Shown here piece after piece: positions 1 to 64,000 of a stretch of DNA of 64,000 nt. Each line of letters begins with the position of its first letter. Position 1 is the first letter of the stretch. The position numbers and the translations under genes are program-made. This DNA comes from Chloroflexi bacterium HGW-Chloroflexi-2 (GTDB taxonomy: Bacteria; Chloroflexota; Anaerolineae; Anaerolineales; Anaerolineaceae), in the NCBI GenBank assembly GCA_002840735.1, contig PHBY01000012.1, positions 55,012-119,011 of the forward strand, in the 5' to 3' direction. The notes beneath the pieces were generated by a model. That model was given only the letters and a program-made list of their open reading frames with translations, made no database searches and was not told where the DNA came from.

Positions 1-388
1 CGGGCTGGTTCATGCGTGTTGCCAGGTCTGCCTGAGAAATGATTCCCTCTACAGTATTGGCATTATCCACTATGACGATCCGGCGTATTTGGTGATCGGA
101 CATTAATTTCAAGGCAATCGTTAATTCATCATCAGCGCGACAGGTCACGACTCTGCGAGTCATCACCGCTTCAACCCGGGTGGATCTGGGATCACGAGCT
201 TCGCCTACGATCTTCATCGCCAGATCACGATCCGTAATAATTCCGATTAATTTTTGAGATTCTGTATTATCAATTACGGGCATTGGTCCTATATTTTCGC
301 GCTTCATGATCTGAGCGACTGATTTTACGCTATCGCCTGGCAGACAACAAACGGGGTTGGGGGTCATTACATCTTTACAGGTTTTCAT
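1..388 (-). CDS. CBS-domain protein, C-terminus beyond the window edge
   Basis: The frame opens at ATG 388 with MKTCKDVMTPNPVCCL and runs off the left edge without a stop. Two CBS motifs are visible. The first runs from about residue 7 to 65 and includes MPVIDN and GIITDRDLAMK; the second starts near residue 80 (VEAVMTRRVVTC, LKLMSDHQIRRI, GIISQADLA). CBS pairs usually bind adenosyl ligands and act as energy or stress sensors. Its place at the head of a block of small stress proteins fits the common stand-alone two-CBS proteins of about 140-150 residues. A C-terminal BON or other domain cannot be excluded, because the end is not in the window. Confidence 0.85.
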   Translation of the reverse strand, partial: MKTCKDVMTPNPVCCLPGDSVKSVAQIMKRENIGPMPVIDNTESQKLIGIITDRDLAMKIVGEARDPRSTRVEAVMTRRVVTCRADDELTIALKLMSDHQIRRIVIVDNANTVEGIISQADLATRMNQP

Positions 389-490
389 TTTTTTCTCTTT
401 GCCTGGAGAGTTCTTCAGTCAGGGTAAGAACTGTCCAAATATGATGATCGTCATTCTATCCATATCGGAAAAGCGATGACGATATTTAAC

Positions 491-527
491 AATCTGACCG
501 GCCCGGATCATATCCGGGCGGCAGATT
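491..527. terminator. Strong hairpin between the CBS gene and the Lmo0937-like gene
   Basis: An outer stem AATCTG/CAGATT encloses an inner stem CCCGGAT/ATCCGGG with a short CAT-type loop. On the plus strand it is followed by GTTTT; on the minus strand there is no clear T-run. It lies about 70 bases beyond the stop of the Lmo0937-like gene and may end that transcript or stabilise its 3' end. Confidence 0.45.
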
Positions 528-597
528 GTTTTCCAACATGGTTAAAAAATTGACTTTTTGTTTTTCTTACTTGTTTTTATTCAACCAAACCAGGGTA

Positions 598-753
598 CTA
601 AATCACCCCAAGTAAAGTCAAAATGACAAGTATGATAGCAATGACGAGTAAAGTATGAATCCAGCTTCCAGTTTTTGGGAATTTTGGACTGATACTCCCG
701 CCGAAAAAGCCAAGCAGCCACAAGACGAACAAGATAATGATAATGGTCCACAT
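598..753 (-). CDS. Lmo0937-type small membrane protein, 51 aa
   Basis: A 51-residue protein beginning MWTIIIILFVLWLLGFFGG and ending in LVILTLLGVI. Two hydrophobic segments (about residues 3-17 and 33-50) flank a short polar middle, SISPKFPKTGSW. This is the pattern of the Lmo0937 family, whose function is unknown but which often sits beside stress genes. GGAGA lies 8 bases before the ATG. A longer ORF covers the same bases in another frame but shows no family resemblance and has no comparable ribosome site. Confidence 0.8.
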   Translation of the reverse strand: MWTIIIILFVLWLLGFFGGSISPKFPKTGSWIHTLLVIAIILVILTLLGVI

Positions 754-1047
754 AATTTTTTTCTCCAAAATTATTATTTTTAATTTTCAACTTTATTGAT
801 CTCAACGAACCAGGTTCTCCCATAAAAAATCGGGTTTTCTTACTCTTTGAAGGATTTGTTACGCAAATAGATTCCTGCTTCGATTTTTTCTTCATCCGTT
901 AGCGTAAAAAATGACGTTAACTTGTTAATGAAACCCAGGGCGGAATACCAAATGCTTCGTAAATAAACCCTATAAGCGGTTTTCGATTTAAGTTGATTAA
1001 TTGAGTTATCCATTGGATATCCATTTCATCCATTGAAACAATCGCTT

Positions 1048-1302
1048 TTAACGTCCTCGACGTATTAAGCGAACAATTGCAATCAAGATGACTGCACCCA
1101 ATAATGTCACCAACATGGTTGGCAGGGTAATGGCATCGTTGATTGTTCCAACACCAAACAACGGGCTGAGGAAATAACCAGCCAGAAATGCGCCGATGAC
1201 AGCTATAACAATATTAAGTAAGAGATTGGAGCGGTCATGCATGAGGGATGTTGCCACCCATCCGATGACTGCTGCAGCGATTAAGTAGATAAGTATGTTC
1301 AT
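1048..1302 (-). CDS. GlsB/YeaQ/YmgE family stress-response membrane protein
   Basis: An 84-residue protein with three predicted membrane segments: residues 2-20 (IYLIAAAVIGWVATSLM), 28-47 and 58-80. The family's glycine-rich pattern (VIGAFLAGYFLSP) is present, and the C-terminus is basic (RLIRRGR). This is the transglycosylase-associated family of inner-membrane proteins induced by envelope or general stress; the mechanism is not known. AAAGGAG stands 6 bases before the ATG. Neighbouring small membrane proteins on the same strand suggest a shared stress regulon. Confidence 0.85.
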   Translation of the reverse strand: MNILIYLIAAAVIGWVATSLMHDRSNLLLNIVIAVIGAFLAGYFLSPLFGVGTINDAITLPTMLVTLLGAVILIAIVRLIRRGR

Positions 1303-1406
1303 ATTTTCTCCTTTTGTTTATTGCGTTTTACGAATTTTTTGATCCTTTCCCCCTTCTCTTTGAAGAAGCAGGAAAGGGTATTACCTGTCAGGCTACAAAA
1401 AACTAT

Positions 1407-1517
1407 TTAAGTTAGTGATTCAACTACGCGTCTGCGTTGTGCTTCTACCATCCGGCTGGCAAACCAGCCAATGATTGCTCCGGCAAAAAGCCATACAATG
1501 AAATTTACAAAATTCAT
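1407..1517 (-). CDS. 36-aa single-pass membrane peptide
   Basis: Reads MNFVNFIVWLFAGAIIGWFA, then a basic tail with QRRRVVESLT. A good GGAG Shine-Dalgarno site lies 7 bases before the ATG. The segment AGAIIGWFAS resembles the first helix of the GlsB-type protein encoded next to it (AAAVIGWVATS), so it may be a one-helix relative. It is too short for most gene finders. The ribosome site and the clear hydrophobic stretch support it; function is unknown. Confidence 0.6.
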   Translation of the reverse strand: MNFVNFIVWLFAGAIIGWFASRMVEAQRRRVVESLT

Positions 1518-1584
1518 TTAATTACTCCTTTCACATAGATCCAACATCAGGTTTTTCAGATAAACCGTAATGAATAAAGCCTTA

Positions 1585-2052
1585 TTAAAGGTCATTCGTT
1601 GTTTGGGAATCTTTATGTTCCGTAACGGTTGTGGTGCTGACATTTGTAGGTGTTTGCGGTGGGGCTTTATCAACCACTATTCTCTGTTGAGTACTCACAC
1701 GTCCACGCGGGCGATAGAAAAGGACATACACCAGCCTTTCTAATGCCCAACCAATCAACGCATAGATGATCATGGCAATCAGTGTCGAAAATTCAAAAGT
1801 CATGCCTGCTGTTGATGGAGCTCCAATTAAACTGGCAAACGGTGCTAAGAATAGATCTGTCAATCCATACAGGAAGGATGCAAATGTATTCGCTTCATTC
1901 ACTCCAATCAATTTGAACAAGAAGCGTAATGCGAGCGCTGCTTCTAAGATACCTAGAAACAACCAGATCAACTGTGTGAATTTAAAAGTCGCGACACGAC
2001 CATCCTGTCCTTGCTCATGCTGAGAAGTTGTTACTTCTTTATATGATGTCAT
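1585..2052 (-). CDS. YggT-family membrane protein
   Basis: A 155-residue protein starting MTSYKEVTTSQHEQ. The region from about residue 25 to 115 has the YGGT fold: a first helix (FTQLIWLFLGILEAALALRF), a loop with LFLAPFASLIG, and a second hydrophobic block (FSTLIAMIIYALIGWALERL). The C-terminus is polar. An upstream in-frame ATG would add six residues, but GAGGA placed 4 bases before this ATG favours the shorter form. YggT proteins are linked to osmotic or envelope stress. The start overlaps the stop of the preceding 29-codon ORF (ATGA), so translation is probably coupled. Confidence 0.8.
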   Translation of the reverse strand: MTSYKEVTTSQHEQGQDGRVATFKFTQLIWLFLGILEAALALRFLFKLIGVNEANTFASFLYGLTDLFLAPFASLIGAPSTAGMTFEFSTLIAMIIYALIGWALERLVYVLFYRPRGRVSTQQRIVVDKAPPQTPTNVSTTTVTEHKDSQTTNDL

Positions 2053-2138
2053 TTTGTCCTCTTTTCCCATTCTTCTTCAGCTTGTTCCCGGGTATAACCA
2101 TACTTTTCCTGGAGTAAGCCGATTAATTTTTCATTCAT
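2049..2138 (-). CDS. 29-aa ORF resembling the CsbD C-terminal motif
   Basis: Reads MNEKLIGLLQEKYGYTREQ and ends EEEWEKRTK. The pattern LIGLLQEKYGYTREQAEEE resembles the C-terminal segment of CsbD-like general stress proteins, where a similar helix ends the domain. The N-terminal half of a CsbD protein is absent. Its stop overlaps the YggT start as ATGA, so it could serve as a coupling leader for YggT. The ribosome site is weak. It could also be a remnant. Confidence 0.5.
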   Translation of the reverse strand: MNEKLIGLLQEKYGYTREQAEEEWEKRTK

Positions 2139-2142
2139 CTTT

Positions 2143-2745
2143 TTATTTCCTTTTCTGGCTTTCGCCGATAACTGGTTCATTCTCAATGTATGCCCGCAGC
2201 ATCCAAGCCATTTTTTCATGAAGTCTCATGACACCGACGAGCAATTCAACTGTGCCTTCATCTTCATATTCTTCACTGCACTTTCTGATATCGTCCCGCA
2301 GGGAACGAATGATGGTTTCATGGTCTGCTAATAGATGTAAATTATCAGGAATTTCTGCGCTATGTTCAGATATGCGGGTATGTTTTATAAATTCTTCGAA
2401 ACTGGCAATGGTGACACCACCTAACATTCTTACCCGTTCTGCAATTTTGTCTGAAATTTCATTTAATTGTTTGTATTGGGTTTCGAACAGGATATGTAAT
2501 TCGAAGAAACTCGTTCCACTGACATTCCAATGTGCACCGCGTGTTTTTTGCGTTAATATAGCCTCATTAGCAAGACTGGCATTCAGGATTTCGATAACCG
2601 GTTTACGGACATCGATTTCTAAACCAATATTGGGCTGGATGAAGCGTTTTTTCAGAGGGAAAAGTCCATCTTTTCCTGGTTCTGCATCTACCAAATTGAT
2701 TGCTTGGGACTCTGTGTTGAGGACGTTATTTCGATTGCGTCCCAT
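2143..2745 (-). CDS. dps: Dps-family DNA-binding ferritin-like protein
   Basis: A 200-residue protein. The ferroxidase signature of Dps is visible at about residues 75-115: HWNVSG, then FFELHILFETQY, then EISDKIAERVRMLGG. These supply the His, His, Asp and Glu ligands that form the inter-subunit iron site. Dps dodecamers oxidise ferrous iron with peroxide and protect DNA in stationary phase. The start at 2745 (MGRNRNN) has AAAGGAG 5 bases upstream; a start 15 bases earlier lacks this spacing. The about 40-residue N-terminal extension with basic residues could bind DNA. Confidence 0.9.
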   Translation of the reverse strand: MGRNRNNVLNTESQAINLVDAEPGKDGLFPLKKRFIQPNIGLEIDVRKPVIEILNASLANEAILTQKTRGAHWNVSGTSFFELHILFETQYKQLNEISDKIAERVRMLGGVTIASFEEFIKHTRISEHSAEIPDNLHLLADHETIIRSLRDDIRKCSEEYEDEGTVELLVGVMRLHEKMAWMLRAYIENEPVIGESQKRK

Positions 2746-2845
2746 ATCGGCTCCTTTCACTAGAGATTTTGCCTACATAACATGCTAACCGGTGAGGGCT
2801 ATCAATGTCCTGAACACAATCTGTTAAATCTATTAATTATTTTCT

Positions 2846-2885
2846 AATTAATTAAGAAAAGGGAAGGCAAACCGGTCGCCTTCCC
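2846..2885 (-). terminator. Rho-independent terminator, minus strand
   Basis: Stem GGGAAGGC/GCCTTCCC with a nine-base loop. On the minus strand it is followed by TTTTCTTAATTAATT. It lies downstream of the response-regulator gene and upstream of dps, so it would separate the two transcripts. Apart from this and the hairpin at 3092-3129, nothing was seen in 2746-3168. Confidence 0.6.
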
Positions 2886-3091
2886 CATCCCTTTGGGTCA
2901 CATCCAGCGAAAGCAGACAAAATTACCCGAAAAAAAGCAGGCAATTCAGAGAGGGACAACCAGCTGAATGTTAGTTATTTAAGAATGTATTCCACTTAAT
3001 GATCATAAACAATGGATCCTCTCAGTGTCCCAAAAAGAATCTGAATAAATTCTATAAGAATCCGTTATCACCTCAATAAATCGGGTTAAGC

Positions 3092-3129
3092 GGGTGTTTT
3101 TGGCGTGCGCTCGCACGCCAAAAACACCC
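3092..3129. repeat. Perfect 17-bp inverted repeat with GCTC loop
   Basis: The left arm at 3092-3108 (GGGTGTTTTTGGCGTGC) is exactly complementary to the right arm at 3113-3129, with a four-base loop. It lies 40 bases beyond the stop of the response-regulator gene. There is no T-run after it on the minus strand, so it is not a typical terminator by itself. It may protect the mRNA 3' end or be a small mobile palindrome. Confidence 0.7.
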
Positions 3130-3168
3130 TGACGGCTAATTTTTAAACAGCCCAAAATCAAACCCTGA

Positions 3169-3852
3169 TCAGTAAATTTTCGTGGAATGTAAGTTGTATC
3201 CCATACCAGGAACTGTCTCGAGCAGATCGCCGAATTCCCCCAGTTTTTTTCGCAAGCGACCAAGGTATGTGTGCAAATAATGGTTCGATCCACGATACTC
3301 CGGACCCCAAACCTGCGCCAGCAATTCATCATGGGTTACGATCCCATTCAGATGCTGGGCAAGCACAGCCATAATGGCATACTCTGTGCGGGTCAGGTGC
3401 AGGTCACTCTCATTGATTAAAACACGACGGGCTTCCAGATCGATTGTGAGATCGCCAATGTGAATTTTATTATCATCGCTTTTTGCTGTCACATAGGACC
3501 GGCGCAGGAAGGCGCGCACCCGCGCTAATAATTCTTCTGAATTAAATGGCTTGGTTACATAATCGTCTGCACCTGCATCCAGAGCGGCCACTTTCAGGTC
3601 CTCTTCCAGACGGGCAGATAAAATGATGATAGGTACTTCGGAGCGGGCACGAATCCAGGCACAAATATCCACCCCCGATAGTCCGGGCAGGACTAAATCC
3701 AGAAGCACCAGATCGACTGGCACAGATTGAAATAATGTGAGTGCCTGGTGACTATCTTCAGCTTCACTGACTGTATAACCTCGTTTGGCAAGATTTACCC
3801 GCACAAGCTTACGGACATTCGGATCATCCTCAACAATTAAAATATTTCCCAT
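3169..3852 (-). CDS. OmpR/PhoB-type response regulator
   Basis: A 227-residue protein. The receiver domain spans residues 1-118, with acidic residues EDD at 8-10, phospho-acceptor Asp52 in LVLLDLVLPG and the conserved Lys in DYVTKPFNSEELLARV. The winged-helix effector domain spans about 130-222 (ILINESDLHLTRTEYAI, VWGPEYRGSNHYLHTYLGRLRKKLG). It should bind DNA when phosphorylated by the kinase encoded just upstream. The two genes overlap as TAATG, so they are translated together. The regulated genes are not evident from this window. Confidence 0.93.
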   Translation of the reverse strand: MGNILIVEDDPNVRKLVRVNLAKRGYTVSEAEDSHQALTLFQSVPVDLVLLDLVLPGLSGVDICAWIRARSEVPIIILSARLEEDLKVAALDAGADDYVTKPFNSEELLARVRAFLRRSYVTAKSDDNKIHIGDLTIDLEARRVLINESDLHLTRTEYAIMAVLAQHLNGIVTHDELLAQVWGPEYRGSNHYLHTYLGRLRKKLGEFGDLLETVPGMGYNLHSTKIY

Positions 3853-5756
3853 TATGATACCTCCGCAGCGTTTATCATCACATTTTCTGGCTTAAACGGG
3901 AGAGTGAAAGAAATGGTTGTCCCTGGGGTCGTTTTTCGATTAATCCAGATCCGGCCGTTATGGGCATCTACCAACCCTTTGCAGATAGCTAATCCTAATC
4001 CAGCGCCTTTAAGTAATCCATTGTCTCCTAAAGCCCCGCGCTGAAAAGCTCTGAATACTCTTTTGTGATCAGAAGGAGGTATACCTGGACCCTGATCGAT
4101 CACATTAATTTTCAGGAACCCTTTCTGGATATTGGCTGTAATTTTTATTTCAGTTCCACGAGGAGAATAAGCTGCGGAATTACGCACCAGATTGACCAGG
4201 ACCTGAGAAATTCGTTTTTTATCTGCATAAACCGGAGGGAGGTTGGATGGCAATTGAATTGTCAATGATTTTCCGGTGGTTAATGTATGCAATTGGGGCA
4301 AAGCATCTTCCATAATTTCATGTAGCGAAACAGGTTCTGGTGATATCGGCAAAATCCCGGCTTCCAAACGGGAAAGATCAAGCAGGTGATCGATCAATTC
4401 CTGAAGTCGGAAACCTTCTGACTGAATTGTTTGAATAAAGTCCAGTTGTTCTTCTGGTTCCCAATGAACATCTTCTGCCAGCATGGTGGTGGTAAAGCCG
4501 ATAATAGAAGTTAATGGGGTGCGCAGCTCATGAGATATCATCGCCAGAAATTGTGACTTAATCTCATTGGCACGTTCTGCCTCCCGGCGTAAATCCTCTT
4601 CAGCAAGCAGTAATTTGAGATTATAAAGCGTGATCGAAGCTTGATCGACAAGCACTTTTAGATGGCGCAGATCGACATGATTAAATTGATGCTCTTGCTG
4701 ATAATAAACAAACAAACATCCGACCCAATTTGCTATGGCTACCAATGGAAAGATGATTAATGTCTGGAAATTCTCTTCCATCAGGATCTCTCGCACCTGC
4801 GGGTAAAGACGCGGGTCGGATTGAATGGTATTGATAATAACAGGTCTCTTCGGTTGAACCAAATCCCAAAGTTCCGCCTCTTCATAAAAATTGGATTCGT
4901 TCAACCACACATGATGATTACGGTTTGTCTGCCAGGTGGCTAATAATTCTACACCACTGGTAGGACCTAATTTTGGGGAGTCAAAAAATATGAGAGCTGC
5001 TCGCTGGGCAGAACGCAACTCCTGCGCGGACATCAGGGTTTTCAGGACGGTTTCGGGTTTACGAGCCAGGCTCATCTTGCGGCTGAGGGCAAATTGTTCG
5101 TGCGTGCGGTCCAGTGTCTTTCTCAAAGTTAATTCCGTACTCTTCTGCTCTGTGATATCTTCAGCAATACAAAAATGGCAATAAGGTTTCCGGTTTTCAT
5201 CACGAATTAAAAATGTACGAGAAAATATCCAGCGCAGAGTGCCTTCCGGTCGCAGAACCCGATAAACCTGGTTGATGGGCTTGTATTCATAGTGCGACAT
5301 GGAAACCAGTACCTGCACCCGGTCTTCCGGATGAACACTATCAATCAGAATCTTCGGGTCCGCATACAGGCTATCACACGAAAGCCCCCAGATTGTTTCA
5401 AAAGCAGGACTAACATAAAGGATGCGACCTGTTTTTAACTCGCGTATCCAGATCGCCTGCTCAATTTTTTCTGCTACCTGTCTGAGTTGAGGTACAGTAG
5501 AAAACAGGGCGTGGAAATCGTTTGGGGAAACACTTTCTTCCCCCGTCTTAAAATCAGATATCAATGCATCTGCTACAGCCTGCACGGCTTCTGGTTGAAG
5601 GTCTGAGTCGTTAGATACAGAAATAGATTCTTCTTGTTGTTTTGCCCACTGTAAGAGCTGAATCAAAAAGATTTTCTGAGATTGTGTTGTTGCCTGGTTA
5701 ACTGAAGACTGCAAATCTTGGAAAATAGTATCCAGGGTATTTTGCTTATCTTCCAT
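3852..5756 (-). CDS. PAS-GAF sensor histidine kinase
   Basis: A 634-residue protein without obvious membrane segments, so probably a cytoplasmic sensor. It opens with an acidic N-terminus of about 85 residues. A PAS domain follows at about 90-215 (IWIRELKTGRILYVSPAFETIWG, PAC segment ending FCIAEDITEQK), then a GAF domain at about 225-385. The HisKA domain has phospho-acceptor His409 in ISHELRTPLTSIIGF. The ATPase domain follows with N-box NLVRNSAAYS, G1 DQGPGIP and G2 KGAGLGLAICKGL. Its stop overlaps the response-regulator start. The PAS-GAF pair suggests a small ligand, redox or light input; the ligand cannot be read from the sequence. Confidence 0.93.
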   Translation of the reverse strand: MEDKQNTLDTIFQDLQSSVNQATTQSQKIFLIQLLQWAKQQEESISVSNDSDLQPEAVQAVADALISDFKTGEESVSPNDFHALFSTVPQLRQVAEKIEQAIWIRELKTGRILYVSPAFETIWGLSCDSLYADPKILIDSVHPEDRVQVLVSMSHYEYKPINQVYRVLRPEGTLRWIFSRTFLIRDENRKPYCHFCIAEDITEQKSTELTLRKTLDRTHEQFALSRKMSLARKPETVLKTLMSAQELRSAQRAALIFFDSPKLGPTSGVELLATWQTNRNHHVWLNESNFYEEAELWDLVQPKRPVIINTIQSDPRLYPQVREILMEENFQTLIIFPLVAIANWVGCLFVYYQQEHQFNHVDLRHLKVLVDQASITLYNLKLLLAEEDLRREAERANEIKSQFLAMISHELRTPLTSIIGFTTTMLAEDVHWEPEEQLDFIQTIQSEGFRLQELIDHLLDLSRLEAGILPISPEPVSLHEIMEDALPQLHTLTTGKSLTIQLPSNLPPVYADKKRISQVLVNLVRNSAAYSPRGTEIKITANIQKGFLKINVIDQGPGIPPSDHKRVFRAFQRGALGDNGLLKGAGLGLAICKGLVDAHNGRIWINRKTTPGTTISFTLPFKPENVMINAAEVS

Positions 5757-5773
5757 TTGCGCAATTCACTTTC

Positions 5774-5801
5774 TTTATAATTCAATAAGAGTCTATCACA
5801 A
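5774..5801 (-). promoter_or_regulatory. Candidate sigma-70 promoter of the two-component operon
   Basis: On the minus strand TTGTGA, a 16-base spacer, then TATAAA. The -10 ends 17 bases before the ATG of the kinase gene. Confidence 0.45.
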
Positions 5802-6058
5802 CAATTTCACCGGGAGGCATTTTTCAAAAAAAGTCCGATGACCAGTGTAACAAAAAAGCAAACAAATCTGATTGAAGTTGAGGATTCATAATCTATTCAG
5901 GATCAGGTTATTAATATTATACAAAAAACCACAAGCTATACCATTATTGTCCTTCACAGGATTATTTCCATCTTTTTTTATAAAGCTTATGCCGGAAAAT
6001 TCTATCCATTTTCAGGTTATCAAAAAGAAAATGATGTCTAAACAAATAAAAATGGTTA

Positions 6059-6087
6059 TTGTTTTGACCACAAAGAGTGTATATAAT
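6059..6087 (+). promoter_or_regulatory. Candidate promoter of the subtilase gene
   Basis: TTGTTT, a 17-base spacer, then a perfect TATAAT, about 130 bases before the protease ATG. The predicted leader is therefore long. Nothing else was seen in the non-coding stretch 5802-6218; a 116-codon ORF there has no family pattern and no ribosome site. Confidence 0.45.
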
Positions 6088-6218
6088 GAAGTAGAAAAAT
6101 TTATTCATTATTTTGATACTTTTGGACGAGGAGTTTTTGAACGGGGGAAGTGGGGTGGAACAATTGAATTTGATTTTAGAAACCGTTTTTGGTGTTATAG
6201 ATCCTTAAGGAGAGGGAC

Positions 6219-8294
6219 ATGAAAAACAAAATCTTTATATCTACCAGTATTATTTTGATCTTTATGATCACATCTACATTTGGCACAGCTTTTGCATCTG
6301 CAAACCCAACAGCCGAAACCTATATCATCGTGTTCAAAGACACGGTGAATCCGAGTGTTGAAGTGCCTGCTTTTGCAAAAGCTTACGGATTACAACCCGG
6401 TTTTGTTTACGAGCACGCGCTCAAAGGAATGTCGGCTATTATTCCGGAAGGGAGATTGGTCGCTCTTCAGCATGATCCACGGGTAGCCTATGTTGTGAAA
6501 GATCTGGAGCGTACGATCAGCGCACAGACCGTACCCACCGGCATCCAGCGCATTTTTGCGGATGATAATACAACGATTGATATAGATGGCAGTGATGATT
6601 ATCGGGTGGATGTGGATGTCGCCGTCATTGATACGGGCATTGACTTCCAGCATCCGGAATTGAACGTGATGGGTGGTATTAATTGTACACTTGGAAACTT
6701 GTTCTCTGCTGTCTGTGATGCAGGGGGGGATGATGACCATTACCATGGCACGCATGTTGCCGGAACGATTGGCGCTATCGATAATGGCTCAGGAGTTGTG
6801 GGGGTGGCACCCGGTGCTCGTTTATGGGCCGTCAAAGTGCTCAATAAACGCGGTAGTGGCTATAGCTCCTGGATTATTGCCGGTATTGACTGGGTGGCAG
6901 CAAATGCCGCAACCATCGAGGTTGCCAACATGAGTCTGGGGGGTGCAGGTTTCAGTCAGGCAGAATATGATGCCATTCAGGGTGCAGTTGATGCAGGTGT
7001 TGCTTTTGCAGTGGCTGCCGGCAACGAGGATGATGACGCCAACAACTACAGCCCGGGAGGGTTCGACAATGTACTCTCGGTTAGTGCACTGGCTGATTTC
7101 AATGGACTTCCTGGCGGCGGGGCGCCTTATACCTGCTACAACGATGTCGATGATACACTGGCTGGGTTCAGTAACTGGGGTCCGGAAGTGGATATCGCCG
7201 CGCCTGGTGTATGTATCTTATCCACTTACCCATTGGAAAAAGGTGAATATGGCACCATCAGCGGTACCTCCATGGCCAGTCCGCATGTGGCCGGTGCATT
7301 GGCTTTATTGGCAAGTAGTAATAACCCTGGTGATGCAGCTGATGTCTATAGTTTATACAATCAGATCAAAAGCACAGGCAATTTCAACTGGACAGATGAC
7401 TCGGGTGATGGCATCAAAGAGCCATTGCTGGATGTGAGTAATGCAACCCTCTTCGCCCCTGTTCTTATCCCTGGTTCAAGTGGTCCTACCAACCAACCAC
7501 CAGTCGCGAGCTTTACCTACTCAGCATGTGATCTGACAGTAGCCTTCACGGATGCGAGCACAGACCCGGATGGTACGGTTGTGGCATGGAGCTGGGACTT
7601 TGGCGATGGTAGAACATCAACCGCTCAAAATCCATCACACACCTATGCAGCTGGAGGTACCTTTTCAGTCAGCCTGACGGTGACGGATGATGATGGTGCA
7701 ACTGGTTCGATCAGTAAGAGTGTTTCGGTGACCAGTGGAACTACAAATCAACCACCAACAGCCAATTTCACTTTCACTACGACAGACCTGACAGCTAACT
7801 TCACCGATGCGAGCTCAGACTCAGATGGTACAGTTGTAGCATGGAGTTGGAACTTTGGTGATGGCGGAACTTCAACAGATCAAAATCCATCACACACCTA
7901 TGCAGCTGAAGGTAGCTACACGGTCAACCTGACGGTGACGGATGATGAAGGCGCGACAGGTTCGACCAGTAAATCGGTGACCATAACTTCACCAACCAGT
8001 GATACTGTGACGGTTGCGTCCTTAACAGGCAGTAGCTATACGATCAACAAAAACTTCTGGAAAGCGACAGTAGTTGTGATTATCGATCCCGCTTTGTCTG
8101 GCGCTGTGATTAGCGGTTTATGGAGTAGTGGAACCAATACAACCTGTACCACAGACACATCAGGCCAGTGTACTTTTACGCTCAATGTCAGAACAAAAAC
8201 AACCTCCATCGAATTCACTTTAAATGATATAACTTTGGCTGGATACGATTACGTTCCTCCTGATGAAACCAGCGTAATAGTTTATAAACCTTAG
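6219..8294 (+). CDS. Secreted S8 subtilisin-like protease with two PKD repeats
   Basis: A 691-residue protein. Residues 1-28 are a signal peptide (basic start, hydrophobic core, cut near AFAS). An I9-type propeptide follows (about 34-100: YIIVFKDTVNPSVEV, GMSAIIPEGRLVALQ). The catalytic domain spans about 105-415, with Asp138 in VIDTGIDFQHPEL, His176 in HYHGTHVAGTIGA and Ser351 in SGTSMASPHVAG. Two PKD repeats cover about 427-507 and 511-592, each with a WxFGDG motif. A last domain of about 100 residues contains two cysteines and may help surface attachment or binding. AAGGAGAGGG lies just before the ATG. The likely role is extracellular protein degradation or proprotein processing. Confidence 0.95.
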   Translation: MKNKIFISTSIILIFMITSTFGTAFASANPTAETYIIVFKDTVNPSVEVPAFAKAYGLQPGFVYEHALKGMSAIIPEGRLVALQHDPRVAYVVKDLERTISAQTVPTGIQRIFADDNTTIDIDGSDDYRVDVDVAVIDTGIDFQHPELNVMGGINCTLGNLFSAVCDAGGDDDHYHGTHVAGTIGAIDNGSGVVGVAPGARLWAVKVLNKRGSGYSSWIIAGIDWVAANAATIEVANMSLGGAGFSQAEYDAIQGAVDAGVAFAVAAGNEDDDANNYSPGGFDNVLSVSALADFNGLPGGGAPYTCYNDVDDTLAGFSNWGPEVDIAAPGVCILSTYPLEKGEYGTISGTSMASPHVAGALALLASSNNPGDAADVYSLYNQIKSTGNFNWTDDSGDGIKEPLLDVSNATLFAPVLIPGSSGPTNQPPVASFTYSACDLTVAFTDASTDPDGTVVAWSWDFGDGRTSTAQNPSHTYAAGGTFSVSLTVTDDDGATGSISKSVSVTSGTTNQPPTANFTFTTTDLTANFTDASSDSDGTVVAWSWNFGDGGTSTDQNPSHTYAAEGSYTVNLTVTDDEGATGSTSKSVTITSPTSDTVTVASLTGSSYTINKNFWKATVVVIIDPALSGAVISGLWSSGTNTTCTTDTSGQCTFTLNVRTKTTSIEFTLNDITLAGYDYVPPDETSVIVYKP
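7498..7990 (+). repeat. Tandem PKD-domain coding repeat
   Basis: Two adjacent copies of about 245 bases within the protease gene encode the PKD domains. Long stretches match at base level; both copies contain AATCCATCACACACCTATGC. This points to a fairly recent duplication or ongoing gene conversion. Confidence 0.7.
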
Positions 8295-8340
8295 CAGTAA
8301 TCTGTTAAGACAGACTAAATACTGAATTCCTCTTTTTTGT

Positions 8341-8390
8341 CAAACTTACCGGTGGTGATTAACGCTCACCACCGGTAGTGGTTTGTTTTA
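8341..8390 (+). terminator. Terminator of the subtilase gene
   Basis: Stem ACCGGTGGTGA/TCACCACCGGT with a seven-base loop, extended by an outer CAAAC/GTTTG pairing and followed by GTTTTATC. It lies 50 bases after the protease stop, between converging genes. Confidence 0.7.
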
Positions 8391-8485
8391 TCTATTCTAT
8401 AATCTTAAATGAATAAATTTAGGGAATCCTTACGGTTCTTTCCTTTAAATATATCCGATTATTTCGATGGAATGAGCTTAAATAA

Positions 8486-9760
8486 TTAGGAGGATTGATC
8501 CATTCCGTTAATGCGGGCTTCTTCCTTATCGGTGACTTTGAACTTGAACCAGACCGGGATGATGCTGAGCAGCGATGCAATTGAGGTGATCAGAAACGGG
8601 GTTTGTGGGCTGAAATTTTCCCATAAAAAGCTGCCAATCACCGGTGCTGGCAGGGAGACCAATCCCAGGCTGGTGCTGAACAAACCAAATGCCACCCCAC
8701 GCAAACGCGCCGGGACTGCTTTGCTGATCAACGATTGGTAAGCTGGTGTGGCCAATCCCACCCCAATGCCGGCGATCACCCAGCCCAATCCATAAATCCA
8801 GGCAGCGCTACCTGGAGGCACGGTCGCAATCATACCAATCGAGAAAGCCATGAACACGAAGGAAATGGCAATATTGACCCGTTCGCCGACCTTATCCGCC
8901 AGCCAACCGGAGGGAATCATGACCGCCATCATCGCCACCCCAAAAATACTATTCATGATACCAATCTGGCTGATCGAAAGCAGGGCAATATCCTGCATAT
9001 AGACGGATAAAAAGGTCATGGACATGTTGAAGAAAATGTCGCGGATACCATCGGTGATCATGATCCAGGTGAATAATCCGCCTGTCAACACCAGACCGAT
9101 CATGACACCCAGGTTGCTTTTCAGGCTGGTAAAGGTAAGGGTTGTGGGATTGGCTTCCTTGCCCCTGGCAGCAGTACGTGCCATCCCCACCCGTAATATG
9201 GTTGCCAGTACATACAGGATTGTGGCGACTAACAACATGCCTTTAAATCCCATCGCTTCCACCAGATAACCTCCAGCTAATGGACCGACTACACTGACAA
9301 TGCCAAATAAGGTCTGCGTGATGCCAAATAAACGCGCACGGTTCTCCGGGGCTGAGTTATCCGCGATAAAGGCGTCGAAACTCGGACCCACCAGGGAGCG
9401 CGTCATGGCATTCAACACTGATGCTGCCAGCACCCATTCCCAGCGCGTCGCCAGCAACAAAGGAATATAACCCAGGATTCCCAGCACACTGCCGATGGCA
9501 ATGGCGCGTAATCGGCCGAGTGAGTCGGAGATCCACCCGCCCAGGATTTGCAAAACAAGCGGAATGATTTGTGATAAAGTAAAGAACAGCCCAATCTGAG
9601 CAATGCCTGCCCCCAATTCCTTTAGATATAACGCTTCAAACGGTTGGTACATGCTGCCGCCGGTATTCGCCAGGATCATCGCCAGCATAAAGAGTAACAG
9701 GAGGGGTGTGAGCAGGGGTGCTTTTTTGGTGGGCAAGGTGCTGGATGTTTCTGTGGTCAT
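8486..9760 (-). CDS. MFS transporter, DHA-like exporter
   Basis: A 424-residue protein with about 12 predicted membrane helices. The MFS signature between helices 2 and 3 is present (GGWISDSLGRLRAIAIG), and an equivalent lies in the second half (SGWLADKVGERVNIAIS). The pattern of a first half with FYxP-like start (MYQPFEALYLKELGAGIAQIGLF) fits drug or metabolite exporters. A TTG four codons upstream is a possible alternative start; neither has a strong ribosome site. Transcribed alone. The substrate is unknown. Confidence 0.85.
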   Translation of the reverse strand: MTTETSSTLPTKKAPLLTPLLLLFMLAMILANTGGSMYQPFEALYLKELGAGIAQIGLFFTLSQIIPLVLQILGGWISDSLGRLRAIAIGSVLGILGYIPLLLATRWEWVLAASVLNAMTRSLVGPSFDAFIADNSAPENRARLFGITQTLFGIVSVVGPLAGGYLVEAMGFKGMLLVATILYVLATILRVGMARTAARGKEANPTTLTFTSLKSNLGVMIGLVLTGGLFTWIMITDGIRDIFFNMSMTFLSVYMQDIALLSISQIGIMNSIFGVAMMAVMIPSGWLADKVGERVNIAISFVFMAFSIGMIATVPPGSAAWIYGLGWVIAGIGVGLATPAYQSLISKAVPARLRGVAFGLFSTSLGLVSLPAPVIGSFLWENFSPQTPFLITSIASLLSIIPVWFKFKVTDKEEARINGMDQSS

Positions 9761-10283
9761 GGGCTTATCCAAAAGAAGAAAATTCGAAATATTATTTAAG
9801 TTTAAATAATTTTATAAGTAAGTTAAATAATATTTATATAATATCGTATTTTACATTAATTTTATTAAAATAAAAATACAAATATTCAATAATATTGTAG
9901 GACTTCCATGAAATAGATGTTAAAAAACGTCCATATTTTGAAAATTAATCCGATTGCATCGAGGAACCAGTCAGCTCCAGATGGAGTGGAGTATACAACT
10001 GATTATATTTTATTTCTAGGTAGCCATACAATGCACAGGTAGCCATACAATGCACCTTGCCTTTAAGATCAATCCCAATCTTGATCGCCTGCAGGGTTGC
10101 TCTCTCATCCAACCCGATCAGCTTAATGCCGCGGTCAATTGTGTGTTGGAACACGGATCACAATCTATTGTCGAATGCCCATAAATTAGCGAGAATCAAG
10201 CATGTTTTGTTTGAAAGGGATTCAAAAAATGGAAGGATTTGATGGAGCAGGTTTTTCACTCATAATCGACAAATTCGAGATGT
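9761..10283. other. Non-coding, AT-rich stretch with gene remnant
   Basis: 9780-9920 is almost pure A/T with runs such as TTTAAATAATTTTATAAG. It is likely the MFS promoter region. 9945-10154 on the minus strand has a 69-codon ORF whose first half (RGIKLIGLDERATLQAIKIG) looks protein-like but was not recognised. It is disrupted by the tandem duplication at 10018-10055. No intact gene was seen. Confidence 0.5.
10018..10055 (+). repeat. 19-bp exact tandem duplication
   Basis: AGGTAGCCATACAATGCAC occurs twice head to tail at 10018-10036 and 10037-10055. Nineteen is not a multiple of three, so the event shifts any frame running through it. Confidence 0.9.
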
Positions 10284-10312
10284 TTGTGATAAACATGTGA
10301 TTCTTGTATAAT
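10284..10312 (+). promoter_or_regulatory. Candidate promoter of the universal stress protein operon
   Basis: TTGTGA, 17-base spacer, TATAAT. The predicted start near 10319 leaves a leader of about 190 bases before the universal stress gene. Nothing else was recognised in that leader. Confidence 0.55.
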
Positions 10313-10510
10313 GAAAGTAAGTAAAACAAGATTTTTGTTTGTCGTTTTTATAACCATCGAATTTCTGGTTTTGTAGAAGAAGATAAAACCAATTTAGTGT
10401 TATCACAAAACTATTACACAGAAAAGAACCTTCGCAACCCAATAACCTGAATGATGTGAAATAAAAACGTCTTTCTATTCAGATCTTGCTGAAAGTATGG
10501 AGTTGCTATT

Positions 10511-11539
10511 ATGTTTAACCGAATCCTTGTCCCATTAGACGGATCAACGCTTGCAGAACGAGCGATTCCGCATGCCGAACTATTTGCCCGAATTTTTCAA
10601 TCAGACATTATTTTATTGCAGGTACTTGATCCAGCTTTTTCTCAACCAGACTCAAGTGCTTGTGATCCATTAAAGTGGCAAATCATTAAAACGGAAGCCG
10701 AAATATATCTTCAAGGGATAGCATCACAGATTCGCAAAAATCTCGGTGAAAAACCGTTGATAAATAATGAGATTGAAACAAACAGGGTTGAATATTGTAT
10801 TCGAGAAGGCAGAATCGCAGAAAATATTGTCGACTTTGCTCATAGTGAAAATATTGACTTAATCATCATCAGCACGCATGGCGCTGGAGGGTTCAGTCGT
10901 TGGAACATCAACAGTATTACCCAAAAAGTAGTAAGCATGATCTATCTACCTGTTTTAATTGTGCGTTCCTATGATCTACCTCAAATAAATGAGCCCATTA
11001 TTCACTATAATCGAATTATGCTCCCAATCGACGGCTCGCGTCGCGCTGAGTGGGCAATGTCTATCGGAACAGAATTGGCAAAATGGAATATTTCTTTGAA
11101 TGATCAGCCAATTAACCCGGACGAAAAACCAAGGATCTTATTACTAACCATCATTCGACCACCCGAGTTTCCTATTCCAGAACCTATTCCGCTAGAAATC
11201 AGTCAGCTTTCAGAGCAATTGGTAAAAATTAGCTATGATGTTGTAAATAAATACCTGACTGAATTAAAAGGACGATTACCTGTTGAATGTGAGACACGTA
11301 TCGTTGTAAACACTAGCATTGTTTCTGCAATACACGATCAGGCTGAACAGGAAAATATCGATTTGGTGGTTTTTTGCGCTCACGGTCATTCAGTTGAATT
11401 CAACTATCCTTATGGGAGCATTACGAGAAACTATCTGGATTATGGAAGTAAATCTGTTCTGATCATCCAGGATACGCCACTTTCGCAAGTCAAACCCAGT
11501 CTTGCTCAGATTGCTGCAGAAAAATCTGGGAGACGTTAA
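10511..11539 (+). CDS. Tandem universal stress protein (two UspA domains)
   Basis: A 342-residue protein made of two UspA domains. Domain 1 (about 1-155) starts MFNRILVPLDGSTLAERAIPHA and ends with the ATP-loop-like THGAGGFSRWNINSITQKV. Domain 2 (about 170-325) starts RIMLPIDGSRRAEWAMSIG and has AHGHSVEFNYPYGSITRNYL. The glycine-rich loop suggests nucleotide binding, at least in domain 1. The next gene starts two bases after its stop, so the two are co-translated. A role in regulating or sensing stress for the giant glucan enzyme is inference. Confidence 0.9.
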   Translation: MFNRILVPLDGSTLAERAIPHAELFARIFQSDIILLQVLDPAFSQPDSSACDPLKWQIIKTEAEIYLQGIASQIRKNLGEKPLINNEIETNRVEYCIREGRIAENIVDFAHSENIDLIIISTHGAGGFSRWNINSITQKVVSMIYLPVLIVRSYDLPQINEPIIHYNRIMLPIDGSRRAEWAMSIGTELAKWNISLNDQPINPDEKPRILLLTIIRPPEFPIPEPIPLEISQLSEQLVKISYDVVNKYLTELKGRLPVECETRIVVNTSIVSAIHDQAEQENIDLVVFCAHGHSVEFNYPYGSITRNYLDYGSKSVLIIQDTPLSQVKPSLAQIAAEKSGRR

Positions 11540-11541
11540 GT

Positions 11542-14500
11542 ATGCTGAATAAATCGAATAATGAAGAACGAGAACAGAACGATTCTTTCTCGGAAGATTC
11601 AACTTCGTTTGTAACGGAACAATTGAATGAATCAGACTCAAAGCTGGTAAAAAGTTATCAAAACGCCCGTGTATTCACCTCAAAACCTGGAAGGAAGGCT
11701 GTATTAGGGGAGGATGAAATTAAGTTGTATAGTGCCTGGTTAGAAAAGGCACACACATATTTTCGAGAGACTACCAACAAAGGAAATTCTCTTACATTTG
11801 CTTCGGAGTGGATGCTGGACAACTATTATATTATTACCCGGACGTTTCAACAAATTTCTCAGGATATACCAACAAGTTTTTATAATCAGTTGCCAAAATT
11901 AATTGACGATTCATTGAAAGATCTGCCACGCATCTATGTATTCGTCTGTGCCAGTCTTTCCTCCCAAAATTATTTGTTAAATTTGGAAGACATGAAAGCA
12001 TCCCTGATTAAGGTACAGGAAAATGTGACCCTAACGATGGGTGAACTATGGGCATTCCCCATTTTTTTACGCTACAGATTGATACAAATCCTGGCACATG
12101 TGTTGGTAAGTGTTATTCAACCCGAGAACCTACCCGACCTGCCAATCTTATTTACCGTTCCTGATGGAAAGAATGAGCCAGTTTCAACAATCAATGCAAC
12201 ATCTGGAGATTCTTCCGTCAGTGGGATTGTAGCGAATATTATCCTCAGTTTGCGCAATATCTCCGAACAAGACTGGAACGACTTTTTTGAATCTATCAGC
12301 CAGGTAGAGCAGATCCTGCGCCAAGATCCTGCAGGCATATATCCAATAATGGATTTCAAAACCCGCGATATGTATCGGAAAGAAATCGAATTGCTTTCGT
12401 TTTCAAGTGGTCTGGAAGAAAAAGATATATCTGAAATCATACTCAATTTAGCCAGTGAATATGACAAAAATGAAAAAGAATTTACTGGAATTTCTTCAAA
12501 TGGTATTAAATTTGAATCACCTCCCTTTAATTTGGAGCAACATGTTGGCCATTACTTGCTGGGAGATAGCCGACCTGTATTGGAGACAAAAATTGGTTAC
12601 CATCCGAATTTTAAAACAGCATTCAAACGTTGGGTAATGAAGCATGCCAGCACGCTATACCTTGGTAGTATCTTGTTGATAGCGTTTGCGGTTTGGTTGG
12701 TAATTTTACTTGTTATATTTCAGACAGTTAATTTCCAGGTAGTTATATCCTTGCAAAAGGTTTCTGTTCTCATATTGTTAATTTTATTGCTGGTACCGAT
12801 ATTCAATATGTCCGCCAACCTGATTAATTGGTTGATCACCTTAGTCATAAAACCTCATATCCTACCTAAGTTGCTATTTAAGGAAGAGATTCCTGAGCCA
12901 TTCAGGACCTTGGTTGTTATTCCTGCCATGATTACCAGTCGCCAGGAGGTTCAGGATCTTTTACGCCAACTTGAAATGCAATATCTGCGTAATCCCGAAA
13001 CAGGTTTGATTTTTGCTTTATTAACAGATTTTCCTGATGCTGCCAGTGAGATTTTACCCGAAGATGAAGAATTGATTGGGTATGCAGCGGCAGTAATAGA
13101 AGAACTGAATAAAAAATATAATCATTCAAAGAATGATGATTTAACCCAATCTCCTGACACAGACGGAAAACAACTTTTTTATTTTTTACACCGAAAACGA
13201 ATTTGGAACCCTTCAGAAGGATGTTGGATGGGTTGGGAACGTAAACGCGGCAAACTCCATGAATTAAACTTGCTATTACGAGGTAATCAGGATGTATCAT
13301 TCATAAATGTTAATCCTGGCTCAAAATTGAGTGATGGCTTACAAAACATCCGTTTTGTGATTACGCTGGATGCTGACACCATTTTACCGAATGGAGCTGC
13401 CCGGCGTTTAGTTGGCACCCTGGCCCATCCATTAAATCGTGCCAGGTTCGATGAAAAGTCTGGCCGTGTAATTTCCGGCTACACCATTCTGCAACCGCGC
13501 ATGGAGATTCATCCTAGAAGTTCCGATTATTCCTGGTTCACACGTATTTTTGCTGGAGACACAGGTCTGGATCTTTATACTCGGGCAGTTTCTGATGTCT
13601 ACCAGGACCTGTTCGGTGAGGGGATCTTTGTTGGCAAAGGCATATATGATTTGGATGCTTTCGAAAAAAGCACGCTTAACCGAATACCCGAAAACAGCGT
13701 GCTCAGTCACGATCTGTTGGAAGGCATTATGGGGCGGGCTGGACTGGTAACGGATATCACATTGATTGAGAATTATCCTCCCAATTATTATGTCCAGGTT
13801 AAAAGACAACAGCGTTGGATCCGTGGCGATTGGCAACTCTTACCCTGGCTGATTCAACCTGGAAAGTACAGAATAAAATTCTCAGCCATTAATCGCTGGA
13901 AAATGTTCGATAATCTCAATCGATCTCTGCTTGCTCCTGCGTTAATATTGATCTATGTTCTGGGCATCATTTTCATGCCTGATTTGAACGTACTATGGGC
14001 TACCGTAATATTACTTTCTTTGGGTATTCCATTAATAACAAGTTTAGCCAGGAGTACATTTCAGACCCTGGCTGGTGAAACAATTGAATTGGCGTTTCAA
14101 CCTTTAAAAAGGACCCTCATGCGTTGGTTATTAGCATTAGCTTTTCTGCCATATGAAGCATATAACGCATTGGATGCCATTTTGACTACTCTTTTTCGCC
14201 TGTTGATCAGTCGTCGTGATCTTTTGCAATGGACAACCGCTGCTCAAACCGCCCACCTTTTTGGTCTGGAAATGTATCGAAAAACCACCTGGTTCAGGAT
14301 GATGGCATCCGCAGTGGGCACACTGGCTTTGATTGGATTGACAGTAGGTTATCAATATTTTATTAGAGGATGGGCAATACCAGGTTTATTGATTGCTTCA
14401 CCTATACTACTGTTATGGATGTTATCTCCTTTACTCGCTCTTTGGATCAGCCACCCAATTAAAAGTCAAACCACTCCCCTGAGTGACGAGCAGTCAAGGC

Positions 14501-17500
14501 TCTTTCGTCAGCTTGCCAGGCGGACCTGGGGCTTTTTTGAAAGGTTTGTTGGTCCTGTTGATCATTGGCTACCCCCTGATCATTTTCAAGAAACCCCTAT
14601 TGGGATCATTGCTCATCGCACATCACCGTCCAATATTGGGTTGCTGCTCACATCGACATTAGCGGCTTACGATCTCGGTTACCTTGATCAAATTGAACTG
14701 GCCACCCGCCTGACAACAACAATAGACACATTAAACCAGTTGGAACGTTTCCGCGGGCATTTTTTAAACTGGTACGACACACAAACATTGAAGCCTCTCA
14801 ATCCTCGTTACGTTTCTACTGTAGATAGTGGCAACCTGGCAGCCAGTCTGATTATTATTACGCAAGCATGCAAAAAAACACCACGTGACCGTATTTTTCG
14901 ATGGGCTCATTGGCAGGGTTACCTGGACACAATTTCAAATCTGACCAGGACATTAAATGCAATGCGCAACAAAAAGTACGATCAATTTATTGAAAAAATC
15001 ATTCATCAGATCGAACAGATGGAAGAAGAAATCTGGCATTTAAAGACAGAACCCAATCGATGGTATGAACTATATCTGAATGTAAACGGGAAATTTTGGC
15101 CAGATCTCTCAAATCAATTGATTGAGCTCATAGATGCAGGCCGCTCTTCTTTTAGTTTGGATGCTATGCGCAATTTACAGGAAGTGGCAACCCAGGTTAC
15201 TCGTCACCATCAAGTCATTAAAAGAACAATCACTGAACTGGTACCCTGGATCCCCTTATTTAACCAAATTCCTGAATTTTTTAAAGAAAATCAACTTCTA
15301 GATGAGGTTCAAAAATTACAAAAAAAGTTACCGTACAATCCAAACCTCTACAAAATCAATGTTTTTGTTAGAAATGGCCTTTGTGATACAGATGAATTGC
15401 GAAATAAGGTAAAAGAAATTCATTCCTCACAAAACTCACCCGAGGATGCTTTTTTGGTTCGCGCAGCGCTCGATTGGTTGGACACGCTGGAGCAGGCGTT
15501 GGTACAGGCAGAAGAAAAGGCGGAAGCACTGATCAAAAGCTTCTCTGAAATTTCGAATCGTGCAGAAATTTTTGTGGAAGACATGGACTTTAAATTCCTC
15601 TACCACCCCCAGCGGCGAATATTTCACATTGGTCTAAACCTTGACGTTGGGGAACTGGATAAAAATTACTACGATTTACTTGCGTCTGAGGCAAGGATTG
15701 CTTCTATCATTGCACTGGCAAAAGGAGATGTACCTCAATCTCATTGGTTGCATCTTGGCAGACCACTCACCCGGGTAGAAGGACGAGTGGTATTGCTTTC
15801 TTGGAGTGCGACCATGTTTGAATATCTAATGCCAGCACTTTTCATGCTTTCCTATCCCGGCACATTATTATCAGAAAGCGCTTATGGTGCGGTTCTCCAT
15901 CAAATTGCTTATGGAAAAGCAAAAGGTGTTCCATGGGGTATCTCTGAATCAGGTTATTACCACTTTGACGGAAATCAAAATTACCAGTATCGAGCGTTTG
16001 GGGTACCTGGGCTTGGTTTTAAACGAGGATTAAGCGATGATCTTGTCGTTGCACCATATGCCTCGATGATTGCCGTTGGTTACAACCCCCAGGCTGTAGC
16101 TCAAAATCTGGTTAACTTAATGGAACATGAAGGCATGGGTTTATATGGTCTGTATGAAGCAATTGATTTCACAACGCATCGGCTATTGGTGGGTGAGCCC
16201 TCAGCTGTGGTACATGAATATATGGCACATCACCAGGGAATGATCTTAATGGCCATGGCTAATTATTTTAATAAAAACATAATGGTATACCGGATGCACA
16301 ATGATCCACGCATACAGAGCGTTGAATTGCTTCTCCAGGAACAGGTATCGCAATCGTTGGAATTACAAAAACCTTTTGCTGAAGAGGTTAAAGGAATACA
16401 ACGCTCTTCTGAAACCATTGTTGAAGTCAATCCCTGGAATGTGCCGGTACACACTTCAATTCCTCAGATAAATCTCCTTTCAAATGGTTATTATCGAGTA
16501 ATCATTTCGAATATGGGTGGCGGATACAGCAGCTGGCGAGACTTAGATCTTACACGGTGGCAAGCGGATGGTGTGCAAGACTCTTGGGGAACATGGATTT
16601 ATATTCAAAATAGGGGCTCTTCTGAAAATAGCGAGGATTCTTTTGCACAAGGAAAGATATGGTCGGCCGGATATCAACCTATTTCGAATGAAAAATCAAA
16701 TATGCAGGTAACTTACTTTGCACATAAGGCTGTCTTTAATCGGGTTGAGGAAAATATCACTTCTACAATGGAAATCACCATCTGTCCTAACGATCCGGTT
16801 GAAATCCGCCTTATTCGTTTACACAATACAGACACAAAATTACACCAATTGCGTCTGACTACTTATGGTGAAGTAATTCTTACAAAACAAAACGTTGACA
16901 ACCAACATTCTGCTTTCAACAAGCTTTTTATTGAGACTGAATTTTTACCAGAACTTAATTTGCAAATCTTCACGAGACGTCAACGCTCCAATGAAGAACC
17001 TCCTGTCTTTATGGGACATATGGTGGTGGTAAATAAAAATGGAAAGCCCAATAATAACGAACACACAGTCTATCATGAAGCTGACCGCAATCGATTCATA
17101 GGTCGCGGAAGAAGTATTCACAATCCGGAGGCACTCACATCGGATCAATACCTTACAGGTTCAAGTGGCTCAACTTTGGATCCTATCCTCTCCCTTGGAA
17201 TTGAAATTGATGTTAATCCACACGATAGCACTGAAATGGCGTTCCTTACATTCGCTGGAGACAGTCGGGAATCAATCCTTTCACTGGCTAATCGGTATAG
17301 CAATTGGGTATTGGTTGAGAATTCATTTATTGAGGCAAACTCTGCTGGGCAGGTCTGGCTGGGTAAACATAACTATAATTCCGAGTTATTTACAAATACG
17401 ATGCAGATCTTTTCAGCATTGTTGTATCCATCCAGGTCGGCACGAACCTCACCAGAAATAATTGCTGCTAATAAGCTTGGTCAATCCGGATTATGGCGCT

Positions 17501-20361
17501 TTGGAATATCGGGGGATTATCCTATTATACTGGTTGAGGTTGAGGATCCCAAACAGATAGAACTGGTTCACGAGGTTTTACAGGTTCATGAATTTTTACG
17601 AAGACGGGGATTGATGGTGGATGTTGTTATTCTCAATCATCAACAAACCGATTATGGTGCAGAATTAAGTGGGATGCTCTATCGCCTGGTTAACCGCTTA
17701 CAAAGAGAGCAATGGTTGAATCAGCGTGGTGGAATTTTTATCCTTTATGCAGACCAGATTAAATTGGAAGAGCGTAATCTGCTGCATACCGCTGGACGGT
17801 TCTTTGTCCAGGGAAAGCTTGGATCACTTTCTTCTCAGATGCCAGGGTATTCAACATTTGTACATCACTTACCGGAATTTATTCCTTCCAGAACTACCGA
17901 AGAAATAACCATAATAAATGATCAAAAACAACTCAAGAGCAAAGAATCCTTGCAGTTTTTTAACGGTTATGGTGGCTTTAGCAAAGATGGGCGTGAATAT
18001 ATAATCGAGTTACCTCCTGGTGAGTTTACCCCTGCCCCCTGGGTGAATGTAATCGGATATCAAAACTTCGGTTTTATGGTCAGCGAAACCGGGAGCCAGA
18101 GTACCTGGGCTGAGAACAGCGGAGAAAATCGATTAACACCCTGGTCTAATGATCCGGCTTGTGATCCATCTGGTGAAGTTCTATACTTGCGTGATGAGGA
18201 AACAGGTGCTGTATGGACACCAACACCATTACCAGCGGGAGCAAACGAACCCTATCGTGTAACACATAGTGCAGGATATACCATTTTTGAACACAACTCT
18301 CATGGACTCGACCAGCGTATGACACTTTTTGCAAGCCCTGAAGACCCGGTAAAAATTATTCACTTACGAGTAGAAAATAATTCTACCGGTACCCGTCGGA
18401 TTACTGCTACCCAATACATCGAATGGGCATTAGGAAAAACTCATGCCGCATCCATGCCTTATATCATTCCTGAGTATGAGGCAGCAACAGCCAGTTTGAT
18501 GGCTACGAACCCTTTCAACACTGAATTTGGTGAACGAACTGCTTTCCTCATTGCCAGTAAACAGATCCATGGGTTAACTGCTGACCGAACTGAATTTATA
18601 GGACGTGGTGGAACCTTAGCATCTCCGTCCGCTTTGAAACGCATCGGATTAGAATCTCGTCTTACACCAGGAGAAGACCCTTGCGCAGTCCTTCAGGTGC
18701 ATCTTGATCTACTACCTGGGGCGGTTGAAGAAATTTACTTTGTATTGGGACAGGGGAGAAACAGGGATCAGTCGCTTGAACTTGCCAGGAAGTACCATGA
18801 TCCTCTTAACGTTGAATTTGCTTTGGAACGCACGCATCTATTTTGGAATCAATTGCTTGGTAAATTGCAGGTGCACACCCCTGACCCGGCTACTGACCTC
18901 ATCCTCAATCACTGGATGCTTTACCAGAGCCTTTCCTGCCGTATTTGGGGCCGTTCAGCGTTCTATCAATCCAGCGGAGCTTTTGGCTTTCGTGATCAGC
19001 TTCAGGATGTATTGGCTCTTTTGGCAATAGACCCGAGGATTGCGCGCGATCAGATATTAAATGCTGCGCGACACCAATTCGTCGAAGGTGATGTTCTGCA
19101 TTGGTGGCACCCACCTTCCGGTCGGGGTGTGAGAACGCGCATCTCAGATGATTTGCTTTGGCTTCCTTACGTCACAGCAAAATATGTTGAAATCACCGGT
19201 GATATGAGCATTCTCCAGGAACAAATTCCGTTTTTGGAGGGACAACCATTGAATCAAGGCGAGAATGAACGTTACGGTGAATTTCTACAAACAAATGATA
19301 CGCATCCTTTGATTGAGCATTGCCACCGGGCAATTGTAAAAGGTGCCACTCGCGGGGTACACGGATTGCCTTTGATTGGTTCTGGTGATTGGAATGACGG
19401 CATGAACAGGGTTGGAGAAGAAGGAAAGGGCGAGAGTATCTGGCTGGCATGGTTTTTGTGTGATGTCCTTGAAAGCTTTGCAGATCTGTGTGACAGTCTG
19501 GGAGAGTATGAAACAGCGATCAATTATCGAGCCCGTTCCAAAGAATATGCCACCGCAGTGGAGCAATTTGCCTGGGATGGTGATTGGTACCGTCGTGCTT
19601 ATTATGATGACGGAACCCCGCTGGGCTCGATTCTGGAACCGGAATGCCAGATCGATTCAATTGCTCAATCTTGGTCTGTACTGAGTGGAGCAGGCAACCC
19701 AGACCGCAGCCGTCAGGCTATGCAATCGGTTCTGGAAAGATTGATTCACCCTCAAGAACGCTTATCTTTACTTTTTACACCACCATTTAATAATACAGAG
19801 CACGATCCGGGCTATATCAAAGGTTACCTTCCAGGGATTCGCGAGAATGGTGGACAGTATTCACACGCAGCCACCTGGACAGCCTGGGCTTTTGCTAATC
19901 TGAAGGATGGAAGACAGGCTGGCGAACTCTTCGATCTGCTCAATCCCATTAATATGTCTGACACAAAGGAAAAGGTGTCAAACTATCGGGTTGAACCTTA
20001 TGTGATTTGTGCCGATATCTACAGTCAACCTCCCCATCGTGGTCGAGGTGGTTGGACCTGGTACACAGGTTCCGCTGCCTGGATGTACCGCCTTGGGCTT
20101 GAAGGCATCCTGGGCTTCAAGAAAACCGGTAACTCCCTGCGAATCGATCCGGTTATTCCACCGGACTGGGATGGATTTGAGATTCGTTATCAATTCGGGA
20201 CTGCCAGTTATTTTATCAAAGTGATCAACCCTGAGCATGTTACCCACAATGTAAAGGTAACAAAATTGGATGGAGAAATTATAGATAATAATGTCATTTC
20301 ACTTGTGGATGATGGGCAGGAACACAATGTTGAAATAAACATGGGCGCTTCAGATCTATAA
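11542..20361 (+). CDS. Cyclic beta-1,2-glucan synthase-like protein (NdvB/ChvB/Cgs type), 2939 aa
   Basis: One uninterrupted frame of 2939 residues. Membrane helices at about 370-435 are followed by a GT84/GT2-type glycosyltransferase domain with the D-x-D segment TLDADTILPNGAARRL (about 609-611) and RQQRWIRGDWQ (about 755). More membrane helices follow at about 795-965. A glycoamylase-like (GH189) domain occupies about 1400-1580 (SESGYYHFDGNQNYQY, YMAHHQGMILMAMAN). The C-terminal half is GH94-like: beta-sandwich regions, then an (alpha/alpha)6 barrel with GSGDWNDGMNRVGEEGKG, where the Asp near 2615 is the expected acid. In Brucella and Agrobacterium such proteins make, cyclise and trim periplasmic beta-1,2-glucans. 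Whether this one synthesises or degrades a glucan here is inference. The start lies two bases after the universal stress gene, with GGGAG upstream. Confidence 0.92.
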   Translation: MLNKSNNEEREQNDSFSEDSTSFVTEQLNESDSKLVKSYQNARVFTSKPGRKAVLGEDEIKLYSAWLEKAHTYFRETTNKGNSLTFASEWMLDNYYIITRTFQQISQDIPTSFYNQLPKLIDDSLKDLPRIYVFVCASLSSQNYLLNLEDMKASLIKVQENVTLTMGELWAFPIFLRYRLIQILAHVLVSVIQPENLPDLPILFTVPDGKNEPVSTINATSGDSSVSGIVANIILSLRNISEQDWNDFFESISQVEQILRQDPAGIYPIMDFKTRDMYRKEIELLSFSSGLEEKDISEIILNLASEYDKNEKEFTGISSNGIKFESPPFNLEQHVGHYLLGDSRPVLETKIGYHPNFKTAFKRWVMKHASTLYLGSILLIAFAVWLVILLVIFQTVNFQVVISLQKVSVLILLILLLVPIFNMSANLINWLITLVIKPHILPKLLFKEEIPEPFRTLVVIPAMITSRQEVQDLLRQLEMQYLRNPETGLIFALLTDFPDAASEILPEDEELIGYAAAVIEELNKKYNHSKNDDLTQSPDTDGKQLFYFLHRKRIWNPSEGCWMGWERKRGKLHELNLLLRGNQDVSFINVNPGSKLSDGLQNIRFVITLDADTILPNGAARRLVGTLAHPLNRARFDEKSGRVISGYTILQPRMEIHPRSSDYSWFTRIFAGDTGLDLYTRAVSDVYQDLFGEGIFVGKGIYDLDAFEKSTLNRIPENSVLSHDLLEGIMGRAGLVTDITLIENYPPNYYVQVKRQQRWIRGDWQLLPWLIQPGKYRIKFSAINRWKMFDNLNRSLLAPALILIYVLGIIFMPDLNVLWATVILLSLGIPLITSLARSTFQTLAGETIELAFQPLKRTLMRWLLALAFLPYEAYNALDAILTTLFRLLISRRDLLQWTTAAQTAHLFGLEMYRKTTWFRMMASAVGTLALIGLTVGYQYFIRGWAIPGLLIASPILLLWMLSPLLALWISHPIKSQTTPLSDEQSRLFRQLARRTWGFFERFVGPVDHWLPPDHFQETPIGIIAHRTSPSNIGLLLTSTLAAYDLGYLDQIELATRLTTTIDTLNQLERFRGHFLNWYDTQTLKPLNPRYVSTVDSGNLAASLIIITQACKKTPRDRIFRWAHWQGYLDTISNLTRTLNAMRNKKYDQFIEKIIHQIEQMEEEIWHLKTEPNRWYELYLNVNGKFWPDLSNQLIELIDAGRSSFSLDAMRNLQEVATQVTRHHQVIKRTITELVPWIPLFNQIPEFFKENQLLDEVQKLQKKLPYNPNLYKINVFVRNGLCDTDELRNKVKEIHSSQNSPEDAFLVRAALDWLDTLEQALVQAEEKAEALIKSFSEISNRAEIFVEDMDFKFLYHPQRRIFHIGLNLDVGELDKNYYDLLASEARIASIIALAKGDVPQSHWLHLGRPLTRVEGRVVLLSWSATMFEYLMPALFMLSYPGTLLSESAYGAVLHQIAYGKAKGVPWGISESGYYHFDGNQNYQYRAFGVPGLGFKRGLSDDLVVAPYASMIAVGYNPQAVAQNLVNLMEHEGMGLYGLYEAIDFTTHRLLVGEPSAVVHEYMAHHQGMILMAMANYFNKNIMVYRMHNDPRIQSVELLLQEQVSQSLELQKPFAEEVKGIQRSSETIVEVNPWNVPVHTSIPQINLLSNGYYRVIISNMGGGYSSWRDLDLTRWQADGVQDSWGTWIYIQNRGSSENSEDSFAQGKIWSAGYQPISNEKSNMQVTYFAHKAVFNRVEENITSTMEITICPNDPVEIRLIRLHNTDTKLHQLRLTTYGEVILTKQNVDNQHSAFNKLFIETEFLPELNLQIFTRRQRSNEEPPVFMGHMVVVNKNGKPNNNEHTVYHEADRNRFIGRGRSIHNPEALTSDQYLTGSSGSTLDPILSLGIEIDVNPHDSTEMAFLTFAGDSRESILSLANRYSNWVLVENSFIEANSAGQVWLGKHNYNSELFTNTMQIFSALLYPSRSARTSPEIIAANKLGQSGLWRFGISGDYPIILVEVEDPKQIELVHEVLQVHEFLRRRGLMVDVVILNHQQTDYGAELSGMLYRLVNRLQREQWLNQRGGIFILYADQIKLEERNLLHTAGRFFVQGKLGSLSSQMPGYSTFVHHLPEFIPSRTTEEITIINDQKQLKSKESLQFFNGYGGFSKDGREYIIELPPGEFTPAPWVNVIGYQNFGFMVSETGSQSTWAENSGENRLTPWSNDPACDPSGEVLYLRDEETGAVWTPTPLPAGANEPYRVTHSAGYTIFEHNSHGLDQRMTLFASPEDPVKIIHLRVENNSTGTRRITATQYIEWALGKTHAASMPYIIPEYEAATASLMATNPFNTEFGERTAFLIASKQIHGLTADRTEFIGRGGTLASPSALKRIGLESRLTPGEDPCAVLQVHLDLLPGAVEEIYFVLGQGRNRDQSLELARKYHDPLNVEFALERTHLFWNQLLGKLQVHTPDPATDLILNHWMLYQSLSCRIWGRSAFYQSSGAFGFRDQLQDVLALLAIDPRIARDQILNAARHQFVEGDVLHWWHPPSGRGVRTRISDDLLWLPYVTAKYVEITGDMSILQEQIPFLEGQPLNQGENERYGEFLQTNDTHPLIEHCHRAIVKGATRGVHGLPLIGSGDWNDGMNRVGEEGKGESIWLAWFLCDVLESFADLCDSLGEYETAINYRARSKEYATAVEQFAWDGDWYRRAYYDDGTPLGSILEPECQIDSIAQSWSVLSGAGNPDRSRQAMQSVLERLIHPQERLSLLFTPPFNNTEHDPGYIKGYLPGIRENGGQYSHAATWTAWAFANLKDGRQAGELFDLLNPINMSDTKEKVSNYRVEPYVICADIYSQPPHRGRGGWTWYTGSAAWMYRLGLEGILGFKKTGNSLRIDPVIPPDWDGFEIRYQFGTASYFIKVINPEHVTHNVKVTKLDGEIIDNNVISLVDDGQEHNVEINMGASDL

Positions 20362-20562
20362 GATCTACCAAATATAGTTTCCAGGAAATGTTCATGATTA
20401 AAATGCTTTTCTCATTTCTAGAATTTACCTATCGCGTGGCACATCATTGCATGATTCAATGCTAGATTACAGGAAGAACCGATACGTAAAGTGGGATATC
20501 GAAAAACCTCCCATGACAGATATCCTTACAGAAAAACACCGGCATAACAACAAGAGAGTCAC

Positions 20563-21382
20563 ATGAAGGGTGTACATGGCAAAATTCTGGTGGTGGATCT
20601 AAAACAGCAGCCAGCAGTATCAAATCGAAGAATTACCGGAAGAGGTCTATCGCCGTTACCTGGGCGGGTATGGACAGCATCGCCGCCGGTACCACGGTGG
20701 CGTATGTGCTCGATGGGGGTTGAAGGAGGCTTTTTCAAGCAGGAAGATATCGTCTGTCAGGACTACTGCCCACTTGCGCCTGACAAAAAGCTGGGGTATG
20801 TCCTTTGTGGCCGATCCGACACCTGGCCGGCACACGGACTCCAATTATGATATGGGTCAATTAGGCATGTCGGATTTTTTCCCTGATTTGAAACCGTTGA
20901 TTGAGATCGCTAAAGATCCCTACCAACAGGGAAAATCCTCAGTCGTACCGGTCAAACTGCATCAGGTGATGGAGAGCATGGGGTTGTGCTTGTTCTCTTA
21001 TTTCTTCAGTGATTATCGCATGCTGGAAATGCTGGCAGAGGTCACCGGTTGGGAGATGACTGCTGAGAAAAATTTTGAAATTGGGGGCAGAATTCAGACC
21101 ATTCGTCAGATGTTCAATGCCTGTGAGGGAGCCATCCGGCATGAGATCACCCCACGAGCAGTCGGTAATCCACCGCAGCAAAAAGGTCCGCTGGCAGGTA
21201 AAACGATTGACGTTGCCACCATGGCACGAGGCTACTATGACGGTATGGGTTTCCAATCCGATGGTATTACCACCGCAGAGATTTTAAAATCGTATGGTCT
21301 GGATGAGATGATCCCCGATCTGGCGATTTGCACAAGGACACACAAACCTATCGTAAATGATTACAATATGCGAACGGATTAA
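20563..21382 (+). pseudogene. Decayed aldehyde:ferredoxin oxidoreductase
   Basis: The N-terminus MKGVHGKILVVDL matches tungsten aldehyde:ferredoxin oxidoreductases. The next family segment, EELPEEVYRRYLGGYG, is in another frame. A third frame carries MDSIAAGTTVAYVLDGG, which belongs to the middle of the family. The last frame (20720-21382) holds PTPGRHTDSNYD and a C-terminal region ending HKPIVNDYNMRTD. Together only about 270 codons of the usual 600 remain, in three frames with internal deletions. The tungstopterin and Fe-S ligands are mostly lost. No functional product is expected. Confidence 0.8.
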
Positions 21383-21552
21383 CAAAAGTCAAAACAAGTG
21401 CGTAAGGTGCTGATTTCTGATTCGTAGCGCAAATACTCTTTAAACATTCCTGTATAATTTAAGTATGTGGGGTTCCTAATCCCGCTAAAATTGGATCTTC
21501 CGGTAAGAGAACCAGCAGTTGATCCAGTTTAATTCAGCCTGAAGGATGACCT

Positions 21553-23904
21553 TTGACACTCGATATCGCTCTGACCTTTGGTGTTTTACTACTGGCCATT
21601 ATATTCTTTATTACTGAGATTCTGCGTCCCGACCTGGTGGCTTTGATTGTGCTGGTATTGCTGGTAGTCTTCGGACTGGTGTCCCCGGGGGATGCCCTGG
21701 CAGGGTTTTCCAACCCGGCCGTGGTGGCCATCTGGGCAATGTTCATCCTTTCATCTGGGCTGGCTCGCACCGGAGTGGCTTCGAACCTCGGGAATCTGGT
21801 CATGCGCGTGGCAGGTGAAACCGAGCGGCGCCTGCTGACCGTACTGATGTCCAGTACGGCGCTTCTTTCTGCCTTTATGAACAATATTGGTGTGGCAGCC
21901 ATGTTTCTGCCGGTCACCATTGACATAGCCAGGCGCACGAAACGGGTGGCTTCACGGCTTTTGATCCCGATGGCATATGGATCATTATTGGGTGGCATGC
22001 TGGTATTGTTTGGCACCTCCTCCAACCTGGTGGTCAGTGGCTTTGTAGAAAACACTGGACTACCGCCATTGGGAATATTTTATTTCACCCCCATTGGTGT
22101 GGCGATTTTTCTGGTGGTCGTGATCTATATCAACCTCATTGGTCACCGCTTTCTGCCACAGCGCCAATCTCCGCAACCAGTTTCTCCCACACAGATACCC
22201 CCCGCTCAGGATTTGCAAAATTTGTATGGTCTGGAAGAACGCCTGGCGATGTTGGTGCTACCTGACGACACTTTGCTGGCTGGCAAGACCCTGGCGGAAT
22301 CGCGCATCAGCAAGGCGTTGGGATTAAACATTCTTTCGGTGAAACGAAAAGATGGCAAACGACAGGCACCCGACGCCCATCTGGAACTGGAGGGCGGTGA
22401 TCAGTTACTGGTACTGGGTCGTTTGGATCAGATCGAAAAAATCATCCGTTCTCCCATGTTTACAGTTGAAACAGAAGTTCCTACCATCTCCCGCCTGCTT
22501 TCAGAGAACATTGGTCTGGCAGAGATTCAAATCTCGGATACATCAGAGTTTGTAGGTAAAACCCTGGTGAGTGCTGGTTTTCGCCAGAAATTTGGGGTTA
22601 ATGTGCTCGCCAATCGGCGGCGAGATTTAATCCGCCGCACGAATTTGCAAAATATGGAACTGGAAACCGGTGATGTATTGCTCATCGAAGGGCAATTCGA
22701 TAATCTGGCGGCACTCTCAGATCAACCCGGTTACCGCATTTTGAGTCTGGAAGAGCTGGGTGATTATCATCTGGAGGATCGCCTGTCATTTATCGATATT
22801 CCTGAAGGTTCTGCATTGGCAGGTCAAACCCTGACAGAAGCCAAACTGGGTTCGGCATATGGAATCACCGTGCTGGATATCATTCGTGTTGGTCGGGAAT
22901 TTCTTTTTCCAGAGCCAGATATGCGCCTGGAAGTGGGTGATCAGTTGATCGTCTCAGGCCATCCTACTGATATTGAAGTATTGAATGGATTACAAAAGAT
23001 TCAAGTCGAAAAAGACGTAAAATTTAATCTACGTGATATGGAGAATGGTTCGCTCTCTTTTGTCGAAGTAATTCTGTCCCCCTATACATCATTGGTGGGT
23101 AAAACCCTTAAACAAATCAGGTTCCGTGAGAAATATAACGTTTCCGTGCTGGCGATCTGGCATGGGGATCGTCCCTATCGCACCGGGCTTCAGGATTTAC
23201 CGCTGCAATATGGCGATGCCTTTCTGTGTTACGGTCCCCGTGCAGGTTTTGAGTTACTGGCAAAGGAACGTGATTATATTGTTCTACGGCAGGACGTGCA
23301 GGAAAAACCGCGCCTGAAGAAAGCACCTATCGCCGGGTTAATCATGTTGGCGGTGGTGGCAGTTGTGATTGTAGGTTGGCTGCCCATCTCCATTGCTGCG
23401 ATTGCCGGGTCAGCGATGATGGTGTTGACCGGCTGCCTGACCATGGAGGAAGCACATAAGTCCATTGATTGGAAGTCGATCTTCCTGATTGCAGCCATGA
23501 TGCCGCTCGGGTTTGCCATGCGGGATAGCGGAGCAGCTCAGTACCTGGCAGATATTGTGGTGCGGACTGCCGGACCCTTTGGGAATTTTGCCATCCTGGG
23601 AGGTCTGATGACATTGACCCTGCTGATCAATCCTTTCATTCCAGCCGTGGTGAATGCCGTTATCATGACACCGATTGGGCTGGCAACAGCTGCCAGCCTG
23701 GGAGTATCGCCTTATCCCTTCGCGATGGGGATTGCCTACATGGTAGCAGCTTGCTTCATGACACCGGTCTCGCACCCGGCCAATCTGCTGGTGATGAGCC
23801 CGGGTGGCTATCGCTTCACCGACTATCTAAAGAACGGCATTCCAATTGCCATCCTGGTACTTCTGGTCAGCCTGCTGTTGATCCCGCTGATTTTTCCGTT
23901 TTAA
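21553..23904 (+). CDS. SLC13/DASS-type anion permease with four RCK_C domains
   Basis: A 783-residue protein. Hydrophobic blocks at about 1-205 and 585-783 form the permease, with the family's NNxG-type hairpin segments (MNNIGVAAMFLPV; FIPAVVNAVIMTPIG). Between them lie four TrkA-C/RCK_C modules at about 225-300, 305-390, 400-485 and 495-575, each ending in a D/GD-LLV pattern such as GGDQLLVLG and GDVLLIEG. RCK_C modules bind small ligands and gate transport. Likely substrates are dicarboxylates, sulfate or similar anions. The start is TTG with GAAGGA upstream; the nearby ATG at 546 is in another frame. Confidence 0.88.
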   Translation: MTLDIALTFGVLLLAIIFFITEILRPDLVALIVLVLLVVFGLVSPGDALAGFSNPAVVAIWAMFILSSGLARTGVASNLGNLVMRVAGETERRLLTVLMSSTALLSAFMNNIGVAAMFLPVTIDIARRTKRVASRLLIPMAYGSLLGGMLVLFGTSSNLVVSGFVENTGLPPLGIFYFTPIGVAIFLVVVIYINLIGHRFLPQRQSPQPVSPTQIPPAQDLQNLYGLEERLAMLVLPDDTLLAGKTLAESRISKALGLNILSVKRKDGKRQAPDAHLELEGGDQLLVLGRLDQIEKIIRSPMFTVETEVPTISRLLSENIGLAEIQISDTSEFVGKTLVSAGFRQKFGVNVLANRRRDLIRRTNLQNMELETGDVLLIEGQFDNLAALSDQPGYRILSLEELGDYHLEDRLSFIDIPEGSALAGQTLTEAKLGSAYGITVLDIIRVGREFLFPEPDMRLEVGDQLIVSGHPTDIEVLNGLQKIQVEKDVKFNLRDMENGSLSFVEVILSPYTSLVGKTLKQIRFREKYNVSVLAIWHGDRPYRTGLQDLPLQYGDAFLCYGPRAGFELLAKERDYIVLRQDVQEKPRLKKAPIAGLIMLAVVAVVIVGWLPISIAAIAGSAMMVLTGCLTMEEAHKSIDWKSIFLIAAMMPLGFAMRDSGAAQYLADIVVRTAGPFGNFAILGGLMTLTLLINPFIPAVVNAVIMTPIGLATAASLGVSPYPFAMGIAYMVAACFMTPVSHPANLLVMSPGGYRFTDYLKNGIPIAILVLLVSLLLIPLIFPF

Positions 23905-23923
23905 TGGGAGATCTTCCTAAAAC

Positions 23924-24301
23924 TTAAATTTTTCTTGATTTTCCTTTTTCTTCATTACCCCAAGTCCATGTGGATTCTTTATGTTTTGTTTTTATTGGTC
24001 GGGCACGCATCCTTTCTCTTCCCTTAAATCTTACTCGATCAATAGGGCGGACAGAGAAATCTGGCAGCAGGTAATTTAAGTTTTCATGTAATTTCAATGC
24101 TTTTAAAACTCGTATAAAGGTATCGAGAGAAACACCTTCACCGAGTTCTAATCGGCGAATCGTTCGAACATCAACACCAGCTTCAGCAGCTAAATGAGTC
24201 TGTGTAATATTTAATCCTAGACGACAGTTCTTCATTTGATTGCACAAATATTTTTCCATTTGTTCACTGGTTGCAAAGGAAATATCTAATTTGTTATTCA
24301 T
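23924..24301 (-). CDS. XRE-family HTH regulator, HipB-like
   Basis: A 125-residue protein. A helix-turn-helix lies at about 23-75 (CRLGLNITQTHLAAEAGVDVRTIRRLELGEGVSLDTFIRVLKAL), a pattern seen in HipB-type antitoxins. The tail of about 40 residues is basic (RVRFKGRERMRARPIKTKHK). No hipA kinase is next to it, so it may be an orphan antitoxin or a free regulator. It has no clear ribosome site. Confidence 0.75.
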   Translation of the reverse strand: MNNKLDISFATSEQMEKYLCNQMKNCRLGLNITQTHLAAEAGVDVRTIRRLELGEGVSLDTFIRVLKALKLHENLNYLLPDFSVRPIDRVRFKGRERMRARPIKTKHKESTWTWGNEEKGKSRKI

Positions 24302-24826
24302 TAGAAACCCATTTTTTCTTTATTTTTGGCTCTTTTAACAGGCAATATTTTTCATATTATAACAATTAATAACCCTTAATAGGAAATATATTACCGATTA
24401 AAGACAAATTTAATTTTTGTAAAATCGTTTTTACAAAAATTATCGAGTTGCATAGAATGACCATTTCGCAATAACTATCAAACTAAGAAAAATCTCCTTT
24501 GAAATTGCTCAAAGATTAATAAGAAGACAAGAATCCTGTAAATCCTGTAATTCACTCAGTATATCCATAAATTATATTTGCCACAAAAGATAAATTGTTA
24601 ACTACCAAATAATCCTTCCGAAGGACTCCGTAGCATGCCCCTTGGGTAAATGCGTTTTGAGGAGGAAATCCCAGTTCAGACTTTCTTTATACCACTCACC
24701 GTCTTATATCTTGTTTAGCTCCAGAAGAACCTTGTATCATTGAAGATTTTTCACTATAAATCATATATAATACAATCATTGAAATATTCGTTCCCACTTA
24801 TGGGAATTTTTGAGAAAGTTAATGGT
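24302..24826. other. Intergenic stretch without a recognised gene
   Basis: AT-rich. It contains a short direct repeat AATCCTGTAAATCCTGTAA near 24531. A GC-richer patch at about 24615-24665 includes GAAGGACTCCGTAGCATGCC and looks like a remnant of a dispersed element. An in-frame extension of the ATPase ORF back to 24740 exists but lacks a ribosome site. No promoter could be fixed with confidence. Confidence 0.4.
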
Positions 24827-27031
24827 ATGAGTGAAGTTAAACAGGTATTTGATATTAAAGGTATGGACTGCGCCGATTGTGCCCGTAAGGTCTCGGATGG
24901 TGTACAGAAATTACCCAAAGTAGAATTGAGCCAGGTGAATTTTGCCACCGGTCAGTTAACTGTGGTGGGGGATGTAGATGCCGCTGAAGTGACTGCCCGG
25001 GTGCGCGATCTGGGTTATGATGTAATGGAACCAGAAGAAAAAAGTCTGACCACAGCACAGCCTGGTAATTCCAATTTTCTGCGCTTTTTATGGCAACGCA
25101 CGGAAACACGCCTGGCTTTATCAGGCGCGATTCTGGTATTGCCAGGGCTCATCCTGGGGGAGATCCTGGGATTCGACTGGTGGTGGATAAATGTGCTATC
25201 ATTGGCAGCCATGCTGGCAGCCGGGATCCCGATTGTGCGTTCTGCCTGGAGCAACCTGCGCATTAATCACGCCATTGACATCAATTTTCTGATGAGCATT
25301 GCCACGATCGGCGCGGTGGTGATTGGTGCTTATGTCGAAGCGGGTATGGTGATTGTATTATTTGCGCTGGGGGAAGCACTGGAAGGCTACACCTCTGAAA
25401 AAGCACGTAATTCGATCCGCAGTTTAATGGAAGTGGTACCACCGATTGCCACTCGACTGATCCTTCAGAATGGAGAATCGCGTGAGGAGGATGTGCGTGT
25501 GGAATTGCTGCAGGTCGGCGATCACATTTTGGTGCGCCCGGGTGAACGAATTCCTATGGATGGATTGGTTTTGGAAGGCTTTTCAGCAATTAATCAGGCG
25601 TCCATCACGGGTGAGTCCGCCCTGGTGGAAAAGCAACCAGGCGATGAGGTCTACGCCAGCACCATCAATGGTTCCGCAGCGTTGGTGATTCAGGTCACGC
25701 ATCTCAGCGAAGATAACACCATCAGCCGCGTCATCAAGCTAGTCCAGGAAGCTCAGAACAAACGCGCTCCTTCACAACGCTTTATCGATCAATTCGCGCG
25801 CTGGTATACACCTGCAGTGGTTGTTCTGGCAACCCTGGTGGCAATCATTCCCCCCATCTTTTTTGGACAACCATTCCTTAATCCCGCTGATGGATCTCTT
25901 GGATGGCTGTATCGCGGTCTGACCCTGCTGGTGATCTCCTGCCCGTGCGCATTAGTGATCTCCACTCCGGTCAGTATCATCTCTGCCATCAGCAACGCTG
26001 CCCGGCAGGGAGTTTTATTCAAGGGGGGATTGTTTATCGAAAAACTCAGTCATATCAAAGTGATCGCATTTGATAAAACCGGAACATTAACCGAAGGTCG
26101 ACCGGTGATTGTGGCATCCCGCTCCAATAGCCATCAGGCATTCAAACCACTTGCAGCTGATTGTGATGATTGTACCGAATCCATTGCCCTGGCGCATGCT
26201 GTGGAACGCCGCAGCCAGCATCCCCTGGCACAGGCGATTGCTCAGGCAGCCAATGAGTTTGGCGTTGCGGAGCGATATTCTGCTGCGAGTAATGTCACTG
26301 TACTACCCGGGTTAGGCGTTAGCGGCGTAGTGGAAAGCAGGCAGGTACAGATCGGGTCGCACCGCATGCTGGATAATGGCATCAATCATTCAGATGAAGA
26401 TTGTGACCAGCTCAAACTGGCTGAAGAAAGTGGCAATACCCAGATCCATGTTGCAGTGGATGGAAATTTAGTGGGCAGTCTGCTGGCGGTAGATGCACCT
26501 CGTACAGGCAGTCGGGATGCGCTTTCCGCACTCAAAGATCTGGGCATCAAAGCCCTGGTAATGCTGACCGGTGATCAGCCGGTGGTTGCACAGCACATCG
26601 CCGAACAGGTGGGGGTAACTGATTTCAAGGCTCAGCTCCTGCCACAAGATAAAGTGACAGCGGTGGAAGATTTACGAAAAGAGTGGGGCGCGATCGCCAT
26701 GGTGGGAGATGGTATCAACGATGCCCCGGCACTGGCATTGGCTGACGTGGGTATAGCCATTGGAGGAGTGTCCGCTTCTGCCCAGGCGATGGAAACCGCG
26801 GATATAACCCTGATGCAGCCAGATTTGCGCCAACTACCTTTTGCTTTACGCCTCAGTCGTCACATGATGAACACCATTCGGTTTAATATTGTTTTTGCGA
26901 TTGGTGTGAAAGCTGTATTTATGGTTTTGGCTGCTGCTGGTTTAAGCACCATGTGGATGGCAGTGGTGGCGGATATGGGCATTTCCATTCTGGTGACACT
27001 GAATGGTATGCGCCTGTTGAAATATCAGTAG
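24827..27031 (+). CDS. Heavy-metal P1B-type ATPase (Zn/Cd/Pb exporter type)
   Basis: A 734-residue protein. The N-terminal HMA domain has GMDCADCARKV (Cys15, Cys18). Membrane helices follow, then the actuator motif SITGESALVEK, the metal-site motif SCPCALVISTP (about 370-374), phosphorylated Asp416 in DKTGTLTEG, RSQHPLAQA, and the hinge GDGINDAPALALADVGIA. The CPC and the GMDCxDC motifs favour Zn/Cd/Pb/Co export over Cu. The start at MSEVKQV is chosen because the HMA domain begins there. A longer ORF would add 29 residues not seen in the family. No ArsR/MerR-type metal regulator is adjacent. Confidence 0.93.
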   Translation: MSEVKQVFDIKGMDCADCARKVSDGVQKLPKVELSQVNFATGQLTVVGDVDAAEVTARVRDLGYDVMEPEEKSLTTAQPGNSNFLRFLWQRTETRLALSGAILVLPGLILGEILGFDWWWINVLSLAAMLAAGIPIVRSAWSNLRINHAIDINFLMSIATIGAVVIGAYVEAGMVIVLFALGEALEGYTSEKARNSIRSLMEVVPPIATRLILQNGESREEDVRVELLQVGDHILVRPGERIPMDGLVLEGFSAINQASITGESALVEKQPGDEVYASTINGSAALVIQVTHLSEDNTISRVIKLVQEAQNKRAPSQRFIDQFARWYTPAVVVLATLVAIIPPIFFGQPFLNPADGSLGWLYRGLTLLVISCPCALVISTPVSIISAISNAARQGVLFKGGLFIEKLSHIKVIAFDKTGTLTEGRPVIVASRSNSHQAFKPLAADCDDCTESIALAHAVERRSQHPLAQAIAQAANEFGVAERYSAASNVTVLPGLGVSGVVESRQVQIGSHRMLDNGINHSDEDCDQLKLAEESGNTQIHVAVDGNLVGSLLAVDAPRTGSRDALSALKDLGIKALVMLTGDQPVVAQHIAEQVGVTDFKAQLLPQDKVTAVEDLRKEWGAIAMVGDGINDAPALALADVGIAIGGVSASAQAMETADITLMQPDLRQLPFALRLSRHMMNTIRFNIVFAIGVKAVFMVLAAAGLSTMWMAVVADMGISILVTLNGMRLLKYQ

Positions 27032-27047
27032 CTTCTCTGGTTCGTTA

Positions 27048-27188
27048 TCACGAACCATACACACGGGGACTGCGGCGAACCGGGTTGAAAGCAGTCTTTT
27101 TTGATTGACGGATGATCAGTGCTGCGACTGGAAGAACTAATGAGATGATGATATTAACGACCACGAAAATCCAGGTCAACCCGCTCAC
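27048..27188 (-). CDS. 46-aa single-pass membrane protein, coupled to the SDR gene
   Basis: GTG start overlapping the stop of the SDR gene (GTGA). Reads MSGLTWIFVVVNIIISLVLP, continues VAALIIRQSKKTAF and ends in a basic tail PVRRSPRVYGS. One clear membrane helix (residues 4-26) with a positively charged cytoplasmic tail. The overlap with the upstream gene and the sensible topology support it; no family was recognised. Confidence 0.5.
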   Translation of the reverse strand: MSGLTWIFVVVNIIISLVLPVAALIIRQSKKTAFNPVRRSPRVYGS

Positions 27189-27910
27189 TCGAACATAATA
27201 GGAATTTCACCGCGCTCACTGAAAATGATCGTTTCACCATGTTTATCACAGGCTGGGCTCGCCAGGTAAACAGCGTACAAACCGATCTCGTCGGCTGTGA
27301 TCCAATACGGTTTTGGGTTTGGCTGTGAACGCGTGTTCACTTTAGTCTTGATCAGTAAGGAATTGATCCTCACCTGGTTTTGCTCATATTCAGCAGCCAA
27401 CACATCTTTCAACATGAGTTGTGCGCTAGCAGAAACCGATATGGGTCCTGCTGATGGAATTGGGTACAGCGCTGCTCCGCCATTCAGTAATGTGTAACTG
27501 CTATCATTTAAATCTGCCAGCATGGGTAAAAAAGTCTTGGCAGCTACAAAATGAGCGGTCAGGCTATTCTCCATGATGTGATTCCAGATGCGTAATGGTA
27601 CCTGGCTGAGCAGTTCTCCCTGCCACCATCCCCCGATGGATGCCACCACCATGTCCAGGTGGCCGACGTCCTGTTCAATTTTGTTGCGCAAGTCCAACCC
27701 ACCTTCTTCAGTACAACAGCCACCCTGAAAGGTGATCAGACGATCACAACACAATCGACCCAGATGCTCCCGGAGTTGATCCAGGCGGTATTGATCACGT
27801 GAAGGAACGACAACCGTCGCGCCATGGGTTAAGAATTGTCTTACCACCCCCTCCCCAACCTCCCCGGCACCGCCAATGATCAAAGCTACTTTACCAGCCA
27901 GAATTGACAT
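27185..27910 (-). CDS. SDR-fold protein lacking the catalytic Tyr-Lys
   Basis: A 241-residue protein. The Rossmann start (KVALIIGGAGEVGEGVVRQF) has the glycine-rich nucleotide loop, and a middle strand reads MVVASIGGWW. Where SDR enzymes have Y-x-x-x-K, this protein has GPISVSASAQLML, so both residues are missing. It may bind a nucleotide and act without classical dehydrogenase chemistry, or use another residue. The SD region GGAGG precedes the ATG. A downstream membrane peptide overlaps its stop. Confidence 0.8.
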   Translation of the reverse strand: MSILAGKVALIIGGAGEVGEGVVRQFLTHGATVVVPSRDQYRLDQLREHLGRLCCDRLITFQGGCCTEEGGLDLRNKIEQDVGHLDMVVASIGGWWQGELLSQVPLRIWNHIMENSLTAHFVAAKTFLPMLADLNDSSYTLLNGGAALYPIPSAGPISVSASAQLMLKDVLAAEYEQNQVRINSLLIKTKVNTRSQPNPKPYWITADEIGLYAVYLASPACDKHGETIIFSERGEIPIMFE

Positions 27911-28288
27911 ATTTGCCTCCTTTCGGTTGTTAAATGGGTGCCTCCCTCAATTCCATTATAAATTATTAGTCAATAGCTATTGAGCTGTTAAGCGGAGTTC
28001 ATGAGTTCATAAGTTGTTGATCTCATATGATGGCAGGGTGTTCCACTTTCCAACTTGTTTACACCTGAATCTGGAATAATCGGTGGTTCGTGATGTCTGT
28101 AGGCAGTTATGGAAAAATGTACCAGAAATTGTTCATATATAATAGAACAATAAAGATTATCCTGGAGGGTAAAAAACATTAAAACTTTTTCTGAATGGAA
28201 ATTGTTTTACTTTGGTTGATCATTTCTTCAATTTCATTTCCCTATTCTTACTAATGTACATTACATGTAAATCGTGTGGAGAAAAAGG
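27911..28288. other. Divergent intergenic region between the SDR and HIT genes
   Basis: No gene recognised; a 63-codon minus-strand ORF here has no family pattern. Overlapping palindromes ATGTACAT and TTACATGTAA lie at about 28254-28270, immediately before the HIT gene, and could be an operator. Confidence 0.4.
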
Positions 28289-28696
28289 ATGGAACCATCT
28301 ACAGACCCAAGTTTCATTTGTCAAATGAGTTCTGGTTGTGTGTATCTTAGTCAAATGCAGTTTTTGCGTGGTTATTGCATTCTTAGTTCTGAACCAGTTG
28401 TAGCATCCATCAATGATCTGTTACCAGATGAACGTTCCTTTTTCCTGTTGGATATGGTTAAGATTGGTGATGCCATTATGAAGGTAACAGATTCATTTCG
28501 GATTAACTATGCAATAATGGGGAATAATCAGCCAGTTTTACATGCACATATTGTTCCTCGTCATATGTGGGAGCCAGAAAAACTCCGCAAAGGTTTACCC
28601 TGGGATCATCCTGAAATCTTTGCTGAAGCGACACAATTTGATCCAAAACGAGATCAAACCTTGGTGGATGAATTGAGAAATATACTGCAAACATGA
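28289..28696 (+). CDS. HIT-family protein
   Basis: A 135-residue protein. The histidine-triad segment reads QPVLHAHIVPR: the first His of the triad is Val, but the H-x-H pair that includes the catalytic nucleophile is kept. Such proteins hydrolyse or transfer nucleotidyl groups from dinucleotides or adenylated substrates. GGAG stands 7 bases before the ATG. An in-frame GTG five codons earlier was not chosen for lack of a ribosome site. It stands alone. Confidence 0.8.
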   Translation: MEPSTDPSFICQMSSGCVYLSQMQFLRGYCILSSEPVVASINDLLPDERSFFLLDMVKIGDAIMKVTDSFRINYAIMGNNQPVLHAHIVPRHMWEPEKLRKGLPWDHPEIFAEATQFDPKRDQTLVDELRNILQT

Positions 28697-28988
28697 TTTC
28701 TGATGAGTAATATAGTCGACATCGCAGCATTCTTCTGCAACCTAATCCATCAACCACTTCCGTTTGAAACACCCGTTCCGAGTGTCAAGATCCATGGTTA
28801 GCTAACCTCAACCATCTAAAGTGGTTCAGCGAATCGTTCTTGAAGTTTACTTAAAAACCATAACTAATATTTGCCCCTGTAATCCAAAACAAAGCATGTG
28901 GACATATTTTCACCTTGTATCCCGCAGGGGTATTCATTTTTTATATTCGTTGATGGCCAAGATCTAATACACAACTTAAAAATCAGAA

Positions 28989-29330
28989 TTATTTATCTAA
29001 ATCTATGTATTCCAGCAGGCTTTTTAAATTAGGGATATCCTGTTGAACGGTTTTCCAAATGATTTCCTCATCCAATCGAAAATATTCATGAATCAGCACA
29101 TTTCTGATTCCTTGAATTTTTTCCCATGGGATCTCGGAATGTCTGTTTTTAATATCCTCTGGTAAAGCTCGAACAGCTTCTCCTAAGGTAGATAACTCAA
29201 AGGCTACTGCTCGAATTGTTTTCGGATCATTCAGAAATTCATCAAAATTTGATGAAGAAGTGAAATTTTGAATATTTTCACAACATAAGATCATGTCTTT
29301 AATACGTAATTGCCAATTTCTAGGAGACAA
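28989..29330 (-). CDS. hepT: HepT-like toxin (DUF86)
   Basis: A 113-residue all-alpha protein. It carries the R-x4-H-x-Y motif of the HepT HEPN toxins in RNVLIHEYFRLDEEI near residue 77. HepT acts as a HEPN ribonuclease in some systems and is silenced by AMPylation of the motif Tyr by MntA. Its start overlaps the end of the mntA-like gene by 11 bases, giving one coupled transcript. Confidence 0.9.
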   Translation of the reverse strand: MSPRNWQLRIKDMILCCENIQNFTSSSNFDEFLNDPKTIRAVAFELSTLGEAVRALPEDIKNRHSEIPWEKIQGIRNVLIHEYFRLDEEIIWKTVQQDIPNLKSLLEYIDLDK

Positions 29331-29613
29331 GAATCGCCTCCTTTAGAATCTCTTCTTTCATAAAATCTTTTATAGACCTTTTCGTCCCCAAATCTACTTT
29401 ACAACCCAGCAAAGATTCTAAATTCTGTTGTAATTCAATAAACTCGAACAAACCCGGGATAGGATCAAATTCAACCAACAGGTCAACATCACTTGAGGAG
29501 GTCGCTTCATTTCTTGCTGTTGAACCAAATAAATAAAGTTTCTTCACACCAAATTGCTCAGATAAATTTTTGTGTTGTTTTCTTAAAATCCTTAATACTT
29601 CATCACGTTTCAT
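29320..29613 (-). CDS. mntA: MntA-like nucleotidyltransferase antitoxin
   Basis: A 97-residue minimal nucleotidyltransferase. The motif GSTARNEATSSSDVD fits G-S-x10-D-x-D, with a third acidic residue in LLVEFD. MntA antitoxins AMPylate the HepT toxin. It precedes hepT as usual. No Shine-Dalgarno site is visible. The -10 box ends seven bases before the ATG, so this mRNA is predicted to be leaderless. Confidence 0.9.
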   Translation of the reverse strand: MKRDEVLRILRKQHKNLSEQFGVKKLYLFGSTARNEATSSSDVDLLVEFDPIPGLFEFIELQQNLESLLGCKVDLGTKRSIKDFMKEEILKEAILVS

Positions 29614-29620
29614 ATTGTAA

Positions 29621-29649
29621 AGGATATCGAATCATTGTTACTTTGTCAA
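29621..29649 (-). promoter_or_regulatory. Promoter of mntA-hepT, predicted leaderless
   Basis: On the minus strand TTGACA, 17-base spacer, TATCCT; then seven bases (TTACAAT) and the ATG of mntA. Confidence 0.7.
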
Positions 29650-29750
29650 TTAAATTTCTCCACTTCTCCATCCCATCTTAACAATGTATCTACTTATGAA
29701 CTCAACAACTTCCCTTAACGGCTCAAAAGCTTAATAGCTTTTAAGCTAAC

Positions 29751-29781
29751 TTGACACTTCTCTCACCATTTTCCGTATACT
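29751..29781 (+). promoter_or_regulatory. Candidate promoter of the membrane-protein gene
   Basis: TTGACA, 19-base spacer, TATACT; GGAGG and the ATG follow within 20 bases. The spacer is slightly long. Confidence 0.5.
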
Positions 29782-29798
29782 ATTATTGGAGGTGTGTT

Positions 29799-30773
29799 AT
29801 GAATTACAGTGAAGTATTTTCAAAAGCCTGGCAGATTGTCTGGAAGTTTAAGGCTTTATGGATTTTTGGTATTTTATCCAGTTGTGCTCGGGCAGGTTCG
29901 GGTGGGGGTGGTGGATCAATCGGAGGAAGAGGAGGTAGCTCTCATCTGATCAACTCCGGTGGGGTATTTGCTTCTCCGAATGTGGTTTTACCCAAACAGG
30001 TTTATCAATGGTATTTACAAACTCAATCGGCCTGGGATACAGAACCCTTGGGTGTCTTCCTGATAGTTCTGGCTGTGTTTTTTGTGGTCATGGCATTGGT
30101 AGTGCTTTCCCTGTTCCTGGGTGTGTTAGGGCGTGTTGGCGTTGCCCGGGGTGCCTGGCTGGCAGATGCTGGCGAAGAGAAGCTGAACTTCTCCCGCATT
30201 TTCAATGAAAGCAAACCCTACTACTGGCGGGTATTCCTGTTCTTCCTGTTATTGTTTGTTGCTTCCATTGCGATTGGTGGTCTGGTTGTAATACCAATCC
30301 TGCTGGTGATCGTTTTCACGCTCGGGTTGGGTCTTTTCTTCCTGATTCCTCTCTTTATTGTGGTAGCCTTTGCCATAAAGATATTAATCGAGCAGACAAT
30401 TGTCGCTATTGTAGCGGAAGATCTGGGTGTTTTTGCTGCGATTGAACGCGCCTGGAAATTACTGGTCGAAAAACCCTGGCCACAGATTGTTGTGGGACTG
30501 GCGACCTCGATCGGGGAAATTGCTGTAATGTTTGTGCTGGTTATCCCCATCTTCCTGGTGCTGATCCCGTTCTTCATTTCGATCTTCTTCCAGACCGATG
30601 CGGTCATTGGGGTTGGTGCCATCATCAGTGGAGCCGGATTCATACTGTATTTACCGGTTATGATCCTGACCAGCGGCATTCTGTATGCCTATATCGGATC
30701 TGTCTGGGCATTGACCTTCAAACGTCTCACCCAGCCTTTAACACCGGTGGTGGTGGAAGCTACTGAAGAGTAG
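29799..30773 (+). CDS. Polytopic membrane protein of unknown function
   Basis: A 324-residue protein starting MNYSEVFSKAWQIVWKFKALWIFG. A glycine/serine-rich linker follows (GSGGGGGSIGGRGGSS), then about five or six hydrophobic segments (LIVLAVFFVVMALVVLSLFLG, FLFFLLLFVASIAIGGLVV and others). The layout of amphipathic AIERAWKLLVEKPWPQI between helices resembles glycerophosphoryl diester phosphodiesterase membrane-domain proteins, but I did not recognise it with certainty. GGAGG lies 7 bases before this ATG; an upstream in-frame start has none. Confidence 0.8.
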   Translation: MNYSEVFSKAWQIVWKFKALWIFGILSSCARAGSGGGGGSIGGRGGSSHLINSGGVFASPNVVLPKQVYQWYLQTQSAWDTEPLGVFLIVLAVFFVVMALVVLSLFLGVLGRVGVARGAWLADAGEEKLNFSRIFNESKPYYWRVFLFFLLLFVASIAIGGLVVIPILLVIVFTLGLGLFFLIPLFIVVAFAIKILIEQTIVAIVAEDLGVFAAIERAWKLLVEKPWPQIVVGLATSIGEIAVMFVLVIPIFLVLIPFFISIFFQTDAVIGVGAIISGAGFILYLPVMILTSGILYAYIGSVWALTFKRLTQPLTPVVVEATEE

Positions 30774-30784
30774 AAAAGTTGTTT

Positions 30785-30822
30785 AAGCCCCTGTATAGCA
30801 AGATCATACAGGGGCTTTTTTG
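30785..30822 (+). terminator. Rho-independent terminator
   Basis: Stem AAGCCCCTGTAT/ATACAGGGGCTT with a nine-base loop followed by a T-run. It ends the membrane-protein transcript and may also block read-through toward the converging lysK end. Confidence 0.85.
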
Positions 30823-30868
30823 GTTTAGCCTGCGTAAATTTTTCATTGAAGAAACTGGAATGTGATAT

Positions 30869-31915
30869 TCAGGACGATATCCCCAGATTCTTCAAAACTG
30901 ACACCAAAACCAGAACTGCTTTGCCATAATCCGCAATAGAAATATGCTCATTGGGCGTATGATCCAGATTGGAGTCACCGGGGCCAAACGCCACTGCCGG
31001 GCATTGCCAGACTGGTGCAACCAGGTTAATATCGGAGGTACCGCTTTTATTAACAAATCCGGGCTTCCCTCCAGCCTGACGGATGGCACCTAGAAAAGCT
31101 CGCGTTAAGACGGAGTTTTTATCAGCTTGATACGCGGGGATTCCTGAGAATTGGTGGTTAACCTCAACCCCCTTTAACTCACCCAACCATTCTTCCAGCC
31201 AGACTTGTGGAGAGATAGAAATTGGCAATCGTGTCCCAACCTCAAGCCTTCCTTCCATCTCAAACCCATTCGATTCGCTTACCATGTTCAGAACTGTTGG
31301 AATGATTTGTTCGAACATCGTTTTTCCTTGATTGAATGCCTTCACGCGTTCTAACAGACCCTGCCAGACACCGAGTAATACATCATTGGCATTTCCACCC
31401 TGAGATGAATGCGTTATAGGTTGGCGACTGGTTAATACAGCTTGTTGTGATCCTTTATACCCCAATGTCACCCGGTTCCATTGACTGGGTTCACCAATAA
31501 TTGCGATTTCGGGTTGGTAGCGATTACATATATACCTGGCACCTTTTGAGTCACCTTCTTCATCCACAGCGCCAATCACCACGATCTGCCAGTCCGGATG
31601 AATGGAGACGGAGGCAACTGCATCAACAAACGCTGATAATGAGCCTTTGGCGTCCACGCTGCCCCTTCCATATAGATTGTCGCCTTCCAGTCGCACCGGT
31701 ATTTCGCCTTTTACTGTATCGATGTGCCCTAACAGGATGATTTGGTGGGGACCGGTTCCTTTGATACCAACTGCATTTCCAGCCTCATCCATAAAGCTCT
31801 GTTCAAATTGCAAATCAGCCATGCGTTGCACCAACCACTTAACTGCAGCTGCTTCACTGCCACTGGGACTATATTGATGCAGTAAGCCCAGGAGTGTTTC
31901 AGGAATATCAATCAT
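30869..31915 (-). CDS. lysK: [LysW]-lysine / [LysW]-ornithine hydrolase
   Basis: A 348-residue M20-type metallopeptidase. Metal-site motifs are LLGHIDTV, the Asp in [14 protein letters not shown], and the Glu pair in [11 protein letters not shown]. LysK frees the finished amino acid from the C-terminal Glu of LysW, giving lysine or ornithine. It is the last gene of the eight-gene arginine-side operon and starts four bases after lysJ. With no second copy in the window it is expected to serve both pathways, as known for Sulfolobus. Confidence 0.9.
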
Positions 31916-31918
31916 GAT

Positions 31919-33079
31919 TTACGCCACAGCCAATACTGAGTGCACGGCGGCAACCACCTGTTGTATTTGTTCACGTGTGATGACCAATGGTGGTAAGAAT
32001 CGTAGTACAGTCATACCTGCGGGCAAAGCCAACACCCCCAGATCAGTCAATTGCTTGAGATAGGGGGCAACCTTTTGTTTCAACTCCACCCCGATCATCA
32101 AACCCTGACCACGGACCTCACGTATGAGAGGTGATGGAATTGCCGATAATGCCTGCTGAAATTCATCACCCAAAATGGCAGCATTTTTTATCAAATTCTC
32201 CTGTTCAAGAATCTTCAATGTTTCGCGTGCCACCGCACAGGCTAAAGGATTTCCGCCAAATGTGGAGCCATGTATACCAGGTTGAAATTTAGCAACTTTT
32301 TCTCCAATTAAGATCGCTCCCATAGGCAATCCCCCCGCAATTGATTTTGCCAGGCATACAAAATCGGGTTGGATCGCATAATGCTGGATGGCAAACAATT
32401 TGCCGGTGCGTCCAAAACCAGTTTGCACTTCGTCAATCATCAGATAGGCACCTACCCGATCACATTGCTCGCGAACAGCAGTCAGATAGGCAGGATCAAT
32501 TGGATACACCCCACCTTCACCCTGTACTAATTCTAAAATGACGGCTGCTGTTTTTGTGGAAATCTGCTCGATATCATTGAAATCGTTGAAGGTAATATGG
32601 TGAAAATCAGGCACCAATGGTTCAAATGGTTCACGGTACTTCTTATTCCATGTTGCTGATAAGGCGCCGAATGTGCGGCCGTGAAAACCCCGTTTTGCTG
32701 CAATGATTTCAGTTCTTCCACTGGCAACACGAGCAAACTTAATGGCGCCTTCGATGGCTTCTGTTCCGGAATTGCAGAAAAACACTCTCTCTATGCCGGG
32801 TGGAGCTACTGCCATCAACTCCTGCATATAGAGTGCTCTTTGATCATTCGAAAACATCTCCGGGCAATTCAGCAGGATGGCTGCCTGGTCGGCCAATGCT
32901 TTTGTCCAGCGCGGATGGGCATGCCCAATATTGGCTGTCCCTTGCCCACCGACGCAATCGATGTAAACTTTTCCGTTGCTATCCGTCAGCGTTGCTCCAC
33001 TGCCCCGGATGATGGCTAGACCACGTTTGGCATATACACCACTGCTGTATTGTTCCTCCATAGAAACCCAATTCATCAT
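31919..33079 (-). CDS. lysJ: [LysW]-aminoadipate/glutamate semialdehyde aminotransferase
   Basis: A 386-residue class-III PLP aminotransferase. GTEAIEGAIKFARVASGR binds the cofactor phosphate, IDEVQTGFGRTGK contains the Asp contacting the PLP ring, and the Schiff-base Lys lies in CLAKSIAGGLPMG. It converts the carrier-bound semialdehyde to the amine. The ATG overlaps the lysZ stop (ATGA) and GGAGG precedes it. It plays the same part as ArgD. Confidence 0.92.
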   Translation of the reverse strand: MMNWVSMEEQYSSGVYAKRGLAIIRGSGATLTDSNGKVYIDCVGGQGTANIGHAHPRWTKALADQAAILLNCPEMFSNDQRALYMQELMAVAPPGIERVFFCNSGTEAIEGAIKFARVASGRTEIIAAKRGFHGRTFGALSATWNKKYREPFEPLVPDFHHITFNDFNDIEQISTKTAAVILELVQGEGGVYPIDPAYLTAVREQCDRVGAYLMIDEVQTGFGRTGKLFAIQHYAIQPDFVCLAKSIAGGLPMGAILIGEKVAKFQPGIHGSTFGGNPLACAVARETLKILEQENLIKNAAILGDEFQQALSAIPSPLIREVRGQGLMIGVELKQKVAPYLKQLTDLGVLALPAGMTVLRFLPPLVITREQIQQVVAAVHSVLAVA

Positions 33080-33894
33080 AAACCTCCAATCCAGGTCGCC
33101 TGGCCGCTTAACGCATGTGCAATTGGATTCTCTACCCGTCCATCGGCAATCGCGACCTGTTTTACACCCATTTCCAGCGCTTCTTTGGCACCCAGTACTT
33201 TCTTCTTCATTCTGCCTTGCGCAAATTGCATAGCTGCATCGATCTCAGACATCTTTATAGAGGGGATCCAGGTGCTTTCATCCGGGAAACTTCGGTATAA
33301 CCCTTTGACGGCAGTGAACAATAATAATTTGTCTGCCTGTAAAGCACCTGCCAGCATGGCGGCTGCGCGATCAGCATCCACATTCAATGCTTCGCCTTCA
33401 TGTGAAACCGCAATCGGGGCAACGACCGGTACCATTTGTTGCGATAACAGCCAATACAGGATACTTGCATTCACAAGTTCAATCTTGCCGCTGAAATCAT
33501 CACGTATAATTTTTCGTTTCCCGTTTTCAACACTTTGTAATGCTTTTTTGCGTTGAGCAACCATTAATTGACCATCCAATCCACTCAAACCAAATGCATT
33601 GACGCCAGCCTGTTGAAGCTTTGAAACCAGCAGGCTATTCACTTTTCCATTTACCGCCATGGTGAATATCTCCAGGGTCTTTGCATCCGTGTAGCGGGAG
33701 GTAAATCCTTCCGGACTGGTTAGAAATTTAGGGGGGTAACCCAATGCTTCTCCTAACAAATTGGCATCATGAGAGCCCCCATGGACAATTACGACAGGCT
33801 GACTCGATTTGACCAATGCCGCCACATCATTGCATAGAAAATCAAAGTTCACCCCATCTGTACCACCTATTTTGACTACCATTGTTTCTTTCAT
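33076..33894 (-). CDS. lysZ: [LysW]-aminoadipate/glutamate kinase
   Basis: A 272-residue amino-acid kinase of the ArgB/LysZ group. The N-terminal KIGGTDGVNFDFL and VIVHGGSHDANLLG segments bind ATP and substrate, and the C-terminal SEIDAAMQFAQGRMKKKVLGA matches the kinase family. It phosphorylates the side-chain carboxylate of LysW-bound aminoadipate or glutamate. The stop overlaps the lysJ start; lysY lies ten bases upstream. Confidence 0.9.
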   Translation of the reverse strand: MKETMVVKIGGTDGVNFDFLCNDVAALVKSSQPVVIVHGGSHDANLLGEALGYPPKFLTSPEGFTSRYTDAKTLEIFTMAVNGKVNSLLVSKLQQAGVNAFGLSGLDGQLMVAQRKKALQSVENGKRKIIRDDFSGKIELVNASILYWLLSQQMVPVVAPIAVSHEGEALNVDADRAAAMLAGALQADKLLLFTAVKGLYRSFPDESTWIPSIKMSEIDAAMQFAQGRMKKKVLGAKEALEMGVKQVAIADGRVENPIAHALSGQATWIGGL

Positions 33895-33904
33895 CTTCCC
33901 TCCA

Positions 33905-34939
33905 CTAAACGGGGTGTAAGCCAGGGAAATCTAGCCCAGCCATTTCATCCCAACCCATCATCAGATTCATACATTGCACCGCCGTCCCGGAGGCACCTTT
34001 CATCAGATTGTCAATCGCACAGATGGATACCAGGTGATTGTTTTCCTGATCATAAGCAAAACCAATATCTGCGTAATTGGATCCAGCCAGAACTTTCGGT
34101 TCGGGCACACGATAAACACCTCTTTTTTCGTTGACCAACCGCAGGAAAGGATTTTCTTGTGTAACTGCCCGGTAGGCTTTCCATAAATCTTTCATTACTA
34201 TCCCAGATTTGAGTTGAAGATGGGCGGTTGCCAGTGCTCCGCGCACCAGATCAACGGCTGTCATCGTCAGCCACAGCTTTTGTATTCCAAAAGCCTGGAT
34301 CACTTCAGCGGTATGACGGTGACCGAAGGCAGAAAAGGTGCGAATAACCCCACTGCGTTCAGGATGATGGGAGCCATCGTTGATAGAAGCGCCACCTTCT
34401 GATGAACCGACTTTAATTTCTATTGTCACCGGGGAGGAATCATCCATTATTCCAGCTTGCATGATCGGTAGTAACGCCAGAATACTCGCTGTAGCATTAC
34501 ATCCAACCCCACTGATATAATCTGCTTGCTGAATCGCTTCCCGATTGATTTCTGGCAGACCATAGACAAATCTGGACAACCATTGTGGTGATGCATGCGT
34601 TTGCCCATACCACTTTTCATACAGGACAGGGTCTCTCAAACGAAAATCCGCAGACAGATCGATGACTTTGGGTGCCAATCTGGCAAAATCGTCCATCTTT
34701 TTTTGAGCTTCCCCATGCGGAACAGCCAAGAAAAGCAAATCTACAGGTTCTAATTGTCCTGGATCACTGAACTTTAATGAGTTGACCTTGCGCAAATTTG
34801 GGTGGACCTGGTGAACATACTCCCCCAGATGAGATTGCGAAGTTACCTGATGAATTTCAACTTGCGGATGAAACGATAACAGGCGGAGCAATTCTCCGCC
34901 CGTATAACCAGAACCACCGAGGATGGATACTCGTATCAT
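33905..34939 (-). CDS. lysY: [LysW]-aminoadipyl/glutamyl phosphate reductase
   Basis: A 344-residue ArgC-type reductase. The nucleotide loop is SILGGSGYTGGELLRLL, the catalytic Cys is in ISGVGCNATASI, and VEIKVGSSEGGASINDGSHHPERSG belongs to the substrate side. It reduces the acyl phosphate to the semialdehyde with NADPH. The ATG overlaps the argX stop by four bases. Confidence 0.92.
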   Translation of the reverse strand: MIRVSILGGSGYTGGELLRLLSFHPQVEIHQVTSQSHLGEYVHQVHPNLRKVNSLKFSDPGQLEPVDLLFLAVPHGEAQKKMDDFARLAPKVIDLSADFRLRDPVLYEKWYGQTHASPQWLSRFVYGLPEINREAIQQADYISGVGCNATASILALLPIMQAGIMDDSSPVTIEIKVGSSEGGASINDGSHHPERSGVIRTFSAFGHRHTAEVIQAFGIQKLWLTMTAVDLVRGALATAHLQLKSGIVMKDLWKAYRAVTQENPFLRLVNEKRGVYRVPEPKVLAGSNYADIGFAYDQENNHLVSICAIDNLMKGASGTAVQCMNLMMGWDEMAGLDFPGLHPV

Positions 34940-35814
34940 AAAACCACCTCAATTTCACGTCTTCCAACTTTCAACAGATGATCCACCATTAAACCTGCTA
35001 CGTCTACACCGGTAATGGGCATCAGCGTATGAAATTCCATTGTATGGTTAATCTCATTGATCAGATAACCACGGTCAGGATGCTCGAGGATATCGATGGC
35101 CAATACCCCACCTCCTACTGCATGGGCTGCGTCGAGGCAAATTTTTTCCAATTCGGGATTGATCTTACAGATCTCCCCCTCACCTCCCCGGGCTGTATTG
35201 GTAATCCAATGTTCCGCTTTGCGATAAATGGCTGTGATGGCCTGATCTCCCATCACAAATACCCGTATATCACGCCCTGGTTTCTGGATGAATTCCTGAA
35301 TATAAAAAATGGAATGTTGTACGGAACCGAGCACCGACTTATGTTCCAACACTGCCTCAGCTGCATCGCGATCATTAATTTTTGCCAGCAGGCGTCCCCA
35401 CGAACCAACAGTTGGCTTAATCACGACCGGATAACCGATGGTCTCAATGGCTTCCAGTGCTGCTTCTGTTGAAAAAGCAACCAGATTGCGCGGTTGCGGT
35501 AATGAATATTTCGCCAGTGCAGCACTGGTTGCCAGTTTATCGCCACAGGCTTCGGCAACCCGGGCTGTGTTGACCGTCGGGATTCCCCAGGCATTCAAAA
35601 CCCGCAGAATATTCAGACCGCTTGAATAACTGATGCTGCGTTCGAGGATGGCTTCATATGTTCTCCATTCATCAGGATGATCCAGATCAAAAAAGACCTT
35701 GCGATCATCCAGGCGCTCGTAATCCACGCCACGTTGTTCCAGGGCGGCGAAGATCCACTTTTCTTCTACGCGAACCCGGGAGAATAAAACACCAATGCGC
35801 AGGCGTTTACTCAT
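34936..35814 (-). CDS. argX: LysW-glutamate ligase (ArgX), LysX/RimK family
   Basis: A 292-residue ATP-grasp ligase. Key segments are [38 protein letters not shown] and the C-terminal INEINHTMEFHTLMPITG. It joins the alpha-amino group of glutamate or aminoadipate to the C-terminal Glu of LysW. The start is MSKRLRIG right after lysW: a longer ORF exists upstream but its extra 49 residues run antiparallel-frame over lysW. It is assigned to arginine because it sits behind argG-argH and an Arg-rich leader. The substrate-loop motif WITNTARGG is the same as in the second paralogue, so sequence alone does not separate them. Confidence 0.85.
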   Translation of the reverse strand: MSKRLRIGVLFSRVRVEEKWIFAALEQRGVDYERLDDRKVFFDLDHPDEWRTYEAILERSISYSSGLNILRVLNAWGIPTVNTARVAEACGDKLATSAALAKYSLPQPRNLVAFSTEAALEAIETIGYPVVIKPTVGSWGRLLAKINDRDAAEAVLEHKSVLGSVQHSIFYIQEFIQKPGRDIRVFVMGDQAITAIYRKAEHWITNTARGGEGEICKINPELEKICLDAAHAVGGGVLAIDILEHPDRGYLINEINHTMEFHTLMPITGVDVAGLMVDHLLKVGRREIEVVL

Positions 35815-35815
35815 T

Positions 35816-35986
35816 TTATTCGCCCCAGTCTTCTTCTTCCATCGGGGCAAGTTCCACCGCGAGAGGATCCAGGGAGACAATTTCCAGGTCAACACCACAA
35901 TCCGGACAGACAATAATTTCATTTTTTTCCACACCTGCATCCAGGTTGATTTCAGCTTCACATTCTAAACAAATAACAGATTTCAT
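35816..35986 (-). CDS. lysW: LysW amino-group carrier protein, 56 aa
   Basis: A 56-residue protein starting [18 protein letters not shown]. Two Cys pairs (CLEC at 6-9 and CPDC at 28-31) form the zinc site. The acidic tail ends in EDWGE, the hallmark C-terminus whose terminal Glu carries the growing amino acid. GGAGG lies 8 bases before the ATG. It is too short for a usual ORF filter, but it is the central part of the pathway: argX, lysZ, lysY, lysJ and lysK all act on it. It is the only lysW in the window, so both amino acids are probably made on it. Confidence 0.95.
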
Positions 35987-36009
35987 TTTTTACCTCCAAT
36001 AAATTAAAT

Positions 36010-37383
36010 TTAACGAGCTTGCAAACACCTGCGCGCGGTGCTTATTTGTTCCACCACAGCCTGTGTGGCTGTACCTCCAACCACACAACGCGTGGCGATA
36101 CTCACCTCGGGTGAGAATACTTTTGAAAAATCTACTTCGACGCCTGGGATTAATTGTTGCCATTCTGTACGCTTCAATTGGTGAATACTCCTGCCTGATT
36201 CAAGCGACATTTTCACCGCCTTGCCTACCAGTTCATGGGCTTCCCGAAATGGGATACCGGCTTTCACTAACAAATCTGCCAGATCAGTTGCGAATACAGA
36301 AGGATCAATGGCAGCCCGGAGCTTTTCAGAGAAGATACTGAGCGTGGGAATCGCTTTTGATAACACCGGGAGTACTGCCATCAGAATATCATAAGCTTGA
36401 AAAACAGCCTGTTTATCTTCCTGCAAATCTTTATCGTATGTAGATGGCAACCCTTTCAAGGTAGACATTAACCCGGTCAATAACCCCAAGAGGTTGCCGG
36501 CTTTTCCACGGGTTAATTCAAACACATCCGGATTTTTCTTCTGCGGCATCAGGCTTGACCCGGTTGCAAAAGCATCATCCAGGGCAAAAAAACCAAACTC
36601 GGTAGTTGAAAATAACACCACCTGTTCCGACAATTTTGATAAATGGACACCACACATAGCTGCATCAAACAAGAACTGAGCGGCAAAATCGCGATCTGAA
36701 ACCGCATCCATACTGTTCTGGCTGACCCCAATAAAACCAAGCTGGTTGGCGAGTTCATGGCGGTCGATAGCAAAACTGGTCCCCGTTGCTGCCCCACTTC
36801 CCAGGGGCATGATCCCACATTCCTTGAAGGTGAAAGTTAGTCGCTCGATATCACGTTCCAAAGGCCAGAAAAATGATAACCACCAGTGACTCAACAAGAC
36901 TGGCTGAGCCCTTTGTAAATGAGTATAAGATGGCATGACCACATCGATATCCTGTTCTGCCCGTTTGACCAATTGGTCTTGAAATTGGCGGATTGCATGG
37001 ATCAATGTTGGTATTGCTTCGAGCAACCATAGACGAAAGTCTGTGGATACCTGGTCATTGCGGCTGCGACCGGTGTGTAATTTGCCGGCTGTTGGTCCAA
37101 TAATTTCATATAATCGGCGTTCTACAGCCGAGTGAATGTCCTCATCTGACGGATGAATTTGGAAGGTTAATTGGTCAAATTCATTCAGGATTTGAATCAA
37201 ACCGTCATGAATGTCCTGGTATTCAGAATCACTCAAAACGCCAATCTTATGCAATTGCTGCGCCCAGGCGATACTGCCAGTGACATCCTGTTTGGACAGA
37301 CGTTGATCAATATCGATGGAAGCATTCAACTTCCAGGCATCGGCATCGCTTGTTCCTTGAAAACGACCTCCCCAAAGACTCAT
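36010..37383 (-). CDS. argH: Argininosuccinate lyase
   Basis: A 457-residue protein of the fumarase/aspartase superfamily. The signature loop GSSLMPQKKNPD is present, with HTGRSRNDQVSTDFRLWL and SYTHLQRAQPVLLSHW supplying active-site residues. It splits argininosuccinate into arginine and fumarate. AGGAGG lies upstream of the ATG and the gene follows argG by ten bases. Confidence 0.96.
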   Translation of the reverse strand: MSLWGGRFQGTSDADAWKLNASIDIDQRLSKQDVTGSIAWAQQLHKIGVLSDSEYQDIHDGLIQILNEFDQLTFQIHPSDEDIHSAVERRLYEIIGPTAGKLHTGRSRNDQVSTDFRLWLLEAIPTLIHAIRQFQDQLVKRAEQDIDVVMPSYTHLQRAQPVLLSHWWLSFFWPLERDIERLTFTFKECGIMPLGSGAATGTSFAIDRHELANQLGFIGVSQNSMDAVSDRDFAAQFLFDAAMCGVHLSKLSEQVVLFSTTEFGFFALDDAFATGSSLMPQKKNPDVFELTRGKAGNLLGLLTGLMSTLKGLPSTYDKDLQEDKQAVFQAYDILMAVLPVLSKAIPTLSIFSEKLRAAIDPSVFATDLADLLVKAGIPFREAHELVGKAVKMSLESGRSIHQLKRTEWQQLIPGVEVDFSKVFSPEVSIATRCVVGGTATQAVVEQISTARRCLQAR

Positions 37384-37393
37384 CCTTTGCCTC

Positions 37394-38656
37394 CTAATCC
37401 CGTTTGAAACGCGAATAATCAGGTTTTGCCATTTTTACACCGGAAACAGGCAAACCATTCATTGCCCTGACCTTTAATGGAAGTCCGAACAAATGAATAA
37501 ATCCCTGGGCATCGGATTGATCGTAAACATCTTCCTGCCCAAATGTGGCAAAATCTTCACGATAAAGACTGAACTTGCTCTTTCTGCCTACAGGGATAAT
37601 GCTGCCTTTGTAAAGTTTAAGCTTTACCTCTCCTGTTACAGGCCCCTGGGTGGCATCTACAAAGGCTTCCAAAGACTCTCTTAATGGAGAGAACCACAAG
37701 CCGTCATAAACCAGCTCTGCGTATTTCAAAGCCACCAGATCTTTATATTGGATTGTTTGTCGATCCAAAACCAGCGACTCCAGTTCACGATGGGCTGCAT
37801 ACAAAATGGTGCCGCCAGGTGTTTCATAGACCCCATGGGATTTCATGCCCACCAGACGACCTTCCACCAGATCCACTCTACCTATGCCATGCGCCCCCCC
37901 CAATACATTTAATTTCATTAATAACTGAGCTGGGCTGTACTGTTCACCATTGATAGCTACCGGTGTGCCTGATTCGAACGTAATATCGACATATGCGGGG
38001 GATTCAGGTGCATTTTCCGGCGAGGCAGATAATAAAAACATGCTTTCCTGAGGTTCCTTCCAGGGATCCTCCAACAAACCGCCCTCATGGGAAAGATGCC
38101 ACAAATTACGATCACGGCTGTAAATTGACTTTTCATTGGCGGTTACCGGCACATTGTGTTCATTAGCATACTTGATCGCATCTTCTCGGGAGCGGATATC
38201 CCATTCTCTCCAGGGTGCAATTACCTGTAGGCGTGGGTCCAAGGCAGCAAAAGTTAATTCAAAACGCACCTGATCATTTCCCTTGCCGGTTGCTCCGTGG
38301 GATAAGGCATCCGCTCCGACTTCATGAGCCACATCAATCATATGTTTAGCAATTAATGGACGTGCCATGGAGGTGCCCAACAGGTATTTTCGTTCATAAA
38401 TGGCACCGGCTTTCATGGTTGGGAAGATATAGTCCTCAACAAACTCTTCCTTGAGATCGCGAATGATCAATTGACTGGCGCCGGATGCCAGCGCTTTCTC
38501 TTCCAGGCCATCCAATTCCTCCGCCTGACCGACATCTGCACAAAAGCAGACCACTTCGCAACCATAATTCTCCTTCAACCAGGGGACAATCACGGAAGTA
38601 TCCAGCCCCCCGGAATAGGCTAACACAACTTTTTTTACTTCTTTTTTATTCATCAT
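37394..38656 (-). CDS. argG: Argininosuccinate synthase
   Basis: A 420-residue enzyme. The P-loop-type [15 protein letters not shown] binds ATP, with [21 protein letters not shown] and [19 protein letters not shown] as further family blocks. It joins citrulline and aspartate. It is the first structural gene behind the Arg leader and its terminator hairpin. GAGG lies 5 bases before the first of two adjacent ATGs. No argF or carbamoyl-phosphate synthase gene is in the window. Confidence 0.96.
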
Positions 38657-38681
38657 ACAGACCTCACTTTTGGATTATTGG

Positions 38682-38715
38682 AAATAAAAAAGCTCTCCGG
38701 GAAGGAGAGCTTTTT
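38682..38715 (-). terminator. Attenuator terminator of the argG operon
   Basis: Minus-strand stem AAAAAGCTCTCC/GGAGAGCTTTTT (38704-38715 with 38687-38698), five-base loop, then TTTTTTATTTC. It lies between the Arg-rich leader ORF and argG. The loop and 3' arm (CTTCCCGGAGAG, 38693-38704) can instead pair with CTCTCCgcaGGGAAG inside the leader ORF (38768-38782), with a three-base bulge, which would open the terminator. Confidence 0.85.
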
Positions 38716-38740
38716 GCTTAGTTACCACTAAAAAATTGAT

Positions 38741-38833
38741 TTAATCCATTAAAGCACTAATGCCCGTCTTCCCTGCGGAGAGGATGCGGTTACGACGAAC
38801 ACGACGACGAAGAATAGCACTTGTTGGGATCAT
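38741..38833 (-). CDS. Arg-rich leader peptide of the argG operon, 30 aa
   Basis: A 30-codon ORF with central sequence AILRRRVRRNRIL: six Arg within eight residues, five of them CGT. It lies 85 bases before argG, followed by a terminator hairpin. The ATG is only ten bases after the -10 box, so the message is nearly leaderless; no Shine-Dalgarno site is needed or seen. This is the arrangement of a transcription attenuator in which a ribosome short of charged Arg-tRNA changes the RNA fold. The peptide itself is not expected to have another role. Confidence 0.85.
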   Translation of the reverse strand: MIPTSAILRRRVRRNRILSAGKTGISALMD

Positions 38834-38843
38834 AATAGGCAAT

Positions 38844-38872
38844 AGTGTACTGGAGGTACGGAGGAATGTCAA
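38844..38872 (-). promoter_or_regulatory. Promoter of the argG operon
   Basis: On the minus strand TTGACA, a 17-base spacer and TACACT. The -10 ends ten bases before the leader-peptide ATG, giving a 5' end within a few bases of that ATG. Confidence 0.8.
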
Positions 38873-38945
38873 GCAATTGACAGAAACGAATTTTTATTTT
38901 GGTTTGAGGAACTGGATTTATGTACATATCATCACCAACTATCTT

Positions 38946-39959
38946 TCATAAATTGGCAAGAATGCGATTAAGAATCACCTGCGTACCCGGCATATGTACG
39001 CTGGGATTGATTCCAAGGTCGCCGAATTCAATCAAGCTTTGATGGACTGCTGCTTCAATCTGATTGGCAGCCTCCTGTTGTTGCCAGATAAAACGAACGA
39101 GTAAAGCAGCACTCAAAATCGCTGCAATCGGATTCGCTATTCCTTTTCCGGCAATATCAGGTGCTGACCCGTGTACAGGTTCAGCCAGACCAATTCCCTC
39201 ACCCAGGTTGAGCGAAGGTGCCATTCCCAACCCACCACACCAATATGCAGCAGCATCTGAGAGGATATCACCAAATAAATTTGTTGTTACCAGTACATCA
39301 TATTTTTGTGGATCACTTAGCATCCGAAATGCAGCTACATCCACCAATATCTCTTCTACATCGATACAATATCCCTGCTGCTCATAGGAAGAAACAACTT
39401 CACGAACGGTATCACGAAACAGTCCATCGGTTAGAGGTAAAACATTTGCTTTATGAATAATCGATAATTTCTTTCTATTCAGTTGCTGCATGATGCGCAT
39501 ACTTTGTTTGGCAATTCGAAAAGAAGCCTGTCTGGTAATCACCCGGGTAGCGGTCGCCCGTCCATCCTGAATGGTCTCCAACCCGGAATATAATCCCTCA
39601 CTATTCTCACGCACCAGGATCATATCAATATCTGCGCGGGGGGAAACAACAGGTAAACTGCGTACTGGACGAAGATTGGCAAATAAATCCAGTTCCTGGC
39701 GCAATGTCAGAATGGCTGAGCGATATCCCTGTACTTGATGGGAAGGGGAAGAAACTGCACCAAACAATGCAGCCCCACAATCTCTTATGGTGTCCATGGT
39801 CTGTGGTAATACCGATACGCCGTATTTTTGAAAACAATTCCAGCCTGCTTCGGCATAAACTACCTCCAGATCCGGTATGATCTTTTCAAGTACCTGAACA
39901 GCAGCAGGAATGACTTCCAACCCAATTCCATCACCTGGGATTATGCATAATTTTGGCAT
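38946..39959 (-). CDS. Homoisocitrate dehydrogenase (isopropylmalate dehydrogenase family)
   Basis: A 337-residue protein starting MPKLCIIPGDGIGLEVIPAA. LVRENSEGLYSG, HKANVLPLTDGLF and VHGSAPDIAGKGIANPIAAILSAALL are the family's cofactor and metal-site blocks. It oxidises and decarboxylates homoisocitrate to 2-oxoadipate. Assigned to lysine rather than leucine from its place at the end of the homocitrate operon. GAGGA precedes this ATG; an upstream frame extension of 22 residues is outside the family. It may act on isocitrate or isopropylmalate too. Confidence 0.85.
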   Translation of the reverse strand: MPKLCIIPGDGIGLEVIPAAVQVLEKIIPDLEVVYAEAGWNCFQKYGVSVLPQTMDTIRDCGAALFGAVSSPSHQVQGYRSAILTLRQELDLFANLRPVRSLPVVSPRADIDMILVRENSEGLYSGLETIQDGRATATRVITRQASFRIAKQSMRIMQQLNRKKLSIIHKANVLPLTDGLFRDTVREVVSSYEQQGYCIDVEEILVDVAAFRMLSDPQKYDVLVTTNLFGDILSDAAAYWCGGLGMAPSLNLGEGIGLAEPVHGSAPDIAGKGIANPIAAILSAALLVRFIWQQQEAANQIEAAVHQSLIEFGDLGINPSVHMPGTQVILNRILANL

Positions 39960-39975
39960 TGATAGTCCTCTATTT

Positions 39976-40467
39976 TTATTCGCCTGGTAATCGATCATTT
40001 GTTTGAATATAAGCCACCAGGCCACCAGCGCTCACGATCTCTCGGGCAAATGGTGATATTTCCGGAAGGCGATGTCTGTGATTTCCAACTTCCAGGCGGT
40101 TTCCATCCAGATCAAGCGTACACAAATCATGATCAGATAATTCATCAACTACCAGTGGTGCTTCAATTAAGATCAAACCAAGGTTAATGGCATTGCGATA
40201 GAAAATTCTGGCAAAGCTTTTCGCTATGATTGCTCCAATTTGCCTACGTTTTAATGCCAAAACGGCATATTCACGCGAAGAACCGCACCCAAAATTTTCA
40301 CCCGCAACAATAATATCGCCAGGTTCTGCCAGTTTGTTAAATTCAGGATGTGCTTCGATAAAAGCTGCTTTACCTACATCCTCATTCGGGCGCATATAAG
40401 GCGCATAGCGCCCGGGAACAATCTGATCTGTATCGATATCGTCTCCAAATTTCCAAATTTGAACCAT
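39976..40467 (-). CDS. lysU: Homoaconitase small subunit
   Basis: A 163-residue LeuD/LysU-type swivel-domain protein starting MVQIWKFGDDIDTDQIVPGRY. GENFGCGSSREYAVLALKRRQI is the substrate-binding block, and SFARIFYRNAINLGLILIEAP follows. With LysT it isomerises homocitrate to homoisocitrate. The start has GGAGA and GGA just upstream; an ORF extending 64 residues further overlaps the lysT end and was rejected. Confidence 0.9.
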   Translation of the reverse strand: MVQIWKFGDDIDTDQIVPGRYAPYMRPNEDVGKAAFIEAHPEFNKLAEPGDIIVAGENFGCGSSREYAVLALKRRQIGAIIAKSFARIFYRNAINLGLILIEAPLVVDELSDHDLCTLDLDGNRLEVGNHRHRLPEISPFAREIVSAGGLVAYIQTNDRLPGE

Positions 40468-40480
40468 GATTTCCTGTCTC

Positions 40481-41713
40481 CTAAATATACCTTGGGTCTG
40501 TAATGGCCCCTCGAATGGCGGAAGCAGCTGCCACAGCTGGTGAAACCAGATAAATCTGTGATGCCGGATCTCCCATTCGTCCCTTGAAATTCCGGTTTCC
40601 GGTGGATAAACAAACATCATTTTTTCCCAGCGTACCCTGGTGTCTACCCATACAAGCACCGCACCCAGGGGTGCTTAGAACAGCGCCTGCAGCGATCAAG
40701 GTCGAGAGAGTATCATCCGCCATGGCTCGTAATAATTCATGGCTGGATGCCGGTGTGATAATAAAACGAACTTGATCAGATATTTGGTGACCCTTTATGA
40801 TAAGTGCAGCCGCGCGCAAATCTTCATAGCGTCCGTTGGTGCAGGTGCCAAGAAAAATTTGGTCAAACTTCTTGCCTGCTACAACCGAAATATCTACCAC
40901 ATGATCCACGGCATGTGGTATTGCAATTTGTGGCTCGAGCGTTTCAAGGTCGATTTCCAGCGTACGAAAATATGAGGCATCAGGATCAACGAACAACCAT
41001 TCTGGAACGGTGAAACGTCTGCTTATCTCACCAGATGGTGGAACAATGCCTGCTTTAGCGCCTAATTCAACCGCCATACTGCATAAAGTTTGACGTCCAT
41101 ATAATGGTAGCCAATCTAATCCATGATATTCAATTGTTTGATAGGTAGCTCCAGATATCGAAAGTTCGCGCCCGATTTTTAATGCGAGATCTTTTGGACC
41201 AACGCCAGATTGAAATCTTCCTCGAACCAGAATTCGTAATGTCTCCGGGACACGCAACCATGTTTTTCCTGTTGCCCAGATAGCAGCCACGTCTGTGGAT
41301 CCCATCCCTGATCCAAATGCTCCTACAGCACCATAACTGGTGGAATGAGAATCCGCGCCTAGCACGATAAATCCAGGTTGTGCAATGCCCTCTTCGACTA
41401 ACACCTGATGACAGATTCCTCTGCCTACTTCAAATAAACGAATATTGTTTCTCTGGGCGAAGGCACGGACTTTATTTTGATTTTCAGCTGTTCCCACTGT
41501 TGATGCAGGAGCTACGTGATCAAATGAAAACACAAGTTGATTGGGAATTTGGACAGTATTTCTACCAAAATCTTGTTGTAATATGTCAATTATTCCGGGG
41601 GTAAGCGAATCGTGGCTCATGACCACATCCGGTTGAACAACCACAATTTCACCTGCCTGAACCACTCGTCCAAGCGAGTTTGAAAAGATTTTTTCGGTTA
41701 ATGTCTGACCCAT
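40481..41713 (-). CDS. lysT: Homoaconitase large subunit
   Basis: A 410-residue aconitase-family protein. Fe-S cluster cysteines lie in FLGTCTNGRYEDLRAAA and STPGCGACMGRHQG; VLGADSHSTSYGAVGAFGSGMGSTDVA is the substrate loop. It dehydrates and rehydrates homocitrate together with LysU. GGAG lies nine bases before the ATG, inside the end of the homocitrate synthase gene. Confidence 0.92.
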   Translation of the reverse strand: MGQTLTEKIFSNSLGRVVQAGEIVVVQPDVVMSHDSLTPGIIDILQQDFGRNTVQIPNQLVFSFDHVAPASTVGTAENQNKVRAFAQRNNIRLFEVGRGICHQVLVEEGIAQPGFIVLGADSHSTSYGAVGAFGSGMGSTDVAAIWATGKTWLRVPETLRILVRGRFQSGVGPKDLALKIGRELSISGATYQTIEYHGLDWLPLYGRQTLCSMAVELGAKAGIVPPSGEISRRFTVPEWLFVDPDASYFRTLEIDLETLEPQIAIPHAVDHVVDISVVAGKKFDQIFLGTCTNGRYEDLRAAALIIKGHQISDQVRFIITPASSHELLRAMADDTLSTLIAAGAVLSTPGCGACMGRHQGTLGKNDVCLSTGNRNFKGRMGDPASQIYLVSPAVAAASAIRGAITDPRYI

Positions 41714-41716
41714 CGA

Positions 41717-42892
41717 TTAATCTCCTGCCATACTTACTGGTTGATTCGTTTTTGTACCCTCAATCTGTTGGTGGTATTCCCGATATAAAATTGTATCGAC
41801 ATCATCCAACGTCAATGGACGTTCATCCGAATTTCGTTTGACCTCTTTGGTGATATGTTTGATGTGGCTATCACTTAAGTCCAACCCCAATTGTTCAGCG
41901 CGGTACTTGATGGCGTTCCAGCCGGTTAAACGATGGGCAATGTTGATATAGCGGGTCAAACCAAAATCCTCAGGAGATAAAACTTCATAGGTAGATGGGT
42001 TGTTTAAAATCGCTTTGGCATGGATGCCGGCTTTGTGGGTAAATGCCGAGAAACCAGTGATGTAATTATTGAAGGGAATATCGACCTGTACCAATTCAGC
42101 AATGCGTTGATCCAACTCAACCAAAAGCAGCAAGTTGTATTTAGCTACCAGGACCGGATTAATCGCATAAAGACGCGCTATTAAACCACCCAACGGTGTA
42201 ATTCCATTGCGTTCACCGATGCCTAAAACACTGGTATCAACATGCGTGGCACCTGCCTCCAATGCTGCATAAGCGTTGGCTATGGCACAGCCGGTATCAT
42301 TGTGACCATGAAATTCAATATCCGCTTTTACCCTTTTGCGGAGTTCAGATACCAGGTTATAAACCTGCATTGGCGTTCCTATTCCCACGGTATCTGCAAT
42401 CCCAACCCGGTTGATGCCAATGGCATCCACTGCTTCGTAAACCGCGTATAAATCTTGGGGGTCGCTGCGTAAGCTATCTTCAGTTGAAAAGCGCATTTCC
42501 ACATTTTGTGATTTCAAATATCCAAAGACTTCCTGTGCCAGTTCGATAATCTCGGGCACACTTTTGCCATGGCTGAAATTACGTAATTGCGAGGAGGTTC
42601 CGATGACCACATCTACGCCATCCACGCCAGTATCAACTGCCCGTTTGACATCATTCAGCGTACAGCGTGTGTGGGTCACAATTTTTGCGTTCAGTCCCAG
42701 TTTGGCGATGGCGACGCAATCCCGTTCACTCTGTGGAGATGCCTGGGGGGTGGTTAACTCCAGATACTCAACTCCGAATTCATCTAATAAACGTGCAATT
42801 TCAATTTTTTGGTCCTGTGTAAAAAACGTGTTGACGAATTGTTCCCCTTCTCTTAATGTTGATTCAATGATGCTAAAATTTTCTAAACTCAT
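41717..42892 (-). CDS. Homocitrate synthase
   Basis: A 391-residue DRE-TIM metallolyase. [14 protein letters not shown] holds the catalytic Arg and metal Asp/Glu region, and [21 protein letters not shown] the metal-binding histidines; [13 protein letters not shown] follows. It condenses 2-oxoglutarate with acetyl-CoA, the first committed step of the aminoadipate route. AGGAG precedes the ATG. It follows lysX in the operon under the tandem Lys leader peptides. Confidence 0.92.
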
Positions 42893-42909
42893 TATTTTGC
42901 TCCTATGAC

Positions 42910-43785
42910 TTAGTTTCTGGCCTGATTGTTAAAAGATTGGTTTGTCACCATTGTGATGATGGCATCCACCATTATGCCGGGAATATCTACACCGGTTGGC
43001 TCTACACTATTTTTGAATTCCATGGTGTGATTCACTTCATTGACCCATAATTTTCCGGAAAGGTCCTGCATCAAATCAACCGCCACAATATCGCCACCAA
43101 CCGCTTGTGCTGCTGCAACAGATAAGGAATCAATCTCAGGTGTGATTGGACAATTCGCTGCGATACCACCCCGAGCAGTATTGGTGATCCAATGATCAGA
43201 ACTGCGGGTAATTCCACAAATAGTCTGATTTCTAACCACAAATGTGCGAATATCACGGTCTCCTTTTTCAATATATTCCTGAATGTAGAAAATTGAATGC
43301 TGAACAGAGCCAAGAGCGGCCTTGTGTTCCAGAACTGCCTCGGCGGCTTCCCGGCAGGTGATCAATGCCAGCAAACGTCCCCAGGAACCAATGGTTGGTT
43401 TCAGCACCACGGGATAGCCCATATCTTCGATTGTCTCCAACGCTGCCTCTGGAGATAATGCCAGACGAACTCGTGGGGTTGGGATCTGATTGCGGATTAA
43501 AGCCAGGGTGGTATTTTTCTTGTCACCACACATTCGCAATGTGTGGGCAGAGTTTACACAGGGAATATTCCAGGCTTCAAAGATTTCAAGTACAGTCTGA
43601 GCTTGTGAATGACTGATACAGCGATCTAGCAACACATCATATTGCAGCCAACGATCCATATTGTGCAGATCAAAGACAACTTCACGCACGTCGATCAAAT
43701 CAAAATCCACATTCCGCAGCCTAAAACGATCCATTAACATTTTTTCTTCTTTGCGAATCCTTGAAAATAAAATTCCTGCTTTCAT
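42910..43785 (-). CDS. lysX: LysW-aminoadipate ligase (LysX)
   Basis: A 291-residue ATP-grasp ligase paralogous to the argX gene ([53 protein letters not shown]). It attaches aminoadipate to LysW. Lysine assignment rests on its place before the homocitrate genes and behind Lys-rich leader ORFs. The start [15 protein letters not shown] has GGAAAGGAAAC upstream; a 21-residue upstream extension would be read through the terminator hairpin and was rejected. Confidence 0.88.
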
Positions 43786-43797
43786 CGTTTCCTTTCC

Positions 43798-43835
43798 AAA
43801 ATAAAAGAGCCTGCCATTCCGGCAAGCTCTTTTTT
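43798..43835 (-). terminator. Second attenuator terminator before lysX
   Basis: Minus-strand stem GAGCTTGCC/GGCAGGCTC (one internal mismatch), loop GGAAT, extended by flanking A-T pairs and followed by TTTTATTTT. It lies between leader peptide 2 and lysX. An upstream segment, TCTGGTGAG (43871-43879), can pair with its 5' arm (43818-43826) over nine positions including three G-U pairs. Confidence 0.8.
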
Positions 43836-43863
43836 CTGATAACGCCAATAAGGGTCAAAAAAA

Positions 43864-43944
43864 TTAAAAACTCACCAGATTCCGATCCGGTTTCTGCTTC
43901 TTGACCATATTCTTTGTCGTATTAAAAATGATTTTTTTGTTCAT
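43864..43944 (-). CDS. Lys-rich leader peptide 2 of the lysX operon, 26 aa
   Basis: Begins MNKKIIFNTTKNMVKKQK and ends NLVSF. Six Lys in 26 residues, with KKQK late in the peptide. AAAGG is five bases before this ATG; a second ATG immediately upstream would add one Met. It sits between the two terminator hairpins, so it is translated only if the first is passed. Confidence 0.8.
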   Translation of the reverse strand: MNKKIIFNTTKNMVKKQKPDRNLVSF

Positions 43945-43954
43945 CATTACCTTT

Positions 43955-43984
43955 AAAATAAAAACCTCGCCTTGTCTGGCGAGG
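43955..43984 (-). terminator. First attenuator terminator before lysX
   Basis: Minus-strand stem CCTCGCC/GGCGAGG with loop AGACAA, then TTTTTATTTT: a textbook terminator lying 400 bases from any usual gene end. Its loop and part of its 5' arm (CCAGACAA, 43972-43979) are exactly complementary to TTGTCTGG at 44014-44021, right after leader peptide 1, forming an antiterminator. Confidence 0.85.
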
Positions 43985-44024
43985 GCAGATGCAATTCATA
44001 ATCGTTCAAACAACCAGACAATAT

Positions 44025-44084
44025 CTAAAATTTGTTGGTTTTTGCCTTCTTGGTTAAGGAAATGGAATTGAATTGATTATTCAT
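44025..44084 (-). CDS. Lys-rich leader peptide 1 of the lysX operon, 19 aa
   Basis: Reads MNNQFNSISLTKKAKTNKF. Four Lys lie in its last eight residues. The ATG follows the -10 box by eight bases, so the transcript is leaderless or has one or two bases before it. The antiterminator segment (44014-44021) begins three bases after its stop, so a ribosome reaching the stop would mask it and one stalled at the Lys codons would not. Confidence 0.8.
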   Translation of the reverse strand: MNNQFNSISLTKKAKTNKF

Positions 44085-44092
44085 ATTGGATG

Positions 44093-44120
44093 ATTATAAA
44101 AGCGATTTTATATTTGTCAA
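44093..44120 (-). promoter_or_regulatory. Promoter of the lysX operon
   Basis: On the minus strand perfect TTGACA, a 16-base spacer and perfect TATAAT. The -10 ends eight bases before the ATG of leader peptide 1. Confidence 0.85.
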
Positions 44121-44192
44121 GCTAATTTTTAAAAAATGTGATTATTCAGGAAAAATAGTACCCATGTGATGAGTGAAATTAAATGAGATAGT

Positions 44193-45219
44193 TCATTCGA
44201 TTTTGGTGTCGGACAATTTCCTTAATACCCGGGCAGCTCGGAAGGTGACCCATTTGTTGGGTTGTTTCTTCTTCCCAAAGTCATACCATGTTTTGCCTGC
44301 ATAATCATATTCCAAAGCCCAGCGGCCGTTAGAATCCTTTTTGGAGGAAATGAATTCCAGTGCATTTTTCAGACGCAGATCTCCAGCATACCTCAACAGA
44401 ACCAAAGCCTCAATAATTTGCAGAATATCGGTCACATAAAACACCGGGAAACCGAACTTCCACCAATTACCACTGGGTTTTGCACTCCACCCGCTGGGGT
44501 AAGTCGCATCAACTGGATCCACACTCAATAAAAAATCGGCTCCTTGTTGAATGGCTGTATCAATGAGCGGCGTTCATTGTGATAAAGATAATTTACCAAA
44601 AGCCAGCATGACTATAGCCGCTCCCCAGGCGCAGGGAAATCCGTTGTTGGCTCCGCAGGCAAACGCGGACCACATTTCCCGGCATAATAGCGCAGGGGAG
44701 CTTTTTTATCCGCCAATGGAGCCAGTCCTTCACCGGCGACGGTACGCGCCATCTACTCAAAAGCAGTGTCCAGTCGAGGGTCTACGTACCCGAGATCCAG
44801 AAAAGCAGCGCATAAGTTACCCTGCAAACAATCAGCTGTTCCGGATGGTGGTCCATTCGAGCTGAATTGGCCGGCGACATTGAAGGCATGCTCCATCAAA
44901 TACTGGCAAGCTAAATGGATACGCGGGTCCAGATCAATATCAGCTCCCAGTTGCCCTAACAGGATGATGGACCAGAACGTGCTGCTATATTTCGGCAGAT
45001 AATCTGGTCCGGGTTTCACCCAATAACCATCCGTGTGCATGGCTTCCAGGATAGCTGCAATGGGTCCTTCTTGATGGGCTTTTTCTCTGGCAGCGATCAG
45101 TTCAGAGTCTTCAGCTGGCAACTCCAGGATGTCTCGTAATGCCAGATAACGAACACCTGGATTTTCTTCTTCCAATAACCAGTCAAGTTCTCTGATTTAA
45201 TTTTTGAATCCCAGGTCAT
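44193..45219 (-). pseudogene. Broken prenyltransferase/terpene-cyclase-repeat protein
   Basis: Pieces of one protein lie in changing frames. The start MTWDSKIKSEN is cut by a one-base shift before DWLLEEENPGVRYLALRDIL. That frame stops at TAG 44753, at a position where the sequence context (FE-stop-MARTVAGEG) suggests Trp. A further shift follows CGPRF, and TGA interrupts LSLSQ-TPLIDTA. The last piece, ending RAARVLRKLSDTKIE, is intact. This family is often labelled NifH-like in databases although it resembles squalene-cyclase repeats. The start overlaps the stop of the SDR gene as TAATG, so it was once part of that operon. Confidence 0.85.
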
Positions 45220-46028
45220 TATCTTTTTTCCACCTTCTTGCGTTGAAATTCAACAACACCCAAAACCTGCTTCAGCCGGTCTCCCAGGGCAGGAGAAATT
45301 TCACAGGCAACACTTAACATTCGAGCTGGGGAGGAATTTACGAAAAGTTCCAATTTATCTTTTTCGATGGCTTTTACCACAGCTTTAGCAACTTTTTCCG
45401 GGGTGGTAGATCCCAATAAACCAGGTGACTTTAGGTTAAATTTGGCAAACATGCCTACTTCGTTGATGTAGCCAGGTAATATGGTGGAAAAATGAACCCC
45501 ACTACCTTCGAGTTCCAGGCGCATCCCACGCGTCCATTCAGCCAAACCTGCTTTTGTTCCGCAGTAGGTGGCTGCGTAGGGCGCTCCGATTTTAGCGGCT
45601 ACAGATGCAATGTTGACAATATGCCCCTGTCCCTGTGCCAGCATGTGTGGTAACACCAGATGAGTTAACCTCATAGGTGCCAGAAGGTTCACCTCAACGG
45701 TTTTCTGGATCACCTCCCAGGAAAGATCGAGATAAGCTCCTTCTGTTTCCAAACCGGCGTTGTTGACCAGAATATCAATCTGGCCAAATCTTTCCATAAC
45801 CGAATCAACCAGTTTTTGTTGTTCACTGGTTTGCGAGAGATCGACTGTCACAATCATTGTCTGTACGCCAAATTGACGCAAATGATTGGCAGCACTTTGC
45901 AAACCTTCTTCAGATCGGGCTGCCAGTGCAATATGAGCACCTTTTTTTGCCAATTCTTCAGCTATGATTGGCCCAATTCCTCTGGAACCACCCGTCAACA
46001 CGATATATTTTCCATAAATTGAGGTCAA
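45219..46028 (-). CDS. SDR-family oxidoreductase
   Basis: A 269-residue short-chain dehydrogenase. Cofactor loop TGGSRGIGPIIAEE, NNAGLE, catalytic Ser in NIASVAAKIG and the Y-x-x-x-K in ATYCGTKAGLAEW are all present. The start is TTG with AAGGAG six bases upstream. The C-terminal basic tail RKKVEKR follows a hydrophobic segment. It lies between a GNAT gene and the broken cyclase-like gene. Substrate unknown; a lipid or ketone is likely. Confidence 0.9.
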   Translation of the reverse strand: MTSIYGKYIVLTGGSRGIGPIIAEELAKKGAHIALAARSEEGLQSAANHLRQFGVQTMIVTVDLSQTSEQQKLVDSVMERFGQIDILVNNAGLETEGAYLDLSWEVIQKTVEVNLLAPMRLTHLVLPHMLAQGQGHIVNIASVAAKIGAPYAATYCGTKAGLAEWTRGMRLELEGSGVHFSTILPGYINEVGMFAKFNLKSPGLLGSTTPEKVAKAVVKAIEKDKLELFVNSSPARMLSVACEISPALGDRLKQVLGVVEFQRKKVEKR

Positions 46029-46038
46029 ATTGCACTCC

Positions 46039-46554
46039 TTAAAAAATCTTTACCCAGGTATCGGTCAATTTCATATTTTGCATGACGGATCTGTAGAGTT
46101 TGTCAGCAGGCTCTTCTGTAGCACTGGAAAACACTCGTGTACAGCCCAGTCGTTTCAACCGATGCATTCCTTCAATCATGACTGCTTTACCAAGACCACG
46201 CTGCCAATGTTCTGCTGCAGTTTCGACTAAAACAGTAACGGCGCTACGGGTGTAATCATCATAGGAGATGGTGCAGAAGGATGCAATTTCACCCTGCGGG
46301 GTGGCAGCCACAACATGGCAGATGGGATGGAGCACTGATGCTATCTCCCCTGTTTGCGTTTGCCAGGTGAAGGTCACTTGCTCAAAAGGGGGAGTCAGTT
46401 CACAAGTTTTGATGAAATGCCAGCGCCAGTGATCCAACCTGGCAGCATGCCAGCTGCGTTCAATGCGATCATTAAGCAGAAATACTTCACGCAAGAAGTT
46501 GCGAATCCGCCAATAATCAACCTCAGAATGGTTGGTTTGCTGAATTAACTTCAT
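46039..46554 (-). CDS. GNAT-family N-acetyltransferase
   Basis: A 171-residue protein. The acetyl-CoA loop is EHWQRGLGKAVMIEGMHRL, preceded by SAVTVLVETAA (beta-strand 4). The C-terminus, EPADKLYRSVMQNM, fits beta-bulge and helix of the fold. It is ten bases before the SDR gene and likely co-transcribed. Substrate unknown. Confidence 0.82.
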   Translation of the reverse strand: MKLIQQTNHSEVDYWRIRNFLREVFLLNDRIERSWHAARLDHWRWHFIKTCELTPPFEQVTFTWQTQTGEIASVLHPICHVVAATPQGEIASFCTISYDDYTRSAVTVLVETAAEHWQRGLGKAVMIEGMHRLKRLGCTRVFSSATEEPADKLYRSVMQNMKLTDTWVKIF

Positions 46555-46728
46555 ACGACCTCGATCAGCAAAAAAAAGATTTAATGAATGGATAGAAAAT
46601 TTAGTGAGGTAACTGCTACGTTGAGTATAGCATTTTTGATTATGATTGGAATAATCAATTCATTATTCAATGCGAGCAGAATCGCTTTCCCGATTGAAAA
46701 TCCAGAATTTATCTTGTGCACCGTGTTT

Positions 46729-48510
46729 TTACAAAGGCCACAGCAGAGGTGTCAGGATAATCGCAATCAGATAAACTGCCACCGTCAGCAATCCACCTAC
46801 TTTCAGAAAGTCCATGAAGCGATACCTGCCAGGTCCATACACCATCAGACAGGCGGGTTCAAGCGGGGTCAGGTAGGAAGTGCTGGCGGCAATGGCGATC
46901 ATCATCGCGAAGGTGCGTGGATTCAAATCCAGTTGAATGGCTGTCTGCACCGCTACCGGGATGACCACGGCTGCAGCAGCCTGGTTGGACATTGGTTGGG
47001 TAAGTAATACGGTCAGGGCAAAAAAACCGGTTAGCAACCAGATGGGATTTAAATTTCCCACCAGTCGGGTGAGTAAATCAGCCAGATATTGAGCTGTACC
47101 AGTCGTCTGCATCGCCACACCCAGCGCCAGCATACAACCTATCAGGATCAAAACCTTCCAATCCACCTGACGATAGGCTTCATCCGGGGTAATGCAGCGA
47201 GTAACGAACACCAGCAATGCGCCGAGTAACATCGCTACGGGAAGAGCAATTATTTTTAGTGAGCCTAAAATAAAAGCCCCTGCAAAAATTCCAACAACCG
47301 TTATTGCTTGCTTCCGGTTGAAGCGTTGGACTTCTAAGACCCCTAAGACATCAAACGCATTTTCTGCCTGTAGCGCTTTAATCTGATTCCGATTCCCTTG
47401 CACCAGTAAGACATCGCCTAATTGTAAGCGGGTATCGGCAATCTTTGAGTGAACAATCCCTGTACGACGATTAATGGCAACCACCTGAAGGTCAAAGCGT
47501 TCACGCATTTTGAGACCTTTTAATGTTCGCCCGATGAAAGGAGAACGAGGTAACAGAACCACTTCAGCCAAATGTAGCTCTTCTGCTTTCAATTCTTCAT
47601 CGGAAAACTTGAGATCGGCCTGGATATCGATTCCTGAAACATCTTTAATTTTAAGAATTGACTCTGATGCTCCTTCTACCAGTAATGCATCTCCTTCATG
47701 TAACAATGTGTTAGCAGGAGGATTGAGTTTGCGTTTACCTTCATGAATAATTGCCAAAACTGTGAGATCATAATTTCGGCCTATGTTTGATTTCGCCAGG
47801 GTGTTACCTGCCAAATGTGAGTCAGGTAATATCCGCAATTCAGCAAGATATGGACGAAGATCGAAACTTTCTGTCACGTCATTTTTAGAAGAACGCTCAG
47901 GAACCAGACGTTTTCCAATAAACATCATATACAACAATCCTACAACCAGTATTGGCAGGCCCACAGGGGTCAATTCAAACATACCAATGGGTTCAAGACC
48001 AAATTGTGTAATCAAGCCACTGACCACAACGTTAGTGGATGTTGCTACTAATGTCACAGAACTTGACAAAATTGCAGCAAAAGCCATGGGCATTAAGAGG
48101 CGTGATGCACTAAATTTTGCCCTTTGACTTAATCCTAAAATCACAGGCAAGAAAAAAGCTGCAGCAGCTGTATTGTTAATGAATGTACTCATAATTGCCA
48201 CCGAAATCATTGTGGCTGGTAGTAAGCTGCCTGGATGATTGGCAGTGTATTGTAACAAAATACGTCCAACCACTTCAACAACGCCGGTGCGCATCAATGC
48301 TGCCGTCATGATTAAGAGTCCCATTAACAAAATAAAAGTGTCGCTCCCAAATCCAGAAAAAGCCTGGTCTAAAGGGACCAATCCAAAAACGATTAATGCA
48401 ACCAGAACGCCTATCGCTGTCACATCAGGCGGAATCCATTCAAACGAGAAAAAAAGCAATGCGACAACCAGAATAATCAATAACAGGATGATTGATAATG
48501 TCATTTTCAT
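46729..48510 (-). CDS. SLC13/DASS-type permease with two RCK_C domains
   Basis: A 593-residue protein. Permease halves at about 1-190 and 390-593 (FINNTAAAAFFLPVILGL; LTQPMSNQAAAAVVIPV) enclose two RCK_C modules at about 215-285 and 305-375 (LLHEGDALLVEG, LQLGDVLLVQGN). It differs from the 783-residue relative at 21.5 kb by having two rather than four modules. AGGAG precedes two close ATGs; the second (48504) has the better spacing. Confidence 0.87.
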   Translation of the reverse strand: MKMTLSIILLLIILVVALLFFSFEWIPPDVTAIGVLVALIVFGLVPLDQAFSGFGSDTFILLMGLLIMTAALMRTGVVEVVGRILLQYTANHPGSLLPATMISVAIMSTFINNTAAAAFFLPVILGLSQRAKFSASRLLMPMAFAAILSSSVTLVATSTNVVVSGLITQFGLEPIGMFELTPVGLPILVVGLLYMMFIGKRLVPERSSKNDVTESFDLRPYLAELRILPDSHLAGNTLAKSNIGRNYDLTVLAIIHEGKRKLNPPANTLLHEGDALLVEGASESILKIKDVSGIDIQADLKFSDEELKAEELHLAEVVLLPRSPFIGRTLKGLKMRERFDLQVVAINRRTGIVHSKIADTRLQLGDVLLVQGNRNQIKALQAENAFDVLGVLEVQRFNRKQAITVVGIFAGAFILGSLKIIALPVAMLLGALLVFVTRCITPDEAYRQVDWKVLILIGCMLALGVAMQTTGTAQYLADLLTRLVGNLNPIWLLTGFFALTVLLTQPMSNQAAAAVVIPVAVQTAIQLDLNPRTFAMMIAIAASTSYLTPLEPACLMVYGPGRYRFMDFLKVGGLLTVAVYLIAIILTPLLWPL

Positions 48511-48539
48511 TCACTCCTGGTTTTTATTATACAAAATTA

Positions 48540-49241
48540 TCACAAATTGTCATTCAAACGATTAATGTGCTTTGTAGATACTTGTTTTATGGCTAAGACA
48601 AGTTCAACTTTCAAACCCATCATAGAATGATCAATAACGGATTGAGTATGAAAACCGGCAGTTTTTAAAGATTGCTGAACAAAAATGGGACGGCAATCAA
48701 AGAACAAAGGAAACTTTCTGTGAAGCTAATCGTAGAGTCCAGTCATGAAAGTGGGATGCTTACTGGATAATTCTACGACACTGATTCTTCCTCCAGTTCG
48801 CAAGCATCTTTTGCATTCCGCCAGCACCAGCGGAATCTCGGGGGAATCAAATAGCTCCAATGTGAAACTGATTAAAATCCCATCAAAGCATCCAGTAGAA
48901 AATGGCAATTGCATCTCATCGCCACAAAGCAATGTAACCTGATCTTGTAAACTCGTCTTTTTCACCCTGGACTGAGCGATTGCGAGCATACCATTCGAAA
49001 TATCGATACCAAAAACCTTACCAGACTGATCGGTCAACTCTCCAATTTTCACAATAGCCTGGCCGGTGCCACATCCAATCTCGAGTATGCTCTCGCCAGT
49101 GTTGGGTGTTAATTGCTGAATGGCTGCATTACTGGGCCTGCGCTCAAAGTCGCCTGCCATGAGATCATACCAACGGCTGAGTTTGTTATAAGTTGATCTG
49201 GCTTCCTGTTTGGTGCGGGTTACCCTACTGATTTGAGGCAT
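48540..49241 (-). pseudogene. UbiE-like methyltransferase interrupted by an amber codon
   Basis: The frame starts MPQISRVTRTKQEARSTYN with GAGAAAAG upstream. ILEIGCGTGQAIVKIGEL is the SAM-binding loop, and LLCGDEMQLPFSTGCFDGILISFTLEL the next motifs. TAG at 48726-48728 follows MTGLYD. The same frame then continues LHRKFPLFFDCRPIFVQQSL for 61 codons to TGA at 48540, which is the expected family C-terminus (Y-x-W-L/G-H, DCRPI). A single TGG-to-TAG change explains it. The truncated product of 171 residues keeps the SAM-binding core and could still fold. Confidence 0.8.
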
Positions 49242-49255
49242 ACATCTTTTCTCTA

Positions 49256-49344
49256 TTTTATCCTGTGCATAAGACGATTTAAAAATATTTTTATCCTGTG
49301 CACAGAGCAAAAATAGGTGTTTTTGTCCTGCATATAGGACGATT
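49256..49344. repeat. Three 24-bp operator-like repeats spaced about 33 bp
   Basis: Repeats at 49256-49279, 49289-49312 and 49321-49344 share TTTTATCCTGTGCA or close forms, starts 33 and 32 bases apart, about three helix turns. The third has a clean dyad GTCCT-GCATAT-AGGAC; the second contains TGTGCACA. They fill the gap between the APH-like and methyltransferase genes. Confidence 0.6.
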
Positions 49345-49355
49345 ATTTCCCAAAT

Positions 49356-50360
49356 TTAGAATTTCAGGGATTTGCATGCTTCCCGAAAGTCATAATTGAA
49401 CATTGGATGTCCTTCTCGATATGTCTTCAACACTAATTCATAAAACGAATGGTATTGCGAACCAGGTACATTGGAGGCATGCATAGCGACCAGGGTGATC
49501 AGGTTCTGCAGACGCATGCAGATGGGCAGCAGGTTCAACCACTTGTCATCCAGATGATTTTCTTCCTCATATCCTTGCATAAACCAGACAATATATTCAC
49601 ACAAACGGGTCTCCCAATCTGGTTCTTTAAACATGCTGGAATACAACGGCATGGCAACGGCAATGTCATTTACAAACCAATTGTATGCACAGTCATCAAA
49701 ATCGAAAAGCGTGATCTTCCCATTGTCGACATGGAAATTGGTTGGGTTTACATCACTGTGTATGAGACCATAATCATCCGGGCTGGTGGGTAACTGACTG
49801 AATTGGGTAAGGATATCCTCCAATTCATAAGCAGCTTGCACTTGGTCAGATGGCAAGTACTGTCTGGCGTTTTTCAGCAGGTCATCCTCATACCATTCCG
49901 GTCGTCTTTCAGGCAAAAGGATTGGTTTGTATTCTTTAGTTGCCCGGTGCATTTTTCCCATAATACGGCCCAGGTTCTGAAATAAAGCTGTGTTCCATTG
50001 GGCAGGATCAGCGCTTTCGATCAATTGACCAGGCGCAAATGTAAAACTGACTGCAGTGAAATACGAGTTCTGTACGGGAAAAATTTCTGTCAAGCGCTTG
50101 TTTTTCGAGACGTAAGGTCGGGCAACCGGTACGCCAGAATCGTGCAAATAATTAATCCAATCCAATTCGGCTATAATCTGCTCCTCAGAGCGATGCGAAC
50201 TATGAGTGATACGTAGGATTTTCCATTGGTCCTGGCTTTGAAATTGATAAACAAAGTTAGCAACATTGTCGAGTAATTCAATTTTATTGCTGGCTGACCA
50301 TTGGGCAGCAGCATTGCTGATCAGTTTATTACTGAGGAGTGCGGTAATTTCATCCTTCAC
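49356..50360 (-). CDS. APH-type phosphotransferase family protein
   Basis: A 334-residue protein of the aminoglycoside phosphotransferase/choline kinase fold. Brenner motif HSDVNPTNFHV and metal motif LFDFDDCAYNWFVNDIA are intact. Relatives phosphorylate homoserine, choline, antibiotics or sugars; the substrate cannot be told. It is the third gene of the GNAT-CopG-APH operon, 30 bases after copG. Confidence 0.85.
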   Translation of the reverse strand: MKDEITALLSNKLISNAAAQWSASNKIELLDNVANFVYQFQSQDQWKILRITHSSHRSEEQIIAELDWINYLHDSGVPVARPYVSKNKRLTEIFPVQNSYFTAVSFTFAPGQLIESADPAQWNTALFQNLGRIMGKMHRATKEYKPILLPERRPEWYEDDLLKNARQYLPSDQVQAAYELEDILTQFSQLPTSPDDYGLIHSDVNPTNFHVDNGKITLFDFDDCAYNWFVNDIAVAMPLYSSMFKEPDWETRLCEYIVWFMQGYEEENHLDDKWLNLLPICMRLQNLITLVAMHASNVPGSQYHSFYELVLKTYREGHPMFNYDFREACKSLKF

Positions 50361-50390
50361 GAGTGCTCTCCAAACCTGATGTATGGCACT

Positions 50391-50780
50391 TTATTTCATT
50401 CTATCAGCCAGAGCTGCTTTTACTTCAGGGCTGGCATTAAAAATCCCGCGTACTTTTATTTCTTCAATCACTTCCAGTGCCAGCTCGGCGGGGATATCAT
50501 CATGCAGGTGCAACATCCCGATCACAGAAAGAGATAGTTTTTTACCTTTCTGCTTGCGCTTTTCCAAATCAGCGCGGTTATATGACATGACGCCGATCAC
50601 AAAAGAATGCCGGGTCACGGATTGTTGAATTTCAAAGGTGTGTTTTTCCAGCTGAGAGCGGATAGCCGTGCGGATAAAATCGGTGCGGTTGCTATACAGC
50701 CCTTCGTTGACCAGAAGATCCACCTTCCCCAGGTCGACAGCGGACATATTAATGGTGATTTTTTCGGTATCTGACATCAT
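50391..50780 (-). CDS. CopG-family ribbon-helix-helix regulator
   Basis: A 129-residue protein. The N-terminal RHH unit is ITINMSAVDLGKVDLLVNEG plus YSNRTDFIRTAIRSQLEKH. A C-terminal region of about 80 residues (VIGMLHLHDDIPAELALEVIEE) may bind an effector or drive assembly. GAGGAGG lies just upstream of the paired ATGs. It is the obvious candidate to bind the palindromes around the operon promoter. Confidence 0.85.
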   Translation of the reverse strand: MMSDTEKITINMSAVDLGKVDLLVNEGLYSNRTDFIRTAIRSQLEKHTFEIQQSVTRHSFVIGVMSYNRADLEKRKQKGKKLSLSVIGMLHLHDDIPAELALEVIEEIKVRGIFNASPEVKAALADRMK

Positions 50781-50794
50781 TCCTCCTCTTGTTA

Positions 50795-51835
50795 TTAGTT
50801 CAGATATTCCAGCACCTGACCGATTTCCATCTGCCAGAGTATGCTGGTCATATACGGTTTGAACCCGAGTTCATTGTTGATACGCAGCATGGCTGCATTC
50901 GTATCGGCATTCGTGGTGCGCACAAACTTGATTTCCGGGTGGAGTTTGAGCTGTCTATCCAGCATGGCAGCTTTCAACCAGCGTCCCAAGCCTTTACCGC
51001 GATATTGAGGGAAGACACCGGTCATATCCTGACGCAAAATCTCTGGTCGATTGGCGTTCCAGACTGTCTCGGTATAACCAGCAAACTTTCCGCTTGTTTT
51101 TTCGATTACATACACTGTGCAGCGTTGATTTCCACGGGCTGCGTCCATTTTCTGCATTTCAACCAATTGTTCAGGGGTGATATGCATCTCCTCAACTTCC
51201 AGATCACCGAAAGGCTGTTGATTGGTGAGATCCAAAAGCGCTACAATCTCTTGTAGTTGTTCCTGTGGATAAATGCCATCCCATACGCCCAACTCAAATT
51301 CTGATACATTTTTCTGACCCTGTTCCAACCAATCCTGGATCAGGTTGTGGTCAAGATCAGATATTCTCAATTGGTTGACATGTCCTTCCAGTCCTCGTTG
51401 CGCGCCTAAGCGCTGCATAAAAGCTTCGCCGGCCGGGATGCGATCATTCGTATCCGTCAACAGCAAGCGGCGATTATCTGCCTTAGCTGCTTCAGCTATT
51501 AAACCCAGAAGCTGCTTGCCGATACCCTGGCGGCGATAATCCGCATGGACGATTATGTCAAACTGGGCCAGGTGTTTATTTTCTTCGGTACGCATCAAAC
51601 CAACATTTCCCTGGGCAATCATTTCTGAATGGTCTTTATTCCAGATGCACCACATTTTCAAGTCTACAAAGGAGGGCAAGTTTTTCAGCTGGTTGGTGGT
51701 TTCTTCCAATGGAATGGGGGGATCATCTGGCTGGCGTTCATAACGGACCGCGTTGATAATTTTATTCAAGGCGAAATACTCTTTATCACTGGCATTTTTT
51801 AGATCAAGAAGATCGGTTTTATATTGGCTATTCAT
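50795..51835 (-). CDS. Tandem-GNAT acetyltransferase
   Basis: A 346-residue protein with two GNAT domains. The first has DIIVHADYRRQGIGKQLLGLIAEA, the second GVFPQYRGKGLGRWLKAAMLDRQ, both acetyl-CoA loops of the R/Q-x-x-G-x-G/A type. The start MNSQYKTD has AAGGAG five bases upstream; six more codons further up lack a site. First gene of the operon. Confidence 0.88.
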   Translation of the reverse strand: MNSQYKTDLLDLKNASDKEYFALNKIINAVRYERQPDDPPIPLEETTNQLKNLPSFVDLKMWCIWNKDHSEMIAQGNVGLMRTEENKHLAQFDIIVHADYRRQGIGKQLLGLIAEAAKADNRRLLLTDTNDRIPAGEAFMQRLGAQRGLEGHVNQLRISDLDHNLIQDWLEQGQKNVSEFELGVWDGIYPQEQLQEIVALLDLTNQQPFGDLEVEEMHITPEQLVEMQKMDAARGNQRCTVYVIEKTSGKFAGYTETVWNANRPEILRQDMTGVFPQYRGKGLGRWLKAAMLDRQLKLHPEIKFVRTTNADTNAAMLRINNELGFKPYMTSILWQMEIGQVLEYLN

Positions 51836-51850
51836 AATACTCCTTAATAC

Positions 51851-51936
51851 CATCCATATGGATGTGTTTTAGATGATATAACTTCATTATAAATAGTTAA
51901 AAAATTTTGTCAATAAAAAAAACATCTAAATGGATG
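51851..51936 (-). promoter_or_regulatory. Promoter flanked by two 14-bp palindromic operators
   Basis: On the minus strand TTGACA (51908-51913), 16-base spacer, TATAAT (51886-51891). A perfect palindrome CATCCATATGGATG lies in the 5' leader (51851-51864). A near copy, CATCTAAATGGATG, lies just upstream of the -35 (51923-51936). With flanks, the two sites form one long inverted pair (ATACCATCCAT on one side, ATGGATGGTAT on the other). A repressor holding both sites would close the promoter. Confidence 0.8.
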
Positions 51937-51961
51937 GTATAAGGATGGAAAATTAAAATAA

Positions 51962-52261
51962 TTACAAAGGTAAGTAAATTTTCAAGGTCTGTTTTGAAAA
52001 ATCCTCTACACTGAGGCTTAAAGCCAATGGTTCCAAGACTTCAATTGCTCCCCCAAAACTCAACACCATTCGGCGAGCTTCCTCGAAGGATTCATATTCC
52101 AAAGTTATTTCCTGCCAGGGGTTGATGTCCTGCATGGGTGGCGTCATCAAGGTGCCCGGATGATGCTCCAGCAGAATTTTTGCTAAGGTTGCGGTGACTT
52201 TTACGCGAATCTGGATTGCCCTGAGATGGGTCTTTTGCTCGCTTGTAGCTGTGAGGAGTGA
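51962..52261 (-). pseudogene. C-terminal fragment of a WYL-domain regulator
   Basis: An open frame without a proper start. The segment ATLAKILLEHHPGTLMTPPM, then WQEITLEYESFEEARRMVLSFG and AIEVLEPLALSLSV, matches the C-terminal extension of YafY-type WYL transcription regulators. The helix-turn-helix and WYL parts are gone. It lies ten bases from the start-distal end of the hydrolase gene. Confidence 0.7.
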
Positions 52262-52270
52262 TCAAATAAT

Positions 52271-52936
52271 TTATTCCATCAAAATATTTTGAATTCCGCG
52301 AATGACTTTTTCCAGCACCTCAAGTGAACGGAAAGTATCTTGCGGATATTCAAGACTGTGATTGACTTCGTCAATGATCATGAAATTATCAGCATTTGGG
52401 CTTATCAACTGGTTGATCAATTCAGGGTCAAAGTAACGGTCACTGGTGCCAATCACAAACAGGTTGCGCGGGCAGGTCTGGATCAGATCATGTATGGGAA
52501 CCAGTTCATTCAGAATCGGGGTGAGATAAACACAGGTTTGCGGCTGGAGCGATAAATCAGCTTGTAAGAAATGCGGAATTGCCAGCGTTCCCAAAGATTT
52601 TCCAATCACGGTCAGGTGTTTATAATCCCGTTGCATCAGAGCAACGCGGGCAATTTGGGTAACATCTTCCGCTAATGATCCAAACCTGTCTGACAATGGG
52701 GAGTCTTTACTACTGGGTTGCGTCTGGGTGTAATCATATTTGATCTGAACCACATCTGCCCCGGCTTCCAGCATGACCTGGCTGGCATAATAAAGGAGTG
52801 GCATATCGCAGGTGTAGTTCAACCCTGGCAGGATCAGTGCTAGATGATCGGTATCAGCATCCTGCCGGAGAAAAGAGTTGGGGATTGAAAGCTTAGGATC
52901 ACTTGAGGTAAGAATTGAAGAATAAGAATACATCAT
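52271..52936 (-). CDS. Alpha/beta hydrolase
   Basis: A 221-residue protein. LALILPGLNYTCDMPLLYY is the oxyanion region, LTVIGKSLGTLAIPHF the nucleophile elbow (G-K-S-L-G), and the C-terminal VNHSLEYPQDTF supplies the His. Asp is likely in IGTSDRYFDPELI. AAAGGAG precedes the paired ATGs. Probably an esterase-like enzyme; substrate unknown. Confidence 0.8.
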   Translation of the reverse strand: MMYSYSSILTSSDPKLSIPNSFLRQDADTDHLALILPGLNYTCDMPLLYYASQVMLEAGADVVQIKYDYTQTQPSSKDSPLSDRFGSLAEDVTQIARVALMQRDYKHLTVIGKSLGTLAIPHFLQADLSLQPQTCVYLTPILNELVPIHDLIQTCPRNLFVIGTSDRYFDPELINQLISPNADNFMIIDEVNHSLEYPQDTFRSLEVLEKVIRGIQNILME

Positions 52937-53110
52937 AACACTCCTTTAGTTTGAGGGCCTTTTTTGGTAATTTCACAGAATTCACTTTTCATCGCAAATT
53001 AATTCCGTACGCCCTGGCACAGGTTTCCCCTAAAACCAGACAAAATTTCTGTTTAGCGCTTGCATATTTTACCTGTCGGAAAGAAAATAATAAATTTGAC
53101 AAATTTGTAA

Positions 53111-53890
53111 TCATCTTGCTGATGCTTTCAAGCTGAATGTGCAGGGGTAGAGTTCCACTTTGTTGTCTTCCACATCATACGGCGTATACCCGCTGTAAAA
53201 GTATTGGGGGTATTCGTGCAGGAAATCAATGCGCAAGCCTGCATCACAAAAAGCGGTTACGATCTCTCCCAGTGTCCAATCCCATTCATAGGATTTTTCC
53301 TGAATCAGGAGATCTGGGTCCGTATAATCGCCCAGGTTATCGTATTGCCAGACTTGTTTACGGAAATAATTGCCAACAATCTGGTTGGGATAAGTTTTGC
53401 CATCTTCAGCATTCATGACAAGTCGGAAGGGGTGCCCATCGTGCAGGTAAAAGAAACCACCATCTTTCAATAGATGTTTGACGGTCTGGGCAAAGCGCTG
53501 AATATCCGGGATCCAGCATAATACCCCGGTGGAAGCGAAGACAATATCGAATTTTTCGTGCACCTGCTCTATCACTTCCATAACATCGGCTTCCACGAAA
53601 TTGGCATTGATGCCCATTTTATCCGTCAGAAGACGGGCGTATTTCAAAGATTCGGACGAGATATCAATGCCGGTAACCTGAGCTCCGAGCAATGCCCAGG
53701 AAAGGGTGTCGGTGCCGATGTGGCAGAGCAGGTGCGCCAATGATTTACCAAGCACATCCCCTACTTCTCTCCGGATCACTTCGTTCAAAAGAGGTGTACC
53801 TGCTAACAACTTCTCGATGTGATACTTTTTATAATGGGTAGCCGCCAGTCCATCCCAGCCTTTTTTATTGGATTGTGTCATTTCTTTCAT
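53111..53890 (-). CDS. Class I SAM-dependent methyltransferase
   Basis: A 259-residue protein. The SAM site is LAHLLCHIGTDTLSWALLGAQVTGIDIS, a degenerate form of the usual motif I, followed by NFVEADVMEV and FDIVFASTGVLCWIPDI. The segment GGFFYLHDGHPFRLVM suggests a small-molecule methyltransferase. A start three codons in is equally possible. Confidence 0.85.
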   Translation of the reverse strand: MKEMTQSNKKGWDGLAATHYKKYHIEKLLAGTPLLNEVIRREVGDVLGKSLAHLLCHIGTDTLSWALLGAQVTGIDISSESLKYARLLTDKMGINANFVEADVMEVIEQVHEKFDIVFASTGVLCWIPDIQRFAQTVKHLLKDGGFFYLHDGHPFRLVMNAEDGKTYPNQIVGNYFRKQVWQYDNLGDYTDPDLLIQEKSYEWDWTLGEIVTAFCDAGLRIDFLHEYPQYFYSGYTPYDVEDNKVELYPCTFSLKASAR

Positions 53891-54050
53891 TTTATTGACC
53901 TCGATTGTTTTAAATGGAGAATTTTTTTCAATAGGAGATTGCGTAAGATGGAACCCATCACAAAGAGTATATCAAAAACAAATCATTGTGGTTTGCTGCT
54001 CAGTACCACAAAAGACCAGAACTTAGGTGTAGATGTAGAAAAAAATTTAT

Positions 54051-55724
54051 TTACTGGCTTTGAACCGTCTGCGAGGCAATCATCACCGGAATGTTTTTTG
54101 TTTGCTCAAGCATTCGTCCAAAAGTTTGCGCTTCTTCCGTTTGACTTTCCAGTACGTTTAATGCCCAGCGATAACTCACGGATTGGTAAAGCAATTCCAC
54201 CTGAACCGTAAATGGTCCAGACGCAGCGCCGGTTTGTATCTGGTAGGTTATTGAATCACTCCCACCGCTGAAGGATGAATCTTGCATAGCTTCCCCGATG
54301 ACTGATGAAACAGGTGGTGGATTATGTTTATCGAATCCTGAAGGCAACAAGCGATTATCTTTGAGATAACCGGTAGCCAGCATTTGAAAGGTGGTTACCT
54401 CTCCCGCAACATCTTTCATGATGGGTTCATAAATCTGCACCTGATCGGGTGCAGAAATCAAGTCATAATGAGGTTCATACGCAGCTGGATTTTCGTCGTT
54501 CGCATTACCGAAAATTTCGCCAGTCTCCTCATACCCACCGGACTCAAAAATCACCGTTCCCTGTGCGTCGCTGACGGTCACATGTAGCCATGTTCGCCGC
54601 GATGGGAAAGAGGTCGGATATTTGTGTCCGGTCAAGACTTCAATGCCCACTTTAAAAGTAAGGGTATCATCTTGTTGTTCAATTGCTGAAACGGCTAAAG
54701 ACGCTGTTTGATTCTGCAGAAGATCTTCGGTACGCGCACTGTGTTGATCAAGCGCAGCAATACTCCCTGGAAATCCCAATTCTTCGCTGAACTCCCCGAA
54801 AAGATTAAGCATAAAAACATTGCCCCCGGTAAAAGTATGACGGGCAAAAGGTTCATAAAGATTGTCCGGCGTTATATTGGAGATGGGGGCAGCTCCTTCT
54901 GCAGATGGCATATGGCAATCCTGGCAGGAGGATTGTTCAGCAAAGTCTGAAACCAACCATTCGCTGTAAGGGGTTTGCTCATAGAAAAGTTCATCCCCGC
55001 TACTCAGGGTGGAATCTTCTTTGATATAGTTGAGATAAAGTTCGTGGCAGGTCGCGCACACCGCTGATTGGCGGACGTGCTCACTTTGCACAGCCGTATA
55101 TCCAGTTGCGGCTTTCATAAGAGAAACATTTTGTTCACTGATGGGGAAAGCGCCGTAAATGAGTCGTTCGCTTGCCGTAAGGTCAAGATTTATAGCGAGA
55201 TCGCTGCTATGACGGAAATTATCCGCCGGGTTTTCAGGAATCTGATGACAAACAGTACAGGAAACGCCATCCACAGCCAGGTTAAATAGGGGGTGTTCTG
55301 AGGCAAGTATGCCCTGAGCGCCGAACATCATAGTACTTTCTTCTTTGGCGTCATTGCTCAAACGTGCCATGGGTGCGTGGCAGATGGCACATTTTTCCTC
55401 AATGGCTTCAGCCAATTGCGGTGATTTTTGAGTTTCCATGCGCACACTGGCAAGATAATAGGGGTCGCGCGCGGCGTTTGCCATGATGCTGGATTGCCAT
55501 TCGGTATGATTTGAGACATCGTTTCCGAGGGTATCCTTCATGCCTTGATGGCAGGCAGCACAACTGGCAGATGGTTGGAACAAGACTATTTCCAGGAGAT
55601 TTGTGCTTTCCGGTGTAGTTGACTGTTCTTGTGCAGTACAACCAACCAGCGCAATGCTAAACAATAATGTCAACATAACCAGGAAAATTCCTATGCTACT
55701 TGTACTTTTTTGTGTGTGTTTCAT
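54051..55724 (-). CDS. Pentaheme c-type cytochrome, lipoprotein
   Basis: A 557-residue protein. Residues 1-29 are a lipoprotein signal with lipobox ALVGC. Five C-x-x-C-H motifs are visible: CAACH, CAICH, CTVCH, CATCH and CQDCH, all in the first half. The second half is mainly beta and lacks haem motifs. The arrangement resembles the cytochrome c554/hydroxylamine oxidoreductase-like group. It probably works outside the cytoplasmic membrane in electron transfer. GGAAGG lies before the ATG. No partner quinone oxidase or haem-lyase is next to it. Confidence 0.9.
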   Translation of the reverse strand: MKHTQKSTSSIGIFLVMLTLLFSIALVGCTAQEQSTTPESTNLLEIVLFQPSASCAACHQGMKDTLGNDVSNHTEWQSSIMANAARDPYYLASVRMETQKSPQLAEAIEEKCAICHAPMARLSNDAKEESTMMFGAQGILASEHPLFNLAVDGVSCTVCHQIPENPADNFRHSSDLAINLDLTASERLIYGAFPISEQNVSLMKAATGYTAVQSEHVRQSAVCATCHELYLNYIKEDSTLSSGDELFYEQTPYSEWLVSDFAEQSSCQDCHMPSAEGAAPISNITPDNLYEPFARHTFTGGNVFMLNLFGEFSEELGFPGSIAALDQHSARTEDLLQNQTASLAVSAIEQQDDTLTFKVGIEVLTGHKYPTSFPSRRTWLHVTVSDAQGTVIFESGGYEETGEIFGNANDENPAAYEPHYDLISAPDQVQIYEPIMKDVAGEVTTFQMLATGYLKDNRLLPSGFDKHNPPPVSSVIGEAMQDSSFSGGSDSITYQIQTGAASGPFTVQVELLYQSVSYRWALNVLESQTEEAQTFGRMLEQTKNIPVMIASQTVQSQ

Positions 55725-55782
55725 ATCACCTTCCTTTACTATATTTTACACAATTCCGTCGAAAAGTTCTCGTAAAATGAGG

Positions 55783-56039
55783 TCACTTCAATCCCAATTT
55801 CTGTTCCTTGACCAGTAGCTCAAGCGACTCTTTGATGCGTTTTTGCCAAGTTTCTTCTCGTTTGGCGCTTGCCACCCAGTAAATGTACTGGTCCCGATCG
55901 GCTTTGTTTTGTTCTGGTTATTAATAGCGCTTGTTTTAGACCTTGTTGATCTCCCCAATGATAATAAGCTGCTAATCGATCCTTCACACTATCAGTTGGG
56001 GAGATCACCTATTTGAGTCATTTCGTCAGGTGATTTCAT
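55783..56039 (-). pseudogene. Composite remnant: nucleotidyltransferase-type gene and YdeI-like tail
   Basis: ATG at 56039 overlaps the regulator's stop (ATGA) but the frame ends after 15 codons. A second frame resumes with ISPTDSVKDRLAAYYHWGDQQ, typical of the C-terminal part of DUF6036/AbiEii-like proteins. A third carries YIYWVASAKREETWQKRI and ends QKLGLK, typical of YdeI/OmpD-associated proteins. Two genes appear fused by deletion. Confidence 0.65.
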
Positions 56040-56371
56040 AATGGTTTTCCTGTTCGGCGTGGTCTTCTACGATTCATTTTCAATTGTTCAATATCCTCCG
56101 GGGGGTAGAATTGAAATACTTTATTGAGAAGCGCCTTTAATTCTGATAAAAAAGCATACGAAGGATTAAACTGAAAGATACGTGTACGACCTGCCAATGT
56201 GCTTACCAAAACACCACCAGATTCAAATTTTAATAGTTGTTTTTGTATTGGACTTAGATCCACATTAAAATAATCTGCAATTTCAGATGCATAGCCTTTT
56301 CCTCTGACCAGGAGATAGATCAGCACTCTTTCTGCATTTTCTGAACCAAGAATAGTTTCTATCATAACCAC
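56036..56371 (-). CDS. Winged-helix regulator
   Basis: A 111-residue protein. LGSENAERVLIYLLVRGKGYASEIADYFNVDLSPIQKQLLKFESGGVLVS is an ArsR-like winged helix, followed by RTRIFQFNPSYAFLSELKALL. Such regulators commonly precede a nucleotidyltransferase-type gene with an ATGA overlap, which is preserved here although the partner has been deleted. Confidence 0.8.
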   Translation of the reverse strand: MVMIETILGSENAERVLIYLLVRGKGYASEIADYFNVDLSPIQKQLLKFESGGVLVSTLAGRTRIFQFNPSYAFLSELKALLNKVFQFYPPEDIEQLKMNRRRPRRTGKPL

Positions 56372-56432
56372 CTACTTTTTAGGTTATATAACCTATATAA
56401 TAGGTGATAATGCTGATTTTGTCAATCATTAA

Positions 56433-57005
56433 TCAAATCTTCTTCCTCATCAAGACCGTGATCTTGCCCAGCCTGGCGACTTCCTCAAAACCTTCGCGTT
56501 CATACATCTTCACCGAGCCGGTGTAGGAGGGGCGTTTCGCGCCGGGGATATCGTACGGAAAAGCTTCCACAACCCCGCCTCCCTTTTGCTGGATGCTTTC
56601 CATCGCTGCTTTTAAAGGAAGCTGGGATAGTCCCTCCCGTCGGCGATGCTTGTCCACAAAAATACAGGAGATACGCCATTGCGGTTTCCACGCTGGCGGG
56701 ATGGTAAGCTCCTGGTAGGCGCGAGCGCGTTCCAAACGGATGAAATTCTCCGCCAGACCATACTGGCACCAGCCAACCGGCACACCGGCATCATAGATCA
56801 TCAACCCGCAGCTCTGACCAGTTTCGGCCAGCTGCTGTTGCAAATCTTTACGTTCATCCCGGTGCATTTTGTTGAATTGCGAGGAGGTGACCAGATTAAA
56901 GGTGCACCAACAACCGCCAGACACGCCTTTGTGTTTTCCAAACAAGGCATCAAAATCCGCCCAGGTTTCATGGGTAAATTCTTTGACTTCAAAATTTTCG
57001 ATCAT
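56433..57005 (-). CDS. GNAT-family N-acetyltransferase
   Basis: A 190-residue protein with N-terminal FDALFGKHKGVSGGCWCTF, found in a GNAT subgroup. The acetyl-CoA region is ISCIFVDKHRRREGLSQLPLKAAME, and the end has YEREGFEEVARLGKITVLMRK. Single gene; substrate unknown. Confidence 0.82.
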   Translation of the reverse strand: MIENFEVKEFTHETWADFDALFGKHKGVSGGCWCTFNLVTSSQFNKMHRDERKDLQQQLAETGQSCGLMIYDAGVPVGWCQYGLAENFIRLERARAYQELTIPPAWKPQWRISCIFVDKHRRREGLSQLPLKAAMESIQQKGGGVVEAFPYDIPGAKRPSYTGSVKMYEREGFEEVARLGKITVLMRKKI

Positions 57006-57035
57006 AGTTTGTTAATTTTCTCTTTCTAGTTTTTA

Positions 57036-57824
57036 TCAATTTAAAAGCATCGGAGTGTGGTTTTTTATTTCCAGATATAAATCCATTCTTTTAGTTTTCA
57101 TTTCAGTATCGAATATATTTTGAATAAATGGAGCAACTAAGTATTGTGAACCTTCTTCTGGAGTTAATCCAAGATCTAAATAATCTATATAATCGCTTCC
57201 CATCATGTAGTGATCGTTCAAATAAAACAAATATGTGAGGTGGAAAACAAAAATATTTCCAACATCATTAAAGAGATGATCCAGATAAATTATACGGTTT
57301 TCAAGGAATAATTCATTATCGTTATATATCGCGTAACGGTAAAAATTATAATGAGTATGATCATTACATCTGTTTCTAATAACTTTATAGACATCATTTT
57401 TAGAATAAAGTAATTCGTTAATTCTTGATAATTTTTCAGAATTTCTAATATAAGAAGACATTTGTCTGTAATTTGGGAGTTTCTCAATACCTTTTACCCA
57501 GTTATTTATTTTTTCCACAACAAAATTTGCAAAACTAAAATTATCTTCCAAGTATAAATTTGTATAGGTATTAATTATTACAGAATCATAATAGTTTCGT
57601 AACAAAGAATAAGCATCATTAATTCTTCCACTGTAAAGGGTATTATGTATAGATTCTAAAGTTCCCTGAATTGAAGAAAATAAGTATGTATCAATATTTA
57701 CTATTGACTCAGTCCCTTGAGTAATGAATCCAAAAATCGATTCACTTAAAGTCTTGTAAAACTCACCATATACTTTCAAACGATTAAAAACTTTATGATT
57801 TCTATATTTGTCATCAATTAACAT
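57036..57824 (-). CDS. AT-rich hypothetical protein, 262 aa
   Basis: Not recognised. A largely helical, Tyr/Asn-rich protein starting MLIDDKYRNHKVFNRLKVYG, without signal peptide or membrane segment; segments such as TLYSGRINDAYSLLRNYYDSV and YKVIRNRCNDHTHYNFY suggest a HEPN-like or DUF-type fold. G+C is far lower than neighbours (16 of 60 bases at 57301-57360), and the flank 57825-58005 is also AT-rich with no gene. This points to transfer from an AT-rich source. Confidence 0.7.
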   Translation of the reverse strand: MLIDDKYRNHKVFNRLKVYGEFYKTLSESIFGFITQGTESIVNIDTYLFSSIQGTLESIHNTLYSGRINDAYSLLRNYYDSVIINTYTNLYLEDNFSFANFVVEKINNWVKGIEKLPNYRQMSSYIRNSEKLSRINELLYSKNDVYKVIRNRCNDHTHYNFYRYAIYNDNELFLENRIIYLDHLFNDVGNIFVFHLTYLFYLNDHYMMGSDYIDYLDLGLTPEEGSQYLVAPFIQNIFDTEMKTKRMDLYLEIKNHTPMLLN

Positions 57825-58005
57825 TTTTTAATAGTCCTTGTTTTGTTTTCTCGAATAATAATAGGCTTTATGAATGGATAATTTTGTTATATATCGATTA
57901 AAACTAGTTAAAAAAATCAAAATACCTTTCAATGAGTTTTTTAATTTAATAAATAGAGAGAGAGAAATAGAATAGAAGCTCTTCTTAATAATAATTCTAT
58001 AACAT

Positions 58006-58353
58006 TTAATTTTGCACAACACAAAACAAATTTCCATCAGGATCTTCCAAAACAACATAATCATCGCCCGGTTGGTAGCACCAGGGATAACGTCTGGCTC
58101 CAAGCTGCACCAATCGTTGTACCTCGGCAGCCTGATCATCTGCGTACAGATCCAGATGGATTTTGCTGCGTTTGCCAGTATGCGGATGTAGAACCTGATC
58201 AAGAGATATGTTGGGTCCATTTCCTTCGGGATCGCGCAGAATCACCCAACCATCCTTTGGGGGTTCTTTGGGTTGGTAATGTAATGCTTCCTGCCAGAAT
58301 TCAAGCATTTTCTCAAACTCATAGCAGCGAATGACAATCGAACCGATTTTCAT
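58006..58353 (-). CDS. VOC-family (glyoxalase/bleomycin-resistance fold) protein
   Basis: A 115-residue protein with the paired beta-alpha-beta-beta-beta units: KIGSIVIRCYEFEKMLEFWQEALHY, then HLDLYADDQAAEVQRLVQLGARRY and VLEDPDGNLFCVVQN. The His of HLDL and Glu of VLEDP are the usual metal-site positions. Start chosen at MKIGSIV because the fold begins there. Confidence 0.85.
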   Translation of the reverse strand: MKIGSIVIRCYEFEKMLEFWQEALHYQPKEPPKDGWVILRDPEGNGPNISLDQVLHPHTGKRSKIHLDLYADDQAAEVQRLVQLGARRYPWCYQPGDDYVVLEDPDGNLFCVVQN

Positions 58354-58499
58354 TTTTCTGTTTTCTACCATCAAATTATATTATCTATCACTTTTATCAC
58401 AAATTCAACCAGGAAGAATATTCCAGTGAAATTTAAATCCTATGCAATAATTAAAAATGACTCGTATAGATTTAAGTGGAAACCAAAGAAAGGAATCGT

Positions 58500-59711
58500 A
58501 TGACAAAAACAATATTAATTATTGGCACATTGGATACCAAGGGACTCGAGTTTGCCTATCTCCGTGATCTGATTCAGGCACGAGGGCATAAGACGATTGT
58601 ACTGGATGCAGGCGTGAACGGAGAGCCTGGTTTTCCGCCGGACATTTCCGCAGAAGAGGTCGCGAAGACTGGTGGTGCATCCCTGCAGGAACTGCGCCAG
58701 AAAGCGGATCGAGGGTTCGCACTGGATGTGATGTCAAAAGGAGCGCGTGAAATCACGGGCAGGCTCTACGAAGAAGGAAAAATAGATGGGGTCATCAGCC
58801 TGGGCGGATCAGGGGGTACTTCCATCGCCACGACTGCCATGCAGGCTTTGCCGGTTGGCTTGCCCAAATTGATGGTCTCGACCATGGCATCCGGAAATGT
58901 GGCCCCGTATGTGGATGTTAAAGACATCACCATGATGTATTCGGTGGTGGATGTGGCTGGCTTGAACAGCCTCTCCCGCAAGATTTTTGCCAATGCTGCC
59001 GGAGCTATCTGTGGCATGCTGGAACAGGAAGTAACCCCAGCCGAAGACAAACCTCTGATCACTGCCACGATGTTTGGTGTTACCACACCCTGTGTGACCA
59101 TGGTGCGCGAGGGTCTTGAAAAACGGGGTTTTGAAGTCCTGGTCTTCCACGCTACCGGAAGCGGTGGCAGATCCATGGAGGCATTGATATCCGCTGGTTT
59201 TATCAGCGGGGTGGCGGATATCACTACCACAGAATGGTGTGATGAATTGGTGGGTGGTGTGCTTTCTGCCGGACCGGAGCGCCTGGATGCCGCCGCCAAA
59301 GCCGGCGTTCCACAGGTTGTCTCCCTGGGTGCGTTGGATATGGTCAATTTCGGTGCCATGGAAACCGTCCCGGAGCAATTCAAACACCGTACGCTCTACA
59401 AACACAATGCTTCGGTGACATTGATGCGCACCACCGCGCAAGAAAATGCAGAATTAGGCCGGATTATTGCTACCAAATTGAATCAAACCAGGGTGCCAAC
59501 CGCGCTGTTTATTCCGCTGCAAGGTGTCAGTATGATTGATGCTCCCGGTCAACCATTCCACTCACCGGAAGCGGATCAGGCGTTATTTGCTGCCATTCGA
59601 GAACATCTGGATACCAGTAAAGTAGAGCTGATCGAGATGCCCAATCACATCAATGACCCTGAATTTGCCGAAGCAATGACGCTGAAGTTAACCGAGATGT
59701 TAGCAAAATAA
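58500..59711 (+). CDS. Tm-1-like ATP-binding protein (UPF0261)
   Basis: A 403-residue protein starting MTKTILIIGTLDTKGLEFAYLRD. GVISLGGSGGTSIATTAMQALP is a glycine-rich nucleotide loop; SGNVAPYVDVKDITMMYSVVDVAGLN and the C-terminal LIEMPNHINDPEFAEAM are family blocks. AAAGGA lies five bases before the ATG. It matches the N-terminal half of plant Tm-1, and the next gene matches the C-terminal half. The bacterial reaction is not established. Confidence 0.9.
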   Translation: MTKTILIIGTLDTKGLEFAYLRDLIQARGHKTIVLDAGVNGEPGFPPDISAEEVAKTGGASLQELRQKADRGFALDVMSKGAREITGRLYEEGKIDGVISLGGSGGTSIATTAMQALPVGLPKLMVSTMASGNVAPYVDVKDITMMYSVVDVAGLNSLSRKIFANAAGAICGMLEQEVTPAEDKPLITATMFGVTTPCVTMVREGLEKRGFEVLVFHATGSGGRSMEALISAGFISGVADITTTEWCDELVGGVLSAGPERLDAAAKAGVPQVVSLGALDMVNFGAMETVPEQFKHRTLYKHNASVTLMRTTAQENAELGRIIATKLNQTRVPTALFIPLQGVSMIDAPGQPFHSPEADQALFAAIREHLDTSKVELIEMPNHINDPEFAEAMTLKLTEMLAK

Positions 59712-59740
59712 CCTGAAACTATTACAGAAAGGAAATTAAA

Positions 59741-60571
59741 ATGCCATTCATAACAAGAACTGAATCAATCAGTAAATTAAAAGCGCAGGTAGCTACTGGG
59801 CGACCCATCATTGGGGCAGGCGCCGGCACCGGTATTTCTGCAAAATTTTCAGAACGTGGTGGGGTAGACCTGATCATCATCTATAACTCCGGCCGGTACC
59901 GCATGGCTGGGCGTGGCAGCCTGGCAGGTTTGCTGCCGTACGGCGACGCGAATGCCATTGTGGTGGAGATGGCCAGCGAAGTATTGCCGGTTATCTCGCA
60001 TACCCCTGTGTTGGCTGGTGTGTGTGGCACCGACCCATTCCGAATCATGAAGGTTTTCCTCAAACAGCTCAAGGAGATGGGATTTGACGGCGTGCAAAAC
60101 TTCCCCACAGTCGGATTGATTGATGGCACCTTCCGCCAGGGTTTGGAAGAGACCGGCATGGGTTATGGACTGGAGATCGAGATGGTGCACCTGGCGCATG
60201 AACTGGATATGCTCACCTGCCCGTATGTCTTTTCCACCAAAGATGCGGTTGACATGGCCAAAGCTGGCGCGGATGTGCTGGTACCGCATATGGGGCTGAC
60301 CACCAAAGGTTCGATCGGAGCGACCACTGCCCTTACGCTCGAGGAGTCCGCCAAACGCATTCAGGAGATGCATGATGCGGCGGTGGAGGTGAACCCGAAC
60401 ATCCTGGTGCTGTGTCATGGCGGTCCGATCGCCGAAGCGGAGGACGCTCAATATATCTTTGATCATACCAAAGGCATTGTTGGATTCTTTGGCGCATCCA
60501 GCATGGAACGCCTACCCACCGAAAAGGGCATCGAAAACCAGGCCAGGAGCTTTAAGGCACTGCATTTTTAA
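59741..60571 (+). CDS. TIM-barrel PEP-hydrolase-family protein, partner of the Tm-1-like gene
   Basis: A 276-residue protein. [52 protein letters not shown] and the barrel's later strands ([48 protein letters not shown]) fit the phosphoenolpyruvate-hydrolase-like family. GAAAGGAAA precedes the ATG. It follows the ATP-binding gene by 29 bases, so both act together. Confidence 0.9.
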
Positions 60572-60629
60572 GATAATGACGGATGGTATGTCATTCGTCG
60601 TCGTTTTCTATTCGTAGATGGTATTCCCT

Positions 60630-60739
60630 GTACGGGCGGGTTCGGAACCCGCCCGTACGGCTGATCCGGCATCACCACCATTCGGTAGGGGCGTTCGGCT
60701 GTAGGGGCGTTCGGCCGAACGCCCCTACAGCCGAACGCC
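60630..60739. repeat. Two adjacent perfect GC-rich palindromes, REP-like
   Basis: 60630-60658 is a 14-bp perfect inverted repeat (GTACGGGCGGGTTC) around one base. 60690-60739 is a 25-bp perfect palindrome with no loop; its left arm contains GGCGTTCGGCTGTAGGGGCG. The unit TAGGGGCGTTCGG is also repeated directly at 60686 and 60702. This is a typical intergenic mobile-palindrome structure; it could also act as a terminator for the upstream pair. Confidence 0.85.
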
Positions 60740-60840
60740 ATTTACACTTGCTAAAAATTTTCCAATGAACCTATAATTAACCCTGTCCCTCGCTTCCGTT
60801 TACCGAGCGACCCCACCGCATGCAACAGAGGAGGATAGCC

Positions 60841-63800
60841 ATGCCCGCTCCTGAGATCATCCATCAGCTGGTTCAACAGTTTAGCGATAATCGCGACGCC
60901 TACATTTCCGGGCGTTATAACGAAACACAATTGCGTCTGGAATTTCTCAATCCATTCTTCGAAGCGCTGGGCTGGGATATGTACAATCGCAACAATTATG
61001 CCCCCCAGAACCGTGAGGTAATCCATGAAGATTCGATCGACATCGAGGGGGGGACTCGCGCACCGGATTACTGCTTCCGGCTCGGGCAGACACGCAAATT
61101 TTTTGTGGAAGCCAAAAAGCCTGCCGTCAATATCAAATACGATATCCATCCCGCCTATCAATTAAGGCGATATGCCTGGAACGCGCACCTGCCGCTTTCG
61201 ATCCTGACGGATTTTGAGGAATTGGCTGTCTATGACTGCCGTAACAAACCCACACCATCCGACAGTGCTGCCACCGCACGGGTGATGTTGATCCCCTATA
61301 CCCAATATGTGGAACGCTGGGACGAACTCACGGCTATTTTTTCCCGTGATGCGATCTGGCGTGGATCATTCGATAAGTATGCTGCTGATACCACCAGTAA
61401 AAAAGGTACCACCGAGGTGGACGATGCCTTCCTGGCGGATATCGAGGAATGGCGCACGCTGCTGGCGCGCAACATCGCGCTGCGCAACCAGCATGTGGTC
61501 AACGAACGCCAGCTCAATTACGCTGTGCAAATGACCATCGACCGCATCATCTTCCTGCGCATCTGCGAGGATCGCAGTATCGAGCCCACCAACCAGCTGC
61601 TGGATCTGAGCAAAAGCAAGGACATCTACCCGCAGATGGTGCAGCTCTTCCAGCGCGCCGACCTGAAATACAACTCGGGATTGTTCCACTTCAAAGCCGA
61701 GAAAGGCGAGAGCAACCATGCCGATAAACTCACCCCGCATCTGGTGATTGATGATAAGGTGCTCAAGGAGATCATCAAAGACCTGTATTACCCCTGCCCG
61801 TACATCTTCAAGGAGATCCCGGTCGAGATCCTCGGGCAGGTATATGAGCAGTTCCTGGGCAAGGTTATCCGCCTGACCCCCGGGCATAAGGCCGTGATTG
61901 AAGAGAAGCCCGAGGTGCGCAAAGCCGGCGGGGTGTATTACACCCCCAGCTACATCGTCGATTATATCGTCGCCAACACGGTCGGAAAACTGGTGGAGGG
62001 TAAAACCCCTGAGCAGGTCAGCCAGCTCAGGATCGTCGACCCGGCTTGCGGTTCCGGCTCCTTCCTGCTGGGCGCCTTCCAGTACCTGCTGGATTGGCAC
62101 GAAAGCTGGTATTTGCAGAACGAACCACAGAAATGGGCAAAGGGCAAACTACCGGCTTTAATCCCCACCGAAGGTGGCGACTGGAAGCTGACCACCGCTG
62201 AAAAGAAGCGCATCCTGGTCAACAATATTTATGGTGTGGATATCGACGCACAGGCTGTCGAGGTCACCAAGCTGAGTCTACTGCTCAAGGTGCTGGAGGA
62301 GGAGAGCGGCCAGCTCAGCCTGGGATTGGAGCGCGTGCTGCCCGACCTGGGTGACAATATCAAATGTGGCAATTCCCTGATCGGTTGGGATTACTTTGAG
62401 GGGCAATTGATCCCGGATGAAAAGGAACTGGAACGCGTCAACCCATTCGACTGGCAGCGCAACTTCCCGCAGGTGTTTGCCAGAGGTGGGTTTGATGCGG
62501 TGATTGGAAATCCGCCGTATTTACGGATTCAAGCACTACGGGAATGGGCTAATTCTGATGTTGAATTCTACAAAAGAAAGTATATCTCTGCTAGTAAAGG
62601 CAACTATGATATATATGTCATTTTCATTGAGAAAGGACTAACCTTAATTAACGAAAATGGAAAATTAGGCTTTATTCTTCCCCATAAATTTTTCCAAGCC
62701 CAATTTGCTCAACCAATAAGACATCTTATTGAAAAAGGCAAGAACTTAGAGCAAATCATCCATTTTGGTTCTGAACAAGTATTCGCAAATGCAACTACAT
62801 ATACATGTTTGCTTTTCTTGTCAAAACAACCCAAGGAATATTTTGATTTTGTTTCTGTAAGTAATATTGAATCCCCTAAGGTAATGCTTTCATCAATTTT
62901 TCAAAATCTTTCACACGAAAACTATAAAAGAGCATTATTAATTGCCCCTAATGGTGAGAAAGATGAATGGCATTTTTTTGCTAACGAAAACAAAGTTGTT
63001 CTTGATAAACTCTATCTTCAAAATAAAACCCTTGCTGATGTAACGAATAAGATTTTTCAAGGAATTGCAACTAGTGCTGATAATATATATGTTTTGAAAG
63101 TTAAAAATTTCTCAGAAAATACTTACAATTGCTATTCAAAGTCATTAGATGCTGATATTGAAATTGAAAAAGAAATGGTTAGACCTTTCTTAATGGGAAA
63201 AGATGTCCATCGTTATGACCCATTAAATCCTGAAAATGTCGTTATATTTCCATATGATATCAGCAAAATAAAACCTACTTTGATGACACAAGATTACATT
63301 CGGAAGAAATTTCCATTATGCTGGAAATATTTATTAGCTAACAAAAAGGATTTATCTGAACGAGAGAGAGGTAGGATGTATGGAGATAATTTTTATGCTT
63401 ACATTTATCCGAAGAATCTCTTGGATTTTGATGCAGTAAAAATTGTTTCTCGAGAAATTTCTTTAGGATGTCAAATGACAATTGACGAAAAAGGAATTAT
63501 CTACCACACGACCAAAATATATAGCTTTGTTTTCAAAGAATCTCAGGAAGAAAATATAAAATTTTGGCTTGGTTTACTGAATTCAAATCTCTTGTGGTTC
63601 TTCATAAAATCAACTGGATACACTTTAAGAGGAGGTTACTATACTTTTAAAACCAATTATTTAAATCCATTTCCAGTTGTAACATTAGATTTCACAAATT
63701 CAAGAGATGTCGAACAGCACGACCACATGGTAAACCTGGTTGAACGGATGCTCGAACTACACAAACGCGATCCTCAGACTCCCCAGGAAGCCGACCGTCT

Positions 63801-63903
63801 CCAGCGCGAAATCGCCGCCACCGATGGTGCGATTGATAAACTGGTGTATGAGTTGTATGGGCTGACGGAGGAAGAAGTGAGGATTGTGGAAGGGGGGAGG
63901 TAG
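60841..63903 (+). CDS. Type IIG restriction-modification enzyme (fused nuclease-methylase)
   Basis: A 1020-residue protein. The N-terminal part (about 20-190) has an HsdR-type PD-(D/E)xK nuclease region: APDYCFRLGQTRKFFVEAKKP (Asp near 73, E-x-K near 89-91). A helical linker leads to the N6-adenine methylase with IVDPACGSGSFLLGAF (Asp about 400) and NPPY at 557-560. The target-recognition region spans about 570-960; the C-terminus is a coiled segment (VNLVERMLELHKRD). AGGAGG precedes the ATG. No separate specificity or restriction subunit is nearby. The target-recognition part is much AT-richer than the rest. Confidence 0.92.
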   Translation: MPAPEIIHQLVQQFSDNRDAYISGRYNETQLRLEFLNPFFEALGWDMYNRNNYAPQNREVIHEDSIDIEGGTRAPDYCFRLGQTRKFFVEAKKPAVNIKYDIHPAYQLRRYAWNAHLPLSILTDFEELAVYDCRNKPTPSDSAATARVMLIPYTQYVERWDELTAIFSRDAIWRGSFDKYAADTTSKKGTTEVDDAFLADIEEWRTLLARNIALRNQHVVNERQLNYAVQMTIDRIIFLRICEDRSIEPTNQLLDLSKSKDIYPQMVQLFQRADLKYNSGLFHFKAEKGESNHADKLTPHLVIDDKVLKEIIKDLYYPCPYIFKEIPVEILGQVYEQFLGKVIRLTPGHKAVIEEKPEVRKAGGVYYTPSYIVDYIVANTVGKLVEGKTPEQVSQLRIVDPACGSGSFLLGAFQYLLDWHESWYLQNEPQKWAKGKLPALIPTEGGDWKLTTAEKKRILVNNIYGVDIDAQAVEVTKLSLLLKVLEEESGQLSLGLERVLPDLGDNIKCGNSLIGWDYFEGQLIPDEKELERVNPFDWQRNFPQVFARGGFDAVIGNPPYLRIQALREWANSDVEFYKRKYISASKGNYDIYVIFIEKGLTLINENGKLGFILPHKFFQAQFAQPIRHLIEKGKNLEQIIHFGSEQVFANATTYTCLLFLSKQPKEYFDFVSVSNIESPKVMLSSIFQNLSHENYKRALLIAPNGEKDEWHFFANENKVVLDKLYLQNKTLADVTNKIFQGIATSADNIYVLKVKNFSENTYNCYSKSLDADIEIEKEMVRPFLMGKDVHRYDPLNPENVVIFPYDISKIKPTLMTQDYIRKKFPLCWKYLLANKKDLSERERGRMYGDNFYAYIYPKNLLDFDAVKIVSREISLGCQMTIDEKGIIYHTTKIYSFVFKESQEENIKFWLGLLNSNLLWFFIKSTGYTLRGGYYTFKTNYLNPFPVVTLDFTNSRDVEQHDHMVNLVERMLELHKRDPQTPQEADRLQREIAATDGAIDKLVYELYGLTEEEVRIVEGGR

Positions 63904-64000
63904 CTAACAGTTGACAGCAACTGTGTTAAATGTCAAGACCTAACCACAGGACTCCACAATGTTTGAGCTCGCACCATAGCGTTAATAATAGTCAGAAGTT

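Follow-up and report, generated by a model that had tools for sequence, protein, structure and literature searches.

How transcription of the lysine operon headed by lysX is adjusted to the supply of lysine in Chloroflexi bacterium HGW-Chloroflexi-2, a member of the Anaerolineaceae, is the question raised by the DNA in front of it, where two short Lys-rich open reading frames (ORFs), each followed by a terminator-like hairpin, stand one behind the other. The operon lies on the minus strand of the window, by which we mean the whole 64,000-nucleotide stretch of DNA that was analysed, and reads lysX-hcs-hacA-hacB-hicdh, with lysX at 42910..43785 (TIGR02144, 312.7 bits, above cut-off) and the other four genes of the lysine branch, named by family search, at 38946..42892. 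LysX and hcs (homocitrate synthase) exceeded equivalog cut-offs and hacA and hacB (homoaconitase subunits) subfamily cut-offs, and hicdh (homoisocitrate-dehydrogenase-like) scored below all cut-offs shown. Further along the minus strand (30869..38656) follow the arginine and shared genes argG, argH, lysW, argX, argC, argB, argD and argE, of which argG and argH were named by family search and lysW, argC, argB, argD and argE are what we take these reading frames to be on inspection by eye. The gene behind lysW (34936-35814, minus strand) encodes a second LysX-like paralogue, about 52% identical to LysX, which is probably ArgX.

A preliminary description of the region upstream of lysX had listed a consensus promoter, a 19-codon ORF with four Lys codons, a first terminator, a 26-codon ORF with six Lys codons and a second terminator, and all of these were found on the minus strand. 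The promoter (TTGACA-16-TATAAT, 44093..44120) matches the consensus at 12 of 12 positions, and a close match to it stands upstream of leader 1 in all 8 of the 8 genomes with tandem leaders. The gap from the -10 box to the ATG of leader 1 is short (8 nt in the window, 13 nt in G011 and 7-9 nt in the other seven tandem genomes), and translation of this ORF may therefore be leaderless or nearly so. Leader 1 (44025..44084) encodes MNNQFNSISLTKKAKTNKF in 19 codons, 4 of them for Lys, and ends in a stop codon; in the free fold, AACCAACAA and TTGTCTGGTT form its 1:2 (protector) pairing with one bulge (44012..44040). Segment 2, the antiterminator strand (TTGTCTGGT, 44013..44021), finds its partner in the loop and arm of terminator 1 (43980-43972), and here the 8-bp exact complement pointed out earlier was confirmed, as TTGTCTGG (44021-44014) is exactly complementary to CCAGACAA (43979-43972). 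Terminator 1 itself (43955..43984) consists of a 7-bp stem (43984-43978/43971-43965, CCTCGCC/GGCGAGG) and a U tract (TTTTT).

Between terminator 1 and the second ORF lies a ribosome-binding-like AAAGG. Leader 2 (43864..43944, with an alternative ATG one codon upstream) encodes MNKKIIFNTTKNMVKKQKPDRNLVSF in 26 codons, 6 of them for Lys, before its stop codon, and an alignment of 16 sequences supports a 1:2 (protector) hairpin in it, ACCGGAT/ATCTGGT (43874..43891). Its segment 2 (TCTGGTGAGTTTTT, 43866..43879) forms 14 pairs, G-U pairs included, with AAGAGCTTGCCGGA (43831-43818), that is, with the 5' arm and loop of terminator 2, and it is this pairing, rather than the nine-position one with three G-U pairs first suggested, that constitutes the predicted antiterminator. 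Terminator 2 (43798..43833) has a 13-bp stem (43833-43821/43815-43803) and a U tract, and AAAGGA lies between it and lysX.

Four features by which an attenuator is recognized from sequence, namely a short ORF between promoter and gene, a run of Lys codons, an intrinsic terminator and, past the codon run, an antiterminator that excludes it, were thus found, and we consider it highly probable that the two leaders in series before lysX bring about ribosome-mediated transcription attenuation in response to the level of charged Lys-tRNA. When lysine is ample, the ribosome would complete the leader and cover segment 2, the 3:4 terminator would form and transcription would stop; when Lys-tRNA is scarce, the ribosome would be held up at the Lys codons, short of segment 2, which would then pair with segment 3 and let the polymerase read on. 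An untranslated leader would fold into 1:2 and 3:4 and likewise stop. With two such units, the leaks past each would multiply when conditions are rich, and shut-off would be tighter and induction steeper than with one.

We folded the RNA no further than the terminator loop, placing the edge of the ribosome past the Lys codon in its A-site (by 13 nt, an assumed distance), and obtained the antiterminator in both leaders, at -11.2 to -11.6 kcal/mol in leader 1 and -23.0 kcal/mol in leader 2. Once the ribosome was placed at the stop codon, the antiterminator was blocked and weaker pairings took its place, of -5.6 kcal/mol in leader 1, where a 7-bp pairing of TTGTTTG still reaches the terminator loop, and of -6.6 kcal/mol in leader 2. 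In the finished transcript, the minimum-energy fold contained the terminator for each of the ribosome positions folded, and the proposed switch must therefore be kinetic, decided during transcription as in classical attenuators.

The leader region is visibly AT-rich and Lys codons are A-rich, and a sceptic might see here no more than ordinary terminators accompanied by chance ORFs, in which Lys is frequent since AAA and AAG are frequent in AT-rich DNA. Dinucleotide-preserving shuffles of the 308-nt leader region argue against this: two hairpin-linked Lys-rich ORFs (ATG start, at least 3 Lys per 10 codons) arose in 0 of 3000 shuffles and one in 2 of 3000, against two in the real sequence. Moreover, the Lys runs persist in other genera, mostly as AAG, the argG genes of the same group are preceded by Arg-rich and not Lys-rich ORFs, and the pairings change together, as detailed below, so that a chance origin appears very improbable. 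The antiterminators were also compared with shuffles, and in 22 of the 25 leaders scored, both window leaders included (3 of 500 for each), no more than 25 of 500 shuffles gave an energy as good; leader 1 of G020 (208/500), leader 1 of G011 (48/500) and leader 2 of G020 (42/500) lay above this threshold, and G050, present in the alignment of 16 leaders, is absent from the score. The 1:2 pairing taken singly was weak, as only 7 of 17 leader-2 and hcs leaders stayed within the limit of 25 in 500, and in leader 1 it was no better than shuffled flanks (118-315 of 500 shuffles equalled it in five same-genus genomes).

Homologous operons that lacked such ORFs, or whose ORFs were poor in Lys, would speak against attenuation, as the preliminary description pointed out; what we found is that Lys-coding ORFs recur in relatives. 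A LysX match (E <=0.001) was present in 86 of 151 genomes, the weakest matches being other ATP-grasp proteins, and 40 stretches around strong matches were examined. Two Lys leaders were found in all five same-genus genomes that have the lysX-hcs operon (G000, G001, G002, G005 and G006, the source genome included); the remaining three genomes of the genus comprise one without a LysX match (G003) and two with only a paralogue adjoining argC (G004 and G007). Two Lys leaders also stand upstream of lysX in G011 and G020 and upstream of lysW-lysX in the metagenome-assembled genome (MAG) 'Chloroflexi bacterium isolate bin.33' (L104), which brings the tandem genomes to eight, seven besides the source genome, with loci L100-L103, which appear to correspond to stretches of G001, G006, G005 and G002, counted once. 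The weakest case among them is G020, whose leader 1 was picked out by eye and has an antiterminator no better than shuffles. A single ORF of the leader-2 type (KEKKPDxxLVSC and similar) stands upstream of hcs in eight genomes from other genera.

A covariance model of the leader matched 19 of the 151 genomes, at one site each. Fifteen of these came from its training set, whose sixteenth sequence, L104, lies outside the 151 genomes, and the other four were G008, G036, G037 and G059, of which G037 and G059 had already been seen in the ORF survey; three of the four matches lie directly upstream of hcs, and that in G008 follows argE near a contig end. In G000, leader 2 was the sole match below 0.001 (the second place had an E-value of 1.07) and leader 1 was unmatched. 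Among 80 GTDB loci, the 700 nt upstream held a hairpin-linked Lys- or Arg-rich ORF in 19 and two or more in 7, and the tandem arrangement is therefore not general outside this group. Lys-rich leaders were also seen at L110, L149, L154 and L155. Upstream of lysW-lysX in L124, a Myxococcota MAG, there are two serial hairpin-linked Lys-rich ORFs, the second with a 9-nt antiterminator complement, a possible tandem outside Chloroflexota.

The helices were assessed in a MAFFT alignment of 16 leader-2 and hcs leaders, made without structural guidance and omitting G037 and G059. Paired cells made up 92.0% in helix 1:2, where 4 pairs had changes on both sides, 91.5% in helix 2:3, with 3 such pairs, and 95.8% in helix 3:4, with 8 such pairs and 30 cells changed on both sides; sliding the partner by 1-3 columns lowered pairing to at most 48%, 52% and 58%, respectively. 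Column shuffles equalled the covariation score in 0 of 500 cases for 1:2, 20 of 500 for 2:3 and 0 of 500 for 3:4, in a kind of test that related sequences inflate. Over five measures, the counts for 2:3 were 15, 19, 5, 476 and 20 of 500, the 476 belonging to further pair types, and this test is limited because segment 2 varies little; for 3:4 they were 38 of 500 for pairs changed on both sides, 249 of 500 for further pair types and 0 for the other three. Segments 1, 2 and 3 change jointly, reading CCGGAT, TCTGG and CCGGA in the window and CCAATT, ATTGG and CCAAA in G002. For leader 1, an alignment of seven sequences (seven of the eight tandem genomes, that of G020 being omitted) kept all terminator pairs while three positions varied, and mostly kept the antiterminator core. 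Across relatives, then, the Lys codons, the two hairpins and the two complements are found again and change together, the comparison that the preliminary description had proposed, and this supports its reading of the region as a pair of putative attenuators.

The same comparison bears on whether the leaders work chiefly in trans, either as small RNAs or through the peptides that they encode, so that attenuation would come second. There is a precedent for this in peTrpL and rnTrpL of Sinorhizobium meliloti (PMC7298713); the peptides studied here diverge widely between genomes except in the Lys run and the pairing segments, and we give a primary role in trans hardly any credence. As for the codon content of the leaders, the ORF lists of the window, the relatives and the GTDB loci were pre-selected for Lys or Arg richness and therefore hold no evidence of enrichment; this comes from a composition-blind test, in which the longest ATG ORF of 10-45 codons ending 10-60 nt upstream of a hairpin was taken. 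Before lysX or hcs, 22 of 27 such ORFs had at least three Lys per ten codons and 2 of 27 at least three Arg; before argG, the Arg level was reached in 17 of 18 and the Lys level in 0 of 18; and before other genes of the same stretches the figures were 3 of 19 for Lys and 4 of 19 for Arg, all entries being from related genomes and hence non-independent. It is very likely that these leaders act by ribosome-mediated transcription attenuation and that their codons suit the branch of the pathway which they control.

In the window, the Arg leader comprises a promoter (TTGACA-17-TACACT, 38844..38872), an ORF encoding MIPTSAILRRRVRRNRILSAGKTGISALMD up to its stop codon (38741..38833), with the Arg-coding stretch MIPTSAILRRRVRRNR, and a terminator upstream of argG (38683..38714, hairpin 38714-38688), all on the minus strand. 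Its antiterminator pairing was matched by 14 of 500 shuffles, and among the Arg leaders of the group, of which 15 of 18 entered this test, 12 of 15 stayed at or below 25 of 500 (the exceptions being L031 with 55, L035 with 51 and L049 with 33). The unit before argG would respond to arginine as the lysX units would to lysine. This leader, with a promoter and terminator of its own (38872-38683, minus strand), directly follows the lysine operon; as it stands between that operon and argG, read-through from the lysine operon would need to get past it too.

A gap of at least 150 nt to the previous labelled gene preceded lysW at 13 loci, from which L033 was excluded because its lysW directly follows an unlabelled reading frame and is not the first gene. 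All 12 of the 12 lysW-first operons have a hairpin-linked ORF upstream, and 11 of the 12 ORFs contain both Lys and Arg, as counted by eye and without a control (L038, L039, L040, L042-L045, L048, L056, L059 and L063, with stretches such as LKKRSSK, SKRAR and LKRVR; for L048 and L063 the second listed ORF was taken, 10 nt from its -10). The leader of the twelfth, L069, has Arg and no Lys. The mixed leaders before lysW look as if they sense both end products. Taking the three kinds of leader together, we think it rather probable that the LysW-dependent network of the Anaerolineaceae is run as a whole by a leader codon code, in which Lys codons serve the lysine genes (twice over, in series, in one group), Arg codons argG and both kinds the shared lysW operon.

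This correspondence between leader codons and downstream genes also weighs against an undescribed lysine- or tRNA-binding RNA, a riboswitch or T-box to which the ORFs would be incidental. Such elements do occur in the family: lysine riboswitches were found in nine of the 151 relatives, from two genera (G021, G023, G052, G054, G069, G077, G079, G085 and G086), and T-boxes before trpE in three of the six trpE loci scanned against Rfam (L089, L090 and L091). Within the window no Rfam family reached its gathering score, RF00168 and RF00230 (T-box) included, and a search of the 8 genomes of the genus, source genome included, under strict filters gave no lysine riboswitch (RF00168), in agreement with the absence stated at the outset by the preliminary description. 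As the conserved core consists of the Lys run of the ORF and three short helices, we regard a binding RNA of this kind as very unlikely. Weak Rfam matches in the leader (E <=10) were taken as chance; the best was SpF03_sRNA, with 31 bits vs a cut-off of 50, and Phe_leader and Thr_leader fell far below their cut-offs. In the 600 nt upstream of 12 ilvB-family and 8 trpE-family loci of relatives, hairpins were present at 1 of 12 and 6 of 8, respectively, and no hairpin-linked runs of Ile/Val/Leu or Trp codons were found. Regulation in this lineage seems to rely on T-boxes in the case of Trp and on leader peptides in the cases of Lys and Arg.

The attenuators of the trp, his, leu and thr operons of enterobacteria combine a leader ORF containing regulatory codons with 1:2, 2:3 and 3:4 alternatives and a U-tract terminator. 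The window units share the leader ORF, the predicted 2:3 and 3:4 alternatives, in leader 2 with a 1:2 hairpin supported by alignment, and the U-tract terminator, and the lysX leaders very probably work like this classical leader-peptide class and belong to it; the enterobacterial attenuators serve other amino acids and are single, whereas here there are two units, the first probably leaderless. A closer parallel is Thermus thermophilus, whose LysW-type alpha-aminoadipate lysine cluster reportedly carries a Lys leader-peptide attenuator (Tsubouchi et al. 2005, J Biol Chem). The preliminary description, which knew of no such attenuator on a LysW-type operon, was therefore too strong in its claim of novelty, and what does appear new is the arrangement in series. 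The two systems, from different phyla, reportedly have in common leader Lys codons, LysW-type lysine genes and transcription attenuation; Thermus is said to have one leader, where here there are two in series, besides those with Arg codons before argG and, in relatives, those of mixed Lys/Arg content before lysW. The L-box riboswitch (RF00168) also places lysine genes under lysine-responsive control and senses free lysine through an aptamer; the source genome has no RF00168 match.

Leaderless leader-peptide attenuators have been described in Streptomyces lividans and for Sinorhizobium trpL (PMC8079986 and PMC7298713), and leader 1 would resemble these in that its ORF probably starts at or near the 5' end of the transcript. 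Their regulatory codons are those for Leu, Trp, Ile, Thr, Met or Ala, and the words lysine and arginine are absent from PMC8079986. Naville and Gautheret (2010) stated that, to their knowledge, leader peptides had until then been shown only in Proteobacteria and Actinobacteria, to which they added Firmicutes, and their main text contains none of the words lysine, arginine, Thermus or Chloroflex (PMC2965389). In the literature searched, whose coverage is without most subscription journals, we found no description of two serial amino-acid leader attenuators on one operon. To our knowledge, what is new is the placing of two leaders in series, the existence of Arg and of mixed Lys/Arg counterparts, and the spread of such leaders in the family.

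These leaders would place classical attenuation, for two basic amino acids, in a phylum for which no report of it was found in the literature searched. Natural tandem attenuators offer material for testing multiplicative control, and the match between leader codons and pathway branch could help to assign LysX and ArgX paralogues. If the codon-code reading is true, one RNA mechanism would sort a bifunctional pathway according to which amino acid is scarce.
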